Shown: piece after piece, positions 1-64,000 of the stretch
Layout of the letters: every line of letters begins with the position of its first letter
Position numbering within the stretch: position 1 is the stretch's first letter
Origin: Gammaproteobacteria bacterium
Lineage (GTDB): Bacteria; Pseudomonadota; Gammaproteobacteria; Pseudomonadales; Pseudohongiellaceae
Length of the DNA: 64,000 nt
Direction: 5' to 3'
NCBI GenBank assembly: GCA_024639905.1
Contig: JAHEGE010000002.1
Location: 1-64,000, forward strand
Notes under the pieces: model-generated
Database searches by the model: none
What the model was told of the DNA's origin: nothing
What the model saw: the letters and a program-made list of their open reading frames with translations, nothing else
Translations under genes and position numbers: made by a program

Positions 1-276
1 GAGGCGGAAGAGGCGGAGCTGACTGAGATTGGTTCGCCGCTTAGGGATAACGAATCGCCGGAGCGCAGTCTCGCGACTGCCGCATTGAAAGCGGCGATAG
101 AGCAGGCGATAGAAGATTTGCCCGAGGATTTACGTACCGCGTTCACGCTACGGGAATTCTCAGGGCTGAGTTACGAGGACATCACTGAGGTGATGAACTG
201 CCCGGTAGGAACAGTGCGTTCGCGAATTTTCCGCGCACGTGAGGCGATAGACAAGGCTGTGCGCAAGCACTTATAA
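1..276 (+). CDS. rpoE: RNA polymerase sigma-E factor (RpoE/AlgU), C-terminal part
   Basis: This is the 3' end of an extracytoplasmic-function sigma factor; the frame is open from base 1 and the start lies outside the window. The 91 visible residues hold sigma region 4: a helix beginning LPEDLRTAFTLREF, then a helix-turn-helix (LSYEDITEVM followed by GTVRSRIFRARE) that contacts the -35 element. This is the typical RpoE/AlgU sequence, and the anti-sigma gene rseA follows 43 bp downstream, as expected for an rpoE-rseA operon. The product would direct transcription of envelope-stress genes once RseA is degraded. Assignment to RpoE rather than another ECF factor rests on region 4 and on the rseA-mucD-lepA context. 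Confidence 0.93.
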   Translation, partial: EAEEAELTEIGSPLRDNESPERSLATAALKAAIEQAIEDLPEDLRTAFTLREFSGLSYEDITEVMNCPVGTVRSRIFRAREAIDKAVRKHL

Positions 277-319
277 CCCAGTACCTATAACCTAAGCAGC
301 CAGAACACAGGACTCTTCG

Positions 320-1009
320 ATGAGCGATAACGCCAGTAACAACACGAGCACAAACGAGAACGATGCCGTTGCCGCAAATAACGAGGCGCTGTCTGCGCTG
401 CTCGATGGCGTGGCCGACCCGCTCGAGCTGAGGCGCCTGCTAGCCAGCACTGATCCTCAATTGGCCGCTACTTGGTCTAGGCTGAACACGGTACAAACCC
501 TCATTCACGGAGAGGGCTCGGAGTTGCGGCCGGTAAGCTCGAACTTCGCCGCTCGCGTGAACGCAGCGCTTGAGGCCCCGGCGGTCGATGGCGATAAGGG
601 CGTTGTTCCCGATCTCGTTCCGGAGCCAGTCTTCTCAGGCGCGAGTGCTGCGGCGGGTTCATGGGTTGGAGGTGTCGCCAAGCTCGCCGTCGCCGCGAGT
701 GTCGCGGTGGCCTGTGTGGTTGCTTTGCAGATGGCGTTGCCGACCGCCGGGCCTGCGACCAATAGCGAGCTTCTGGCGACAACGACGCCCTCAGTCATAG
801 CGCCTGTTGCTACCGCGCCTATCGCCGCTGAACCAATGCTCGTCGCGGCAGACATGCAGGCCGCAGAGCAGGAAGCGCAGCAGCGCCTGAGAGAGTATAT
901 TGGGCGCATGTCCTTCGGTGGCGATACGCCTGTGCGGGTTGAGCATATTCAAGACTCGCCCCTTTACAGACTCGTGAGCGAAACACTGGAACCCGCGGCA
1001 TCGCGTTAA
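320..1009 (+). CDS. rseA: Anti-sigma-E factor RseA/MucA
   Basis: A 229-residue inner-membrane protein that would hold sigma-E inactive. Residues about 21-62 match the cytoplasmic RseA N-terminal domain (NEALSALLDG, then a DPQLAATWSRL stretch). A single hydrophobic segment at about 117-139 follows, then a periplasmic tail rich in Ala, Pro and Thr. In the family, a site-1 protease cuts the periplasmic part and RseP then cuts within the membrane; rseP lies at 28396 in this window. At 229 residues it is somewhat longer than P. aeruginosa MucA (194), the extra length lying in low-complexity linkers. It follows rpoE by 43 bp. Unusually, no rseB/mucB follows; a hairpin and then mucD come next. Confidence 0.88.
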   Translation: MSDNASNNTSTNENDAVAANNEALSALLDGVADPLELRRLLASTDPQLAATWSRLNTVQTLIHGEGSELRPVSSNFAARVNAALEAPAVDGDKGVVPDLVPEPVFSGASAAAGSWVGGVAKLAVAASVAVACVVALQMALPTAGPATNSELLATTTPSVIAPVATAPIAAEPMLVAADMQAAEQEAQQRLREYIGRMSFGGDTPVRVEHIQDSPLYRLVSETLEPAASR

Positions 1010-1312
1010 CCTGATCAATTAGCGGTTCACCCTTGAACACGCGAAAAACGCCTCTATCTTATCGCTTATTGGCAGCGAAGATAGGGGCGTTTTCATTTGC
1101 GCAAAGCCCTTAGCGGGTAATTGAAATGAGCTGGCGGCACCTACGAAACTGCGTTAGGACGCGGGGCGTACTAGAAAGGCACATCGGCGAAAGCGCCTGC
1201 GTTTGCACGGACAAGAAAACGGGCGCTAATCCGGGCACTAAATCAAAATAAGCTGCTAACGCGACAAGAATATTGTTCGCAGCGAAGGAGTCTCCAAAGG
1301 AGTAAGACGATT
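1010..1312. other. rseA-mucD intergenic region
   Basis: A 303-bp region without a credible gene. It contains the hairpin terminator at 1045-1093 and, at its right end, a Shine-Dalgarno-like AAGGAG (about 1297-1302) before mucD. No rseB/mucB remnant is recognisable in any frame. I could not identify a convincing mucD promoter by eye, although the terminator implies that one exists. Confidence 0.6.
1045..1093 (+). terminator. Hairpin terminator after rseA
   Basis: A long inverted repeat: the arm at 1045-1060 pairs with 1078-1093 over 16 positions with a single G-T wobble. It continues inward through CGCT/AGCG after a two-base bulge. The right arm ends in TTTT and the left arm begins with AAAA, so it could stop transcription in either direction. 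It would separate the rpoE-rseA transcript from mucD. Confidence 0.8.
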
Positions 1313-2773
1313 ATGCAGGCACCCTTTCATTCTCAGGCCCGTGCGATAAGCGCGGGGAACGGAGCGTTCGACTTTAGAGTCACTAGCGCGCTCGTGTTCA
1401 CGTTGCTCGCGTTTTTACTGGCGTTTTCTGGGCGCGCGGAGGCCGCGTCGTTACCTAATTTCGCCGATCTCGTTGAAGAGAATGCGAGTGCTATCGTCGA
1501 AATTTCTGCGCGTCGCAGCATGCCTTCTAGGCCGCAAATCAGTGATGAAAACCTCGAAGAGCTGCTGCGTCGAATGCGCCCAGAAGACCTGCCAGACTTG
1601 CAGTTAGAAGATCGTCAGCCACAGCAACGAGGCGCGGTCGGCTCTGGATTTCTCATCTCCAACGACGGCTATGTAATTACCAATAATCATGTCGTTGCAG
1701 GTGCGGATCAAATTCAAGTGACCCTGAATGATCGCCGCGTCTTCGACGCTGCGGTCATTGGTCTAGACGAGCCGTCTGATATCGCGCTGCTTAAAATCGA
1801 ATCCACACGTCTGCCATTCGTCGAGTTCGGGGATTCGGAGGCGGTGCGCGTCGGTGATTGGGTGCTTGCGATTGGCTCCCCGTTTGGGCTCGAATTCTCG
1901 GCGGCGGCAGGCATCGTGAGTGCGAAGGGCCGGTCGGTGCCTGGCAACTCAGCTTACAATTACATGGCATTTATTCAGACCGATGTCGCCATTAACCAGG
2001 GCAATTCGGGTGGTCCGCTGTTCAATCTCGACGGCGATGTTATCGGTATCAATTCGCAGATACTCAGCAGCACTGGCGGCTCGAATGGCATCTCGTTTTC
2101 GATTCCCAGTAACGTGGCGATGAACGTTGTTGCTCAGCTTAAAGAGTCTGGCGCTGTGGCGCGGGGTTTATTAGGAGTCAGGATGCGTGAGGTCGACTAT
2201 GCGCTGGCCGAAGTGTTCGAGATGGACAGGCCGCGCGGCGCATTCGTCGATTCGGTGATGCCGGAAAGCCCTGCGGGCGAGGCTGGAATAGAAGACGAGG
2301 ATATTATCGTTGAATTCAATGGTCATGAGATCGAATACTATACCGACCTGCCGTTTTATGTCGGTCAGTATCAGCCGGGAACCCGAGCGGAGGTGCAGCT
2401 TATTCGCCGAGGCGATACTCAGCGAGTGACTGTAGAGTTGGGCAGCTCGCCCACTAATGAAGCCGCAACAGAGCTTGCGACGGCGGAGGTTGAGGTGAGT
2501 AATCCCCTCGGTTTCGAGGTTGGGGAGCTAAGCGAAGAAACGCGTCAGGTTGCAGGCATCGAAGGCGTTCGCGTAGTCGGCGTTGAAGCGGGCCCTGGCC
2601 GCGAGGCCGGTCTAAGGGAAGGCGATGTTATCGTCTCCCTCAATCGTCTGCCTGTGGACTCTGTGGCCACCTTCGAGGCGGCGGCCGAGTCGCTCCCCGA
2701 TGAGGGATTCGTGCAGATACGCCTAATCAGGCAAGGGCAGGGTACGACGCTCACATTGGAGTTGAAGCCCTAG
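1313..2773 (+). CDS. mucD: Periplasmic serine protease MucD (DegP/HtrA family)
   Basis: A 486-residue HtrA protease-chaperone that degrades misfolded envelope proteins. A long signal peptide ends near residue 45 (hydrophobic core about 24-40, then RAEA-A). The trypsin-like domain carries the catalytic triad His126 (NNHVV), Asp156 (EPSDIALL) and Ser232 (GNSGGP). Two PDZ domains follow, at about 285-375 and 395-480. Length and two-PDZ layout fit MucD/DegP rather than single-PDZ DegS. Start is ATG with an AAGGAG-type ribosome site about 10 bases upstream. Placement after rpoE-rseA and before lepA matches the Pseudomonas algU-mucD region, except that mucB and mucC are missing. It is probably transcribed separately from rseA because of the hairpin between them. 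Confidence 0.93.
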   Translation: MQAPFHSQARAISAGNGAFDFRVTSALVFTLLAFLLAFSGRAEAASLPNFADLVEENASAIVEISARRSMPSRPQISDENLEELLRRMRPEDLPDLQLEDRQPQQRGAVGSGFLISNDGYVITNNHVVAGADQIQVTLNDRRVFDAAVIGLDEPSDIALLKIESTRLPFVEFGDSEAVRVGDWVLAIGSPFGLEFSAAAGIVSAKGRSVPGNSAYNYMAFIQTDVAINQGNSGGPLFNLDGDVIGINSQILSSTGGSNGISFSIPSNVAMNVVAQLKESGAVARGLLGVRMREVDYALAEVFEMDRPRGAFVDSVMPESPAGEAGIEDEDIIVEFNGHEIEYYTDLPFYVGQYQPGTRAEVQLIRRGDTQRVTVELGSSPTNEAATELATAEVEVSNPLGFEVGELSEETRQVAGIEGVRVVGVEAGPGREAGLREGDVIVSLNRLPVDSVATFEAAAESLPDEGFVQIRLIRQGQGTTLTLELKP

Positions 2774-2800
2774 AAGCGTGGGGCGGCGCATGCAAACTTC

Positions 2801-2829
2801 CTGACAGGAAACGCGAGATACTGTAGACT
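2801..2829 (+). promoter_or_regulatory. Putative sigma-70 promoter for lepA
   Basis: CTGACA (2801-2806) and TAGACT (2824-2829) are separated by 17 bp, a good match to sigma-70 -35 and -10 boxes. They lie about 60 bp before the lepA GTG start. It would drive the tightly packed lepA-lepB-rnc-era-recO group. Prediction by eye only. Confidence 0.5.
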
Positions 2830-2887
2830 TGCCGGCTCTCGGATAGCCCTCTATCCCTCACCGATCCATTTCTGCGACGCCGATTCT

Positions 2888-4687
2888 GTGACCGACCTTA
2901 GCCATATTAGAAACTTCTCTATCATCGCCCACATCGACCACGGCAAGTCCACGCTTGCCGATCGGTTCATTCAACACTGCGGGGGTCTGACCCAGCGCGA
3001 GATGGCGGAGCAGATACTCGATAATTTGGATATCGAGCGTGAGCGTGGCATCACCATCAAGGCGCAGAGCGTCACACTGTATTTCGATTCCAAAGATGGC
3101 CGTCGCTATCAGCTGAACTTTATCGATACACCCGGACACGTCGACTTTACCTATGAAGTATCGCGCTCTCTCGCCGCTTGCGAAGGCGCGCTATTGGTCG
3201 TTGATGCAGGGCAGGGTGTGGAGGCGCAATCGGTGGCGACCTGCTATACCGCTATCGAGCAGGGTCTTGAAGTCTTGCCTGTGTTGAACAAGATGGATCT
3301 GCCGCAGGCAGAGCCGGAGCGGGTAAAGACTGAGATCGAAGAGATTATAGGTATCGATGCAACCGATGCCGTATGTGCAAGCGCGAAGTCCGGACTCGGT
3401 ATCGAAGACATCCTCGAAGAGATTGTGGCTAAAGTCCCTGCGCCCGTTGGCGATCGCGATGCGAAGCTGCAGGCGCTTATCATCGACTCCTGGTTCGATA
3501 ACTACCTTGGAGTCGTCTCACTTGTGCGAGTGGTGGCAGGCAGACTGAAGAAGGGCGACAAGATTATCGCCAAGTCGCTTGGCAAGGCGCATGTCGTCGA
3601 CAGCGTCGGCGTGTTCACGCCAAAGCGCACAGAGACGCAGAGCCTCGCCGCAGGTGAGGTGGGCTTTATCGTGGCCGGTATTAAGGAAATCCTCGGTGCG
3701 CCAGTGGGTGATACTCTGACCCTTGCGTCTACACCTGAGGTGGAGGCTCTCGCGGGCTTCAAGCGCATCAAGCCGCAGGTGTATGCGGGATTATTCCCTG
3801 TGTCATCTGACGATTTCGAAGCCTTCCGCGACGCGTTGTCCAAGCTCACACTCAACGACTCCTCATTGCAATACGAGCCTGAGAACTCCGACGCGCTCGG
3901 CTTCGGTTTTCGCTGTGGTTTCCTTGGTATGTTACACATGGAAATCATTCAAGAGAGACTCGAGCGCGAGTACGATTTATCCCTGATCACCACGGCCCCG
4001 ACCGTGGTCTACGAAGTGCTCATGAGCAACGGCGATATCGTCTTGGTAGACAGCCCTTCGCGCCTGCCGCCTGTCGCCTCCATCGAGGAGATGCGCGAAC
4101 CGATAGTCCTCGCGAATATCCTCGTGCCACATGAGCATCTGGGCTCGGTGATTACGCTGTGTGTACAAAAGCGCGGTGTACAGCGCGATATGCAGTTTGT
4201 CGGCAAGCAGGTGTCTTTAAGTTACGAATTGCCGATGAACGAAGTGGTGCTAGACTTCTTCGATAGGCTGAAATCAGTTAGTCGCGGTTATGCGTCCCTA
4301 GATTATCAATTCCTCCGTTTCGACAAGGCCTCGCTGGTGCGTCTCGACGTGATGATTAATGGCGACAGGGTCGATGCGCTGGCGCTCATCGTTCATCGTG
4401 ATCATGCCCTAGGCAAGGGCCGCGCGCTGGTCGAAAAAATGAAGGAACTCATTCCACGTCAGCTCTACGATGTGGCGATTCAGGCGGCGATAGGCGGCCA
4501 GATAATCTCGCGGCAAACGGTAAAGGCGCTGCGTAAAAACGTGACGGCTAAATGCTACGGTGGCGATATTACTCGTAAGAAGAAGCTTCTAGAGAAGCAG
4601 AAGGCGGGTAAGAAGCGCATGAAGCAAGTGGGTAATGTTGAGGTGCCACAAGAGGCATTCCTCGCCGTGCTGAAGGTCGACAGTTAA
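2888..4687 (+). CDS. lepA: Elongation factor 4 (LepA)
   Basis: A 599-residue translational GTPase that acts on stalled or mistranslocated ribosomes. The G1 loop AHIDHGKST lies at about 14-22, the G3 motif DTPGH near 80, and the NKMD base-recognition motif near 135. EF-G-like domains follow, and the LepA-specific C-terminal domain ends in a lysine-rich tail (about 560-590). The start is GTG, read directly at 2888, and gives the normal family length. lepB starts 24 bp downstream; the lepA-lepB-rnc-era-recO order is widely conserved in Proteobacteria. Confidence 0.97.
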
Positions 4688-4711
4688 GTTCGAAATAAGG
4701 AACGCCTCGCT

Positions 4712-5566
4712 ATGGATATCGATTTTTCACTCGTTCTTGTGTGCCTCGTGGCAGCTTGCGGTGCCGTATGGCTGCTCGATTCGCTGCTGGTTAAAGGTGG
4801 GCGGGTAAAGGCTGCACAGGACTTCGAGGCGCGGGCAGGCCAAGACACGCGCCTGAGTGTTGAGCAAGTCGAAGAGGAGACTCAGCGGCTGCTTCAAGAG
4901 CCTTGGGTCACTGAGTATGCGAAGTCATTCTTCCCGGTGTTGTTGTTCGTGCTCGCGCTGCGCTCGTTTCTGTTTGAGCCCTATCAAGTCCCTACGGGTT
5001 CTATGATCCCGACGATTAAGATTGGCGACTTTATTCTGGTGAACAAATTCGCCTATGGCCTGCGCCTGCCGGTAATCGGCACGAAGATTCTCGATGTGGC
5101 GGAACCTCAGCGTGGCGAGATTATGGTGTTCATTCCGCCCCACGTCGATCAGTACTACATCAAACGTGTTATTGGCCTACCTGGGGACACGATACGCTAT
5201 GAGAACCAGAGTTTGTCGGTTAACGGCGAGGTGATTCCTGAAGAATTCGTTGAAAACATTCTTGTCGATACCGGAATCGGTCCCCTAGAGGGCGTTCTCA
5301 ACTCGGCGAATTACAATGGAGTGACTCATGCCGTGCAGCATATCCCTAGCGTGAATTCATCGCGGGGACGGAGTAGCTGGGTAGTGCCGCCGGGCCACTA
5401 CTTTATGATCGGTGATAACCGAGAGAACAGCGCAGACAGTCGTGTCTGGGGGCCCGTTTCAGAAGACAATATTGTCGGCAAGGCTGTCGCTGTCTGGCTG
5501 CATAAAGACCCTGGGTTTAACCTGCCTACGTTCGAGAATAACGCGTTCTTTCCGCAGCCGGAGTGA
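4712..5566 (+). CDS. lepB: Signal peptidase I
   Basis: A 284-residue inner-membrane protease that removes signal peptides from exported proteins. Two N-terminal membrane segments (about 6-27 and 71-88) flank a cytoplasmic charged loop. The catalytic Ser97 lies in PTGSMIPT and the catalytic Lys151 in YIKRVIGLPGD; the later GDNRENSADSR box is also present. Length and topology match the enterobacterial and pseudomonad enzyme. Its last codons overlap the GTG start of rnc by four bases (GTGA), indicating translational coupling. Confidence 0.96.
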   Translation: MDIDFSLVLVCLVAACGAVWLLDSLLVKGGRVKAAQDFEARAGQDTRLSVEQVEEETQRLLQEPWVTEYAKSFFPVLLFVLALRSFLFEPYQVPTGSMIPTIKIGDFILVNKFAYGLRLPVIGTKILDVAEPQRGEIMVFIPPHVDQYYIKRVIGLPGDTIRYENQSLSVNGEVIPEEFVENILVDTGIGPLEGVLNSANYNGVTHAVQHIPSVNSSRGRSSWVVPPGHYFMIGDNRENSADSRVWGPVSEDNIVGKAVAVWLHKDPGFNLPTFENNAFFPQPE

Positions 5567-6252
5567 CTATCTTGAAGCCTGAGACGAGTCAGCTTTGCGA
5601 GAGTATGGGCTATCATTTTAAGGATGAGTCCCTGCTACGACTGGCATTGACTCATCGTAGCGCGAGCGCCAGCCACAATGAACGGCTCGAATTTCTAGGC
5701 GATGCAATCCTTGGGTTCGTCGTTGCGGATATGCTGTATTCGCGGCATCGGCAGGAAGCGGAGGGCGACCTCAGTCGTTTGCGCGCGAGTTTGGTGAGCA
5801 AGCCCGCGCTCGCGCTATGCGCTCGGCGGCTTAATCTCGGCATGCATTTAGTATTGGGTAGCGGCGAGGCGAAAGGCGGAGGGCGTGATAGGGACTCGAT
5901 CCTCGCCGACGCTGTCGAAGCGCTAATAGCCGCGACCTATCTGGATGGGGGGATGCAAGCTGCCTCGGAGTTTGTGCATCGCCTCATCGCCCGCGAAGCC
6001 TCGTCGGGCAACAAACCGTCGGCGAAAAAAGACAGCAAAACCGCTCTGCAAGAGCTGCTGCAGGCGCGTAAGGCGAGCCTACCTGAGTACGCCATCGTGT
6101 CCATCGACGGGGCCGCACACGAGCAGACCTTCCATGTTGAATGCAGATTGCCAGAGGCTGGCAGAGTCTTCTCTGGGATCGGTGAAAGCAAGAAAGAAGC
6201 CGAGCAAGCAGCAGCAGAGCACGCCTTAAATACACTAGGAGAAGCCTTTTGA
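5563..6252 (+). CDS. rnc: Ribonuclease III
   Basis: A 229-residue double-strand-specific RNase that processes rRNA precursors and many mRNAs. The signature [12 protein letters not shown] is at about 39-50, and the second metal-binding cluster with Asp116 and Glu119 (DAVEALIAA) follows. The C-terminal double-stranded-RNA-binding domain runs from about 156 to 226 (ALQELLQ ... [12 protein letters not shown]). The chosen start is GTG overlapping the lepB stop; a TTG three codons downstream is a minor alternative. The stop overlaps the era start, so lepB, rnc and era are probably translated together. Confidence 0.96.
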
Positions 6253-7169
6253 GCGAACAAGAACTAACCAGCGACGTAGGCGATACGCGCTGCGGATTTG
6301 TTGCGATCGTGGGCCGTCCGAATGTCGGCAAGTCGACGCTGCTTAACCACATGCTCAAGCAAAAGATTAGCATTACCTCACGCAAGCCTCAGACCACCCG
6401 ACACCGAATCCTCGGTATTAGTAGCGATGCGACGACGCAATGCCTGTTCGTCGACACCCCAGGCTTGCATGCGCCGACTGGCAAAGCGCTTAATCGCGTG
6501 ATGAACGACACAGTGCACAGCGTGATCAAGGATGTCGACGTCGTTCTCTTCGTGGTTGAGAGATTCGCCTGGAATGAGGCAGATGAGAGAGTGTTAGAGG
6601 CGTTGCAGGCGAGCGCGGTTCCGATACTGCTGATCATCAACAAAATCGATCTGGTTAAAGACAAAGCGCAATTGCTGCCGCATATCGCCATGCTCTCAGA
6701 AAAGCGCGAATTCGCGGAGATTGTGCCTGTCTCGGCCCTAGGTGGGCACAACCTCGAACCGCTCGAGGCGCTCATTCGAAACTATCTGCCGCAATCACCC
6801 TTCCTGTTTCCGGAAGATCAAGTGACTGATAGGAGTTCTCGGTTTCTCGCGGCGGAATTGATTCGCGAGAAGGTGACGAGACAGCTCGGAGACGAGTTGC
6901 CTTATGATGTGACGGTAGAAATAGAAAAGTTTGAGCAGCAGGGGCCGACGCTGCATATCCACGGCCTAATATTGGTCGATAGGCGCGGTCAGAAGCGCAT
7001 TATCGTGGGCGCGGAAGGTGACCGTCTGAAGCAGATTGGCATCGCGGCGCGAGAAGATATGGAAGTCAGTTTCGACTGTAAAGTGATGCTCAATCTTTGG
7101 GTCAAGGTGAAGTCAGGCTGGGCAGACGACGAGCGGGCGTTGCAGAGTCTTGGCTATAGCGACCGCTAG
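6249..7169 (+). CDS. era: GTPase Era
   Basis: A 306-residue GTPase that binds 16S rRNA and helps mature the 30S subunit. G1 (GRPNVGKST) is at 22-30, followed by the Era switch residues [10 protein letters not shown]3 (DTPGLH) and G4 (NKID). The C-terminal KH domain includes the [11 protein letters not shown] loop. The start is a rare TTG at 6249 that overlaps the rnc TGA stop. No nearby ATG would preserve the conserved N terminus, so this start is favoured and implies coupling to rnc. Confidence 0.95.
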
Positions 7170-7186
7170 TACTCGAGGTTCGGGGC

Positions 7187-7906
7187 ATGGAATCGAGGAT
7201 AACGCTGCAACCCGCCTACCTTCTGCACCGAATTCCGTTTCAGAACTCGAGTCTTATCGTCGACCTTTTTACTCGCGATTACGGTAGGGTGCGCGCAGTA
7301 GCGAAGGGCGCACGCGGAGCCAAGTCTCGCTCACGCGCTTTGCTGCAACCCTTTCAGCCTTTGTTGGTGAGTCTAACAGGCCGCAGCGAGTTAAAGACAC
7401 TTACCGGAGTAGAGGCGATGCACCAGTCGCTGCGGCTAGACTCCACACGACTATTCAGCGGCCTCTACGTTAATGAGCTGCTTTCGCGGCTGCTGCCCAA
7501 CCACGCCGTGCACGAAGCCCTCTACGGCATTTATCAGGACACATTGGTGGCTCTGCAAGGGGACTCGCCGCTGGACCATACCCTGAGGTATTTCGAGCTT
7601 AGCCTGCTGGCGCAGTTAGGATATGGCATCAGCTTCGAGGTGTTGGGCGATCCTCCGCAGAGTCTCGAGTCCTCCTCTTACTACCGGTTCGATCCGAAAC
7701 AGGGTTTTTCGCCTTGCTCGGCTTGTGAGGACGCGTTTCTCGGCGCCGAGGTGATCGCTTTGCGCGACGGCAACTTAGAAGATCTCTCCGGCGCTCGAGC
7801 AGCGAAAAGGCTGTTGCGTATGGCGCTTGCCGATCATCTGGGCTCTAAGCCTTTAAGCAGTCGCAGTCTTTTCGGAAAGCCTCGCCACAGCGGCTCGCCG
7901 CAGTGA
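7187..7906 (+). CDS. recO: DNA repair protein RecO
   Basis: A 239-residue recombination mediator that helps load RecA onto SSB-coated DNA in the RecFOR pathway. The N-terminal OB fold covers about residues 1-80 (QPAYLLHRIPF, then VAKGARGAKSRSRALLQPF), followed by the helical C-terminal domain. A CSAC pair near residue 180 is all that remains of the zinc-binding cluster seen in some homologues. It follows era by 17 bp. pdxJ usually follows recO in gammaproteobacteria, but here cysM follows after an 88-bp gap that contains a promoter-like sequence. Confidence 0.92.
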   Translation: MESRITLQPAYLLHRIPFQNSSLIVDLFTRDYGRVRAVAKGARGAKSRSRALLQPFQPLLVSLTGRSELKTLTGVEAMHQSLRLDSTRLFSGLYVNELLSRLLPNHAVHEALYGIYQDTLVALQGDSPLDHTLRYFELSLLAQLGYGISFEVLGDPPQSLESSSYYRFDPKQGFSPCSACEDAFLGAEVIALRDGNLEDLSGARAAKRLLRMALADHLGSKPLSSRSLFGKPRHSGSPQ

Positions 7907-7923
7907 AAAACCTTTACTGAATT

Positions 7924-7952
7924 TTGGCGCAAGCGGCTAACCGTGGCACAAT
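7924..7952 (+). promoter_or_regulatory. Putative sigma-70 promoter for cysM
   Basis: TTGGCG (7924-7929) and CACAAT (7947-7952) are separated by 17 bp, 42 bp before the cysM ATG. Reasonable match to the sigma-70 consensus. Prediction by eye. Confidence 0.45.
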
Positions 7953-7994
7953 TCACCTTCTGAATAGGGCTTTTCCCTCGATACTGGATTCCTC

Positions 7995-8891
7995 ATGCGT
8001 GTAGCAACATTAGATTCTCTGATCGGTAATACGCCGCTAGTACAGCTACGGAAATTGCCCGGCAATACCAGCAATCGGGTTCTAGTTAAGCTCGAGGGAA
8101 ATAACCCCGGAGGCTCAGTTAAGGACCGGCCGGCACTGAATATGCTGTTGCAGGCGGAGCGGCGCGGCGCTATTCGCGAGGGCGATGCGCTGATAGAGGC
8201 GACGAGTGGCAACACGGGTATCGCACTTGCCATGGTGGCCGCCGCCAAGGGCTATAAGATGATTCTGATTATGCCTGACAATATGAGCGAAGAGCGCAAG
8301 GCGGCGATGAGCGCTTACGGCGCCGAGCTTATCCTCGTATCGGCAGAGGAGGGTATGGAGGGCGCGCGTGACCTCGCCGTGCGCCTGCAAAGCGAAGGCA
8401 GGGGCTTGGTGCTGGATCAATTTGCGAATCAAGACAATCCTGATGCGCATTATCAAGGCACGGGGCCGGAGATTTGGCGCGACACCCAAGGCGAGGTCAG
8501 TCATTTCGTGTGCTCAATGGGCACGACAGGCACGATCATGGGCGTGTCGCGCTATCTCAAAGAGCAGAACCCTGAGATCGAGATTGTTGGCTTACAGCCT
8601 CAAGAGGGGTCCAAAATTCCCGGCATAAGGCGCTGGCCAGAGGCCTATATGCCCAAGATATTCGACCGCTCGCGGGTCGATAGGGTCATCGACGTCGACC
8701 AGCTGGAGGCGGAGAAGACTATGCGCGCATTAGCTCGTGACGAAGGCATATTTTGCGGCGTGTCGTCCGGCGGCTCGGTGCACGCGGCCCTGCAGCTGAG
8801 TGCCCAGGTTAACAATGCGACGATCGTCGCCATCGTTTGCGATCGAGGCGATCGCTACCTCTCCACCGGAGTCTTTGCTGCGAATTCATAA
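7995..8891 (+). CDS. cysM: Cysteine synthase B (O-acetylserine sulfhydrylase)
   Basis: A 298-residue pyridoxal-phosphate enzyme that makes cysteine from O-acetylserine with sulfide or thiosulfate. The PLP lysine is Lys43 in GGSVKDRPALNM. The substrate loop TSGNTGIALA and the glycine-rich phosphate loop GTTGTIMG follow. The RRWPEAYMPKIFD segment and the short length are typical of CysM rather than CysK. It stands alone between recO and rlmD, with a hairpin just beyond its stop. In Pseudomonas cysM likewise precedes rumA/rlmD. Confidence 0.93.
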   Translation: MRVATLDSLIGNTPLVQLRKLPGNTSNRVLVKLEGNNPGGSVKDRPALNMLLQAERRGAIREGDALIEATSGNTGIALAMVAAAKGYKMILIMPDNMSEERKAAMSAYGAELILVSAEEGMEGARDLAVRLQSEGRGLVLDQFANQDNPDAHYQGTGPEIWRDTQGEVSHFVCSMGTTGTIMGVSRYLKEQNPEIEIVGLQPQEGSKIPGIRRWPEAYMPKIFDRSRVDRVIDVDQLEAEKTMRALARDEGIFCGVSSGGSVHAALQLSAQVNNATIVAIVCDRGDRYLSTGVFAANS

Positions 8892-8900
8892 AACGGGCGC

Positions 8901-8932
8901 GGTCGGTGCGAGGGTTGCCCTTTGCACCGACC
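8901..8932 (+). terminator. Hairpin after cysM
   Basis: A perfect 9-bp stem, GGTCGGTGC (8901-8909) with GCACCGACC (8924-8932). An inner AGGG/CCCT pairing shortens the loop. It starts 9 bases after the cysM stop. No T tract follows, so this is either a poor intrinsic terminator or an mRNA 3'-end stabiliser. Confidence 0.55.
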
Positions 8933-9041
8933 CCTAACACCGCCTCCTAACACCAAGTACACAACACCAAACCACGACCATCGGGCTGCGCGCCGTGAAG
9001 CGCAGCGCATCACCTTTTCGCGATAAGAGAACAGAGCAATC

Positions 9042-10418
9042 ATGAGTAAACGCAGATTTCGTCGGCAGAAACTTCCCTTAGAGCCGATTGAGCTCGACAT
9101 TTCCTCGATGAGCCACGAGGGTCGGGGTATTGCGCACGTCGATGGCAAGGTAGTGTTCGTCGATGGTGCATTACCAGGCGAGAAGGTGAGTGCTAATTAT
9201 GTGCGCCGTCGCAGCAGTTTCGACGAGCTGCGGAGCGCGTCTGTGCTCGTGGCCTCGCCCTTGCGCGTAGAGCCCGCCTGTCGCTTCGCCGGTGTGTGTG
9301 GCGGCTGTTCTTTACAGCATATGGATTCGACCGCGCAGATCGAGTTCAAGCAGTCGGTCTTACTCGAGCAGATGCAACAAGCGACTGGCGGCGAGCTTGT
9401 TGGTGTTGATATTTTACCCACGTTGCGCGATCAAGACTTCCACTATCGCCGCAAGGCACGCCTCGCTGCACGCTTCGTGTCGAAAAAGGGCGGGGCGCTC
9501 GTCGGCTTCCGTGAGAAATACAGCAGTTTCATCGCCGAAATGGACGATTGCGAGATACTCGTAGACGAGGTGGCCTGTCTGATCGCGCCCCTGAGGGAAT
9601 TATTCAGCGACCTCGACGGTAAGATGGAGATTCCACAGATCGAGGTTGCTGTTGGAGAGAGTGCCCCTGAGGAGTCGGCGCCTAAGGTAGTCGCGCTTGT
9701 GGTTAGGCATCTCGCCGAACTGAGTGCCGCTGACAGTGAGGCGTTCACACGATTCGCGCAGCAACACGGGGTTGAATTGTATTTGCAGCCGGGTGGCAAT
9801 GAGACAGTGGCGCGGCTGTGGCCTCAGGCTGACAGCGATCGTCTGCGTTATTTCCTGCCTGATTTCGGCCTAGAGCTTGGCTTCCACCCTATGGATTTCA
9901 CGCAGGTCAATGCCGGTATAAACCGCAGGATCGTGCGCCGTGCAATCGACCTGTTAGCACTGACGCGAGACGACAGCGTCTTAGACTTGTTCTGTGGGCT
10001 TGGTAACTTCACCCTTGCCGCCGCGACGCTCGCAGGGTCGGTAGTGGGCGTCGAAGGCAGCGAGGAAATGGTGCAGCGGGGTGGTGAGAACGCTACTAAG
10101 AATGGACTAAGCAATACCGAGTTCTTCGCTGCAAACCTCGCCAAGCCCTTCGCCGATGAGTCGTGGGGGCAACGCAAGTATAACAAGATCTTGCTAGATC
10201 CGCCGCGATCAGGAGCCCTCGAGATTATTCCCGAGGTCGCGGCTCTCGGTGCAAGCAGGATCGTCTATATTTCTTGTAATCCGGCTACGCTCGCACGCGA
10301 TACTGCGGAATTAATCAAGGCAGGCTATGTGCTGAGATCGGCCGGCGTAATGGATATGTTCCCGAATACCACGCATGTCGAATCAATGGCGGTTTTTGAC
10401 CGGCTAGAGGCTAAGTAG
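9042..10418 (+). CDS. rlmD: 23S rRNA (uracil-1939-C5)-methyltransferase RlmD
   Basis: A 458-residue SAM-dependent RNA methyltransferase (formerly RumA) that makes m5U at position 1939 of 23S rRNA. An N-terminal TRAM domain (about 12-70) is followed by iron-sulfur cysteines Cys80, Cys86 and Cys89 (CRFAGVCGGC), with a fourth in DDCEIL near 169. The SAM motif is LDLFCGLGNF and the catalytic cysteine lies in YISCNPATLARD near the C terminus. In Pseudomonas relA follows this gene and then mazG. Here mazG follows after only 50 bp, with no relA. Confidence 0.95.
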   Translation: MSKRRFRRQKLPLEPIELDISSMSHEGRGIAHVDGKVVFVDGALPGEKVSANYVRRRSSFDELRSASVLVASPLRVEPACRFAGVCGGCSLQHMDSTAQIEFKQSVLLEQMQQATGGELVGVDILPTLRDQDFHYRRKARLAARFVSKKGGALVGFREKYSSFIAEMDDCEILVDEVACLIAPLRELFSDLDGKMEIPQIEVAVGESAPEESAPKVVALVVRHLAELSAADSEAFTRFAQQHGVELYLQPGGNETVARLWPQADSDRLRYFLPDFGLELGFHPMDFTQVNAGINRRIVRRAIDLLALTRDDSVLDLFCGLGNFTLAAATLAGSVVGVEGSEEMVQRGGENATKNGLSNTEFFAANLAKPFADESWGQRKYNKILLDPPRSGALEIIPEVAALGASRIVYISCNPATLARDTAELIKAGYVLRSAGVMDMFPNTTHVESMAVFDRLEAK

Positions 10419-10468
10419 AGCAACGTTAAGAGAGTCGAAAGAGTGACTCGAAAGCCCGAGGGAGCGTT

Positions 10469-11311
10469 ATGAAAGAAGTAGAAGCACTGCTAGAGCTGAT
10501 GAGTAAGTTGCGCGATCCGCAGCACGGCTGTCCATGGGACCTAAAGCAGACTATCACATCCCTGCTTCCGCATACTCTAGAAGAGGTTTATGAGGTCGCC
10601 GATGCCATAGAGAATGGCAGCAGAGTAGAGCTAGAAGATGAATTGGGCGACCTCTTGTTTCAAGTCGTCTTCTACGCGCAGCTGGCTCAAGAGGAAGGGG
10701 GGTTCGGTTTCGGCGACGTGGCCGCCGGAATAACCAGGAAGCTGCTGCGCAGGCATCCCCATGTGTTCCCCGACGGCACTCTGGCAAGCTTTGGGCAATC
10801 TCAGAATCTGACGCCTGACCAAGTCTTGCAGAACTGGAACGCGATAAAGGAGATAGAGCGCGCTGAGAAGCGTGGGAGATTAAGTCTTGCAGGGGTCGAG
10901 AGCAAGGAGGAGGCGGTCAGCCTGCTTGATGATGTCCCGCGTGCGCTTCCCGCGATGGAGCGTGCACGCAAACTACAAAAACGTGTCGCGGGTGTAGGAT
11001 TCGACTGGCAAGAGATTGGCCCGGTAATCGCCAAGCTGAAAGAAGAGGTTGATGAGTTAGAGAAGGCTGTCGCGAAGGGAGATCAGCAAGGAGTACAGCA
11101 TGAGCTCGGCGATGTGTTGTTCTCCGCAATCAATCTCGCTAGACACGCAGAGATCGAACCTGAGATCGCATTGCGTGGCTGTAATGCGCGCTTTGAGGCG
11201 AGGTTTCGCTTCATCGAGGGCGAATTAGCCGCGAATGGAGAGGCGATGCAGGAGAAGAGCTTGGAAGAACTCGACGCGCTGTGGGATTTAGCGAAGCGAT
11301 CTGGGTTATAG
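10469..11311 (+). CDS. mazG: Nucleoside triphosphate pyrophosphohydrolase MazG
   Basis: A 280-residue all-alpha NTP pyrophosphatase that hydrolyses NTPs and dNTPs to monophosphates. Two MazG repeats are visible: one with DPQHGCPWDLKQT, EEVYEVADAIE and the DELGDLLFQVVF box at about 10-100, and a second with EEVDELEKA and HELGDVLFSAINLARH at about 190-250. In E. coli MazG lowers ppGpp and sits beside relA and mazEF. Here relA is missing from the position between rlmD and mazG, so the stringent-response neighbourhood is reduced to mazG. adk follows after 43 bp. Confidence 0.94.
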   Translation: MKEVEALLELMSKLRDPQHGCPWDLKQTITSLLPHTLEEVYEVADAIENGSRVELEDELGDLLFQVVFYAQLAQEEGGFGFGDVAAGITRKLLRRHPHVFPDGTLASFGQSQNLTPDQVLQNWNAIKEIERAEKRGRLSLAGVESKEEAVSLLDDVPRALPAMERARKLQKRVAGVGFDWQEIGPVIAKLKEEVDELEKAVAKGDQQGVQHELGDVLFSAINLARHAEIEPEIALRGCNARFEARFRFIEGELAANGEAMQEKSLEELDALWDLAKRSGL

Positions 11312-11339
11312 TTGTCGCTTGGCTGTAAGCAAATAATTT
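11312..11339 (+). promoter_or_regulatory. Possible promoter for adk
   Basis: TTGTCG (11312-11317) and TAATTT (11334-11339), spaced 16 bp, just after the mazG stop and 15 bp before adk. Weak -10 match; speculative. Confidence 0.3.
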
Positions 11340-11354
11340 ATTAAGGAGTAAAAG

Positions 11355-12002
11355 ATGAGATTGATCCTATTGGGTGCGCCTGGGGCGGGGAAGGGAACGC
11401 AGGCACAATTCGTGACGGAGAAGCTCGGGATACCGCAGATTTCAACTGGCGACATGCTTCGTGCTGCGGTAGCTGCTAAATCTGCGTTAGGCCTTCAGGT
11501 CGAACAAGTTATGGCCTCAGGCGGATTAGTGACTGACGAAATCATTATCGCTCTGGTGAAGGAACGCCTCGCTCAGTCTGATTGCGAAAATGGCTTTTTG
11601 TTTGATGGCTTTCCACGAACTATTCCACAGGCTCAGGCGATGGTCGAGGCAGGTGTGGAAATTGACTGCGTCTTGGAGATCGACGTTGCTGACGATGAGA
11701 TAGTGAAGCGTTTGAGCGGAAGGCGCGTGCATCCGGGCTCTGGACGCGTCTATCACGTTGAGTTTAATCCACCTAGTGTAGAAGGTGTTGACGATGAAAC
11801 TGGCGAAGAATTAGTGCAGCGAGAGGACGATCAGGAAGCAACTATCCGTAAGCGCCTACAGGTTTATCATGAACAGACTGAGCCCCTGGTTGGCTTTTAT
11901 CAGGACTGCGCTAAGAACGGCGCGAAAGTGTCGGTCGTTAAAGTAAACGGCATTGCTGCCGTGAACGATATTCGAGATCAAATAGAATCGCTTTTGGCCT
12001 AA
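11355..12002 (+). CDS. adk: Adenylate kinase
   Basis: A 215-residue cytoplasmic enzyme that interconverts ATP plus AMP with two ADP. The P-loop GAPGAGKGT is at about 7-15, the AMP-binding [10 protein letters not shown] follows at about 30-40, and DGFPRT lies near 85. The long LID domain ([19 protein letters not shown]) is the non-zinc type of most Gram-negatives. Start ATG follows an AAGGAG ribosome site. Its TAA stop lies inside a CCTAACACC motif that recurs 80 bp downstream. A long A/T-rich intergenic region separates it from the histone-like gene. Confidence 0.97.
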
Positions 12003-12064
12003 CACCTGGGTTAGGTGTAAGTCGAATCGATTAAAATTTATCCACCTTTTCTTAAAGTTTTTTC

Positions 12065-12073
12065 TGTTACTAT
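12065..12073 (+). promoter_or_regulatory. Putative extended -10 promoter of the histone-like gene
   Basis: TGTTACTAT fits an extended -10 element (TGn plus TACTAT) in an A/T-rich stretch. No clear -35 is visible 17 bp upstream (CCTTTT). By eye only. Confidence 0.35.
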
Positions 12074-12083
12074 CGAAATAGAG

Positions 12084-12111
12084 CCTAACACCATCTTTCA
12101 TGGTGTTTAGG
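12084..12111 (+). other. Leader hairpin before the histone-like gene
   Basis: CCTAACACCAT (12084-12094) pairs with ATGGTGTTTAGG (12100-12111), with one bulged base and a 5-base loop. No T run follows, so an intrinsic terminator is unlikely. It falls close to the predicted transcription start and may stabilise or regulate the leader. Confidence 0.5.
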
Positions 12112-12326
12112 ACGTGGGTTATTTAGAGGCGCGCTTTTATTTAATTCATGGCAAGATAACTGAGGCAGTCTCGTTAACACCGCACTTCGCGGCCTCGAAT
12201 CTGCAGCAGGCTACAGCTAAAAACTGCGGCTGTGAAAACAAGCTTGATGGACTCTGAGTTTGAACGTAAGTCAGGGAACATAGAAACAGCAGCGGGCAAG
12301 ATTCATAACCTAGGAGAAAATCGAGC

Positions 12327-13178
12327 ATGGCTAAAGTTAAAGCGAAAGCAAAGCGCAGCCCAGTGGCAAAAAAGAAGCCGGCGGCTAAAGCGTCGAACCC
12401 TGCATTAGACAAAGCAAAGGCAGCTTTGGATAAGCTTCAGAAAGATTCAGCAGCTGCGGCGAAAGTCGTGACAGCTGCGCGTAAAAAAGCAGCTGCGGCG
12501 ACGAAGGCCGCTGCGAAGTCTAAAACGGCGACAGCAAAGAAGGCAGCAACTGCTGCAAACGCGGCTGCTAAGAAGGCCGCTGCAAAGGCTGCTTCTGCTG
12601 CCGCTAAGACACGTACTGCTGCCGCTAAGGTTAAAGCTGCGCAAGCAGTGGCGTCTGCAGCTGCTAAGAAGGCTGCCGATGAGGCGAAGAATCAAGCAGC
12701 GCTAGATAAGGCTGTGAAGGCATTCGCGGCTAACTTCAAGAAGAAGCAAGCGAAGGCAGCTGCTGCTAAGGCTGCTAAGGCTGCCAAGAAGGCTGCAGCT
12801 AAGGCTAAGGCTGCAGCGAAAAAAGCCGCTGCCAAGAAGAAAGTAGCTGACAAGAAGGCTGCAGTAAAAGCGAAAGCAGCAGCTAAAGCTGCGAAGGCAA
12901 AAGCAGCTAAAGCTGCTAAGCGTGAAGCAGCAAAAGCCAAGGCGGCAGCCAAGAAAGCAACTGCCAAGGCTAAAGCGCCTGCTAAGAAGAAGGCGGTAGC
13001 TAAGAAAGCGCCAGCGAAGAAGAAAGCTGTAGCTAAGAAAGCTGTAGCTAAAAAGGCGCCAGCTAAGAAGAAGGCAGTAGCTAAGAAAGCACCTGCTAAG
13101 AAAGCACCTGCCAAGAAGAAAGCAGTCGCCAAAAAAGCACCTGCTAAGAAGAAAGCGGTAGCGAAGAAGCGTAAATAA
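12327..13178 (+). CDS. Histone H1-like, lysine/alanine-rich repeat protein
   Basis: A 283-residue protein made almost entirely of Ala and Lys, with very few aromatic or acidic residues, resembling the C-terminal tail of eukaryotic H1. Among bacterial proteins it is like AlgP or HctB-type histone-like proteins. Residues 1-25 are basic, 26-215 are irregular KAAAKK-type sequence, and from about 217 the tail is a near-perfect repeat of APAKKKAVAKK with inserted AVAKK and APAKK pentamers, ending KRK. It probably binds DNA or another polyanion and could affect nucleoid compaction; this is inferred from composition only. The gene is monocistronic, with its own leader and a strong terminator. AlgP orthology cannot be claimed, because low-complexity tails converge easily. 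The antisense frames are also open because of composition and are not genes. Confidence 0.8.
   Translation: MAKVKAKAKRSPVAKKKPAAKASNPALDKAKAALDKLQKDSAAAAKVVTAARKKAAAATKAAAKSKTATAKKAATAANAAAKKAAAKAASAAAKTRTAAAKVKAAQAVASAAAKKAADEAKNQAALDKAVKAFAANFKKKQAKAAAAKAAKAAKKAAAKAKAAAKKAAAKKKVADKKAAVKAKAAAKAAKAKAAKAAKREAAKAKAAAKKATAKAKAPAKKKAVAKKAPAKKKAVAKKAVAKKAPAKKKAVAKKAPAKKAPAKKKAVAKKAPAKKKAVAKKRK
12975..13169 (+). repeat. In-frame tandem repeat in the histone-like gene
   Basis: About five copies of a 33-bp unit encoding APAKKKAVAKK, interrupted by 15-bp units encoding AVAKK or APAKK. Unit boundaries fall on multiples of 15 bp, and copies differ mainly at third codon positions. Such repeats can change copy number by slippage or recombination, so tail length may vary between strains. 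Confidence 0.8.
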
Positions 13179-13240
13179 GCTTCCTTCGCCGCTAACCTTA
13201 TCGCTGCGCCGATTCAAAAGGCCAGGGAGGAGGTGATAAA

Positions 13241-13273
13241 AGTCCTGTCTAGCCTGCTAGGCAGGATTTTTTT
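13241..13273 (+). terminator. Intrinsic terminator after the histone-like gene
   Basis: A 12-13 bp stem, AGTCCTGTCTAG with CTAGGCAGGATT including two G-T wobbles, followed by a run of seven T. This is the clearest intrinsic terminator in the left half of the window. It ends the histone-like gene 60 bp after its stop. Confidence 0.88.
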
Positions 13274-13319
13274 GTGTGTAAAATGGCACTACTCTTGGAA
13301 GCTCCCCCAACGGTGACTT

Positions 13320-13991
13320 ATGAATGCTCCTCGAATCCTTTTGCTCGATACGTCATCTTCTCGCTGTCAGGTGGGTATGCTGGCGGATGCGCTTCATTGT
13401 CGCTACGGGTCAAGTGAGCGCCAATCCGCACAGAATATCCTGCCTCTCATCGCGGAGCTGGTTACCGATACAGCAACCCCACTTAGCGACCTTGCCGCGA
13501 TAGCCGTCATGGCAGGGCCCGGATCGTTTACCGGGCTACGCATAGGCGTTGGTGTCGCTCAGGCGCTTTCGATGGCGAACTCGACGCCGGGGATACGGGT
13601 ATCTAATCTCGCCGCGCTAGCGTTCGCAGCTTCCCTTCAGTGTGATGCTGATGTTTTTTGGACGGCTATGCCAGCGCGGGAAGGCGAATTCTATTTCGCT
13701 GTCTATGCGCGAGATCAGCAGGCTGGCGTGGCGCTGCTAGGCAAGGAGCAAGTCGCTGTTCCTAGCGCGCTCGATTGGGTTAAGCCGTCCGGCAGCCACG
13801 TGCTGGTAGGAGAAGGGTGGCAAGGCGACTCATCGCTCCGAGAGGCTTTGGGGACGGGCGCCGATTTTATCGAGGCCACGCCGACATTAGAGACCATGGC
13901 TATACTTACTCAGAAGCTGTTTGCGCAGGGCCAGACCTGCGAGTCGGCATTGCTCAGACCGAACTACGTTAAGGAACAATTAGAGTACTAA
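13320..13991 (+). CDS. tsaB: tRNA threonylcarbamoyladenosine biosynthesis protein TsaB
   Basis: A 223-residue protein of the ASKHA (Gcp-like) fold that partners TsaD and TsaE to make t6A at position 37 of ANN-decoding tRNAs. The N terminus ILLLDTSSSRC and the conserved GPGSFTGLRIGVGVAQ at about 66-82 are diagnostic of TsaB/YeaZ. The shorter C-terminal domain lacks the metal-binding histidines of TsaD, as expected. It begins 47 bp after a strong terminator and so needs its own promoter. uppP follows after 64 bp. Confidence 0.92.
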   Translation: MNAPRILLLDTSSSRCQVGMLADALHCRYGSSERQSAQNILPLIAELVTDTATPLSDLAAIAVMAGPGSFTGLRIGVGVAQALSMANSTPGIRVSNLAALAFAASLQCDADVFWTAMPAREGEFYFAVYARDQQAGVALLGKEQVAVPSALDWVKPSGSHVLVGEGWQGDSSLREALGTGADFIEATPTLETMAILTQKLFAQGQTCESALLRPNYVKEQLEY

Positions 13992-14055
13992 GTCGGCGGC
14001 GGACGCGTTTAGACCGCGGAGCAGGATAGGGCAAGTGGGGTAGTTTCCTCGCTAA

Positions 14056-14892
14056 ATGTTAGGCGATATGTGGAGAGGCGCAGCTATCGAGTTGCTACAG
14101 ATTACAGTGCTTGCGTTGGTGCAGGGGCTGACAGAATTTTTACCCGTGTCTTCCTCAGGCCATCTCCTGCTGCCATCGGTTGTGTTTGGTTGGCCGGATC
14201 AAGGGCTTGCGTTTGATATTGCGGTGCACGTGGGCACACTCATTGCGGTGATCACCTATCTGCGCGCTGATGTCTTAGCTCTTTGTGTCGCGCTGTTCAG
14301 GCGGCTAACAGGAGGGAGCGAAACGACTCAATCGCGCCTAGCTCTGCAGCTTATACTGGCGACGCTGCCAGCGGGCCTGATGGGCATTCTCCTCAAAGAT
14401 CTGATTCAGGGCGATGTGCGCGCGCTCGGCATCGTCGCAGTAACCTCTATCGTCTTCGCTCTGCTGCTCTGGGCTGCGGATGCGCGTGCACAACGCCGCG
14501 GCGATGCCCAAGGCCTCGAGACGCTTGGTTTCGCAGGGGCGCTGTTTATCGGCTGCGCACAGGCATTGGCACTCATCCCAGGCACGTCGCGCTCTGGGGT
14601 TACGCTCACCGCAGCCCGCATTCTTGGTTTACGCCGAGAGAGCGCGGCCAAATTCTCTTTCTTGTTATCCATACCGATTATTCTCGCAAGCGGGTTGCTG
14701 CTGGCAGTCGATGCGTCTGTCGACGAGTCTAGTTTCGATTGGGGCCTGCTTGCGTATGCGGCGATTGCGTCTGCTTTGGTTGCTTTTGCTAGCATTCATT
14801 TTTTCATGCGCTTACTGCCGCGCGTAGGTGTTTTGCCATTCGTCATCTATCGACTCCTATTCGGTGCTGCGCTTTTGCTATGGCTAAGTTAG
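14056..14892 (+). CDS. uppP: Undecaprenyl-diphosphatase UppP (BacA)
   Basis: A 278-residue polytopic membrane enzyme that dephosphorylates undecaprenyl pyrophosphate to regenerate the lipid carrier for peptidoglycan and O-antigen. Motif 1 (GLTEFLPVSSSGHLLL, about 23-38) and motif 2 (PGTSRSGVTLTAARILG, about 174-190) carry the active-site Glu, Ser, His and Arg. About seven or eight hydrophobic segments are visible. A start four codons later (ATGTGG at 14068) is also possible. Its 3' end overlaps rsmJ by 13 bp. UppS (25494) and a DUF368 protein (50764) in this window act on the same lipid carrier. Confidence 0.94.
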   Translation: MLGDMWRGAAIELLQITVLALVQGLTEFLPVSSSGHLLLPSVVFGWPDQGLAFDIAVHVGTLIAVITYLRADVLALCVALFRRLTGGSETTQSRLALQLILATLPAGLMGILLKDLIQGDVRALGIVAVTSIVFALLLWAADARAQRRGDAQGLETLGFAGALFIGCAQALALIPGTSRSGVTLTAARILGLRRESAAKFSFLLSIPIILASGLLLAVDASVDESSFDWGLLAYAAIASALVAFASIHFFMRLLPRVGVLPFVIYRLLFGAALLLWLS

Positions 14893-15557
14893 TCGCCGAT
14901 ACGAGCCAGTTTGTGCTGGTGACCATAAATGACGCGGTGGGCTTGAAGAGACGCGATGCAGAGGATAGCGACGCGGTGTTCGTTGATTTCTGCGCCCCCG
15001 CGCTAAGCTATCGTGCCACCAGCGCCGTTAAGCAGCAGGGCTTAAGTAAGGCGGTGGGAATCAAGGGAGCGTTGCGCCCTCGCGTTCTGGACGCGACTGC
15101 CGGTTTTGGCAAGGATGCGTATTTACTGGCAAGCCAAGGGTGCCGAGTAACCCTCTTCGAAAGAGACCCACTGGTCTGCGCACTCCTGCGTGACGGCATC
15201 GCCCGTGCGCGCGGGACGAGCGACCCATCGCTGGCTGAGACGCTGGCAAGAATGGCGCTCATCGAGGGGGATTTCTTGTCCCATAGTGCCGATGGCGAAT
15301 GGGATGTCGTCTATCTTGACCCCATGTTCCCTGAGAGTAAGAAATCGGCACGGGTGAAGAAAGACATGTTCGCCTTGCAGGAACACCTCGGGGCGGCCGA
15401 CGATGGCGAGCAAATGTGGCTGCGGGCTTGCGAGGTGGCCTGCAAGCGCGTGGTGGTAAAGCGCAGTAAATCAGCGCCATTGATCAGCGCCGCGAAGCCC
15501 GATATTCAATACAAGGGAACGAGCAGCCGCTTCGACGTTTATCTTACGCCGAAGTAG
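14880..15557 (+). CDS. rsmJ: 16S rRNA (guanine-1516-N2)-methyltransferase RsmJ
   Basis: A 225-residue SAM-dependent methyltransferase (formerly YhiQ). The SAM-binding DATAGFGKDAYLLAS lies at about 70-85, with an acidic FERDP motif after it. The family-specific LDPMFPESKKSARVKKDM is at about 144-162. Length is slightly below E. coli RsmJ (250). The start overlaps the uppP 3' end. A perfect inverted repeat containing its stop codon forms a terminator shared with convergent dapE. Confidence 0.9.
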   Translation: MAKLVADTSQFVLVTINDAVGLKRRDAEDSDAVFVDFCAPALSYRATSAVKQQGLSKAVGIKGALRPRVLDATAGFGKDAYLLASQGCRVTLFERDPLVCALLRDGIARARGTSDPSLAETLARMALIEGDFLSHSADGEWDVVYLDPMFPESKKSARVKKDMFALQEHLGAADDGEQMWLRACEVACKRVVVKRSKSAPLISAAKPDIQYKGTSSRFDVYLTPK

Positions 15558-15577
15558 CCCAATGAGTCATTGGGCTT
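15556..15577. terminator. Bidirectional terminator between rsmJ and dapE
   Basis: AGCCCAATGA with TCATTGGGCT is a near-perfect palindrome. It contains the last bases of the rsmJ stop on the plus strand and most of the dapE TAA on the minus strand. The two genes are 18 bp apart, so one hairpin would serve both transcripts. The flanking T/A runs are short. Confidence 0.7.
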
Positions 15578-16718
15578 AAACGGCGGCTAGAGCGATGCGC
15601 TTTAAGAGGTCTGCGTAGACCGCTGATAGCGTGTCGAGGTCTTCGGCACGAATCCTCTCGTCGACTTGATGGATTGTTGCATTGCAGGGCCCCAGTTCCA
15701 CGACCTCGGCACCTGTCGGTGCAATGAAACGACCGTCTGAAGTGCCACCTGCTGTCGATTGATCGGTGACCAGTCCGGTAATAGCGCTGATGCTATCGGC
15801 GACGGCTGCACGTAAGAGTCCTGGCTGCGTGAGGAAAGGCTCGCCGGAGAGATGCCACGCGATTGCGTAGTCTAGCCCATGAGCGGCGAATACGGCTTCC
15901 GTCGCCTCTCGCAATGCCTCATGGGTGGATTGCGTGGAATAGCGGAAATTGAATTCGACCTTGCAGGCCGCTGGAATGACGTTGTTGGCGCCAGTGCCGG
16001 CGGCGATATTGGAGATCTGCAGGGTCGTAGGGGGGAAGGACTCGTTGCCGGCGTCCCAACTGCGGGCTGTGAGTTCCGCGAGTGCAGGCAGCGCATTATG
16101 GATGGGGTTCACTGCGAGGTGAGGGTAGGCGACATGTCCTTGAACGCCGCGGACTTCGAGTGTCGCGCTGAGCGAGCCACGGCGTCCAACTTTGATCGTG
16201 TCGCCGAGCTTTTGGGTGCTGCTGGGCTCGCCAACAAGACAGTAATCGATGCGCTCGCCGCGCGCCTTCAATACGTCTATCACTTCGCGCGTGCCATGCT
16301 TCGCAATACCTTCCTCGTCGCTCGTGATGAGGAATCCGAGACGCAATCTACCGAATAGTTCGGGGTCACTCGAAAGCGCCTCTTCGCAGGCCGTAATCAT
16401 CGCAGCGAGGCTTCCTTTCATGTCCGCCGCGCCGCGGCCGTGCAGTATGCCGTCCTCTAGGATTGCCGCATAGGGCGGGTGAGTCCAACGCGCTTCATCG
16501 CCACAGGGCACAACATCGGTATGCCCGGCAAAGACGAAGAGGGGCCCGACGGTGCCGCGGACCGCCCACAGGTTGTCTACGTCATGTGAGCGCAGGCTTT
16601 CGCAGTGGAATCCAAGGGGTTCTAAGCGCTCGCGCATAAGTCGCTGGCAGCCTCCATCTTCGGGAGTTACCGACGGGAGGCGGATTAGCTGCCGCGCGAG
16701 TTCGATCGTTGTGCTCAT
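15576..16718 (-). CDS. dapE: Succinyl-diaminopimelate desuccinylase
   Basis: A 380-residue dinuclear zinc hydrolase of the M20 family that converts N-succinyl-LL-diaminopimelate to LL-diaminopimelate plus succinate, for lysine and peptidoglycan synthesis. Metal-binding FAGHTDVVP (about 64-72) and [10 protein letters not shown] (about 94-103) are present, as is the catalytic Glu pair in TSDEEG (about 130-135). A lid/dimerisation domain occupies the middle. It lies 16 bp downstream of dapD on the same strand, so dapD and dapE are likely cotranscribed. Confidence 0.96.
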
Positions 16719-16734
16719 AGTGTGACTCGTCGTG

Positions 16735-17736
16735 TTAGTTGTGCGCGTGTAGTTCGTCGTTGAGCTCGACTTCGCTTTGCAGCGGCAGGCATTCTACGGA
16801 GCCGCTAAGCGAATTGCGTCGGAACAACAGGCCTTCTTGGCCGATAAGGTCCATCGCCTTGCAGCTAGTGCGCGGTGCGCCTTTAGCGTCGAGCAAATTC
16901 ACTTTAGTGCCGGCGGTGACATACAGCCCAGCCTCAACGACACAGCCATTGGCTAGAGGAATGCCAATACCGGCATTCGCGCCGATGAGGCAGTTCTCTC
17001 CCACCGCAATTACTTGTTTGCCGCCGCCTGACAGAGTTCCCATCGTGCTGCAACCGCCGCCGAGATCGCTGTTTGCGCCGACCATAACGCCAGCTGAGAT
17101 GCGCCCTTCGATCATGGCTGGCCCTTCGGTGCCTGCGTTAAAATTGATGAAGCCTTCATGCATCACTGTCGTGCCTTCGCCCAGGTAGGCGCCTAAGCGA
17201 ACGCGTGAAGTGTCCGCGATGCGCACGCCCCGCGGCACAACATAGTCTGTCATTTTAGGGAATTTATCGACGGAGAAAACGCTGAGCTGTTTTCCTTGCA
17301 GGCGGGCAGCCAGTTGCCGTTCGGGCAGCTCGTTAAGGTCAATAGGGCCGTCGCTGGTCCACGCTAGGTTGTGCAATACGCCGAACATGCCATTGAGGTT
17401 GACCTCATGCGGGCGCACGAGTCGAGCCGAGAGCAAGTGTAGTTTGAGGAACGCCTCGGCGACCGAGCTTGGCGCGCTGTCGCTGCCCAAAACGCACAGT
17501 ATCAGTGGCTTTTCGCTAGCGGCTAAGTTGCCGATCTGTGCGGCAAACTGTGCTTTAGCGGCGTCGTCCAGTTCTACGTAACCACTTTGACCCGCCTCCA
17601 GCCCACAGACCGTCAGTGCCTTAGCGCTGAACTGTGTGTCATCGCCTAGCCCGAACTTTGTGTAAAAGACTTCGATTATTTCACCGGCGCTATTTTCTGT
17701 GGCGAGGCCGAAGCCGTAACTGTGGATGTGACTCAT
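16735..17736 (-). CDS. dapD: Tetrahydrodipicolinate N-succinyltransferase (long form)
   Basis: A 333-residue acyltransferase that succinylates tetrahydrodipicolinate with succinyl-CoA, the step that commits to the succinylase branch of lysine synthesis. The C-terminal half is a left-handed beta-helix of hexapeptide repeats ([20 protein letters not shown], then NSDLGGGC, then [10 protein letters not shown]). The length and N-terminal domain are those of the Pseudomonas-type DapD, not the 274-residue E. coli type. It lies between an ArsC-like gene and dapE. dapC, the next enzyme, which sits near glnD in Pseudomonas, is absent here. Confidence 0.95.
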
Positions 17737-17774
17737 ACTCGGTTTCTCCGTTAATGCTAATTCTGTGTGCTTGC

Positions 17775-18119
17775 CTAGTTAACTAGCGCGCTAAAAGCGG
17801 CTTCGTCGTAACCCACGACCCAAGCCTGCCCGGCGCGTAGGATAGGTCTCTTGATCACCGACGTTTCTCGTTGGATCAGTGCCAGCGCGCTTGTTTCGTC
17901 GAGCCGGTCTTTTTCCGAGTCGGGCAGTTTGCGCCAGGTTGTGCCTCGCGTATTGATGAGGCGTTCGAGGGGAATGTTAGCGAGTAACTCTGCCGCTAGT
18001 TTGGCATCACAGCCGAGTTTCTTGTAGTCGTGGAAAGAGTACTCGACTCCCTTGGCGTCAAGCCATTTGCGGGCCTTCTTAACTGTGTCGCAATTCGCGA
18101 TTCCGTAGACGATAAGCAT
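17775..18119 (-). CDS. ArsC/Spx-family protein (YffB-like)
   Basis: A 114-residue thioredoxin-fold protein when started at the ATG at 18119. Longer upstream frames run into glnD and lack conservation. The N terminus LIVYGIANCDTVKKARKWL has the family cysteine (Cys10) and the later IKRPIL motif is present. Relatives are annotated as arsenate-reductase-like or YffB; the usual arsenical-resistance neighbours are absent, so arsenate reduction should not be assumed. Homologues commonly sit beside dapD/dapE in gammaproteobacteria. Its start is 25 bp after the glnD stop. Confidence 0.85.
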   Translation of the reverse strand: MLIVYGIANCDTVKKARKWLDAKGVEYSFHDYKKLGCDAKLAAELLANIPLERLINTRGTTWRKLPDSEKDRLDETSALALIQRETSVIKRPILRAGQAWVVGYDEAAFSALVN

Positions 18120-18144
18120 AAATACTGATTCCGTAGGCCGCTGT

Positions 18145-20859
18145 TTAGCCACTAATGCGTTTTTCGAGGGCTTCTTCAATTGTGCTGATTAGCGCGTCCG
18201 CCTCGTCTTCGTCGGTAATGGGAAGGTCGTCGCTATTACTAATATAGAATAAGTCTTCCACACGCTCGCCGAGGGTCGTGATGCGCGCGTCTTTGATGTT
18301 GATAGATTCTTCGACGAAGATTTTCCCGACGGTGGCGAGAATGCCGGAATGGTCGGGGCAGTTAATTTCTAAAGTCGAGTGTGCGCGCCCCGGTAAGTTG
18401 CTTAGTCTGACGATTACCTTGGTGGCAAAATACCGCTCTTTGCGACTCTGGCGATATTGCGGAGGCCGCGCGGGTAAATGCTTATTCGCGAGGCTTTCGG
18501 TGAGTGCCTGTTTGATTTCATCGATACGTGTTCGCACCTCTCCGACGGGCTGGCCAGAATCTTCCAAGACGGTGAACGTGTCGAGGCAATAGCCATGGCT
18601 CGAGGTAAAAATGCGCGCACCTTGAACATTAAGGTGTAGCCGTTCGAGCGCAGCGGTCGTGTTGGCGAAAAGAAAGTCGCCGTCCTTGGTGTAGATAAAC
18701 ACTTGAGTCGCGCCTTCGCCATCAATCTTGGTGAGCTCTTGCAGTGCGACGATGGGGCCTTGGTCTCCGCCCTTGACGATGAGTTCGGTATGCCAGGCGA
18801 TGTTTACTGCAGATTCCCGCACAAAATACTCATCGTCCAGATTGTCCCACAGCGCGTCGATCTGCTGCGGCTCGACGGCGCGTTGTATAAGCGCCCGCAT
18901 CGCAGATTCTTTCTTGTCAGCGATGCGCTCTTCCCGATTCTGCGGGTTCTCAAGACCGGCGCGCAGCGCCTGTTTCGCGTTGGTGTAGAGCTGTGACATG
19001 AGCGAGGCGCGCCAGCTATTCCACAGTTCTGGATTCGTTGCGCGAATGTCGGCCACAGTCATCGAATAGAGATAGTCCAGGTGGAGCTTATCGCCCATGA
19101 TCGAGGCGAATTCATGGATAACCTCGGGGTCGGAAATGTCTTTGCGCTGCGCGGTCATCGACATTAACAAGTGCTTGTCTACAAGCCATGAGACGAGCTT
19201 CGCATCCCAGCTGCTGAGGTGGTGGCGCTCACAAAAATTGACGGCATCTACCATGCCGAGTTTTGAGTGATCGCCGCCGCGGCCTTTCGCAATGTCGTGA
19301 TACAGGCCGGCTATGTAGAGTAGTTCGATCTTCGGTAGGTTTTTAACGACACTCGAAACCCCAGGGAACTCATGAGCAGTCTCAGGAAGCCAGAGCCGGC
19401 GCATATTTTCCACGACCTGAAGCGTGTGGGCATCGACCGTATAAATATGGAAGAGGTCGTGCTGCATCTTGCCCATAATTTTGCCGAATTCTGGCAAATA
19501 GCGGCCGAGGATGCCGTAGCGAGCCATGCGCCTGAGCTGGAAGGTCACCTTGTTAGGCGAGCGTAGGAGTTCCATAAACAGCGTGACACAGCGGATGTCT
19601 GCGCGGAACTCGTCATCGATCAGGTGGCGGCTATCGCGGATTAGGCGAATAGTAGAGGCGCGTACGCCTTGAATCTCTGGATGCTGTGCACACAGCACGA
19701 ACACTTCCAAAAGCGCGAAGGGCGAGCGCTTGAATACGCGATTGTCGACGACCTCGAGGCTGTCGTTATGAATCTGGAAACGATTGTTCAGTGGCGTGAT
19801 GCGCTCGCGCTCATCTGCGCGCAGTATGACCTCGTCGAAGTGTTGCAGTAGTAGGTCGTTTAGCCCGCGCACTGTGCCGACGGTGCGGTAGTAGCGCTGC
19901 ATGAGCTTTTCGACTCCCAGACTTAGTTCGTCGTCCTCGTAGCCAAATATTTTCGCCAGCTCTCGTTGCTTGTCGAAAAGGAGTCTGTCTTCGCGGCGTC
20001 CTTCTAAAAGATGGAGGCCGTAACGTACGCGCCAGAGGAATTTCTGCCCCTTGTCGATAAGCGCTCTTTCGACCTCGGTAAGAAAGCCCAAGTCCTGCAA
20101 GTCGCGGAAGGACGAGGCATTGAAATGGCGCTTCGCGACCCAGGCGATGGTTTGAATATCCCTCAGGCCTCCTGGCGAGGTCTTTACATTGGGCTGCAGC
20201 GCATAATCGATGTCATGGTATTTGTCATGGCGTGCGAGCTGTTCGTCCCACTTGGCACGCATGAATTTCTTGATTGGCCATACGCGCTTGGTGGTGGTGG
20301 CGCGGTACATTTCTTCCTGTAGCGCGTCCGGGCCAATAAGCGTGCGCGACTCCATGAGGGCGGTGGCCACAGTGATGTCATTACTCGCCTCCTGCACACA
20401 CTGTTTGATAGAGCGGACGCTCTGGCCAATTTCTAGCCCGATGTCCCAAAGTAGGGTGAGAAATCCGCTTACTGCGGCCTTGATGGCCTTGTCTGGCGTC
20501 TTTTTCGTCAGGAGGAGGATGTCGATATCCGAGTGGGGCGCGAGCTCTCCGCGGCCAAAACCGCCGACTGCCACCAGCGCAATGTCACCCTGGGGCCACG
20601 CTTGCCGTTGCCAGGCGAGGATAAGGATCTGGTCAACGACCCATGCCCGGCCGCGGACGATCGCTTCAATATCGTCGTTGTCTTTAAAGCGGTCATCGAG
20701 TTTAGCGCCAGCGTGCTCTAACGCCTGCTTAAGACAATTTACAGGGGGGGCTCCGGCGTCGAGAGTGCCGCGCAACGCGCTGATGTCTAATAGGCTTGCG
20801 TCTGGGCTAGGTTTGCTTAGCGTGACGGTGGTGACATCGAGTGGTTCGGGCGTGCTCAC
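18145..20859 (-). CDS. glnD: Bifunctional [protein-PII] uridylyltransferase/uridylyl-removing enzyme
   Basis: A 904-residue nitrogen sensor that uridylylates PII proteins when glutamine is low and removes the UMP when it is high. Domains in order: nucleotidyltransferase (GGFGRGELAPHSDIDILLL, about residues 90-110), GlnE-type helical region, HD phosphohydrolase (YHDIAKGRGGDHS, about 510-525), and two C-terminal ACT glutamine-sensing domains (about 690-775 and 800-880). The GTG at 20859, overlapping the map stop as GTGA, gives the normal length. A longer frame begins inside map and adds an arginine-rich, unlikely N terminus. map-glnD order is conserved. Confidence 0.95.
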   Translation of the reverse strand: MSTPEPLDVTTVTLSKPSPDASLLDISALRGTLDAGAPPVNCLKQALEHAGAKLDDRFKDNDDIEAIVRGRAWVVDQILILAWQRQAWPQGDIALVAVGGFGRGELAPHSDIDILLLTKKTPDKAIKAAVSGFLTLLWDIGLEIGQSVRSIKQCVQEASNDITVATALMESRTLIGPDALQEEMYRATTTKRVWPIKKFMRAKWDEQLARHDKYHDIDYALQPNVKTSPGGLRDIQTIAWVAKRHFNASSFRDLQDLGFLTEVERALIDKGQKFLWRVRYGLHLLEGRREDRLLFDKQRELAKIFGYEDDELSLGVEKLMQRYYRTVGTVRGLNDLLLQHFDEVILRADERERITPLNNRFQIHNDSLEVVDNRVFKRSPFALLEVFVLCAQHPEIQGVRASTIRLIRDSRHLIDDEFRADIRCVTLFMELLRSPNKVTFQLRRMARYGILGRYLPEFGKIMGKMQHDLFHIYTVDAHTLQVVENMRRLWLPETAHEFPGVSSVVKNLPKIELLYIAGLYHDIAKGRGGDHSKLGMVDAVNFCERHHLSSWDAKLVSWLVDKHLLMSMTAQRKDISDPEVIHEFASIMGDKLHLDYLYSMTVADIRATNPELWNSWRASLMSQLYTNAKQALRAGLENPQNREERIADKKESAMRALIQRAVEPQQIDALWDNLDDEYFVRESAVNIAWHTELIVKGGDQGPIVALQELTKIDGEGATQVFIYTKDGDFLFANTTAALERLHLNVQGARIFTSSHGYCLDTFTVLEDSGQPVGEVRTRIDEIKQALTESLANKHLPARPPQYRQSRKERYFATKVIVRLSNLPGRAHSTLEINCPDHSGILATVGKIFVEESINIKDARITTLGERVEDLFYISNSDDLPITDEDEADALISTIEEALEKRISG

Positions 20860-21629
20860 AGCGTGTCGTCTGCGCGCAGGGTAAAGACTTCGAAGCCGTT
20901 GGCGGTGACCGCGAGGGTATGCTCCCACTGAGCAGAGAGGCGTCTGTCCTTGGTGGTGACTGTCCAGCCGTCGGCGCGCGACAGTTTGTTGTGGCGCGTG
21001 CCGGCATTAAACATCGGCTCAATGGTGAACGTCATGCCTTCTTCGAGCACCAGCCCGGTTCCTGCGCGGCCGTAATGCAAGACCTGCGGCTCTTCATGGA
21101 ACACGCGGCCGATGCCGTGACCGCAGTATTCCCGCACGACAGAATAGTTGTTGCCTTCACCGTGCGCTTGGATGATCGCGCCGATGTCGCCTAGCGTGGT
21201 GCCAGGGCGCACGATCTCGATACCTTTATACATCGCCTCTTGGGTCACGCGAATGAGCCTCTGGGCGTGCTCGGGCACCTCGCCCACACAAAACATGCGC
21301 GAGGTATCGCCGTGGTATTCGTCTTTGATGACGGTGACATCGATATTGATGATATCGCCGACCTTAAGCACCTTGTCGTCGCTGGGGATGCCATGGCAGA
21401 TGACGTGGTTGACCGATGTGCAGACGGATTTGGGGAAGCCGTTGTAGTTGAGCGGTGCCGGAATAGCGTGCTGCACGTCGACGATGTAGTTGTGACAGAG
21501 CCTATCGAGTTCCCCCGTAGTAACGCCGGGCACGACGTAGGGGGCGATCATTTCAAGGACTTCGGCGGCGAGCTTGCCGGCGACGCGCATCTTTACTATT
21601 TCATCAGCGGTTTTGAGTTGAACTGTCAT
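20856..21629 (-). CDS. map: Methionine aminopeptidase type I
   Basis: A 257-residue cytoplasmic metalloprotease that removes initiator methionine. The N terminus (KTADEIVKMRVAGKLAAEVL), the first metal-binding aspartate region (NIDVTVIKDEYHGDTSRMF, about 95-113), HGIGRVFHEEP (about 170-180) and a late TIEPMF with Glu are all present. It lacks an N-terminal zinc finger, as in type Ia enzymes. It diverges from rpsB across a 444-bp regulatory region and is translationally coupled to glnD. Confidence 0.96.
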   Translation of the reverse strand: MTVQLKTADEIVKMRVAGKLAAEVLEMIAPYVVPGVTTGELDRLCHNYIVDVQHAIPAPLNYNGFPKSVCTSVNHVICHGIPSDDKVLKVGDIINIDVTVIKDEYHGDTSRMFCVGEVPEHAQRLIRVTQEAMYKGIEIVRPGTTLGDIGAIIQAHGEGNNYSVVREYCGHGIGRVFHEEPQVLHYGRAGTGLVLEEGMTFTIEPMFNAGTRHNKLSRADGWTVTTKDRRLSAQWEHTLAVTANGFEVFTLRADDTL

Positions 21630-22073
21630 GGCCTGGCATTACTCGAGCGGTGTGTCGTTAGAACGGAATTGTAAAGCACGACGAGGCGCAATACGAGGCT
21701 CTGCGGGGGCAGGCGCGCGTTTAACCTGTCCAAAGTTGCCGTGAGTTTGCAGCTTTCCGGCGCTTAAATCTTTAATCGAAAGGCTCTGTATGGTATAAAG
21801 CGCGGCGATTTGAGGATCGTAGAGTTTCTATGGCGCTATTTGGGGTCGCAGATTTCTACGAGAAAATCTTAAAATTGTATAAATATCATAAACTAATGTC
21901 GCACACTTATCGTCACGTCTGATCTGGGTGCCGCGCACTCCTTCTGTGATCTGCCGCTCGCCGGCATAGCACACCGCTGTTTGTACTCTCCGAGTGCACT
22001 TGGCGAGAAGAGGAGAAGAGCGCGGTTGATCGATGGGATAAGTGGAGGCCTAACCCAATACAAAGGAATGACT
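21630..22073. other. map-rpsB divergent intergenic region
   Basis: A 444-bp non-coding region between divergent map and rpsB. It carries a candidate rpsB promoter (extended -10 at 21791-21799) and a second A/T-rich patch near 21870-21895. A leader of roughly 270 nt precedes rpsB. In gammaproteobacteria this leader usually carries the S2 autoregulatory element. I cannot confirm its fold by eye. An upstream in-frame ATG at 21981 would extend rpsB but has no family support. Confidence 0.55.
21791..21806 (+). promoter_or_regulatory. Putative rpsB promoter with GC-rich discriminator
   Basis: TGGTATAAA (21791-21799) is an extended -10. The bases that follow, GCGCGGCG, form a GC-rich discriminator typical of ribosomal-protein promoters inhibited by ppGpp. 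The -35 is weak (TTTAAT at 21771-21776). By eye. Confidence 0.45.
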
Positions 22074-22931
22074 ATGTCAGTAACAATGAAAGAAATGCTC
22101 CGCGCGGGCGTGCACTTCGGCCACCAGAGCCGCTACTGGAACCCCAAGATGGATCAGTTCATCTTTGGTGCCCGTAACAAGATTCACATCATCAACCTCG
22201 AGCATACGCTCCCGGCGATGAACAAGGCCCTAGACGAAATCAGCAATATGGCTGAGAAGAATCGCAAGATCCTCTTCGTCGGTACCAAGCGTGCCGCGTC
22301 AAAGATCGTTGGCCTCGAAGCAGAACGTGCTGGTATGCCGTTCGTGAACCACCGTTGGCTCGGCGGCATGCTGACCAACTACAAGACAATCCGCGGTTCG
22401 ATCAAGCGCTTGAAAGAGCTCGAGACTCAAGAAGCCGACGGTACGTTCAACCGCTTGACGAAGAAAGAAGCGCTCATGCGCACGCGTGCGAAAGAGAAGC
22501 TTATTCGTAGCATCGGCGGTATTAAGGATATGGGCGGCCTGCCTGACGCGCTGTTCGTGATCGACGTCGAGCACGAGCGCATCGCGGTAACCGAGGCGAA
22601 CAACCTGCGCATTCCCGTCATTGGTGTAGTAGATACCAACAGCAACCCTGACGGCATCGACATCGTGATTCCAGGTAATGACGATGCACAGCGCGCGATT
22701 CAGCTTTACGCCTCGGCTGTGGCGAATGCCTGTATCGAAGGTAAAAAGCGTAACGGCGGTGCTGGCTCGACTAGCGAGTTCGTTGAAGTCGAAGAAGAAA
22801 CTGCAGCGCCCGCAGAAGAAACGGTAGCGGCTGTCGAGGCTGTTGCCGAAGCAGCGCCTGCACCAGTAGCAGAAGAAGCACCAGCGGCGGAACAAGCGCC
22901 TGCTGCTGAAGAGGCCCCAGCTGCAAGCTAG
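22074..22931 (+). CDS. rpsB: 30S ribosomal protein S2
   Basis: A 285-residue small-subunit protein needed to recruit S1. The core matches S2 from [17 protein letters not shown] onward. The start is the ATG at 22074, 7 bases after AAAGGA; the ATG at 22068 touches the ribosome site and the more distant 21981 start adds non-conserved sequence. After the S2 core ends near residue 230 there is a 45-50 residue tail made of Ala, Glu, Pro and Val, making the protein clearly longer than E. coli S2 (241). tsf follows, separated by a terminator-like hairpin. Confidence 0.97.
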
Positions 22932-22979
22932 GCTCTCCGATTGTTGCTCCTGCCGGCACTGCCGGCAGACGAAGAAGAG

Positions 22980-23001
22980 AGGGGGCGCGAGCCCCCTTTT
23001 T
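22980..23001 (+). terminator. rpsB-tsf intergenic terminator/attenuator
   Basis: AGGGGGC (22980-22986), a GCGA tetraloop and GCCCCCT (22991-22997), followed by TTTT. This compact intrinsic terminator lies 48 bp after rpsB. Since rpsB and tsf are usually cotranscribed, it probably sets their ratio by partial termination. Confidence 0.82.
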
Positions 23002-23050
23002 GTAAGACCAGCTTGTAAGACCAGCTTGTGACTGTGTCACGCTGAGCTGG
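23000..23050 (+). repeat. Tandem 13-bp repeat and inverted repeat before tsf
   Basis: TTGTAAGACCAGC occurs twice head to tail (23000-23012 and 23013-23025). The second copy leads into a hairpin with outer arms CCAGCT/AGCTGG and inner arms GTGAC/GTCAC (23021-23050). The first copy also contains CCAGCT and could compete for the same partner. Confidence 0.6.
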
Positions 23051-23118
23051 GTTAAATTCAGACACCCCAAGAGTCGGCGATAGCCCGACTCGCGATTATT
23101 TTTACAGAGGCAAAGAAC

Positions 23119-24000
23119 ATGGCGAACATAACTGCGGCAATGGTAAAGGACCTGCGTGAGCGCACTGGCCTAGGCATGATGGATTGCAAGAAAGCGCTGT
23201 CGGAGGCTGATGGCGATATCGAAAAGGCGATCGACGACCTGCGAAAAGCGAGTGGCATGAAGGCGGCGAAGAAAGCGAGTCGCGTTGCGGCGGACGGTAT
23301 CGTCCTCACTAAGGTCTCTTCCGATGGCAACTACGGCGTGATCATGGAAGTGAATAGCGAGACAGACTTCGTTGCGCGTGACAGCAGCTTCCTAGGTTTC
23401 GCTAACGACGCCATCACTGCAGCATTCGACAATAAGGACGCTGACGTAGCCGCGATCTTGGTAGGCGGTCTCGAAGATGCGCGCGAGAAACTCGTGCAAA
23501 AAATCGGTGAGAACATCAACATTCGCCGCACCGATCGCCTCGAGTTTAGCGATGCGAACGAAGGCATCGTTGAGAGCTATGTGCACAGCAATAACCGTAT
23601 CGCGGTTTTGATCTCGCTTCGCGGTGGCGACTCTGCGTTAGCGAAAGACATCGCCATGCATGTTGCGGCGGTAAATCCGATGGTTGTACGCGCCGAAGAT
23701 GTGCCAGAAGAGACGCTCGCGAAAGAGTCAGAAATTTACTCTGCGCAGGCACGCGAAAGCGGCAAGCCAGAAGAGATTATCGAGAAGATGATCAGCGGCC
23801 GCTTAAAGAAATACGTCGCGGAAATCAGCTTGCTCGAGCAGCAATTCGTCAAAGATCCCGACACGACCATCTCGCAGCTGCTTAAGGCAGCCGGCGCGGA
23901 CGTCGTTAGCTTTGTACGCTACGAAGTAGGCGAGGGCATCGAGAAGGAAGAAGTCGATTTCGCAGCCGAAGTTGCAGCTCAGCTCGCAGGTTCAAACTAA
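23119..24000 (+). CDS. tsf: Elongation factor Ts
   Basis: A 293-residue nucleotide-exchange factor for EF-Tu. The N-terminal UBA-like domain ([24 protein letters not shown]) and the core TDFVARD at about 81-87, which contacts the EF-Tu magnesium site, are present. Two subdomains and a coiled-coil follow. Length is close to E. coli Ts (283). It follows rpsB and precedes pyrH in the standard order. Confidence 0.98.
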
Positions 24001-24046
24001 GCGCTCAACCACCCGGACGCCAAGCCGTTTAGCAGAGGAATAAGCT

Positions 24047-24766
24047 ATGTCGAAACACGATAGAAAGTACAAGCGCATCCTCATAAAACTGAGCGGTGAG
24101 GCACTCACGGGAGACGCCGAGTTCGGGATCGACCCGAAGGTGCTCGACAGGATGGCGGTTGAGATAGGCCAGCTTGTTGGGCTCGGTGTTCAGATTGGCC
24201 TCGTGATCGGTGGCGGCAATCTGTTTCGTGGTGCGGCGCTCAGCGCTGCAGGCATGGAGAGGGTCACCGGCGATCACATGGGCATGCTCGCCACAGTGAT
24301 GAATGGCCTCGCCATGCGCGATGCATTAGAGAGAGCGGGTATCCCGACGCGCGTGATGTCGGCGATCCCTATGAGCGGGGTAGTCGAGCACTACGATCGT
24401 CGCACTGCCATTCGTCATCTCAATGCCTCGGATGTCGTTATCTTCTCTGCCGGCACCGGCAACCCCTTCTTTACTACTGATTCCGCGGCTTGTCTGCGAG
24501 GAATCGAGATTGATGCCGACTTGATCCTCAAGGCGACGAAAGTCGACGGCGTTTACTCGGCCGACCCTGAGAAAGATCCGGCAGCAGTCAAATTCGACCA
24601 CCTTACATTCGATGACGTTATCGAGCAGAAGCTCGGCGTTATGGATCTTACGGCCATTCTTTTAAGCCGAGACCACGGCGTGCCGATCAAGGTATTCAAT
24701 ATGCACCGCCCCGGCGCATTGCTCGCCAACGTGATGGGCGATGCCGATGGCACCCTTATCGACTAG
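24047..24766 (+). CDS. pyrH: UMP kinase
   Basis: A 239-residue hexameric kinase of the amino-acid-kinase fold that phosphorylates UMP to UDP. The N terminus [13 protein letters not shown], the glycine-rich [10 protein letters not shown] at about 54-63, and the [16 protein letters not shown] box are diagnostic. It is the bacterial type, unlike eukaryotic UMP-CMP kinases. It sits between tsf and frr as usual, with 46-bp and 36-bp gaps. Confidence 0.97.
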
Positions 24767-24802
24767 CCCACGGGTTAACTACTACAAAAAACGGGACTTA
24801 TT

Positions 24803-25360
24803 ATGATCGATGAAATCATTGCCGACGCCGAAGAGCGCATGCAAAAGAGCCTCGCAGCGCTGGATGAAGCCTTCAAGCGTATTCGCACAGGACGGGCGCA
24901 TCCCAGCATTCTCGATACAGTGATGGTGTCCTATTACGGCTCGGATACACCGCTTAACCAACTCGCCAACGTGAACGTGGAAGAGGGCAGAACCCTCATC
25001 GTGTCGCCTTGGGAAAAGCCGATAATCGGCGACATCGAGAAGGCGATCATGAAGTCGGATCTCGGCCTCAATCCATCGAATAATGGTGACACTATCCGCG
25101 TTCCTATGCCTGCTCTAACCGAAGAGACTCGCCGCGAGTACACCAAGCAGGCGAAGAATGAAGCAGAGAACGCACGCATCGCCGTGCGTAATATTCGCCG
25201 CGACGCTAACTCCGACTTCAAAGACCTCGAGAAAGAGAAAGAGATTAGCGAGGACGACCAGCGCCGCGCAGAGGACCTCGTCCAAAAATTGACCGATAAG
25301 ACCACAGCGGCCATCGAGGCTGCGTATCAGGTCAAAGAAGCGGACCTGCTGTCGATCTAG
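24803..25360 (+). CDS. frr: Ribosome recycling factor
   Basis: A 185-residue L-shaped protein that, with EF-G, splits post-termination ribosomes. The sequence from [18 protein letters not shown] through the GRAHPSILD segment to the long C-terminal helix ([20 protein letters not shown]) matches RRF throughout, and the length is the family norm. ATG start. A 133-bp gap to uppS follows. Confidence 0.98.
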
Positions 25361-25493
25361 TCGGCTGCTACGATTTGCGAACTCTCCTTGTCCGGCGCAG
25401 CAGTTGTCAGGTGCAAACCGCTGCTCGATTGGGAGTTAAAGTGGGTATACTGTTGTCTAAACAACAAAGCCGCTTAAGCAAATCGATCTCTTG

Positions 25494-26288
25494 ATGAATC
25501 CGAACTCGAGCCCAGTCCCCGGCGTCCTGCCGAATCACGTCGCTATTGTCATGGACGGCAATAACCGCTGGGCGCGGCAGCGAGGGCTGCGGTCGCAAGA
25601 CGGACACAGCCGGGGTTCAGAGGTGGCGCGCACTATCGTCAGCGCCTGCGTTAGACTCAAAATCCCTTACCTCACACTGTTTGCTTTTAGCAGCGAGAAT
25701 TGGCTGCGCCCGCAGACCGAAGTGCGCTCGCTCATGGCATTGTTTCTCACGGTTTTGCGCCGCGATGAGCTCGCTCAGCTGCAGGCAGAGGGCGTAAAGA
25801 TTCGCTTTATAGGTAACAGGCTTAGTTTTTCGGCAACGCTGCAGCGTGGTATGGCGGAGATTGAGCGCAAGACCGCCGGCAATACAGCCTGCACCGTGTT
25901 TGTTGCCATGGACTACGGGGGGCGCTGGGACATCGCGCAGGCGACGGCTAAATTGGTTGCTAGCCTGCCTGCTGGCAGCGACCTCGGCGAGGCTATTACG
26001 CCCGAGGCGCTCTCAGACCACCTAAGCCTTGCAGGCATCGCTGATCCTGATCTGTGCATCCGCACGGGGGGAGAGAAGCGACTGAGCAACTTCCTCTTGT
26101 GGCAATTTGCCTATACTGAGCTCTATTTTTGCGACACATACTGGCCCGACTTTACTGAAACCGACTTGCGTCTTGCGCTCGACGATTACGCGCTGCGCGA
26201 GCGCCGCTTTGGGGGCAAGGACGCGGAGCCCGACGAGACCGATAATGGCGTCTCTATCAGAGAAAAAACGGGAGTCATGCGTGCTTAA
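25494..26288 (+). CDS. uppS: Undecaprenyl pyrophosphate synthase
   Basis: A 264-residue cis-prenyltransferase that adds eight isoprene units to farnesyl diphosphate to make the C55 carrier. The catalytic loop AIVMDGNNRWARQRG contains Asp21. The later FAFSSENWLRP, DLCIRTGGEKRLSNFLLWQ and ELYFCDTYWPDF blocks are all present. The ATG at 25494 is preferred over an adjacent TTG at 25491; neither has a strong ribosome site. The 3' end overlaps the cdsA start by 8 bp. Confidence 0.96.
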   Translation: MNPNSSPVPGVLPNHVAIVMDGNNRWARQRGLRSQDGHSRGSEVARTIVSACVRLKIPYLTLFAFSSENWLRPQTEVRSLMALFLTVLRRDELAQLQAEGVKIRFIGNRLSFSATLQRGMAEIERKTAGNTACTVFVAMDYGGRWDIAQATAKLVASLPAGSDLGEAITPEALSDHLSLAGIADPDLCIRTGGEKRLSNFLLWQFAYTELYFCDTYWPDFTETDLRLALDDYALRERRFGGKDAEPDETDNGVSIREKTGVMRA

Positions 26289-27141
26289 GCAGCGAATTAT
26301 TACCGCGATTATTTTGCTATTAGCCCTGATTGCACTGACGACTACGGCGGGTCTCGGCGTCTTCGCGTTGATTACCGGTGTTTTAGTGCTCATTGGCGCG
26401 TGGGAGTGGGGGGCGTTCGCAGCCCTCGGCACGAAATCCAGGCTCGCGTTTGTCGCCTCGCTCGCGCTGTCACTGCTGCTGTTAGCTCTCGCCCTGGGGG
26501 TAGGGCCCGAACTGCGTTTCGATACCGATTTCGCACTCGGCATATCCCTGCTAGGCACCTTGTTTTGGGGGCTCATGGTGGCTGCCATCGCGCTCTATCC
26601 GCGCGCTACCGAGAGCTGGAATGACAAGTCGCGTATCTCCGTGATGGGAATGATTTCGCTGCTTTGTACGTGGGTAGGCTTAGTCACCCTCAAAGCTATG
26701 CTAGCTAATGGCGCGCTCGTTATCATGGTCATCATTATGGTTGCGGCGGTAGACGTGGGCGCATTCTTTACCGGCAAGTGGCTCGGCAGGCGCAAGCTGG
26801 CGCCGGCCTTGAGCCCGAATAAGACGTGGGAAGGTGTGTGGGGCGGCGTCGCGCTCAACCTTGCCATTTCTCTTGGCTTCGCGCTTCTCCTAGACCACTA
26901 TCTCAGACCCTTCGCGCCAATCGATTTTGCTGTTTTCGGCGCGCTTGCGTTACTTGTCGCCTTTTTTAGCGTCATCGGGGATCTCGTAGAAAGCATGTTA
27001 AAGCGCAACAGTGAATTAAAAGACAGTGGAGCTATTCTTCCCGGTCATGGCGGCCTGCTCGACCGAATAGATGGTCTGATGGCGGCGACGCCAATCTGTG
27101 TCGCGATCCTCATTCTACTTCTCGGGGTAGGAACGGCATGA
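26281..27141 (+). CDS. cdsA: Phosphatidate cytidylyltransferase
   Basis: A 286-residue membrane enzyme that makes CDP-diacylglycerol from phosphatidic acid and CTP, the branch point of phospholipid synthesis. About seven to eight hydrophobic segments are visible. The family signature KRNSELKDSGAILPGHGG, followed by LLDRIDGL, is near the C terminus. The GTG start at 26281, preceded by GGGAG and overlapping uppS, begins with the typical LKQRIITAIIL. A longer open frame extends back into uppS but is a different-frame extension. The stop overlaps dxr (ATGA). Confidence 0.94.
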   Translation: MLKQRIITAIILLLALIALTTTAGLGVFALITGVLVLIGAWEWGAFAALGTKSRLAFVASLALSLLLLALALGVGPELRFDTDFALGISLLGTLFWGLMVAAIALYPRATESWNDKSRISVMGMISLLCTWVGLVTLKAMLANGALVIMVIIMVAAVDVGAFFTGKWLGRRKLAPALSPNKTWEGVWGGVALNLAISLGFALLLDHYLRPFAPIDFAVFGALALLVAFFSVIGDLVESMLKRNSELKDSGAILPGHGGLLDRIDGLMAATPICVAILILLLGVGTA

Positions 27142-28358
27142 TGCGTACCGAGCTAAAGCAGGCCGCGACGCTCACCCTATTGGGGTCTACCGGCTCGATA
27201 GGAGAGAGCACGCTTGCGGTGGTGCGCGAGGTCGACAACCTATCCATCTTTGCGCTGTCCGCTAACCGAAATGTCGACAAGCTGCTCGCACAATGCCTCG
27301 AATTTTCGCCACGTTATGCAGTGCTTTGCGATCCGAGTCTTCCCCACGAGCGCCGCGATGAGTTCTCTCGCGCGCTGCATGAGCGAGGCTGTAAGACCGA
27401 GCTCTTGCTAGGGGCTGGGGCGCTAGAAGAGGTCGCCTCGGCTGCCGAAGTCGATATGGTGATGGCAGCAATCGTAGGCGCTGCGGGCTTGGCCTCGACC
27501 CTCGCTGCGGCGAAAGCGGGTAAGCGGCTACTCTTGGCAAACAAAGAGGCGCTAGTCATGACTGGCGATATCTTGCTCGACGCCGCGCGCCAGAGCGGGG
27601 CGACATTGCTCCCCATCGATAGCGAGCATAATGCGATTTTTCAGTGTTTGCCGACAGTCCCCGAGGGTGTGGATTCTTCGCAGCTTACCTTCGTCGAAAA
27701 AATCGTATTAACCGCATCGGGAGGGCCTTTCCTGCGTACGCCGCTCGATCAGTTTGCCGCGATTACACCGGCTCAGGCCTGCGCTCACCCAGTGTGGTCT
27801 ATGGGCGACAAGATTTCGATCGACTCAGCGACTATGATGAATAAGGGGCTCGAGTATATTGAAGCCTGCTACTTGTTCGGATTGCCCAGCGCGAAGGTCG
27901 AGGTGGTCATCCATCCGCAATCGGTGGTGCACTCGATGGTGCATTACGACGACGGCTCGGTCCTCGCGCAGATGGCGAGCCCGGATATGCGCGTGCCTAT
28001 TGCACACTGTCTCGCGTGGCCTCAGCGTATCAAGACTCAGGCTCCGCGCTTAGACCTTACGCAGCAGGCGGCGCTCGAGTTCTACGCCCCCGACATCGAT
28101 CGGTTTCCCTGTTTAGCGCTGGGTATGGAGGCGGCCAAGGTGAGCGGCACCGCGCCGGCTCTACTGAATGCGGCTAACGAGGTCGCGGTAGCCTCCTTCC
28201 TTAGCGGGGCGCTCGACTACCTAGGCATCGCCGCGGTGAATGCGGAGGTGATGGCACAAATGCCTTGTGAAGCGGCGACGAGTCTCGCTATCATTCACGA
28301 AGCGGATGCGCGGGCGAGGGATCTCGCTAGTGCTCTGATTAAAAAGAGAATTCTATGA
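27138..28358 (+). CDS. dxr: 1-deoxy-D-xylulose 5-phosphate reductoisomerase
   Basis: A 406-residue NADPH-dependent enzyme of the MEP pathway that converts DXP to MEP. The dinucleotide-binding LGSTGSIGESTL is at about 13-24, LLANKEALVMTGD is near 135, and the metal site DSEHNAIFQCLP is at about 155-166. Start ATG overlaps the cdsA stop; a second ATG directly follows. IspD and IspF, later enzymes of the same pathway, lie at 47.7-48.9 kb. Confidence 0.97.
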   Translation: MMRTELKQAATLTLLGSTGSIGESTLAVVREVDNLSIFALSANRNVDKLLAQCLEFSPRYAVLCDPSLPHERRDEFSRALHERGCKTELLLGAGALEEVASAAEVDMVMAAIVGAAGLASTLAAAKAGKRLLLANKEALVMTGDILLDAARQSGATLLPIDSEHNAIFQCLPTVPEGVDSSQLTFVEKIVLTASGGPFLRTPLDQFAAITPAQACAHPVWSMGDKISIDSATMMNKGLEYIEACYLFGLPSAKVEVVIHPQSVVHSMVHYDDGSVLAQMASPDMRVPIAHCLAWPQRIKTQAPRLDLTQQAALEFYAPDIDRFPCLALGMEAAKVSGTAPALLNAANEVAVASFLSGALDYLGIAAVNAEVMAQMPCEAATSLAIIHEADARARDLASALIKKRIL

Positions 28359-28395
28359 ATTTTACGAACAAGTGTTCCGTATCTGGGGCCCCTAA

Positions 28396-29790
28396 ATGAT
28401 CGCCGCTTTACTCGACATCGGCACCAATGTGCTCGCGCTGCTCGTTACCCTCGGAATATTGGTCACGGTGCACGAGTTTGGTCACTTTTGGGTAGCGCGG
28501 CGCTGCGGCGTGAAGGTGCTTAAGTTCTCCATAGGCTTTGGCAAGGCGGTGAAAACATGGGTCGGCAAGGACGGGGTCGAGTATGTCATTGCTCCGATCC
28601 CACTCGGCGGCTATGTGCGCATGCTGGGCCAAGAGGACACTTCGCTCGCCGACGTCGATGCAATTCCGGCGGAGGATGCGTCGCGCTCGTTTGCGGCTAA
28701 GTCTGTGTGGCAGCGGATGGCTATTTCCGCCGCGGGGCCGGCGGCCAACTTCCTCCTCGCGATTTTCGTTTTTTGGCTCATAAACGTGTCCTATGGCATC
28801 TCTGGCGTCGCACCGGTCATCAGTTCCGTGGTCGAGGGTTCGGTAGCCGAACGCGCAGGCTTGCGGGCGGGAGACGAAATTACCGCGATCGACGGTGAAC
28901 CCACTCTGATTTGGCAACAGGTCTCGGTGCAGTTGTTAGCGCGCATGGGTGAGACTGGAGCTGTGGCTTTTTCTGTCGAAAATGGCGGCACTGCTCGTGA
29001 ATTGAATGTCCCTATTAGGGGCTGGCTCGCGGACTCGACGCAGCCAAGGCCACTAAGCGACTTAGGCATTACTCAGCTGGATATCCCCGCGATCATCGCC
29101 GGAGTTGTCGAGGGAGGCGCGGCAGAGAGCGGCGGCCTACTCGCCGGGGACCGTATTCTGGCGGTCAATGGTCAGCGCATTCGCGGCTGGAGTCATTGGG
29201 TCGAAATCATCCGTATGAGCCCGGAACTCCTGCTCGAAGTCGAGGTCGAACGAACAGGCAGCCCAGTACGGCTGCAAATCACCCCGCTCGAGGGCATGAG
29301 CGAGGAGGGTGTAGCAATCGGCAGCATCGGTGCCTATGTGCAGCCAATGAGTTACGATGACCTCGTGCCACAAGAGATGCGGCGCGAAGTAAAGTACAAT
29401 GCGCTCAACGCGATAGTGCCGGCGATTACCGAAACCTGGGATAAATCGGTTTTCGTCCTAGTCTCTATCAAGAAAATGATCGTCGGCCTGATTTCTGTGA
29501 AGAATATCAATGGCCCAATAACGATTGCGCAAGTCGCGGGCGAAACGGCGTCCTACGGCCTCAGTGTGTATCTGGGCTTTTTGGCGTTATTGAGTATTTC
29601 GCTGGGGGTGATGAATTTGCTGCCGATACCCGTGTTGGACGGCGGCCACATACTGTACAACCTCATCGAAATTGTTACGCGGCGACCGGTGCCCGATAGG
29701 GTGCAGGCCTTTGGTCTGCAGATCGGACTGCTGTTAATTTCGGGAATTATGATGCTCGCCGTATTTAACGATGTAAACCGATTGCTGTAA
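28396..29790 (+). CDS. rseP: Intramembrane site-2 metalloprotease RseP
   Basis: A 464-residue inner-membrane zinc protease that cuts RseA within the membrane to release sigma-E. The zinc motif HEFGH is at 26-30 in the first membrane segment and the third-ligand motif NLLPIPVLDGGH is near residue 410. Two tandem PDZ domains fill about 125-305 (for example GLRAGDEITAIDG and GLLAGDRILAVNG). It matches E. coli RseP in length and layout. It lies directly upstream of bamA and skp, which encode envelope assembly functions. Confidence 0.96.
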   Translation: MIAALLDIGTNVLALLVTLGILVTVHEFGHFWVARRCGVKVLKFSIGFGKAVKTWVGKDGVEYVIAPIPLGGYVRMLGQEDTSLADVDAIPAEDASRSFAAKSVWQRMAISAAGPAANFLLAIFVFWLINVSYGISGVAPVISSVVEGSVAERAGLRAGDEITAIDGEPTLIWQQVSVQLLARMGETGAVAFSVENGGTARELNVPIRGWLADSTQPRPLSDLGITQLDIPAIIAGVVEGGAAESGGLLAGDRILAVNGQRIRGWSHWVEIIRMSPELLLEVEVERTGSPVRLQITPLEGMSEEGVAIGSIGAYVQPMSYDDLVPQEMRREVKYNALNAIVPAITETWDKSVFVLVSIKKMIVGLISVKNINGPITIAQVAGETASYGLSVYLGFLALLSISLGVMNLLPIPVLDGGHILYNLIEIVTRRPVPDRVQAFGLQIGLLLISGIMMLAVFNDVNRLL

Positions 29791-29881
29791 TCACACAAAG
29801 ACCTCGCGGGTCGACTTCATCGGCCTCAGCAAGGGGCGTTGGCGGCGCTCCTGTCATGAATTATCCGAGAACGCATTACGA

Positions 29882-32557
29882 ATGAAGAAACTGCTTTTTT
29901 GTTTCCTGCTAGCCACGGGCTTGGCCGGCCCACTGCATGCGCAGAATTTCACAATCGCTGACATTATCGTCGACGGTTACCAGCGTATCTCGCCCGGAAT
30001 AATCTACAACCTGCTGCCAGTAGGTATTGGCGATGAGGTGAACGCATTAACTTCCGCCCAGATTATTCGCGAACTCTCTGCCTCCGAATATTTCGACGAA
30101 ATAGAGGTTGCTCGCGAGGGCAACATTCTCGTGATAACTGTGTTCGAACGTCCTTCGGTCGCCGAGATTACAATCGAGGGCAATAGCGTCCTGAAGACCG
30201 AAGACATTATCGAGAATATGGGCACCGCAGATATCGCCGAGGGTCAAATCTTTACTCGGGCCGCGTTAGAGGTTATTCGTCAAGGCATTCAAGACGTGTA
30301 CTCTTCGCGTGGCCGCTACGGCGCCGCGGTTGAAATCGAGGTCGAGGATCTACCGCGTAATCGCGTGAGCATTAAGCTGGATATTAACGAGGGTGAAGAG
30401 TCGCGCATCCGCCATATTAATATCGTAGGCAATGACTCTTACCCTGAAGAGGATTTGTTGCAGCTTTTCGAACTCGGCACAAAACCCTTCTATTTGATCA
30501 TGAGCAAACGCGATCGCTATTCGCGCGAACAGTTCTCGGGAGATTTAGAGCGCCTAGAGTCCTTCTACCTCGATAACGGTTACGTAGAGTTCAATATTGA
30601 TTCCACGCCTATTGCGATTACGCCGGACAAAAAAGAAGTCTATATCACGGTTAATATTACCGAGGGCAAACAGTATGCTGTGCGCAATGTCGAACTTGCT
30701 GGCGATCTCGTCGATGCAGAGGATTTGCTACGCGCAGCCCTGTTCGTGCGCTCAGGTCAGATCTACTCGCAGGGCCTTGTTACCGGCACCGAAGAGATTA
30801 TGGTGCAGTTTCTCGGCAATCTAGGGTATGCCTTCGCAGAGGCGACGGGCGTGCCGGAGATTAACGACGATGAGCAGACGGTAGATGTTACTTTCTTCAT
30901 CGAACCGGGTAAGCGCACGTATGTAAATCGCATCAACTTCGCCGGCAATGTGTCTACCGCAGACGACGTGCTGCGCAGAGAAATGCGCCAGCTTGAGAGC
31001 GCACCAGCCTCGAGCCTGCAGATAGAGCAATCTAAGGTGCGGTTGGAGCGTTTGGGTTATTTCGAGTCAGTAGAGGTCGATACTGTCGAGGTTGCCGGCG
31101 TCGAAGACCAGATCGACATCAACTACGACGTGCTTGAGCAGAATTTTGGCGCTGTCAGCTTCCAGGTAGGCACCGGTGGTGGCGGCAACTTCTTCATCAG
31201 CTCCAGCCTACAAGCGCAAAATTTTCTCGGCACCGGCCGCACGATCGGCGTTGGCATCAACAAGAGTAGATTCCAAGAAGGGCTCAACTTCCAATATTTA
31301 GACCCGTATTTCACTCCCGATGGCGTGAGCCGTGGTTTTAATCTGTTCTATCAGAAGATCGATTCGCCGTTTAACGTCTCGAACTTCAATACTAGCTCTT
31401 ACGGCACCTCAGCGAGTTTCAGCTACCCCTTAAGCGAGATCGAAAGCCTCGGCTTCGACCTCGGTTTTACCCACACCGAGTTGAGTGCAGGTATTGGGTC
31501 TGTGCAAGAGATTATTGCCAGTCCAGTGCCTTACGAGGGCGTCGACAAATACATTATCACTCCCGCTAATGGCAATGCGTTCGATGGACCGGTTGTAGAC
31601 TCGGTTCTAGGCAATGTTGCTGATCTGACTAGCGCACAGCTGCAGGCAAACCCGGAGAAGGGTTTCGTCGATCGCTACGGCGATACATTCGATAACTTCA
31701 CGCTCACCGGTAATTACTTCCGCAATACGCTGAATCGAGGGCAGCTGCCAAATGCAGGTTTCCTCCACAGCCTAGGGCTCGAAGTCACGCTGCCAGGCTC
31801 GGATCTCGAATACGCGCGATTGAGCTACAACGGGCAGTTTTATTGGCCGATCTCTCAGAATAGAGAATGGGTAATTTCATTGCGCACCAATCTTGGCTAC
31901 GGCACCGGATACGGCGATACGGATGAGCTGCCATTTTTTAATAATTTCTTCGCGGGTGGATTGAGCGCGGCAGGCGTGGTGCGTGGGTTCGAGGAAAACA
32001 GTCTCGGGCCAGAGAGTACGCCGGGGGCTCGCTACCTCACACAAGGCGGTATCAGCCTGCTCAAAGACGAAGACGGCAATATCATCAAGGGCGAGGACGG
32101 ATCTGCCGTAGGACTGAGCAATGAGTTCGGCTACAGCACCGTGCCGGTGCTTGATGCCAGTGGCAATCAGGCGGTAGACGCAAATGGTAACCCTGAGGTT
32201 GCTCTTGCCGTGGAAAACTTCTTCCTCGATAGGGATTTCGATAGCTTTGGTGGTAACATATTGGTCGCGACCACCCTAGAGCTTATGTTTCCGCTACCGT
32301 TTATCGACGACAGGAGCAGGGTGAGGTCGGCGTTCTTTATCGATGCCGGAAACGTCTTCTCCTCTAACTGTACTGAGAGAAGGCGGCTGGTGAAGAATTG
32401 CTCTAATTTCGACGTCTCCGAAATCCGTTATTCTGCGGGCGTAAGCGTGACGTACTTGTCACCGTTCGGACCACTGACGTTCTATGTGGCTCAACCGTTT
32501 GGTAAGAATGGCGACGATACGAAGACTTTCGACTTTACTGTAGGCCAAGGCTTCTAG
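29882..32557 (+). CDS. bamA: Outer membrane protein assembly factor BamA
   Basis: An 891-residue outer-membrane protein that inserts beta-barrel proteins. A signal peptide cleaved after LHA (residue 20) is followed by five POTRA domains to about residue 420, then a 16-strand barrel ending in Phe (GQGF). The conserved VRGF of loop 6 is at 700-703. The protein is about 80 residues longer than E. coli BamA. The extra length lies mainly in two loops: about 535-603, and about 705-788 after VRGF, the latter rich in Asp/Gly. A Cys830-Cys840 pair could form a disulfide. rseP is upstream and skp downstream, as is standard. Confidence 0.97.
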   Translation: MKKLLFCFLLATGLAGPLHAQNFTIADIIVDGYQRISPGIIYNLLPVGIGDEVNALTSAQIIRELSASEYFDEIEVAREGNILVITVFERPSVAEITIEGNSVLKTEDIIENMGTADIAEGQIFTRAALEVIRQGIQDVYSSRGRYGAAVEIEVEDLPRNRVSIKLDINEGEESRIRHINIVGNDSYPEEDLLQLFELGTKPFYLIMSKRDRYSREQFSGDLERLESFYLDNGYVEFNIDSTPIAITPDKKEVYITVNITEGKQYAVRNVELAGDLVDAEDLLRAALFVRSGQIYSQGLVTGTEEIMVQFLGNLGYAFAEATGVPEINDDEQTVDVTFFIEPGKRTYVNRINFAGNVSTADDVLRREMRQLESAPASSLQIEQSKVRLERLGYFESVEVDTVEVAGVEDQIDINYDVLEQNFGAVSFQVGTGGGGNFFISSSLQAQNFLGTGRTIGVGINKSRFQEGLNFQYLDPYFTPDGVSRGFNLFYQKIDSPFNVSNFNTSSYGTSASFSYPLSEIESLGFDLGFTHTELSAGIGSVQEIIASPVPYEGVDKYIITPANGNAFDGPVVDSVLGNVADLTSAQLQANPEKGFVDRYGDTFDNFTLTGNYFRNTLNRGQLPNAGFLHSLGLEVTLPGSDLEYARLSYNGQFYWPISQNREWVISLRTNLGYGTGYGDTDELPFFNNFFAGGLSAAGVVRGFEENSLGPESTPGARYLTQGGISLLKDEDGNIIKGEDGSAVGLSNEFGYSTVPVLDASGNQAVDANGNPEVALAVENFFLDRDFDSFGGNILVATTLELMFPLPFIDDRSRVRSAFFIDAGNVFSSNCTERRRLVKNCSNFDVSEIRYSAGVSVTYLSPFGPLTFYVAQPFGKNGDDTKTFDFTVGQGF

Positions 32558-32635
32558 TCGAAATTGAAAGGCATTAAACGAGGCGATCAATAGGTTAGCC
32601 TCATCTATTATATTGGTAGGATTTGGAGAATATAC

Positions 32636-33157
32636 GTGAAGACATTGAAGACCCTCGTCGCCGGACTGTGCCTGTTAGCCGCCTCTCAAGGTGCGTTCGC
32701 GCAAGACACGAAGATCGGCGTGCTGAATGCACTGCAGGCGCTGTTTAATTCTGATGCAGCTCGAGTTGTGCAAGAAGAACTCGAGCAAGAATTCAGTGCC
32801 GACGAGACTCGCGCACAAGAGCTCTCAACTCAGCTGCAAGACCTGCAGGCTAAGTTTCAGCAGGACGAAGCGGTGATGACGCAAGACGAGATTCGTCGCA
32901 TGAATTCGAATGCGCAAGACCTGCAGGTGCAGTTGCAGCTGATTCAAGAGCGTGTGCAGAAAGCCCTTCAAGAGAAGAACCAGCAGTTCTTGCAGAGCAT
33001 GCAAGCCGAACTCGCAACGGCGGTGTCTGACGTAGTAGCTGAAGGCGGCTACGATCTGATACTTAACGTGGACAGCGCCCCATACTTTGCGCCAGTCTTA
33101 GATATTACGGCCAAAGTAACGGCTAAGCTTAATCAAAATACTCAAGCCGCCAACTAG
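32636..33157 (+). CDS. skp: Periplasmic chaperone Skp/OmpH
   Basis: A 173-residue periplasmic chaperone that shields unfolded outer-membrane proteins on the way to BamA. A signal peptide ends at GAFA-Q (about residue 22). The middle (about 50-120) is a glutamine-rich coiled coil that forms the trimeric tentacles, and the C-terminal beta strand (GGYDLILNVD) completes the body. Start GTG follows GGAGA at suitable distance. It lies between bamA and lpxD as in most gammaproteobacteria. Confidence 0.93.
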   Translation: MKTLKTLVAGLCLLAASQGAFAQDTKIGVLNALQALFNSDAARVVQEELEQEFSADETRAQELSTQLQDLQAKFQQDEAVMTQDEIRRMNSNAQDLQVQLQLIQERVQKALQEKNQQFLQSMQAELATAVSDVVAEGGYDLILNVDSAPYFAPVLDITAKVTAKLNQNTQAAN

Positions 33158-33252
33158 CGCTAGCTTACCGCTCGGCTAGCTCTGGCGAGGCGCGATTGCG
33201 CCGCGCCGCTGGGTTAGCCATCGAGCTCTCCATTCTCTCGAGGTATCAGGCC

Positions 33253-34278
33253 GTGTCGCAGTCGAATCGCTACACCCTTGGCGAACTAGCCGGCCTCCTC
33301 GACGTCACGCTGGAAGGGGACGCTGACTGTCTCGTCACCGGACTCGCTACCTTGAGCGAGGCGGGGGAGGGGCAGATCAGCTTCCTAAGCAATCCAGCCT
33401 ACACCCAACAGCTCAAGAGCTGCAAAGCGAGCGCTGTCATTCTCACTGAGAAGGCAGGTGCCGCCTTTGCAGGCAATCGTCTGATCTCCACCAATCCCTA
33501 TGTGACGTTCGCACGGGCAACCCAGCTCTTCGATTCGACCGCCGATCACGCCGCCGGCATCCACCCCACAGCCTTCATCGCTGCGTCTGCCCGCGTTGCG
33601 GCAGACGTGTCTATTGGGCCTCATGCTGTTGTTGAAGACGACGCCGTTATTGGCGCTGGCTGTCGGTTGGCGGCGGGCGTTGTCATCGGGCGCGGCAGTC
33701 AATTAGGCGAAGGCGTGAGGCTTTACCCCAATGTCGTGCTTTACCATAGCGTTAGCCTTGGCGATCGCGTTGTCGTGCACAGTGGCAGTGTTATTGGCGC
33801 CGACGGTTTTGGATTCGCCTTCGACGGAGAAAAGTCGATTAAGATCGTTCAACTCGGAGGCGTGCGCATCGGCAACGATGTCGAGATCGGTGCGGCCACA
33901 ACGATCGACCGCGGGGCGCTGCAAGATACGGTTATTGGCGACGGCGTGAAGATCGATAATCAGGTGCAGATCGGCCACAACTGTGTCATCGGTAATCACA
34001 CGATCATCTGCGGCTGTGCCGCTCTGGCGGGCAGCGTCACCGTAGGCGAGTACTGCATCTTTGGCGGCGGTTCCGGTGCGGTTGGCCATATCACGGTGGC
34101 AGACCGCGTGCAGGTCAGCGCTATGGCGTTGCTTCACAAGTCGGTTACCGAGGCGGGCATGGTCTCTTCGGGTACTCTGGCTGCACCCACGGCAGAATGG
34201 AAGCGCAACGCGCTGCGTTTTCAACAGCTCGACAGCCTAACAAAAAGACTTAAAGACCTAGAGCGCAAGGTCGATTAA
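33253..34278 (+). CDS. lpxD: UDP-3-O-acylglucosamine N-acyltransferase
   Basis: A 341-residue acyltransferase of the lipid A pathway that adds the second 3-hydroxyacyl chain to UDP-GlcN. An N-terminal uridine-binding domain (TLGELAGLLDVTLEGD) precedes a left-handed beta-helix of hexapeptide repeats. The catalytic histidine is about residue 242 in QIGHNCVIG. The GTG at 33253 gives exactly the E. coli length; a TTG 19 codons earlier would add an unconserved stretch. fabZ follows after 34 bp. Confidence 0.94.
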   Translation: MSQSNRYTLGELAGLLDVTLEGDADCLVTGLATLSEAGEGQISFLSNPAYTQQLKSCKASAVILTEKAGAAFAGNRLISTNPYVTFARATQLFDSTADHAAGIHPTAFIAASARVAADVSIGPHAVVEDDAVIGAGCRLAAGVVIGRGSQLGEGVRLYPNVVLYHSVSLGDRVVVHSGSVIGADGFGFAFDGEKSIKIVQLGGVRIGNDVEIGAATTIDRGALQDTVIGDGVKIDNQVQIGHNCVIGNHTIICGCAALAGSVTVGEYCIFGGGSGAVGHITVADRVQVSAMALLHKSVTEAGMVSSGTLAAPTAEWKRNALRFQQLDSLTKRLKDLERKVD

Positions 34279-34312
34279 CTTCATCACTTTGTACTAAGAA
34301 AAAGAGAGCCTT

Positions 34313-34762
34313 ATGCTGCTAGATATTAATGAGATTAAGGACTATCTCCCCCAGCGTTATCCGTTCCTGCTAGTCGATCGGGTTGTGGAGATGGAGTTAG
34401 GTAAGTGGATCATTGCGTACAAGAACGTAACGAACAACGAGCCCTTCTTCGAAGGTCATTTCCCTGATAATCCCATCATGCCGGGCGTGTTAATTATCGA
34501 AGCGCTCGCACAGGCTGCAGGCATCCTTGGTTTTAAGACGCAAGAGAAGAAGCCCGCCGATGGGTTTCTTTACTATTTTGTCGGTGCCGATGATGTCCGT
34601 CTGCGTCGGCCCGTAGTCCCGGGCGATCAGTTAACGCTCCGAGCCGATGTGATTACTAATCGTCGTGGCATCTATAAGTTTACGGGTACCGCTTCTGTCG
34701 GCGACGAGCTCGTCGCGTCGATGACCATCATGTGCGCCGAGAGGAAAGTGAATGTCGATTGA
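34313..34762 (+). CDS. fabZ: (3R)-hydroxyacyl-[ACP] dehydratase FabZ
   Basis: A 149-residue hot-dog-fold enzyme that dehydrates 3-hydroxyacyl-ACP in fatty acid elongation and so competes with LpxA/LpxD for their acyl donor. Catalytic His49 is in [10 protein letters not shown] and Glu63 in LIIEALAQ. It overlaps lpxA by 11 bp. The lpxD-fabZ-lpxA-lpxB grouping is conserved across Proteobacteria. Confidence 0.97.
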
Positions 34763-35525
34763 TTCGAGCTCGCGAATCGATCCGAGCGCAACTATCGCCA
34801 AAGGCGTCACGATTGGTCCTTGGTGCATCATTGGTCCTCACGTCACTATCGGCGCGGGCACCGTGGTCGAATCCCACGTTGTGATTCGCAGCCATACGCG
34901 TATCGGTGAGAACAATCGATTCTTCCAATTCTCCTCCATCGGCGAAGACCCTTCCGATAAAAAATTTGAAGGTGAAGAGGTTTGGCTCGAGATCGGCGAT
35001 CGCAATGTTTTTCGTGAGGGTGTGACGTTACATCGAGGTACTGCGGTCGGCGGTGGCGTGACCAGAATCGGCAGCGACAATCTGCTCATGCCCTACGTGC
35101 ATATTGCCCATGATTGCATCGTCGGCGATAACACTGTGTTCGCAAATAACGCCGGTATTTCGGGTCATGTAGAAGTGGCCGATTGGGCAATATTAGGTGG
35201 CTATGCGGGCGTGAATCAGTTCATAAAGATTGGCGCTCACGCGATGATCGGCGGTGTAACACACATCAATCAAGACGTGCCGGCTTATATGCTAGTGAGC
35301 GGGCAGCCCGCCGCCGTGCGCAGTATTAATAGCGTAGGCTTAGAGCGGCGCGGATTCAGCGCGGACGCCATCAAGCACCTGCGTACCGCGTTTAAAATAC
35401 TCTACAAGCGCGGCCTCACGCTCTCTGACGCCGTAGAGCAGCTGAGGGCGCTGGCAGAGACCTGTCCAGAGGTACTCTTGCTCATCGCGTCGGTCGAGTC
35501 CGCGACGAAGGGAATTCAGCGCTAG
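34752..35525 (+). CDS. lpxA: UDP-N-acetylglucosamine acyltransferase LpxA
   Basis: A 257-residue trimeric enzyme that catalyses the first step of lipid A synthesis, 3-O-acylation of UDP-GlcNAc. It opens with hexapeptide-repeat beta-helix coils ([20 protein letters not shown]). The catalytic histidine is about residue 120 in [11 protein letters not shown]. The C-terminal helical domain ([18 protein letters not shown]) is typical. Start ATG lies within the end of fabZ, indicating coupling; lpxB follows after 15 bp. Confidence 0.97.
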
Positions 35526-35540
35526 CTCAACGGGGGCGCC

Positions 35541-36701
35541 ATGCCTAAATGTTTCGGCATCGTAGCGGGTGAAAAATCCGGCGATATTCTTGGTGCGAGT
35601 TTGATGCGCGCGCTCAAAATACGCTATCCAGACGCGCAATTCGTCGGGGTTGGCGGCCCTGAGATGCTCGCATTAGGCTGTGAGTCGATTACCACGATGG
35701 ACAGGCTTGCCGTAATGGGCTTCGTCGAGCCCTTAGGGCGCTTGCCCGAACTGTTCAGGCTTAAGCGGGCGCTGCGTGAGCTCTTGTTGGCGCGCAGCGT
35801 AGATGCCTTTATCGGCATCGATTCCCCTGATTTCAACTTGCGCCTAGAAAGCGAGCTGCGCTCACTTGGCATTAAAACTGTCCACTATGTCAGTCCGAGT
35901 GTGTGGGCCTATCGACGGAAGCGCATCTTCAAGATCGCCGCCGCGGTCGATCTTATGCTGACTCTGTTTCCCTTCGAGGTGGACATCTATCGGGAGCATT
36001 CGGTGCCCGTGCGCTGTGTTGGCCATCCGCTTGCTGACCAACTGGTCCCCGCAGATGCCGCGGCCAAGGTCGCAGCTCGTGAGCGCTTTGGTATCGCGCA
36101 GGACGTCAATGTCGTTGCCCTGATGCCAGGCAGTCGTGGAGGCGAAATTTCACGTCTCGGACCGGTGTTTTTGGCTAGCGCTATCGCGGCGCTGGAAGAC
36201 GACGCGTCCCTCAGATTCTTGATTCCCGCCAGCGGGGCTGAATCGCGCGCACGCATCGAGTCGCTGCTGCGTGGCGCGGGTTTGGTTTCGGGCGACCCCT
36301 TCTTACTCGTCGACGATTCCCATGCAGCGATGACTGCTGCCGACCTCGTCGTGCTTGCCTCCGGCACGGCAACGCTTGAGGCGCTCCTTCTTCGCAGGCC
36401 AATGATCGTTGGTTACAAACTCGCGGCGCTCACACATTTTATCGCCTCGCGGCTGGTCAGTATTCCCTATGTCGCGCTGCCGAACCTCCTTGCGCGCGAA
36501 GGCCTGGTACCCGAATTACTGCAGGATGAATTAACCGAAGAGCATCTGCTCGCTGAGATGCAGGCTTTTTTTGCAGGGGAGCGTGAGACTTCGGGTCTGC
36601 TCGAGCGTTTCGAGTCGATTCATCAGTCGCTGAAGCTCGATGCCTCGAGACAAGCGGCAGAGGCGATTGCGCTTCTCATTGAACGCGGCACTTTGGAATG
36701 A
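35541..36701 (+). CDS. lpxB: Lipid-A-disaccharide synthase
   Basis: A 386-residue GT19 glycosyltransferase that joins lipid X with UDP-2,3-diacylglucosamine. The N terminus [18 protein letters not shown] and the [15 protein letters not shown] stretch (about 114-128) are family signatures. [10 protein letters not shown] and [11 protein letters not shown] lie in the second Rossmann-like half. It overlaps rnhB by 4 bp (ATGA), continuing the coupled chain lpxD-fabZ-lpxA-lpxB-rnhB. Confidence 0.96.
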
Positions 36702-37342
36702 GCAAGGGTGCACAAGGCGAGTATAGGGCGGATTTGGCAGAGCAAGAGCCCTGGCAAAGCGTGCCGACGCAGGGCCGACTGATCGCGGGCTGTGATGAGG
36801 CAGGACGGGGACCACTAGCCGGGAATGTCGTCGCAGCGGCAGTGATACTGGACCCAAATCACCCGATTCACGGCCTTAATGATTCTAAGAAGCTCAGCGA
36901 GAAAGCGCGTGAGCGCCTCTTTGATCAGATCCAAAACGAGGCGCTCGCGGTGAGTGTCGGGCGCGCCTCGCCCGCGGAGATCGATGACATCAATATCCTG
37001 CAGGCGAGTTTGCTCGCTATGCGGCGTGCTGTAGGAGGTCTGTCGCTTGTGCCGCACTTCGTCTTCGTCGACGGCAATCGGCTCCCGACTTGGAATGTGG
37101 AAAGCCTGGCGGTAGTGAAGGGAGACGGCAAGATCGCTTGTGTTTCGGCTGCCTCGATTGTGGCGAAGGTAGTGCGAGACCGTGAATTACTTGAACTCGA
37201 TGCGCGCTACCCAGGATACGGTTTTGCTCAGCATAAGGGCTATCCCACCGCTGCACATCTGGACGCTTTGGCGCGTCTGGGAGCGAGCGCGGTGCATCGG
37301 CAAAGTTTTGCTCCGGTGGCGCGAGCCCGCCCGCCGCGCTAA
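36698..37342 (+). CDS. rnhB: Ribonuclease HII
   Basis: A 214-residue endonuclease that nicks RNA in RNA-DNA hybrids and starts removal of misincorporated ribonucleotides. The active-site motif [13 protein letters not shown] is at about 29-41. The other acidic residues are in [11 protein letters not shown] and in [12 protein letters not shown]. There is a roughly 20-residue N-terminal extension before the conserved core. It lies between lpxB and dnaE, its usual place. Confidence 0.95.
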
Positions 37343-37389
37343 ACTCCTAACAGTGCACCCCGCGCCGTATTGAGAGATTTCCTGCAACG

Positions 37390-40300
37390 ATGGTTGACCC
37401 TGCATCCCACACGCTAAACATCGAAGCGGCTCCCGCGAGCTTCGTTCACCTGCGCTTGCACACCGAGTTCTCGATTGTCGACGGTCTCTTGCGAATGAAG
37501 CCGCTGATCGCGCGGACTCGCGAGCTGAATATGCCCGCCATTGCCGTCACCGACTTGGCAAACATGTTCGGGCTCATCAAGTTCTATAGCGGCGCGATGG
37601 CGGCAGGCATCAAGCCCGTTTGCGGCTGCGATGTTGTGGTGAAAGGCGATGAAGGCAGGGCAGACACACGGCTGCTGCTCCTTGCGAAAGACCGCGAGGG
37701 CTATCTGAACCTTTCGCGGCTCATTTCCAAAATTTACACCGACAGTACACAGCGCACCGATGCGAGTCTGCGCTTCGATCAGTTGGCGACTCATACCGAG
37801 GGCGTTATCGCGCTTTCCGGAGCTCAGTTTAGTGATATTGGCGCGGCGCTCCTCGCTGGCGATCAGGCTCTCGCGGCCGAAAATTTGTCGCGTTGGCGGG
37901 CACTCTTTCCAGACAGTTTTTACCTCGAGCTACAGCGCTTGGGCCGCGAGGGTGAGGAAGACTATATCGACGCGGTTGTGGATCTCGCCGCGGCGACTCA
38001 AACCCCAGTTGTCGCGACCAATGACGTGCGCTTCCTGACCTCCGAAGACTTCGAGGCGCATGAGGTGCGCGTGTGCATCAATGAGAGACGCACGCTCGAC
38101 GACCCGAGGCGCTCGAAGGAATACAGTGCTCAGCAATACCTAAAGAGCCAAGCCGAGATGGCTGAACTTTTCGCTGACCTGCCTGCGGCGCTTGAGAACA
38201 GCGTCGAGATAGCCAAGCGTTGCAGCCTCAGTCTCGATTTGGGTACCCCACGACTGCCTAACTACCCAGTGCCCGCAGGGAAGACGATGGAGGAGTTTTT
38301 CTCTGAGATCAGCACCGACGGCCTAAAAGCGCGCCTGCTCAATTTATACGGCGAGGACTATGCCGCTCGTGAGGACATTCAGACCTATTGGGACAGGCTC
38401 GCGTTCGAACTGCAGATCATCAATCAGATGGGGTTCGCAGGCTACTTCCTCATCGTGATGGAGTTTATCCAGTGGTCGAAAGATAACGGTATTCCGGTAG
38501 GTCCGGGGCGGGGTTCGGGCGCCGGCTCGATCGTCGCCTATGCGCTTAAGATCACCGATCTCGACCCGCTTAAATACGACCTGCTGTTCGAACGCTTCCT
38601 TAATCCTGAGCGTGTCTCGATGCCGGATTTCGATGTCGATTTCTGTATGGAGGGGCGCGACCGCGTCATTCAGCACGTCGCAGAGTTATACGGCAAAGAG
38701 GCGGTGTCGCAGATTGTGACCTTCGGAACCTTGGCGGCAAAGGCGGTCGTTCGCGACGTGGCGCGTGCACAGGGCAAACCTTATTCGCTGGCCGACAAGT
38801 TATCGAAACTTATTCCCTTCGAGCCTGGGATGACCCTCACCAAAGCCTTCGAAGAGGAGCCTGAGCTGGGCGCCTTCGTTGATTCTGACGAGGAGGCGCA
38901 AGAAATTATTGAGATGGCCTTCAAGCTCGAGGGCATTACCCGCAACGTCGGTAAGCATGCCGGCGGCGTCGTTATTGCACCAACTAAGCTCACCGACTTC
39001 ACGCCGCTCTATGCAGACGAAGCGGGTCAGGGCTTGGTTACCCAGTACGACAAGAATGACGTTGAGACGGCGGGCTTAGTCAAATTCGACTTCTTGGGCC
39101 TGCGCACGCTGACGATTATCGACTGGGCGGTCAAGATGATCAATGAGCGCCGAGAGGAAGGGGCTCCAGAACTCAATATCGATAAACTCGAGCTGGACGA
39201 CGAGCGCGTATTTAGGCTGCTGCAAAGCGGCGAGACGACAGCGATCTTCCAGCTCGAATCCCGCGGCATGAAAGAATTGATTAAGCGGCAGGTGCCGAAC
39301 TGTTTCGAAGACATTATCGCCCTCGTCGCCCTGTTTCGCCCAGGCCCACTGCAGTCGGGAATGGTCGACGACTTCATCGACCGTAAGCACGGGCGCACCA
39401 AGGTAGTTTACCCGCACCCCGAGCTCGAGCCGGTTTTATCGAACACCTACGGCGTCATCCTCTACCAAGAGCAGGTGATGCAGATCGCGCAAGTGCTAGG
39501 CAATTACACGCTGGGCGGCGCGGACATCCTCCGCAAGGCGATGGGAAAGAAAGACCCTGCGGTGATGGAGAAGCAGCGATCTTTGTTTACCGATGGGGCG
39601 ATTGCCCGTGATATCGACGGGGCATTAGCAGAGTCAATCTTCGACCTGATGGAGAAGTTCGCCGGTTACGGATTTAACAAATCACATTCCGCGGCCTACG
39701 CGCTGGTGTCTTATCAGACTGCGTGGTTGAAGACACACTATCCAGCGTATTTCATGGCCGCTGTGATGTCGGCGGATATGCAGAACACCGACAAAGTCGT
39801 AACCTTCATCGACGAATGCCGCTCTATGGGGCTAAAAGTGCTCCCGCCGGACATCAATGTTGGGCAGTTTAATTTCACGGTGAACGACGACGGTGAGATC
39901 GTCTACGGCCTCGGTGCGATTAAGGGTCTGGGTGAGGGGCCGGTTGGCGGGATCCTTGCCGCACGCGAGCAGGGTGCCTTCGACAGTATGCTCGACCTTT
40001 GTCAGCGCGTAGATTCCCAGCAGCTGAATCGTCGCACGCTCGAGGCTATGGTGAAGGCCGGGGCGCTCGATAGCCTCGTCGATGGCGGTCCCGACCTCGC
40101 CCGAGCGCGATTGTCGGAACTGCTGCCTCAGGCGATGAAGGCGGCAGAGCAGGCGAGTAAGAATGCCGCGGCAGGTGTCGCCGATATGTTCGGGGAGATC
40201 GAGCCAGAAGGCACGACCACAGCCGCCTCGCAGGTTGATGCCCTCAACATCAAACCGTGGGCTGAGCAGGACAGGCTGCGTGCGGAGAAAGAGACGCTCG

Positions 40301-40977
40301 GCTTATACCTGTCTGGCCACCCCATCGACGAATACCTCGAAGAGTTGTCGCATCTTACTCGCGACAGACTTGCGAAATTGCGCCCAGAGCGGGCGCCCCA
40401 GCCTGTTGCTGGGCTGGTAATCGACATGCGGACGATGCGCAATAAGGCGGGCGACACGATCGCCTTCCTGACACTTGACGATCGCAGCGGCCGACTAGAA
40501 ATTCGATTATTTGCCAAGGAGTATGAGCGCTTCCGCGACCTCCTAGCCAAGGATCAGATCCTAGTGGTGGAGTGCACGGTGAGCATCGACGAATACAATG
40601 GCAACTCAGCCATGCAGGGGCGAGCGAAGGAGATTATGACGCTCGAACAGGCGCGACGTGCGCGTGCGCGGCGCATAACCCTCAGCCTCGCGCAGGGTGC
40701 GGTAGCGCAGGGCTTCACCGCTCGCTTGGAGGAACTCCTCGACGCGCATCGTGCGAATAGGCCGAGCGCTGTATCCGGCACCGGTATCCCGCTGCCTGTG
40801 CCGGGAGGCGGGGGCGATTCGGAAGGTTCCGGCTGCAGTATAGCGATCAGCTATCAGCGCGAGGCGAGCAAGGGGTGTATAATGCTTGGCCAAGAGTGGC
40901 GAGTGACGCCTACAACCGAGCTGGTACAGCGCCTGCGCAGTGAATACGGACGCCGGAACGTGGTCGTCGACTACTAA
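37390..40977 (+). CDS. dnaE: DNA polymerase III alpha subunit
   Basis: An 1195-residue replicative polymerase. An N-terminal PHP domain ([17 protein letters not shown], about 18-34) is followed by the palm with catalytic Asp413 and Asp415 in [14 protein letters not shown], and the third acidic residue in [10 protein letters not shown]. The fingers and beta-clamp-binding region follow, then a helix-hairpin-helix region and a C-terminal OB fold (about 1005-1080). A glycine/serine-rich linker near 1135-1150 precedes the C terminus. Length is slightly above E. coli DnaE (1160). It is followed by accA after 41 bp. Confidence 0.97.
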
Positions 40978-41018
40978 GCAGCAACTCGACATTAAGCCGA
41001 CAACAGAATGGACTGGAT

Positions 41019-41972
41019 ATGGATCCCAACTACCTAGATTTCGAACAGCCGATCGCGGAGTTAGAAGCCAAGATAAGCGAACTGAGGCTCGTTGGCAGCG
41101 ATATTGACCTGAATATCGGTGAGGAGATCCAAAACCTCCGCAACAAGAGCACCAAGCTTACCGAGAAGATTTACTCGAACCTCAGCTCTTGGCAGATCTC
41201 GCAGGTCGCACGCCATCCGCAGCGACCCTACACGCTGGATTACATCGATCACATCTTCACTGACTTCGACGAACTGCACGGCGACCGCCTGTTTGCAGAC
41301 GACCAAGCGTTGATTGGTGGCTTGGCGAAAATTGATGGCCGGCCCTGTGTGGTGATTGGCCACCAAAAAGGCCGCGGTACCAAAGCCAAGGTGCGCCATA
41401 ATTTTGGCATGCCGCGCCCAGAGGGTTACCGCAAGGCCCGCAGGCTCGTCGAATTAGGCGAGCGCTATAAGCTGCCTGTCCTTAGTTTCATCGATACCCC
41501 CGGCGCTTACCCTGGCATCGACGCTGAGGAGCGAGGCATCAATGAGGCAATCGCGGTCAACATGGCGATAATGTCGCGCGTTAAGACGCCTCTCATCGCC
41601 ACGGTAACGGGCGAGGCGAATTCAGGCGGCGCGATCGCTATTGGCGTGTCAGATCAACTTAACATGCTGCAATACTCTACCTATACCGTCATCACGCCAG
41701 AGGGCTGCGCGACTATTCTGTGGAAATCTTCCGAATACGCCTCGGCGGCAGCAGAGGCGATGGGGGTAACCTCGAAGCGCCTGGAAGAGCTCGGCATAGT
41801 CGACAATACTATCGCCGAGCCCCTCGGCGGCGCGCACCGCGACGTGGCGGCGACTGCTGCGAACATCAAGGCATCGCTAATCGAACAGTTGGATCGGCTC
41901 ACCGCTACCGACTCTGATGCGCTCATCGAACGTCGCTACAAGCGCCTCATGAGCTATGGCCTCAGCGCCTAG
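41019..41972 (+). CDS. accA: Acetyl-CoA carboxylase carboxyltransferase subunit alpha
   Basis: A 317-residue subunit that, with AccD, transfers carboxyl from carboxybiotin to acetyl-CoA in the first committed step of fatty acid synthesis. The crotonase-like core contains [33 protein letters not shown] and [13 protein letters not shown]. An N-terminal coiled-coil-like helix (about 8-50) precedes it. The length is the family norm. The tilS start lies within its last codons. Confidence 0.97.
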
Positions 41973-43326
41973 CGAGATTCGACTCCGGCTGCGTTCGCGT
42001 CTCAGCGAGGCGCTCGCGGCGCAGTGCGGTTGCATCGCCGTTGGTCTCAGCGGCGGCCTCGACTCCTCTCTCCTCCTAACCTTGGTCTGCGAGCTCCGTG
42101 ATCGCGGGGAGCTCGTGCAGCCTCTGCGAGCGCTGCACATCGACCATGGCATCCACGCCGACTCCGATGCGTGGCGAGCGCACTGTGAGGCGCTGTGCCG
42201 GCGTTTAGGGATAGATTTGGTGGTCCGCCTTGCACAGCTCGGCGGCACTGCAGCCGGCGACGGGGCCGGCGGAAAAATCAGCGAACAAGCGGCACGTACG
42301 GCGCGCTACAGTCTGTTTGAGCAGGTTCTTGCCCCCAACGAGTGTCTCTTGTTGGGACATCATCTCGATGATCAATTGGAGACTGTTCTGCTGCGGTTAA
42401 ACCGTGGGGCGGGCGTCGATGGCTTGGCGGGTATGCCGATGCAACGGAGCCTCGGAAGCGGGCTTCTGCTCCGTCCTTGGCTTGCGTTTCGCCGAGCAGA
42501 GCTCGAAGCCTGTGCCGCCGAATTGGGTGCCGCGTTCATCACCGATCCGTCGAATGTCTGCCCCGATTACGACCGCAATTTGCTGCGCAATGAAGTGCTG
42601 CCGGCGATCGAGGCGCGCTGGCCTCAGTATCGCCAGAGCTGGGGTAAATCGCTACAGCTGATTGCTGAGTCTGCAGAATTGACCGCAGAACTTGGCGCTA
42701 TAGATCTGGCCCACTGCCGCATCGCGGGCAGCGGCAGGCTCGGTTTGGCTGAGGTGACGAAGCTTGCGCCTGCGCGGCGGCGGAATCTGCTGCGGCATTG
42801 GCTTCTGGCGCTCGGCGCGTCTGCCCCGAGTTGGCATTTGCTGGCGAGGCTCGATGGCGAACTCGCTTGTGAGGCGGGAGACGGTGGGCAGTGGCAGGGT
42901 GACGGCTTTACGCTGTATCGCTATCGTGACGAGCTCGTGGCGGTGCGCAGTGATTCTTTCGAAGTCACGCAAACGCCTCTTCTTTGGAGTGCGAGGGACG
43001 GCGCTTGCCTGCCTCTTCCTCATAACGGCACGTTGCAAGCCTTCGGTAAGTCGACTACTGAGCTGGCCGCTTTTCACGTGGCTTACCGGCGTGGTGGCGA
43101 GAAGATTCAATTGCGAGGCCGGCCCACGAAATTACTCAAAAAGGCGCTGAATGAGGCACGCGTGCCACCCTGGCTGCGCGACCGAACGCCCCTGGTTTTC
43201 CGCGGTGAGAGGCTCGCTTGGGTTGCAGGTTTGGGCGCAGCTGAGCGTGAGAGCGACGGCGCAGAAGACGAGGAGGGCGGCGGCTTCGCCTGGCAGCCGC
43301 CTGCCTTAGAGCTCGGGCTTGATTAG
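41956..43326 (+). CDS. tilS: tRNA(Ile)-lysidine synthase
   Basis: A 456-residue ATP-dependent enzyme that converts C34 of tRNA-Ile(CAU) to lysidine so that it reads AUA. The PP-loop SGGLDS is at 32-37, followed by [19 protein letters not shown] and the GLAGM and RPWL segments. The linker and the C-terminal TilS domains ([25 protein letters not shown]) are present. An acidic low-complexity segment ([14 protein letters not shown]) sits near the C terminus. Start overlaps accA by 17 bp, an unusually deep coupling. Confidence 0.94.
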
Positions 43327-43371
43327 GCCCCGGAATAACGCATCTCGTCTTGCGCTTAGAGGCATTGCAGA

Positions 43372-43400
43372 TTGAAGAAGCAGACGGCTCCTAGTATGAT
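43372..43400 (+). promoter_or_regulatory. Putative sigma-70 promoter for pyrG
   Basis: TTGAAG (43372-43377) and TATGAT (43395-43400), spaced exactly 17 bp, in the only sizeable gap between tilS and pyrG. A good consensus match. It would start the pyrG-kdsA-eno-ftsB group. Confidence 0.55.
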
Positions 43401-43426
43401 ATCCGTCCATCTACTCGGAAACCTGA

Positions 43427-45114
<1,688 letters not shown>

Positions 45115-45115
<1 letters not shown>

Positions 45116-45972
45116 TGGCGAGCGCGCAGGCGGCGAAGTCGCTCACCCTCGCTGGACTCACGGTCTCGAACGAGCGTCCGTTTACGCTATTTGGCGGCAT
45201 GAACGTGTTGGAGTCGCGCGACCTCGCGATGATTATCGCTGAACAGTTCAAAGTGGCAACCGATGCGCTCGGCATTCCCTTTGTGTTTAAGGCCTCGTTC
45301 GACAAGGCCAACCGCTCGTCCATTAATTCCTTCCGTGGCCCTGGGCTGGACGAAGGCTTAAATTGGCTTGCCGAGGTAAAGGCGCAGTTCGGCGTGCCGA
45401 TTATCACCGACATCCACACGCCCGAGCAGGCGGCGGTCGCCGCTGAGGTGGCCGATGTCATCCAGCTCCCGGCATTCTTGTCACGGCAGACCGACTTGGT
45501 GCTCGCGATGGCGCAGACTGGCGCGGCGATCAATATCAAAAAAGCGCAGTTCCTCGCTCCGCAAGAGATGCGCCACATACTGAAAAAATTCGAAGACGCC
45601 GGCAATGAGCGGCTAATGTTATGCGAGCGTGGCTCGAGCTTCGGCTACAACAATCTGGTGGTCGACATGCTTGGCTTCTCTGTTATGAAGCAATTTGGCT
45701 ACCCGCTGCTGTTCGATGCCACGCATGCGCTGCAGCAGCCCGGGGGCTTGCCCGACGCCGCCGGCGGACGCCGCGCCGACGTGACCACGCTATCCCTCGC
45801 GGGCCTCTCACAGGGCATCGCCGGGCTCTTTATCGAGGCGCACCCAGACCCCGCGTCGGCGAAATGCGATGGCCCGTGTGCGCTGCGGCTGGATAAGCTC
45901 AAGCCCTATTTAGAGCAGATGCAGGCATTAGACGCGGTCGTTAAAAGCTTCGAGCCGTTAGACACGGCCTAG
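45115..45972 (+). CDS. kdsA: 2-dehydro-3-deoxyphosphooctonate aldolase (KDO-8-P synthase)
   Basis: A 285-residue TIM-barrel enzyme that condenses arabinose 5-phosphate with phosphoenolpyruvate to give KDO-8-P, a precursor of the lipopolysaccharide inner core. Conserved segments include [12 protein letters not shown] (about 62-73), [21 protein letters not shown] and [17 protein letters not shown]. The position between pyrG and eno matches Pseudomonas. Start ATG overlaps the pyrG stop. Confidence 0.97.
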
Positions 45973-47310
<1,338 letters not shown>

Positions 47311-47346
47311 TCGATAAGGGCGGCTTAACTGGAGAGGGGAGGCGAG

Positions 47347-47622
47347 ATGAAAACTCTGATCGGCGCGTTAGCGCTAAGCCTCTGCGTGCTCCAGTACAAG
47401 CTCTGGTTTGGCGATAACAGTCGCCGCGAGCTGAATGAGGTCGTGGCCGATGTCGTGGCTCAAGAGTCGATTAACGCGGAGCTGGCGAGCCGGAATGAGG
47501 CGCTTGAGGTCGAGGTGCTCGACCTCAAGACCGGCCTCGAAGCGGTGGAGGAGCGCGCACGCTCCGAACTTGGCATGATCGAGAAGGGTGAGACCTTCTA
47601 TATGATCGTGCCAAATCGCTAG
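47347..47622 (+). CDS. ftsB: Cell division protein FtsB
   Basis: A 91-residue single-pass membrane protein of the FtsQLB complex. A short cytoplasmic N terminus leads to a hydrophobic segment (about 3-20, ending LQYKLWFG). A periplasmic coiled coil follows (about 25-72, ASRNEALEVEVLDLKTGLEAV), then the conserved ARSELGMIEKGETFYMIV. eno-ftsB-ispD is a standard order and supports the assignment. Confidence 0.95.
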   Translation: MKTLIGALALSLCVLQYKLWFGDNSRRELNEVVADVVAQESINAELASRNEALEVEVLDLKTGLEAVEERARSELGMIEKGETFYMIVPNR

Positions 47623-47667
47623 GCCCGCCGTGTTCCTTTCCCATCCTCTTGCGCAAGGCCACGTCCA

Positions 47668-48399
47668 ATGACCGTCTGGGCGATCGTGCCAGCGGCAGGG
47701 GTTGGGCGTCGCTTTGGCGCTGCCGTAGCGAAACAATACCTCCCTTTGGCCGACAGCACGGTAATCGAACAAACCCTCGCCCAACTTCTCGCAGTACCGT
47801 CGATTGCCAAAATCGTGGTGGCAATTGGTGCGCAAGACGAGACCTGGCATGACCTAGCCTGTGCTAGCGATTCACGTATCACGGTTGCCAGTGGTGGCGC
47901 TGAGCGGCAAGAATCGGTGCTCAATGCGCTAGATCAGCTGCTCGCGCAACAGGCGCAGCCCGATGATTGGGTGCTAGTGCACGACGCTGTGCGCCCCTGC
48001 GTCTTGCCGAGCGAGATCGAGGCCCTGATCGACGCCGTGGGTGAAGATGCAGTAGGCGGCCTTCTCGCCGCTGCGATGGACAATACGGTGAAGCAGCAGG
48101 AAGCGGCGACAGGTGAAGAGGGGCAACATCGGCGTGTCGCGTCGACCCTCGATCGAGGCGCGCTATGGAATGCGCTCACCCCACAGATGTTTCGCGTTGG
48201 TATGCTCCATGCTGCGCTCAGTGATGCTCAGCGCAGCGGCGCGCAAACTACCGATGAGGCGTCTGCACTCGAGCGCCTCGGTCATGCGCCGTTAATCGTT
48301 GGTGGCGACAAGGCGAACATTAAGATCACTCACGCGAGCGATCTGCTGCTGGCGGAGGCGATTCTCGCCGCGCGTAGCACTCGATCAGAAAGGTCATAA
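47668..48399 (+). CDS. ispD: 2-C-methyl-D-erythritol 4-phosphate cytidylyltransferase
   Basis: A 243-residue enzyme of the MEP pathway that makes CDP-ME from MEP and CTP. The N-terminal VPAAGVGRRFGAAVAKQYLPL carries the CTP-binding arginine and lysine. VHDAVRPCV (about 109-117) and the terminal NIKITHASDLLLAEAIL are diagnostic. It is separate from IspF (next gene), not the fused IspDF form. It follows ftsB by 45 bp. Confidence 0.96.
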   Translation: MTVWAIVPAAGVGRRFGAAVAKQYLPLADSTVIEQTLAQLLAVPSIAKIVVAIGAQDETWHDLACASDSRITVASGGAERQESVLNALDQLLAQQAQPDDWVLVHDAVRPCVLPSEIEALIDAVGEDAVGGLLAAAMDNTVKQQEAATGEEGQHRRVASTLDRGALWNALTPQMFRVGMLHAALSDAQRSGAQTTDEASALERLGHAPLIVGGDKANIKITHASDLLLAEAILAARSTRSERS

Positions 48400-48410
48400 G
48401 GGATCAGCCG

Positions 48411-48929
48411 ATGTCAGCAAGCCGAGAACAACTCACGACCCCGCGCATAGGCCACGGCTTTGACGTGCACCGGTTTACCGCTGCAGTGATAGACGACAAG
48501 CCCCTTATTCTTGGTGGCGTCACATTGCCTGAGGCGTTAAGCCTCGAGGCGCATTCCGATGGTGATGTGGTGTTGCACGCGCTCTGTGACGCGCTACTTG
48601 GCGCAATAGGCGAGGGCGATATCGGCGAACATTTCCCAGACACCGATGCGAATTTTGCAGGCGCGTCTAGCGTGGGCCTCCTCGAGGAGGTTTGGGCGCT
48701 GGTCGCTGCGCGCGGCCTGGTCCTTGCGAATCTCGACCTCACGGTAGTGGCGCAGAAGCCCAAGCTCTCTGCTCATCGTGCGCTCATGCGCGAGCGCATC
48801 GCGGCGGTGCTCGGTGTCGACCCCTCGTCGGTGAATATTAAGGCGACGACGACAGAGCAGCTCGGGGCGATAGGGCGTGGTGAAGGCATCGCCTGCCACG
48901 CTGTCGTGTTACTGCTGCCGTGTCTATGA
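48411..48929 (+). CDS. ispF: 2-C-methyl-D-erythritol 2,4-cyclodiphosphate synthase
   Basis: A 172-residue trimeric zinc enzyme that cyclises CDP-ME 2-phosphate. The metal ligands are in IGHGFDVHRF (Asp and His at about 17-19) and a later SDGDVVLHALCDALLGA. The GEGDIGEHFPDTD and IKATTTEQLGAIGRGEG blocks are present. An N-terminal extension of about ten residues precedes the conserved start. The stop overlaps truD (ATGA). Confidence 0.97.
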   Translation: MSASREQLTTPRIGHGFDVHRFTAAVIDDKPLILGGVTLPEALSLEAHSDGDVVLHALCDALLGAIGEGDIGEHFPDTDANFAGASSVGLLEEVWALVAARGLVLANLDLTVVAQKPKLSAHRALMRERIAAVLGVDPSSVNIKATTTEQLGAIGRGEGIACHAVVLLLPCL

Positions 48930-50026
48930 GCGAGCCTGGGCACACCGCACTTAAGCCTCTGGAATCTCTCGCCTACGCGCAAGGCGCGCCTTATGTGAGC
49001 GCCGTGATTAAGCGCGAATTTGCTGATTTCCGCGTCGACGAAGAGCTTGCATTCCAGCCTAGCGGCGACGGTGACCACGTCTTTTTGCAGGTCATGAAGG
49101 TCGATGCCTCAACCACCGAAGTCGCAAAGCATTTGGGGAGTCTGGCAGGTATAGGGTCGGCAGATGTTGGCTATTCTGGGATGAAGGACCGGCGCGGCGA
49201 AACTAGCCAGTGGTTCAGTCTCAAGTTGCCTCGCGAACATGAAGGGCGTCTCGAAAATCTCGCTGACGATCGCCTGCGTCTCCTCGACTCGCAGCGCAAC
49301 GAGCGCAAACTTAAGATAGGCAGTCATGCACGTAACCGCTTTCGCTTGAGGCTGCGCGACTGTGAAGGTCCGCTGGCGGAATTTGAGCGCAGGTTGGAAG
49401 GTGTGCGCGTAGGAGGCGTACCGAATTATTTCGGCACACAGCGCTTCGGCGCGCAGATGAGTAATTTGCAGCAGGTTGCTGAGCTAATGCGGCAGGTCTT
49501 AGCGGGGCAGGCTGACCCTCGTCGGCTCCCGCGATTTAGGCGCGGGATGTTGTACTCAGCGGCACGTTCCTATCTTTTTAATCAGGTGCTGGCGATCCGT
49601 ATCGAGCGAGGCACATGGGATCGCTATGTCACGGGCGACGTGATGAGCCTAGACGGCAGCGGACGCTGCTTCGTTCCCTCTGAGTGGGATGAGGTCTTGC
49701 AACAACGCTTAGTCGACTTCGACATCCATCCTACCGGCCCTTTGCCGGGGAAAATTTCCCCTAAAGATAAGTATGTAAGCGCAGCCGAAGCGGCCGATAT
49801 TGAAGAGGAGACACTGGCCGAGTCGCGATGGATGGTAGAGGGTTTGCAGGCGTTCGGCCTCGAAGCCGCCCGCCGCCCGCTGCGATTCCGCGCAGCCGAT
49901 CTCGCGTGGCGCTGGGAACAGGGCGCGACTGGCGAGCTGCCCGACTTGTGCCTCGAATTCACCCTACCACGTGGTGCCTATGCGACGAGCCTGCTCCGGG
50001 AGCTGTGCTTGTTGCGAGACGTTTAG
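48926..50026 (+). CDS. truD: tRNA pseudouridine(13) synthase TruD
   Basis: A 366-residue pseudouridine synthase acting on U13 of tRNA-Glu. The catalytic aspartate is in YSGMKDRRGETSQWFSL near residue 85. The conserved NYFGTQRFG and the TRUD insertion domain follow. The ATG at 48926, overlapping the ispF stop, is preferred over the GTG two codons upstream. In Pseudomonas and E. coli the next gene is surE; here a 54-bp gap leads directly to pcm. Confidence 0.95.
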   Translation: MSEPGHTALKPLESLAYAQGAPYVSAVIKREFADFRVDEELAFQPSGDGDHVFLQVMKVDASTTEVAKHLGSLAGIGSADVGYSGMKDRRGETSQWFSLKLPREHEGRLENLADDRLRLLDSQRNERKLKIGSHARNRFRLRLRDCEGPLAEFERRLEGVRVGGVPNYFGTQRFGAQMSNLQQVAELMRQVLAGQADPRRLPRFRRGMLYSAARSYLFNQVLAIRIERGTWDRYVTGDVMSLDGSGRCFVPSEWDEVLQQRLVDFDIHPTGPLPGKISPKDKYVSAAEAADIEEETLAESRWMVEGLQAFGLEAARRPLRFRAADLAWRWEQGATGELPDLCLEFTLPRGAYATSLLRELCLLRDV

Positions 50027-50080
50027 CGGTACATCGTGAGATGACGCGTTATGGGAGCCTGAGGGCTCGAGACCAACAAC

Positions 50081-50767
50081 ATGAGTTTTAGAAGCGAATC
50101 GAGCCCCAACCTCAGCGGCATAGGTATGACATCGCAGCGTACGCGCGAGCGGCTGCTTGGCAGGCTCATGGATCAGGGTATTACCAGCATGGAAGTGCTC
50201 GATGTGATTCGCTCAACCCCGCGCCACATCTTCCTCGATGAAGCGCTTTCTCATCGCGCCTACGAAGATGTCGCTCTACCGATCGGCTTTAATCAAACTA
50301 TTTCGCAGCCCTATATCGTCGCGCGCATGACCGAAATCGCCTACCGCAGCGGTCCTTTAAATAACGTCTTGGAGATAGGCACCGGCTGTGGCTACCAGAC
50401 GTCTATTCTCGCGCGGCTAGCTAAGCGCGTCGCCAGTGTCGAGCGCATCAAGCCGCTGCTCGATAAGGCGCGTAAGAATCTTCGCCTTCTGGGGTTGCGC
50501 AACGTCTCCCTCAAACATGACGACGGAAGTCTGGGCTGGGAAAGCATGGGGCCGTTCGACGCCATCATCACCACCGCGGCGCCACAGACGATTCCGCATG
50601 AGTTGCTATTTCAACTCAACGACGGCGGCAGGCTGATCATTCCCGTCGGCGGTGAGGCGCAGCAGCAGCTGCAGCTGATCACTCGCCAGGGCGAGGATTT
50701 TCAGCGAGAAAAGCTCGAAGAGGTGCGCTTCGTGCCGCTGCTAGTGGGTCGGGTGCAAGATCGATGA
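50081..50767 (+). CDS. pcm: Protein-L-isoaspartate O-methyltransferase
   Basis: A 228-residue SAM-dependent methyltransferase that repairs isoaspartyl residues in aged proteins. The SAM motif [17 protein letters not shown] is near 100-116. The substrate-loop [11 protein letters not shown] and the [17 protein letters not shown] block follow. It is usually preceded by surE and followed by nlpD-rpoS. Here surE is missing, and a DUF368 gene overlapping by 4 bp (ATGA) separates it from nlpD. Confidence 0.95.
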
Positions 50768-51699
50768 ACGGGACTCGCGACAAGCCGCCCCAGGCTGGCG
50801 CCGGGTCGCTGCTCATGCTGCTTCTAAAGGGAGCGCTCATCGGCATGAGCGACTCGGTGCCTGGGGTTTCGGGGGGTACCATCGCTGTGCTCACAGGAAC
50901 TTATGCGCGTCTGATCACTGCTATTAGCGCGTTTGATTTACAGGCGTTGAGATTGCTCTCGCAGCGCGAGTTCAGCGCGGCATGGCGTCATGTTGATGCG
51001 AGCTTCTTATCGCCCCTAGCTGGCGGCATGCTCTGTGGCCTGTTGTTGTCCGCGAACACTGTACTCTTCGCGCTCGAGCACTATCCGGTGTTGCTTGGTG
51101 CATTCTTCATGGGACTGGTGCTTGGTGCGCTGTTCTTGCTGCGAGCGGAATACGCGCTCGCAACGCCTGCTGGCATGGTGCTCTTCGGGGTTGGAGCGGT
51201 CGTTGTCGGTGGGTTGGCTTGGCTGGAACCCGTGAGTGGGGAGGCATCGAATGGCAGGCTGTTCCTCGCCGGCGCCGTTGCGATTAGCGCGATGCTGTTA
51301 CCGGGTCTGTCGGGTGCGTTTTTGCTCTTGCTCATGGGCGTCTACGAGCCGATGTTGGCGGCGCTTGTCGCCTTCGATCTTGCGCCTCTGGTGAGTTTCG
51401 CCGCAGGCTGCGCGGTGGGCATTCTTGCCTTTTCGCGCGCGCTTGCTTGGTTGCTAAGCCACTTTCGCGCGCAGGCGTATAGCCTCATCGGTGGCTTGCT
51501 GCTTGGCTCTTTGTTGGTGATTTGGCCTTGGCGGTTTTCGACCAGTCCGACACCTGTGTGGCCCACCGACTACGCGGCGGCTGGTCTGGAGGCGCAACTG
51601 GGCGCGGCAGTGCTTTGTGGGCTTTTCGGTCTTGCGCTCGTCGTCGGGCTGCAGCAATTTTTCGAGTCGCAGAAGACTGCGGCTAAGCAACAGAATTGA
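50764..51699 (+). CDS. DUF368 polytopic membrane protein, probable polyprenyl-phosphate transporter (PopT-like)
   Basis: A 311-residue membrane protein with about eight to nine hydrophobic segments. The conserved [21 protein letters not shown] near residues 27-47 and a second, repeat-like [21 protein letters not shown] near 178-198 are the DUF368 hallmarks and suggest an internally duplicated, inverted-repeat transporter. DUF368 proteins have been reported as undecaprenyl-phosphate translocases (PopT) in some bacteria. That role is inferred here by family. The start overlaps the pcm stop, and nlpD follows after 34 bp, so it is embedded in the pcm-nlpD operon. Confidence 0.85.
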
Positions 51700-51733
51700 T
51701 CGCTAGGTTAGTGAGAATAGGAGTAAGGGTTCG

Positions 51734-52678
51734 ATGCGCAGATACCGCTTCGCGCTGGTAGTAGGAATAATGACGCTAGCTGCTTGCCGCAGCTACGAGG
51801 CTCCGATCGCGGAGCAGGGCGATCGTCAGGTCGTGACCCCGCCGTTGGTCGTCACTGACTCGACCCCCGATAGCGAGCTGCGCCTTCCGCAGAACGCGGC
51901 GGTCATCGTGGCGTCGGATGGTAGCACCCAGGTTAGCCGTCCGCGAAGATCCGCAGAGGTCAGCGTAAGCGAGCCGGTGCGGCGCAGCGGTTCGCCCGCG
52001 ACATCACAGCCTCGAGCTGAAGCCCCGCGTAGTCATCGGGTGCGCGATGGTGAGTCACTTTACTCCATCGCCTTTCAGTACGACCTCGACTTCCGCACAC
52101 TGGCTTTGGCGAATGCCTTGCGCGCCCCGTATACGATCTTTGTCGGCCAAGAACTGAGTCTTGCCCTCGGCGCGGGTGCCCCGGCTGCGTCTAACGTAAC
52201 GGCTAACGTGGGCACCGCGGTCCGCAATAATGGCGTTGCTCAGGCGCAGGCGGGCACTCTCGGCCGCGGCGGTGTTATGCGTCGTTCGATCGGTGGCTCC
52301 AATAGCAGTGCGCCCGATTGGCGCTGGCCTACTGAAAGCACGCGCTTGCTACGAGGCTTCGGCAGTGGTGAGGCGCGCGGCATCGATATTGCTGTACGCG
52401 ATGGCGATGCGGTAATGGCCGCCGCCGACGGTGAGGTGGTGTATTCGGGACGCGGAGTACAGGGCACCGGCGACCTCATCATACTGAGGCATAACGATCG
52501 CTATTTGAGTGCCTATGCGCACAACAGGGTTATGCTGGTAGAAGAAGGAGCGCGTGTCAGGGCTGGCGATAAGATCGCCGAGGCGGGCACTAATCTCGCT
52601 GGAGACCCGCTGCTGCACTTTGAAATCAGGGAAGAGGGAAAATCAATCGATCCAGTCGGGCTGCTGCCCAGACGCTAG
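51734..52678 (+). CDS. nlpD: Lipoprotein NlpD, LysM and degenerate LytM domains
   Basis: A 314-residue outer-membrane lipoprotein that activates an N-acetylmuramoyl-L-alanine amidase during cell separation. The lipobox is LAAC with Cys18. A LysM domain (HRVRDGESLYSIAFQYDLD, about 100-145) binds peptidoglycan. The C-terminal M23/LytM domain (about 205-310) has lost the first zinc histidine (RGIDIAV where active enzymes have a His) but keeps LLHFEIR, as expected for a non-catalytic activator. In most relatives the next gene is rpoS, whose main promoter lies within nlpD. Here the next gene is convergent fdxA. Confidence 0.93.
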   Translation: MRRYRFALVVGIMTLAACRSYEAPIAEQGDRQVVTPPLVVTDSTPDSELRLPQNAAVIVASDGSTQVSRPRRSAEVSVSEPVRRSGSPATSQPRAEAPRSHRVRDGESLYSIAFQYDLDFRTLALANALRAPYTIFVGQELSLALGAGAPAASNVTANVGTAVRNNGVAQAQAGTLGRGGVMRRSIGGSNSSAPDWRWPTESTRLLRGFGSGEARGIDIAVRDGDAVMAAADGEVVYSGRGVQGTGDLIILRHNDRYLSAYAHNRVMLVEEGARVRAGDKIAEAGTNLAGDPLLHFEIREEGKSIDPVGLLPRR

Positions 52679-52683
52679 CGGCC

Positions 52684-52742
52684 TCCCGTCACCTTGAAGT
52701 TGCAGTGAAGGCGTTCAGGCTTAAGGTGACGCGAGGCGGGAG
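52684..52742. terminator. Convergent inverted repeat between nlpD and fdxA
   Basis: A perfect 9-bp arm, CGTCACCTT (52687-52695) with AAGGTGACG (52723-52731), flanked by offset CTCCCG and CGGGAG. It fills almost the whole 70-bp gap between the convergent genes. There is no T run, so termination efficiency is uncertain. This is the position where rpoS normally lies. Confidence 0.5.
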
Positions 52743-52748
52743 CGCGGG

Positions 52749-53072
52749 TTAGCGCTCCAGATATTGCAGTTTGTTTTCTACGTCGGTGAACTCTTCAGCC
52801 TCAGGAAGCGCGTCCTTCTTCTCGGTAATATTCGGCCACACCTCGGCCAATTCCGCATTCAGCGCGAGAAATTCCTGCTGATCTTCAGGTAGTTCATCTT
52901 CGGCGAAGATCGCATCCACCGGGCACTCTGGCTCGCATAGCGCGCAATCGATGCACTCATCAGGATGGATGACGAGGAAGTTCGGGCCCTCGTAGAAACA
53001 GTCTACCGGACACACTTCAACACAGTCTGTGTGCTTACACTTAATACAGTTATCACCAACTACAAATGTCAT
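52749..53072 (-). CDS. fdxA: 7Fe ferredoxin FdxA
   Basis: A 107-residue ferredoxin with one 3Fe-4S and one 4Fe-4S cluster. Cys9, Cys12, Cys17 and Cys21 lie in the first half, and [12 protein letters not shown] (Cys40, 43, 46, 50) forms the second motif. The acidic C-terminal tail is typical of the Azotobacter FdI/FdxA type. The ATG at 53072, with GGAGAG upstream, gives the family length; a longer frame adds 19 unconserved residues. It is normally beside rpoS and mutS; mutS remains but rpoS is absent. Confidence 0.95.
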
Positions 53073-53206
53073 GATCTCTCCGCGAATACCGCAAGGTGGC
53101 GCGTTACAGGTTACCGCCTGCGCTGCCAAAGGGGCGGCGCGGCAAATGATGCGGCGGGATTCTATCAGCTTTTTATCTAGCTTTCTCTAGGTTGATGCGA
53201 GCTCGG

Positions 53207-55897
53207 TTAAAGCTGACCCTTGAATGTGTACAGCAACGCCAATGCCTGCTTGGCGCTGAGCTCGTCCGGATCGAGTTTGGCGAGTGCCTCGACGACAGGA
53301 TGAGGCGCTGCGGCGAACAGTTCGCTCTGCATGGGCACCTGGCTGTCTTGCCGCTGTTCACCTCTCGTTTGCGCCGTCCGTAGGCTGTCACTCGCTACCG
53401 CCTGGCCAGCCGGGTGTCCGCTGACCTGCGCCGCATGGCTCTCAGCCTCGAGCTGCGCGAGCTTGCTCCGCGCGCTGTCGATCACCGCGGCGGGAATGCC
53501 AGCCAGCTGAGCGACCTGCAGTCCGTAACTCTGGTTGGCAGGTCCGGGTTTGACTGCGTGCATGAACACGATGCCGCTGTCGTGTTCGACCGCGTCGAGG
53601 TGAACATTGGCGATGCTGTCGAAATCGTCAGGCAGGCTCGTGAGTTCGAAATAGTGAGTTGCGAACAGTGTGTAGGCGTTGAGCCGCTGGGCGATATACA
53701 CCGCAGCTGCCCAGGCGAGCGAGAGGCCGTCGAAGGTGCTGGTGCCGCGGCCCACTTCATCCATGAGTACGAGGCTGTTCTCGGTCGCGTTGTGTAAGAT
53801 ATTCGCGGTCTCTGTCATCTCTACCATGAAGGTCGAACGCCCTCCGGCGAGGTCGTCCGCAGAGCCGATGCGGGTAAAGATGCGATCGATTGGGCCGAGT
53901 CGCACGCGCTTAGCGGGCACGAAGCTGCCGCAAAGGGCGAGCAATGTGATTAGCGCGGTCTGGCGCATATAGGTCGACTTACCGCCCATGTTAGGGCCGG
54001 TGATGATCAGCATCTTGCGTCGCCGATCGAGCAGCGCATCGTTAGCGACGAAGGCTGCATCGCTTACGGCTTCCACAACGGGATGGCGGCCCGCTTCGAT
54101 GTCGATTCCTGGCTCTGTATCTAGCGTGGGGCGGCAGTAGTCACCATTGACCGCGCGTTCGGCAAAACAGGTGAGCACATCGAGCTCGGCTAGCGCCTCG
54201 GCGCTGCGCTGTAACGACGCGAGGTCGGCGGCAAGTGTTTCCAGCAGCTCGTCGTATAGGGCTTTCTCCCGCGCGAGCGACTTACTGCGGGCGCTGAGCA
54301 CCTTGTCTTCGAATTCTTTGAGCTCGGGGGTGATAAAACGCTCTGCGTTCTTCAATGTCTGCCTGCGGATATATTCGGCGGGCATCTCTGCGCCTGCCTG
54401 GCCTTTGCTGATTTCGATGTAATAACCGTGCACGCGGTTGTAGCCAACCTTCAGCGTCGCGATGCCAGTGCGAGCCTTCTCCTTTACCTCCAGATCGATG
54501 AGGAACTGGCCAGCGTTGCTGCTAAGGTTGCGCAGTTCGTCGAGTTCGGCGTCGAAGCCGGTGGCGATCACGCCGCCTTCGCGGATGACAACCGGTGGGT
54601 CCGCTTCAAGCGCTTGGCAAAGCAGCGCGTGCGGCGCGGGGAATTCGGCGATCTGTGCCGCTAAGACGCCGAGGGCAAAATCACCCTCAGCGAGTGAGTC
54701 GCGCTGGGTCGCTGCGAGCTTCGATTGCAGCAGTGGAAGCTGTCCGAGGCTGTCGCGCAGTTTCGCGAGGTCGCGCGGTCGTGCTGAGCGCAGGCCAAGA
54801 CGGGCGAGGATGCGTTCGACATCACCGATGCCGCCGAGGACCTCGGCGATAGGCTCGAAGTGGTAGTTGTGCATCAAAGCCGCCACACGATCCTGCCGCC
54901 TAACGAGTACCGAGGTGTCACGTAGAGGGCGATTGATCCAGCGTGCCAGCAGGCGGCCGCCCATCGCCGTAGAGGTGGTGTCGAGCACGGACAGGAGAGT
55001 GTTATCGCGCCTGCCCGAGAGGTTGATATCGAGTTCCAGATTGCGGCGACTCGCCGCGTCGAGGATCACGCTGTCTTCGAGTTGCTCGACGCTAAGCCCC
55101 TGAATATGAGGCAACTCCGTGCGCTGGGTGTCGCGCGCGTATTGCAGCAAGCAGCCCGCTGCCTGCAGCGCCGTGTGGAGTTCTTCGCAGCCGAATGCGC
55201 TCAAGTCGCGGGTTTTGAAATGCGTCGTTAAGGTGCGCTGCGCATTGTCCAGTTCGAATTCCCACACCGGCCGCTTCCGTTTGGCGGGGTGGCGTACCGA
55301 TTCCATGGCCGGCTCAAGCTCCTCCTGAAAAAGGATCTCCGCAGGTCGCAGGCGCTCAATTTCGGCGCGCATCGCCTCCAAGCCATACACTTCGCTGAGC
55401 ACGAAGCGGCCGCTGCTGATATTCATCGATGCGAGTCCGAACGCGGTGCTGGCATCGAGCTCGCGCGCGTTCGCCTGAACAGACAGGCAGAGCAACGAGT
55501 TGTCGCGCCCCTCGTCGAGCAGCGCCTCGTCACTCACTGTGCCCGGGGTGATGACCCGCACCACCTTGCGCTCTACTGGACCCTTGCTAGTTGCCGGGTC
55601 TCCGATCTGTTCGCCAATCGCCACCGAGACCCCGGCGGCCACGAGTTTTGCGAGGTAGCGGTCGGCAGCATGGTAGGGGATGCCGCACATGGGAATGGGC
55701 TGTCCGCCCGACTTGCCGCGCGCAGTCAGCGTGATGTCCAGAATTCGCGCCGCGACCTTCGCGTCCTCATAGAAAAGCTCGTAAAAATCGCCCATGCGAT
55801 AGAACAAGAGGCCATCGGGATGCTGCGCTTTGATGCTCAGATACTGCTGCATCATCGGGGTGTGAGGGGGTTGGGACATCGAGAATCTTTTTGTCAT
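53207..55897 (-). CDS. mutS: DNA mismatch repair protein MutS
   Basis: An 896-residue mismatch-recognition ATPase. The mismatch-probing F-Y-E is at residues 38-40 in RMGDFYELF. Connector, core and clamp domains follow, and the Walker [10 protein letters not shown] is at about 634-642, with a later [13 protein letters not shown] second ATG six codons downstream (55879, starting [13 protein letters not shown]) is an equally good start; neither has a strong ribosome site. It is followed on the same strand by fdxA and is divergent from pncC. Confidence 0.96.
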
Positions 55898-56046
55898 GGG
55901 CAGTGGAGTAATCGTTGCTCCGCATTCTATCTAGGTGGTCATGCGAAGGGTAGTGATGATTCTGCACTAGGGGCACCCTCGCTGCGTTGTGCGGGGAGTT
56001 TGCGGCTGTATAATCGACTCAAGAAAGCACAGTGAGTTAGCAGCCA

Positions 56047-56541
56047 ATGCCCATATCCGACAGTTTAGTAGACGCCGCGACGCACAGCCTTGCCACGGCG
56101 TTAATTCGCCGCGGATTCATCGCGGCAACGGCAGAGTCATGCACCGGTGGTGGCATAGCTGCTGCGCTCACTGCGTTGCCAGGCAGTTCCCAATGGTTCG
56201 ATTCGGGTTTCGTGACCTACTCCAACGGGGCCAAGCAGCGCATGCTGGGGGTGAACCCTGAGCATTTTCGCGAGACTGGGCCGGGGGCGGTGAGCGAAGA
56301 GGTGGTGCTCGAGATGAGTCTCGGCGCGGTGGCACGAAGTGCGGCAGACGTGTCTATGGCGGTCAGTGGCGTTGCTGGTCCCACGGGCGGTAGCGCTGAA
56401 AAGCCCGTAGGTACTGTATGGATAGGTTGGTGTGTCGACGGCGTGGCCAGCGCAGAGCGCTTTCTGTTCGAAGGTGACAGGCAGGCGATACGCGACGCGA
56501 CAATACTGGCCGCCTTGGATGGGCTGCTCGCTCGCCTCTAA
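56047..56541 (+). CDS. pncC: Nicotinamide-nucleotide amidohydrolase PncC (CinA C-terminal domain)
   Basis: A 164-residue single-domain protein of the CinA C-terminal family that deamidates NMN to nicotinate mononucleotide. The nucleophile Ser31 is in TAESCTGGG. Tyr58 and Lys63 lie in VTYSNGAKQRMLGV, and AVSGVAGPTGGS follows. There is no N-terminal molybdopterin-like domain, so this is the short stand-alone form. It precedes recA, the common arrangement in gammaproteobacteria, but two LexA boxes and a long leader lie in between. Confidence 0.93.
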   Translation: MPISDSLVDAATHSLATALIRRGFIAATAESCTGGGIAAALTALPGSSQWFDSGFVTYSNGAKQRMLGVNPEHFRETGPGAVSEEVVLEMSLGAVARSAADVSMAVSGVAGPTGGSAEKPVGTVWIGWCVDGVASAERFLFEGDRQAIRDATILAALDGLLARL

Positions 56542-56590
56542 CTTTCGAGCGCGCAAGATTCGGCTAAAGGAATTGTCCTGTAAGCCAATA

Positions 56591-56610
56591 TACTGGTTGT
56601 CTGTACAGTA
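56591..56610 (+). promoter_or_regulatory. LexA box 1 of recA
   Basis: TACTG-N10-CAGTA, a perfect match to the outer bases of the gammaproteobacterial SOS box, although the inner CTGT half reads CTGG. It lies 252 bp before the recA start. Confidence 0.75.
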
Positions 56611-56628
56611 AAAGTTTGATTTAATCAG

Positions 56629-56648
56629 CACTGTTCAAGCATACAGTA
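56629..56648 (+). promoter_or_regulatory. LexA box 2 of recA
   Basis: CTGT-N8-ACAG (56631-56646), an exact core SOS box, 38 bp centre-to-centre from box 1. It covers the expected -10 region downstream of TTGATT at 56616-56621, so bound LexA would block the promoter directly. Confidence 0.85.
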
Positions 56649-56730
56649 AAAGCCAAGTTGGCACGGTAGGCGGCAGGGAGCTGAATATCTGCCCAAATTA
56701 GCGAATCGCCTAGGACAGGCTATTCTAGTA

Positions 56731-56816
56731 GATGAGACGGACCATTCGATGCGCCTCATCCGACAAACGAATACTCACGGAACAAGGCTTCGGTTGTGCC
56801 ATTAACAGCATTTTTT
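56731..56816 (+). other. Structured part of the recA leader
   Basis: GATGAG (56731-56736) can pair with CTCATC (56755-56760). ATTCG inside that loop (56744-56748) can pair with CGAAT downstream (56768-56772), giving interlocked or alternative pairings. A weak hairpin GTTGT/ACAGC runs directly into a seven-T run. Function unknown; by eye only. Confidence 0.35.
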
Positions 56817-56861
56817 TCATGCGGTTACCAATGAAACCAATAAACAATAGGAAGCAATGAC

Positions 56862-57947
56862 ATGGTTGACGAAAGCAAGGATAAGGCACTAGCGGCGGCG
56901 CTCTCACAGATTGAGCGTCAATTCGGCAAGGGATCGATGATGCGCCTCGGCGACAGCGAGCGCGAGGCTATTCCGTCTATTTCTACTGGCTCCCTCGGCC
57001 TCGATATCGCGTTGGGCATAGGGGGTTTGCCGCGAGGTCGTATCGTCGAGATTTACGGCCCTGAGTCTTCCGGCAAGACAACCCTGACGCTGCAAGTGAT
57101 CGCTGAGGCACAAAAGGCGGGTGGCAGCTGTGCGTTTATCGATGCCGAGCATGCGCTGGATCCGGTGTATGCCGAGGCGTTGGGCGTCGACGTCGACAAT
57201 CTCCTCGTAAGCCAGCCCGACACCGGAGAGCAGGCGCTCGAGATCTGCGACATGGTCGTGCGCTCGGGTGCGCTGGATGTTGTAGTTATCGACTCCGTAG
57301 CGGCGCTCACGCCCAAGGCAGAGATCGAGGGCGACATGGGCGACAGCCATATGGGTTTGCAGGCGCGACTCATGTCGCAGGCGCTGCGTAAGATGACGGG
57401 CAATATTAAGAATTCGAATACTCTAGTCATCTTCATTAACCAGATTCGAATGAAGATTGGTGTGATGTTTGGTTCTCCCGAGACTACCACGGGCGGCAAT
57501 GCGCTCAAATTCTATTCCTCTGTGCGCCTCGACATCCGCCGCATCGGCTCTATAAAAGAGGGCGACGAGGTGGTGGGTAATGAGACTCGCGTGAAGGTTG
57601 TGAAGAACAAGGTTGCGCCGCCGTTCCGTCAGACTGAATTCCAAATCATGTACGGCAAGGGCATTCATCGCTTGGGCGAGGTGATCGACCTCGGCGTGAA
57701 ACTCGACCTGGTCGAAAAATCGGGTGCTTGGTATGCGTACCAGGGCGACAAGATTGGCCAAGGCAAGAAGAATGCGTCCGCGTACTTAGAAGAAAATCCG
57801 AAGATCGCTGCTGAAATTGAGGCGCAGATTCGCCAGAAGTTGCTGGCGGACCCCAAGGCTCAGGCTGCGGCGGAAGCGGCTGCTCGCGCAGAAGCTCGTG
57901 CATCGGCGAACGACGAGGCTGTCGAGGCGGATGCGTCGAACGGCTAG
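56862..57947 (+). CDS. recA: Recombinase RecA
   Basis: A 361-residue ATPase that forms filaments on single-stranded DNA, drives strand exchange and stimulates LexA self-cleavage. Walker A GPESSGKT is at 66-73, Walker B is in VVIDSVAAL, and loop L2 lies in the [22 protein letters not shown] region. The C terminus is acidic and Ala-rich. SOS control is indicated by the two LexA boxes upstream. The recX start lies within its last codons. Confidence 0.98.
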
Positions 57948-58482
57948 AGAAAACCTCGAAGGCGAGGGCGACAGGCCTTCGCTTTCGAAGAAGGCTCAGC
58001 GCTCTCAAGAGCCTGCTCCCATCAAGATTCGCCGCGCGGCAATGGACTCTTTGGCGCGTCGCGAACATTCTTACGCTGAGCTCGCGCGTAAGCTACTCAC
58101 CAAATTTGCAGACAACCCTGACGTCGATCGCGAGTCTATCGATGAGCAACTGTCGCGCCTACGCGATCAAGGTCTTCAGTCCGATACCCGATTTGCTGAG
58201 GCCTATGTCCGCTATCGTAAGACGCGCGGGTTTAGCTATCTGCATATACGGGCAGACCTCCTAGGGCGCGGTGTGAGCGAAGCTCTCATCGAGGCGTATC
58301 TATTCGAAGACGATGAGGATTGGCTTGCTATGGCCGAATCGCTTGTCGAGAAGAGGCTTCGCTCGGATGACGATCGCCGCTTCGGGGGCAAGGCGCATCT
58401 TAAGCTGACACGCTTTCTGGAATCGCGAGGATTTACTCAGGCGACGATACGTCGGGTTCTCGACGCCAAATTTCTTCGCTAG
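57931..58482 (+). CDS. recX: RecA regulatory protein RecX
   Basis: A 183-residue small helical protein that limits RecA filament extension. Three RecX tandem helical repeats are visible, including [38 protein letters not shown] and [19 protein letters not shown]. The ATG at 57931 overlaps recA by 17 bp with GAGG just upstream; longer frames begin inside recA with an arginine-rich unconserved stretch. Coupling to recA keeps RecX at a low ratio in the SOS response. Confidence 0.92.
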
Positions 58483-58535
58483 CGCGGGCTTAGGTTCGCT
58501 GGCGCAGGGTCTGCTCATTTAAGTTGCGTCCGCAT

Positions 58536-58546
58536 AGTGCGATAAT
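58536..58546 (+). promoter_or_regulatory. Possible extended -10 promoter for the DUF1015 gene
   Basis: TGCGATAAT (58538-58546) fits an extended -10. The -35 position (TTTAAG) is poor. It lies 38 bp before the chosen ATG. Speculative. Confidence 0.3.
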
Positions 58547-58583
58547 GAGCGCGTCTGACCTTTATTTCTTATCAGGATCCCTC

Positions 58584-59846
58584 ATGTCTCTCTTACCTCT
58601 CATACGCTCTTTTCGTGGTATTCGTCCGGTTGCCGAGCTGGCAGCTAAAGTCGCCTCACATCCTTACGATGTGCTCAACCGAGAAGAGGCTTACGAGCTA
58701 GCCAAAGACAATCCTCTGAGCTTCCTCCACATCAATAAGCCCGAAGTCGACATGCCGACAGACGTGAGTGTCTATGATCCTAGCGTCTATGCCAAAGGAC
58801 GCGAGAATCTCGATCGATTTATCGCAGAGGGGACGCTAAAGCAAGATGCGGTTGCGACGCTTTACGTCTATAAGCAGGTGATGGGCGAACACGCGCAAGT
58901 GGGTATTGTCGCCGCGGCGTCGGTAGAGGCTTACGACAACGACCTCATCAAGAAGCATGAATTTACTCGTCCAGTGAAAGAGGACGATCGCGTTAACCAC
59001 ATGGATGCACTCGATGCTCAAGTGGGTCCTGTGTTTTTGACGTACAAGGCTCTGGCGTCTATCGACGCCAAGATCGCGACGGTTACGGCAAATGCCCCCG
59101 ATTATGATTTCGAAGCTGACGATGACACCCGCCACGTGTTCTGGGTGATTCGCGACGAGGCGCTTGTGCGTGCAATCGAAGGCGAGATCAATGCGCTAGA
59201 CTGTCTCTACGTGGCCGACGGTCATCACCGTTCGGCGGCAGCGTCACGAGTTAAGAAGCTGCGTGAGGCGGCTAACCCCGCGCATACCGGCGACGAAGCC
59301 TATAATTTCTTCCTTACCGTTTTGTTTCCGCACAATCAGATGCAGATCCTCGATTACAATCGTCTAGTCGCCGACCTCAACGGGCATTCGGTTAACGATT
59401 TCCTCGCAGCACTCGCCCCGCATTTCGATATCGAGTTAGTAGACGGTGAGGCGCGACCTAGTGCTGCGCGTGAGTTTGGATTCTATGCCGATAAGCAGTG
59501 GTACCGACTGACTGCAAACACTGAGTTGTTGGGCATCATCGATGACACTGATCCTGTCGCGAGCCTCGACGTGAGTATCCTGCAAGACTACGTCTTCGGG
59601 CCGCTATTGAATATTCTCGATCAGCGCACTGATAGCCGCGTGGATTTTGTGGGAGGAATTCGAGGCCTCGGCGAGCTTGAGCGTCGCACGGCTGGCGCAG
59701 ACTGGCAGGCTGCATTCGCGCTATATCCGACATCTATCGAGAGTCTGATGCTGATCGCGGATGCGGGCGAGGTTATGCCGCCAAAATCGACTTGGTTCGA
59801 GCCTAAGCTCAAGAGCGGCTTGGTGGTGCACTCGCTGAACAGCTAG
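58584..59846 (+). CDS. DUF1015 family protein (SerK/SbnI-like, possible free-serine kinase)
   Basis: A 420-residue cytoplasmic protein. It begins with the family block LIRSFRGIRPV, then KVASHPYDVLNREEA and NPLSFLHINKPE. The central YVADGHHRSAAASRVKKL (about 211-228) resembles the ParB/sulfiredoxin-type DGHHR motif shared with SbnI and archaeal free-serine kinases, so an ATP- or ADP-dependent kinase of a small molecule is plausible. Substrate and role are not shown by this sequence. The ATG at 58584 follows AGGA at the right spacing; an upstream in-frame ATG adds 20 unconserved residues. It has its own strong terminator, and neighbours recX and ibpA suggest no pathway link. Confidence 0.8.
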   Translation: MSLLPLIRSFRGIRPVAELAAKVASHPYDVLNREEAYELAKDNPLSFLHINKPEVDMPTDVSVYDPSVYAKGRENLDRFIAEGTLKQDAVATLYVYKQVMGEHAQVGIVAAASVEAYDNDLIKKHEFTRPVKEDDRVNHMDALDAQVGPVFLTYKALASIDAKIATVTANAPDYDFEADDDTRHVFWVIRDEALVRAIEGEINALDCLYVADGHHRSAAASRVKKLREAANPAHTGDEAYNFFLTVLFPHNQMQILDYNRLVADLNGHSVNDFLAALAPHFDIELVDGEARPSAAREFGFYADKQWYRLTANTELLGIIDDTDPVASLDVSILQDYVFGPLLNILDQRTDSRVDFVGGIRGLGELERRTAGADWQAAFALYPTSIESLMLIADAGEVMPPKSTWFEPKLKSGLVVHSLNS

Positions 59847-59861
59847 GAAATTGAAAACAAG

Positions 59862-59900
59862 AAACCTCTGGGCGACACCACTCACCCAGAGGTTTTTTTT
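59862..59900 (+). terminator. Intrinsic terminator after the DUF1015 gene
   Basis: Perfect 11-bp stem, AAACCTCTGGG (59862-59872) with CCCAGAGGTTT (59885-59895), followed by a run of eight T. The left arm starts with A's, so it may also stop leftward ibpA transcripts. Confidence 0.92.
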
Positions 59901-59909
59901 GCCTGGCTT

Positions 59910-60374
59910 CTAGCCGGCAGACCGTTTAGCCACGTCTACGAGCTTCGGGCGTTCAGCATTGATGGGAATCTGCCGCGGGCGCATGGCCTCGGGGATAACC
60001 TTAACGAGGTCGATGTGTAACAGCCCGTTGGCGAGTTTGGCGCCGGTAACTTCCACGTGGTCGGCAAGCTGGAAGCGGCGTTCGAAATTGCGCGCAGCGA
60101 TGCCCTGATACAGGAAGTTTCGTGTCTCATCCTGTGCGGCTTTTTTGCCAGTGACGGTCAGGGTCTGCTTTTCCGACTGCAGTGCTAACTCGTCTTCAAC
60201 GAAGCCTGCAACGGCCATAGTGATTTGGTATTTATCTGAACCCACCGCCTCAATGTTATAAGGGGGGTAGCTCGGCTGATTGGCGTCGTTGCGATTAACC
60301 GCATCGAGCATGTTTGACAAATGGTCGAAGCCGATAGTGGAACGGTAAAGGGGTGAAAAGTCGAAGTTACGCAT
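59910..60374 (-). CDS. ibpA: Small heat-shock protein, IbpA family
   Basis: A 154-residue Hsp20 chaperone that binds unfolding proteins and keeps them ready for DnaK/ClpB. The N terminus (MRNFDFSPLYRSTIGFDHL) is typical of IbpA/B. The alpha-crystallin domain spans about 38-125 (YNIEAVGSDKYQITMAVAGF ... GLLHIDLVKVIPE), and a C-terminal RQIPIN carries the I-x-I anchor. Regulation looks classical: a sigma-32-like promoter at 60481-60509 and a ROSE-like RNA thermometer over the ribosome site. Confidence 0.95.
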   Translation of the reverse strand: MRNFDFSPLYRSTIGFDHLSNMLDAVNRNDANQPSYPPYNIEAVGSDKYQITMAVAGFVEDELALQSEKQTLTVTGKKAAQDETRNFLYQGIAARNFERRFQLADHVEVTGAKLANGLLHIDLVKVIPEAMRPRQIPINAERPKLVDVAKRSAG

Positions 60375-60474
60375 AATATATCCTCAGATTAAGCAATATA
60401 GTCTTTAAGTGGCAGCCTCTCCTTGCGCGAACGCAGTGGGACCAGGCTGTGGCGACCTCTTATGAGCCCCGCCT
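60375..60474 (-). ncRNA. ROSE-like RNA thermometer in the ibpA leader
   Basis: On the minus strand the Shine-Dalgarno AGGA (60384-60381), six bases before the start codon, can pair with UUGCU (60396-60392) across a short loop. That gives U-A, U-G, a bulged G, C-G and U-A, the hallmark of ROSE elements. Upstream is a UGCG-UUCG-CGCA hairpin (about 60425-60436) and other G/C-rich pairing. The leader is about 100 nt, as in known ibpA ROSE elements. Pairing was assigned by eye, not by folding. Confidence 0.65.
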
Positions 60475-60480
60475 ACTGTC

Positions 60481-60509
60481 TATATAGTGCGCCTTGATCC
60501 GTTTTCAAG
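60481..60509 (-). promoter_or_regulatory. Sigma-32-type heat-shock promoter of ibpA
   Basis: Minus strand: CTTGAA (60509-60504), 14 bp, then CACTATATA (60489-60481), against the RpoH consensus CTTGAA-N13-15-CCCCATNTA. It is 100-130 bp upstream of ibpA, consistent with the structured leader. Confidence 0.65.
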
Positions 60510-60538
60510 CCCGGTCGCGACTCTTTTATGTGTTCTAT

Positions 60539-60572
60539 AAAAAATGGCCTAGACACTATTGCCTAGGCCATT
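60539..60572 (-). terminator. Intrinsic terminator after prpD
   Basis: Perfect 10-bp stem AATGGCCTAG with CTAGGCCATT, followed on the minus strand by a run of T (A's at 60539-60544 on the plus strand). It ends the prpBCD transcript before the ibpA promoter. Confidence 0.9.
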
Positions 60573-60608
60573 CGATTGACTCAGCCGACTAGCTCGGCGA
60601 CAGGGTGC

Positions 60609-62057
60609 TTAGATTACAAGAAGATCCATGAACTCGTTAACCGGCGTGGCCTCGAGCTTTGCCTGATCTTTGCACAGATCAAAAATAGCCTTGCTGCGCT
60701 TGGCGGGGAAGCGAGTAGCGAGGTTAGCCTTGAACTTTTCTTCCAGCAGTGGAATGCCTTCTTCGCGGCGGCGGCGATGGCCGACTGGGTAGTTGATCTC
60801 GATCTTGTCAGAGCAGCTGCCATCCTTGAAATAGACCTGCAGGGCGTTGGCGATCGAGCGCTTTTCGGGCTCAAGGTATTCTTTGGTGTAAGTAGGATTC
60901 TCGTGAATCTCCATCTTCTCGCGTAGCACGTCGATAATCGGATTCGCCTCGTGGAAGCTGTCTTCGTAATGCTCGGCAACGAGATTGCCGAAGGCCAAAG
61001 GCACCGCTGTCATATATTGTAGGCAGTGGTCGCGGTCGGCGGGGTTATTGAGTGGGCCAGACTTGCTGATGATGCGGATTGCCGACTCGTGTGTGTGAAT
61101 GACGATCTTCTCGATGTCGTCCAGGCGGTCTTTTACCTTGGGATGCAGGCGTACCGCTGCTTCTGCGGCAGTCTGTGAATGGAATTCGGCAGGGAAGGAA
61201 ATCTTGAACAAGATGTTCTCCATTACGTAGTTGCCGTAAGGGCGCGTGAATTCAAATTCCTTGCCTTTGAACGAGACGTCATAAAAGCCCCAGGTAGGTG
61301 CTGTCAGCACGCTTGGGTAGCCGATCTCGCCACGCAGGGTGAAGTCGGCGAGACGCACGGCGCGCGAGGTTGCATCGCCGGCGGCCCATGACTTGCGTGG
61401 TCCAGCATTCGGCGAATGACGATAAGTGCGTAGGCTAGAACCGTCGAGCCAGGCTTGTGATAGCGCGTCGATGATCTGCTCGCGCGAGCCGCCTAGCATC
61501 TTGGTCGCGACTGCGGTAGACGCGACGCGAACTAGCAATACGTGGCAAAGGCCTACGCGGTTGAAGCTGTTCTCTAGCGCGATAATGCCCTGAATTTCGT
61601 GCGCCTTAATCATGGCTGTGAGCACATCACGCATGGTTAGCGGATCTTTCCCGGCGGCAACATTCTGCTGCGAAAGGTAATCGGCGATAGCGAGGATCGC
61701 GCCGAGATTGTCTGAGGGGTGTCCCCACTCGGCGGCGAGCCAGGTGTCGTTATAGTCGAGCCATCGCACGATACAGCCGATATCCCACGCGGCTTTCACT
61801 GGGTCTAGACGGAACTGTGTGCCGGGCACGCGTGCGCCATTGGGCACGATAGTGCCTTCGGCGAGAGGGCCGAGTAGCTTGGTGCATTCCGGGAAACGTA
61901 GGGCAAGTAGGCCGCAACCCAGCGTATCCATGAGGCAGTTACGCGCGGTGTCGTAAGCTTCGGTGGAGTCTATCTCGTAATCGCAAACATAGTTGGCGAT
62001 ATCAACGAGTACCTGATCGGGAGCGGGGCGGTTATTGAGTTCTACATTGGCTGACAC
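60609..62057 (-). CDS. prpD: 2-methylcitrate dehydratase PrpD
   Basis: A 482-residue MmgE/PrpD-family enzyme that dehydrates 2-methylcitrate to 2-methylaconitate in propionate breakdown. The N terminus ([23 protein letters not shown]), the [20 protein letters not shown] stretch (about 98-117) and the [23 protein letters not shown] block (about 213-235) match PrpD closely. It follows prpC by 92 bp on the same strand and ends at a strong terminator. No acnD/prpF alternative is seen here. Confidence 0.95.
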
Positions 62058-62149
62058 TGAAGTATTCCTTTTTGATTAACGATCGGTTTGGTCTTTCAGC
62101 CCAGCGCGCGTTCGCGCTGTGCTGTTGTGCTGTTCTCGCTCGGAGCTGG

Positions 62150-63274
62150 CTAGCGATCGGCGATGTCGACCCAGGTGGACGTCTCGGGGCCTGTGTAGTC
62201 GGCGCTAGGTCGGATGATGCGGTTATTCGCGCGCTGCTCTTTTACGTGCGCTGCCCATCCTGTTAGGCGCGACATCACGAAGATCGGCGTGAATAATTTC
62301 GTTGGGATATTCATGAAATGATAAGCCGAGGCGTGGAAAAAATCGGCATTGCAGAACAGTTTCTTCTCGCGCCACATAACCTCTTCACAGCGGACGGACA
62401 CTGGGTAGAGCGTGGTATCGCCAACCTCGGCTGCGAGCTTTTCGCTCCACTGCTTAATAATGACGTTGCGCGGATCCGACTCGCTATAAATCGCGTGACC
62501 GAAACCCATGATCTTGTCCTTGCGCGCGAGCATGCCCATGATCTCGGCTTCGGCCTGATCTGCGCTCGTCCAGTTTTCGATCATTTCCATGGCGGCTTCG
62601 TTGGCGCCGCCGTGCAGTGGGCCGCGTAATGAGCCGATCGCTGCTGTGATGCACGAATGCATGTCTGATAGCGTCGACGCGCAGACGCGCGCGGTGAATG
62701 TCGACGCATTAAACTCGTGTTCTGCGTAAAGAATGAGCGAAACATTCATGACCTGCGTGAATAGCGCACTCGGCGGGTCGCCGCCGAGCATGTGTAAGAA
62801 ATGTGCGCCTATCGACTCGTCCTCTAATGCGGTGTCGATGCGGACGCCGTCGTGGGAGAAGCGATACCAGTAGCAAATTATTGCCGGCAGCGTCGCGAGT
62901 AAGCGATCGATCGCGTCGTCCTGCTGGGCGAAATCGGTTTCGGTTTCGAGGTTGCCGAGCATGGAGCATCCCGTACGCATGACGTCCATCGGATGGGCGT
63001 CGGCTGGGATACGCTCAAGCACTTCTTTTAGTGCGTCGGGCAAGTTGCGTAGAGATTTTAATTTCGCGACGTAAGTATCGAATTCAGTCTGTGTCGGCAA
63101 GTGGCCTTTTAATAGCAGGAACGCGACTTCTTCGAACTGAGCTTTCTGAGCCAGCTCGCTAATGTCGTAGCCTCTGTAGGTTAGGCCTGTGCCGGTTTTG
63201 CCTACGGTGCACAGGGCAGTTTCGCCTGCGACTTGGCCGCGCAAGCCTGCGCCGCTCAGTTTTTTCTCTGCCAT
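62150..63274 (-). CDS. prpC: 2-methylcitrate synthase PrpC
   Basis: A 374-residue citrate-synthase-family enzyme that condenses propionyl-CoA with oxaloacetate. The N terminus GLRGQVAGETALCTVGKTGTGLTYRGYDI, the active-site region LHGGANEAAMEM (His), MGFGHAIYSESDPR (His) and the late IFVMSRLTGWAAHVKEQR are all present. The short length and AGETA motif separate PrpC from the longer type II GltA. It lies 67 bp after prpB and before prpD. Confidence 0.95.
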   Translation of the reverse strand: MAEKKLSGAGLRGQVAGETALCTVGKTGTGLTYRGYDISELAQKAQFEEVAFLLLKGHLPTQTEFDTYVAKLKSLRNLPDALKEVLERIPADAHPMDVMRTGCSMLGNLETETDFAQQDDAIDRLLATLPAIICYWYRFSHDGVRIDTALEDESIGAHFLHMLGGDPPSALFTQVMNVSLILYAEHEFNASTFTARVCASTLSDMHSCITAAIGSLRGPLHGGANEAAMEMIENWTSADQAEAEIMGMLARKDKIMGFGHAIYSESDPRNVIIKQWSEKLAAEVGDTTLYPVSVRCEEVMWREKKLFCNADFFHASAYHFMNIPTKLFTPIFVMSRLTGWAAHVKEQRANNRIIRPSADYTGPETSTWVDIADR

Positions 63275-63341
63275 GGTGTTTCTCCTTCTGTTTTTCTATC
63301 TCGTGGGATTGCTCGCTAGTGCCATGCGTTATTTCTGCGAC

Positions 63342-64000
63342 TTACTTGGCTTCCGCATCGAACAGGGCGTCCAGCTTGTTCTCATAAGCGTGGTAGCCCA
63401 GCACTTCATAGAGCTCCATACGTGTCTGCATTTTCTCCACGGCGGCGGTTTGGTCTCCGTTGATTGCAATGGTTTGGTAGACGTCTAACGCCGCCTTGCT
63501 CATGGCGCGGAAGGCGCTGAGCGGATACAACACCATGCCGACGCCTTGCTCGCCAAGCTCTTTGCAGTTGAACAGTGGAGTCTGGCCGAACTCGGTAATG
63601 TTGGCGAGGATAGGCACGTTAACAGCATCGGCAAACTGTTTGTATTGTGCGAGCTCGTTAATCGCTTCGGGGAAAATAGCATCTGCGCCGGCTTCTACGC
63701 AGGCAATGGCACGCTCTATCGCTGATTCCATGCCTTCAACGGCCAAGGCATCGGTGCGCGCCATAATCACGAAATCTTCATCGACTCGCGCATCTACAGC
63801 CGCCTTGACGCGATCGACCATTTCGGCCTGGGACACAATCGCTTTGTTCGGCCTGTGGCCGCAGCGTTTCTGTGCGACCTGATCTTCCAGATGGACAGCG
63901 GCGGCGCCTGCCTTCTCCATCGCCTGAATCGTGCGGGCGATGTTGAATGCGCCGCCCCAGCCAGTATCGATGTCGACCAGCAAGGGAAGGCTGCTGGCAT
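63342..64000 (-). CDS. prpB: 2-methylisocitrate lyase PrpB (5' end outside window)
   Basis: The 3' part of prpB; the frame is open to the right edge and the start is not visible. The product splits 2-methylisocitrate into pyruvate and succinate. The visible sequence begins within [14 protein letters not shown], which carries the metal-binding Asp, and continues through [15 protein letters not shown] (Glu and the catalytic Cys), which belong to the isocitrate lyase/PEP mutase superfamily. The TTG in this stretch is not the true start. With prpC and prpD it forms the methylcitrate operon, whose regulator would lie beyond 64000. Confidence 0.94.

Follow-up and report, generated by a model that had tools for sequence, protein, structure and literature searches.

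Absence of rpoS beside nlpD in a Pseudohongiella-like genome is probably explained by repeated loss of the ancestral copy in a paralog-bearing group

The absence of rpoS downstream of nlpD in the 64,000-nucleotide stretch of gammaproteobacterial DNA analyzed here (the window) is real and is explained by repeated loss of an ancestral rpoS gene in a group of relatives that bears an rpoS paralog. Here, rpoS linked to nlpD is termed the n copy, and the RpoS-like gene beside a caiB-like CoA-transferase gene is termed the u copy. The whole account, to which we assign a probability of roughly 0.85, comprises an ancestor with both copies, repeated in-place loss of n, survival of u as the only RpoS-like sigma factor in the window's genome, and a relaxed need for the stress response. 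The nearest named relatives are Pseudohongiella-like metagenome-assembled genomes (Pseudomonadales); NCBI places Pseudohongiella in the Pseudohongiellaceae, Pseudomonadales. A literature search listed no paper on rpoS in this genus; one paper contains both words (PMC12868259).

The gene order at the window locus is ispF-truD-pcm-popT-nlpD-fdxA-mutS-pncC-recA, where mutS and recA are named from open reading frame and place. On the plus strand lie pcm, encoding protein-L-isoaspartate methyltransferase (50081-50767; NCBIfam NF001453, 259.6 bits, cut-off 188), a gene for a popT-like polyprenyl-phosphate transporter (50764-51699; NCBIfam NF052564, E = 1.5e-67, below cut-off) and an nlpD-like lipoprotein/amidase activator gene (51734-52678). 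The last was assigned from its best family (NCBIfam NF008123, E = 2.6e-48, below cut-off) and from the neighborhood in relatives, and is the gene that ancestrally preceded rpoS. On the minus strand lie the ferredoxin gene fdxA (52749-53072; NCBIfam NF045490, 169.6 bits, cut-off 135) and mutS (53207-55897), a conserved neighbor in relatives. The fdxA frame is readable from 53129, and the FdxA model starts at residue 20 of that longer frame. The nlpD stop codon is a TAG at 52676-52678 and the fdxA stop starts at 52749, leaving a junction of 70 bp (52679-52748) that lacks the n copy, as judged from the open reading frames, the sigma factor search and the gaps of relatives. The initial annotation had described nlpD and fdxA as convergent, 70 bp apart and without a sigma factor gene between them, and had placed pcm, nlpD, fdxA and mutS in an rpoS-type neighborhood; the coordinates confirm the former, and same-order relatives that carry rpoS between nlpD and fdxA confirm the latter.

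The junction contains an inverted repeat with 15-nucleotide arms (52681-52695 and 52723-52737) that are 93% complementary and spaced 27 nucleotides apart. Its predicted fold was only modestly better than that of shuffled sequences (z = -1.90, with 10 of 200 shuffles equally good), and a search of the junction for a canonical terminator with a T-tract found none. The repeat may form a hairpin where the two convergent genes end. Its origin as a mobile repeat or as an excision scar common to relatives was considered and rejected because the stretch has no other full match in its own genome (the next match is 16 bases) and is absent from the nlpD-fdxA gaps of the nearest sisters, which span 1-48 bp: G024, G071, G084 (25 bp), G058 (48 bp) and G085 (1 bp).

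In Pseudomonas, an rsmZ-type RNA lies near the nlpD-rpoS-fdxA junction. Such an RNA was rejected as a candidate here, t44 being the sole family to reach the Rfam gathering threshold across the window and loci L044, L086, L087 and L099; the t44 match in the window lies at 21882-22054 on the plus strand (59.9 bits). By eye, the nlpD-fdxA gaps of G013 and G022 (L088 and L096) contain short repeated or hairpin-like units. Elsewhere in the window, pcm directly follows truD (50026-50081), with no room for surE, which usually sits between these two genes; the same arrangement occurs in the genus relatives seen, and some same-order genomes have a truD-pcm gap of surE size.

The genome containing the window (G000) is a draft of 2,668,146 bases in 26 contigs, scored as 100% complete. 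Searching the entire genome for the Sigma70_r2 domain gave a list of 12 places, with none on the window's contig, C11. The earlier statement that no sigma-70-family gene is present thus holds for the junction and for this contig, but not for the genome, as an RpoS-like gene is found on contig C14. This u copy has 299 codons (C14:47545-48444, corresponding to L009:1447-2346) and is located not after nlpD but in the setting ompA-ubiC-[gene]-caiB, flanked by ubiC and an OmpA-family gene in one direction and by the caiB-like gene in the other. A search of the genome with the RpoS model recovers this gene and no second RpoS. Loss of the sigma factor from the genome is thus not supported, and the suggestion that the lineage lost rpoS stands for the nlpD-linked copy, whereas an RpoS-like gene persists.

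The u protein scored 335.7 bits against the RpoS model TIGR02394, compared with 278.4 bits for the RpoD of the same genome. Two RpoS models headed its NCBIfam matches (346.1 and 336.1 bits), followed by the next family at 235.4 bits, and the best RpoD model reached 221.6 bits. Given that the protein falls below the curated RpoS cut-offs (335.7 versus 378.7 bits for TIGR02394 and 346.1 versus 394 bits for NCBIfam), the gene is termed RpoS-like rather than an RpoS equivalog. The six best solved chains were all RpoS (best E = 1.6e-80). Pfam regions r1_2, r2 and r4 exceeded their cut-offs and r3 scored 20.0 bits against a cut-off of 25.3; at 299 residues, the protein has no long N-terminal (1.1) part. 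In trees it falls within a 22-row clade of u proteins (support 100/100) and apart from its own RpoD, on a long branch whose position inside the clade is unsure. Identity to the u protein of G012 is 79% in region 2, 53% in region 4.2, 38% in region 1.2, 37% in region 4.1 and 27% in region 3. Given that region 2 is the best kept and the frame is open, the protein is probably still in use.

An RpoS-like gene adjoins nlpD in 20 of 21 sampled same-order genomes (the match in G050 is weak, and contig ends hide the site in G038), which bears out the proposal that an ancestral nlpD-linked rpoS is absent from the window. The very divergent nlpD-fdxA sigma factor of G050, a 1.9-Mb genome of another family in the order, comprises 266 residues (L112:5412-6212; RpoS model, 241.8 bits). 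Two tandem rpoS-like genes follow nlpD in Shewanella corallii DSM 21332 (L180:10007-11953), the second on a long branch.

Within the genus-level group, 84 genomes including the window's were classified by matches at E = 1e-60: five had two matches, 48 had one, and 31 had none, a few of the last with broken or split copies. When completeness was required to be 90% or more and contamination 5% or less, 48 genomes qualified, of which 40 had a match and eight had none. Five n matches reached at least 574 bits against the G012 n protein, and all other listed matches reached at most 418. Both copies occur together in G007, G011, G012, G025 and G031. The first four have nlpD-rpoS-fdxA plus rpoS beside caiB, with an in-frame TAG in region 4.2 of the G011 n copy; in G031 the n site is split over two contigs. 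The RpoS-like gene lies beside caiB in 21 relatives, 15 of which also have ubiC; the contigs of G029 and G036 stop short of caiB. The single-copy genomes whose surroundings were examined carry the gene only at this second site, and the one-match set includes copies with in-frame stops (G023, G066, G068 and G090).

An RpoS-model search covered 22 of the 31 genomes without a match, that is, all but G061, G063, G064, G065, G078, G093, G094, G099 and G102. RpoS was recovered in two pieces on two contigs in G071, the u copy in two frames in G006, and pieces with stops in G067. The ambiguous sigma match of G015 (L142, 241.6 bits) placed beside RpoD on a distorted long branch. In G074, G086, G091 and G095, which are 95-99% complete, the RpoS model found no full-length match beyond apparent RpoD, RpoH and FliA, these assignments being a reading of match lengths and scores. 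Complete loss of RpoS is therefore likely in several of the genomes without a match, though proven in none. Most of the genomes compared are drafts, and single breaks may thus be sequence errors.

Erosion of the u copy is apparent in some relatives: three in-frame TAA codons interrupt it in G023, a frame break and stops in G006, and between ubiC and caiB at most weak remnants are found in G010 (E = 0.001) and G002 (by eye). Its rate of change was obtained for 20 genomes on a fixed topology as u branch lengths divided by those of the joined markers, with G008 and G017 (no nlpD locus) and G006 and G023 (broken u) left out. The ratio was 0.43 (0.67/1.59) on branches leading only to holders of n, 0.66 on mixed branches and 2.91 (9.14/3.14) within groups lacking n. 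Tip ratios were 0.28-0.59 in five n holders versus 0.09-8.0 in 15 genomes lacking n (Mann-Whitney p = 0.015, kinship ignored). The window's lineage is the extreme, the stem of G000 and G024 having a ratio of 5.3 and the tips 8.0 and 4.7. Stems of several groups lacking n had high ratios of 3.0-5.3, but the deepest had 1.44; slow tips with ratios of about 1 or less occur in G021, G022, G029 (0.28), G032 (0.09) and G034. In pairwise comparison, G012 and G025 reach 72% for MutS and 86% for u, and G000 and G024 reach 85% for MutS and 54% for u. The u copy thus shows both decay and a burst of change with constraint restored afterward. Fast change after loss of n would not be expected of a sole surviving, needed regulator, and this counts against the account that we favor.

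These rates bear on the strongest alternative, in which u has become a distinct group-2 sigma factor controlling a regulon of its own (cf. RpoQ) and the lineage is left without an RpoS stress response. We regard this as the less probable reading, although a real contender: high stem ratios in several groups lacking n, followed by some slow tips, speak for it, and the contrast between region 3 (27%) and region 2 (79%) in identity to a slow u copy and the scores below the RpoS cut-offs point the same way. By contrast, the best families and solved structures are still those of RpoS, and the broken or missing u copies of other relatives fit decay better than a needed new role. It is also conceivable, and put forward only tentatively, that u is strongly constrained only while n is present and that loss of n sets off a burst ending in a rewired sigma factor or a pseudogene. 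If so, n and u would be a co-dependent pair, and losing one would repeatedly collapse or rewire the whole stress-response network.

The origin of u was addressed with protein trees. A single branch (100/100) sets apart the 22 u proteins, G023 having been left out for its in-frame stops, and another (100/99) sets apart the five n proteins of the genus. Free trees did not join the two. A broader tree made with a quick method on 57 rows, which left out the fast u proteins including that of G000, gave u a support of just 71 and placed a Dechloromonas RpoS (L206), itself long-branched, in the same unresolved fork. The separation of u from genus n and this Dechloromonas protein would be compatible with acquisition of u by horizontal transfer from another gammaproteobacterium, making n dispensable. 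Such a transfer is considered improbable: a tree constrained to hold u and genus n together, the window's u not being included, exceeded the free search in likelihood by 5.55 (p-AU = 0.565), and thus fits duplication within the lineage. In addition, when the best 80 of 388 RpoS loci found with a u-type query were inspected, rpoS lay beside this caiB in 11, of which three were labeled Pseudohongiella, one was labeled SAR86 cluster and the others were from unclassified (Gamma)proteobacteria or Pseudomonadales metagenome-assembled genomes.

The course of n loss can be followed at its former position. Counting the window's genome, 43 genomes have nlpD and fdxA on a single contig with no rpoS gene separating them, at distances of 1-426 bp. 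The 34 gaps of at least 40 bp in genomes lacking n were searched with five n proteins, and rpoS fossils were found in three. In the G002 gap, the nlpD stop is followed at once by the end of region 4.2, which is closer to n than to u (E = 9e-17 against the G012 n protein). In G074, N-terminal pieces are followed by region 4.2 with the middle missing (E = 2e-5), and the piece in G091 contains four stops (E = 3e-5 with one of the five queries and 0.27 with the next). Reversed-query decoys on the same gaps gave a best E of 0.67. These three sets of pieces record decay and deletion in place. The remaining 31 gaps searched, including that of the window, held no rpoS trace. The initial annotation had proposed a clean excision; as a general account this is countered by the fossils of three relatives and by the lack of the inverted repeat in the nearest sisters, whereas the window's own gap holds no trace from which the last step can be told, and clean deletion is possible there and in the other 30 traceless gaps. 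Comparison of the locus in close relatives thus gives a mixed picture, with n present in some and fossil or absent in others.

In a tree built from six genes and covering 31 genus genomes and four outgroups, n holders are scattered, requiring at least six changes, three of which starred branches make unavoidable; as few changes sufficed in 22 of 500 label shuffles. Loss without regain would take about seven to nine events (a hand count, with several nodes weak). These comparisons indicate that the n copy was lost repeatedly within the genus-level group.

Discovery of rpoS elsewhere in the genome had been expected to signal relocation. Such a gene was found, but five relatives carry it alongside the nlpD copy, which marks it as a paralog and points to differential loss rather than a move. 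Transposition of a single rpoS from nlpD to the caiB site could be argued from the examined single-copy genomes, but it is very improbable given that u proteins group apart from n and n fossils persist at the old site in relatives lacking n; simple relocation is ruled out by the two-copy genomes. That an assembly collapse or gap at 52679-52748 hides rpoS is a negligible prospect despite the draft state of the 26 contigs, because 42 other genomes, close sisters included, share the rpoS-less junction, and the genome scored 100% complete has no second RpoS.

Completeness-corrected median genome sizes were 4.35 Mb for two matches (five genomes), 3.51 Mb for one (48) and 3.00 Mb for none (31); with kinship ignored, two matches differed from the rest (p = 0.003) and one from none (p = 0.002), and missing sequence inflates the class with none. 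Twenty-one genomes lacking n are at least as large as the smallest n holder, and G079 reaches 5.2 Mb. Genome reduction fits as a setting of the loss, although its causal role is inferred.

The favored course of events would thus be as follows. The group ancestor would have carried two RpoS-type sigma factors, n after nlpD and the paralog u beside the caiB-like CoA-transferase gene. Comparison among relatives shows that n was lost at its site, by decay or deletion, on several independent occasions; the window's lineage is one of these, and there only the 70-bp convergent junction remains of the n site. The sequence shows u to be the only RpoS-like sigma factor kept in the window's genome. The u protein, strongly diverged in regions 1.2, 3 and 4.1, would probably still bind core RNA polymerase and read sigma-38/70-type promoters, given the good conservation of region 2 and the partial conservation of region 4.2. 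The probable setting is a lessened requirement for the general stress response together with genome reduction.

Comparison with known systems places these results in context. The Pseudomonas knackmussii order nlpD-rpoS-fdxA (PMC3395598) matches the ancestral neighborhood in the order, and the u protein resembles Pseudomonas RpoS (sigma-38) in its best family and in a sigma-70 layout, with region 3 scoring below its cut-off, that lacks the long N-terminal part of RpoD. Unlike Pseudomonas, the window's genome has lost the nlpD copy, and its remaining gene lies beside caiB and encodes a protein below the RpoS cut-offs. RpoQ of Vibrio fischeri is a second sigma-S-like factor that coexists with rpoS and is named for the quorum response (PMC2330054). 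The u copy is likewise a second group-2 sigma-38-type paralog, a likeness by type; unlike RpoQ, it outlives rpoS in the window's genome. Such a second paralog beside rpoS is present in G007, G011, G012, G025 and G031, but not in the window's genome, which has one only. More than one RpoS-like group in a single lineage is also found in the Acidithiobacillia, where several RpoS groups occur (PMC12194929); these belong to another class, and the portion of that report available describes no replacement at nlpD. According to PMC7527412, which cites Chiang and Schellhorn 2010, RpoS derives from RpoD, and alpha- and epsilonproteobacteria have lost it. Lineages without RpoS are thus shared with those classes, whereas here the loss is repeated inside one genus-level group and caught with fossils.

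As a practical warning, the neighborhood alone would call the genome RpoS-less, and the curated RpoS cut-offs would also miss the u copy. Because a single genus-level group ranges from genomes with both copies or one copy to fossils and an apparent absence, it lends itself to comparing how a stress-response switch is dismantled and which constraints act on its duplicates.
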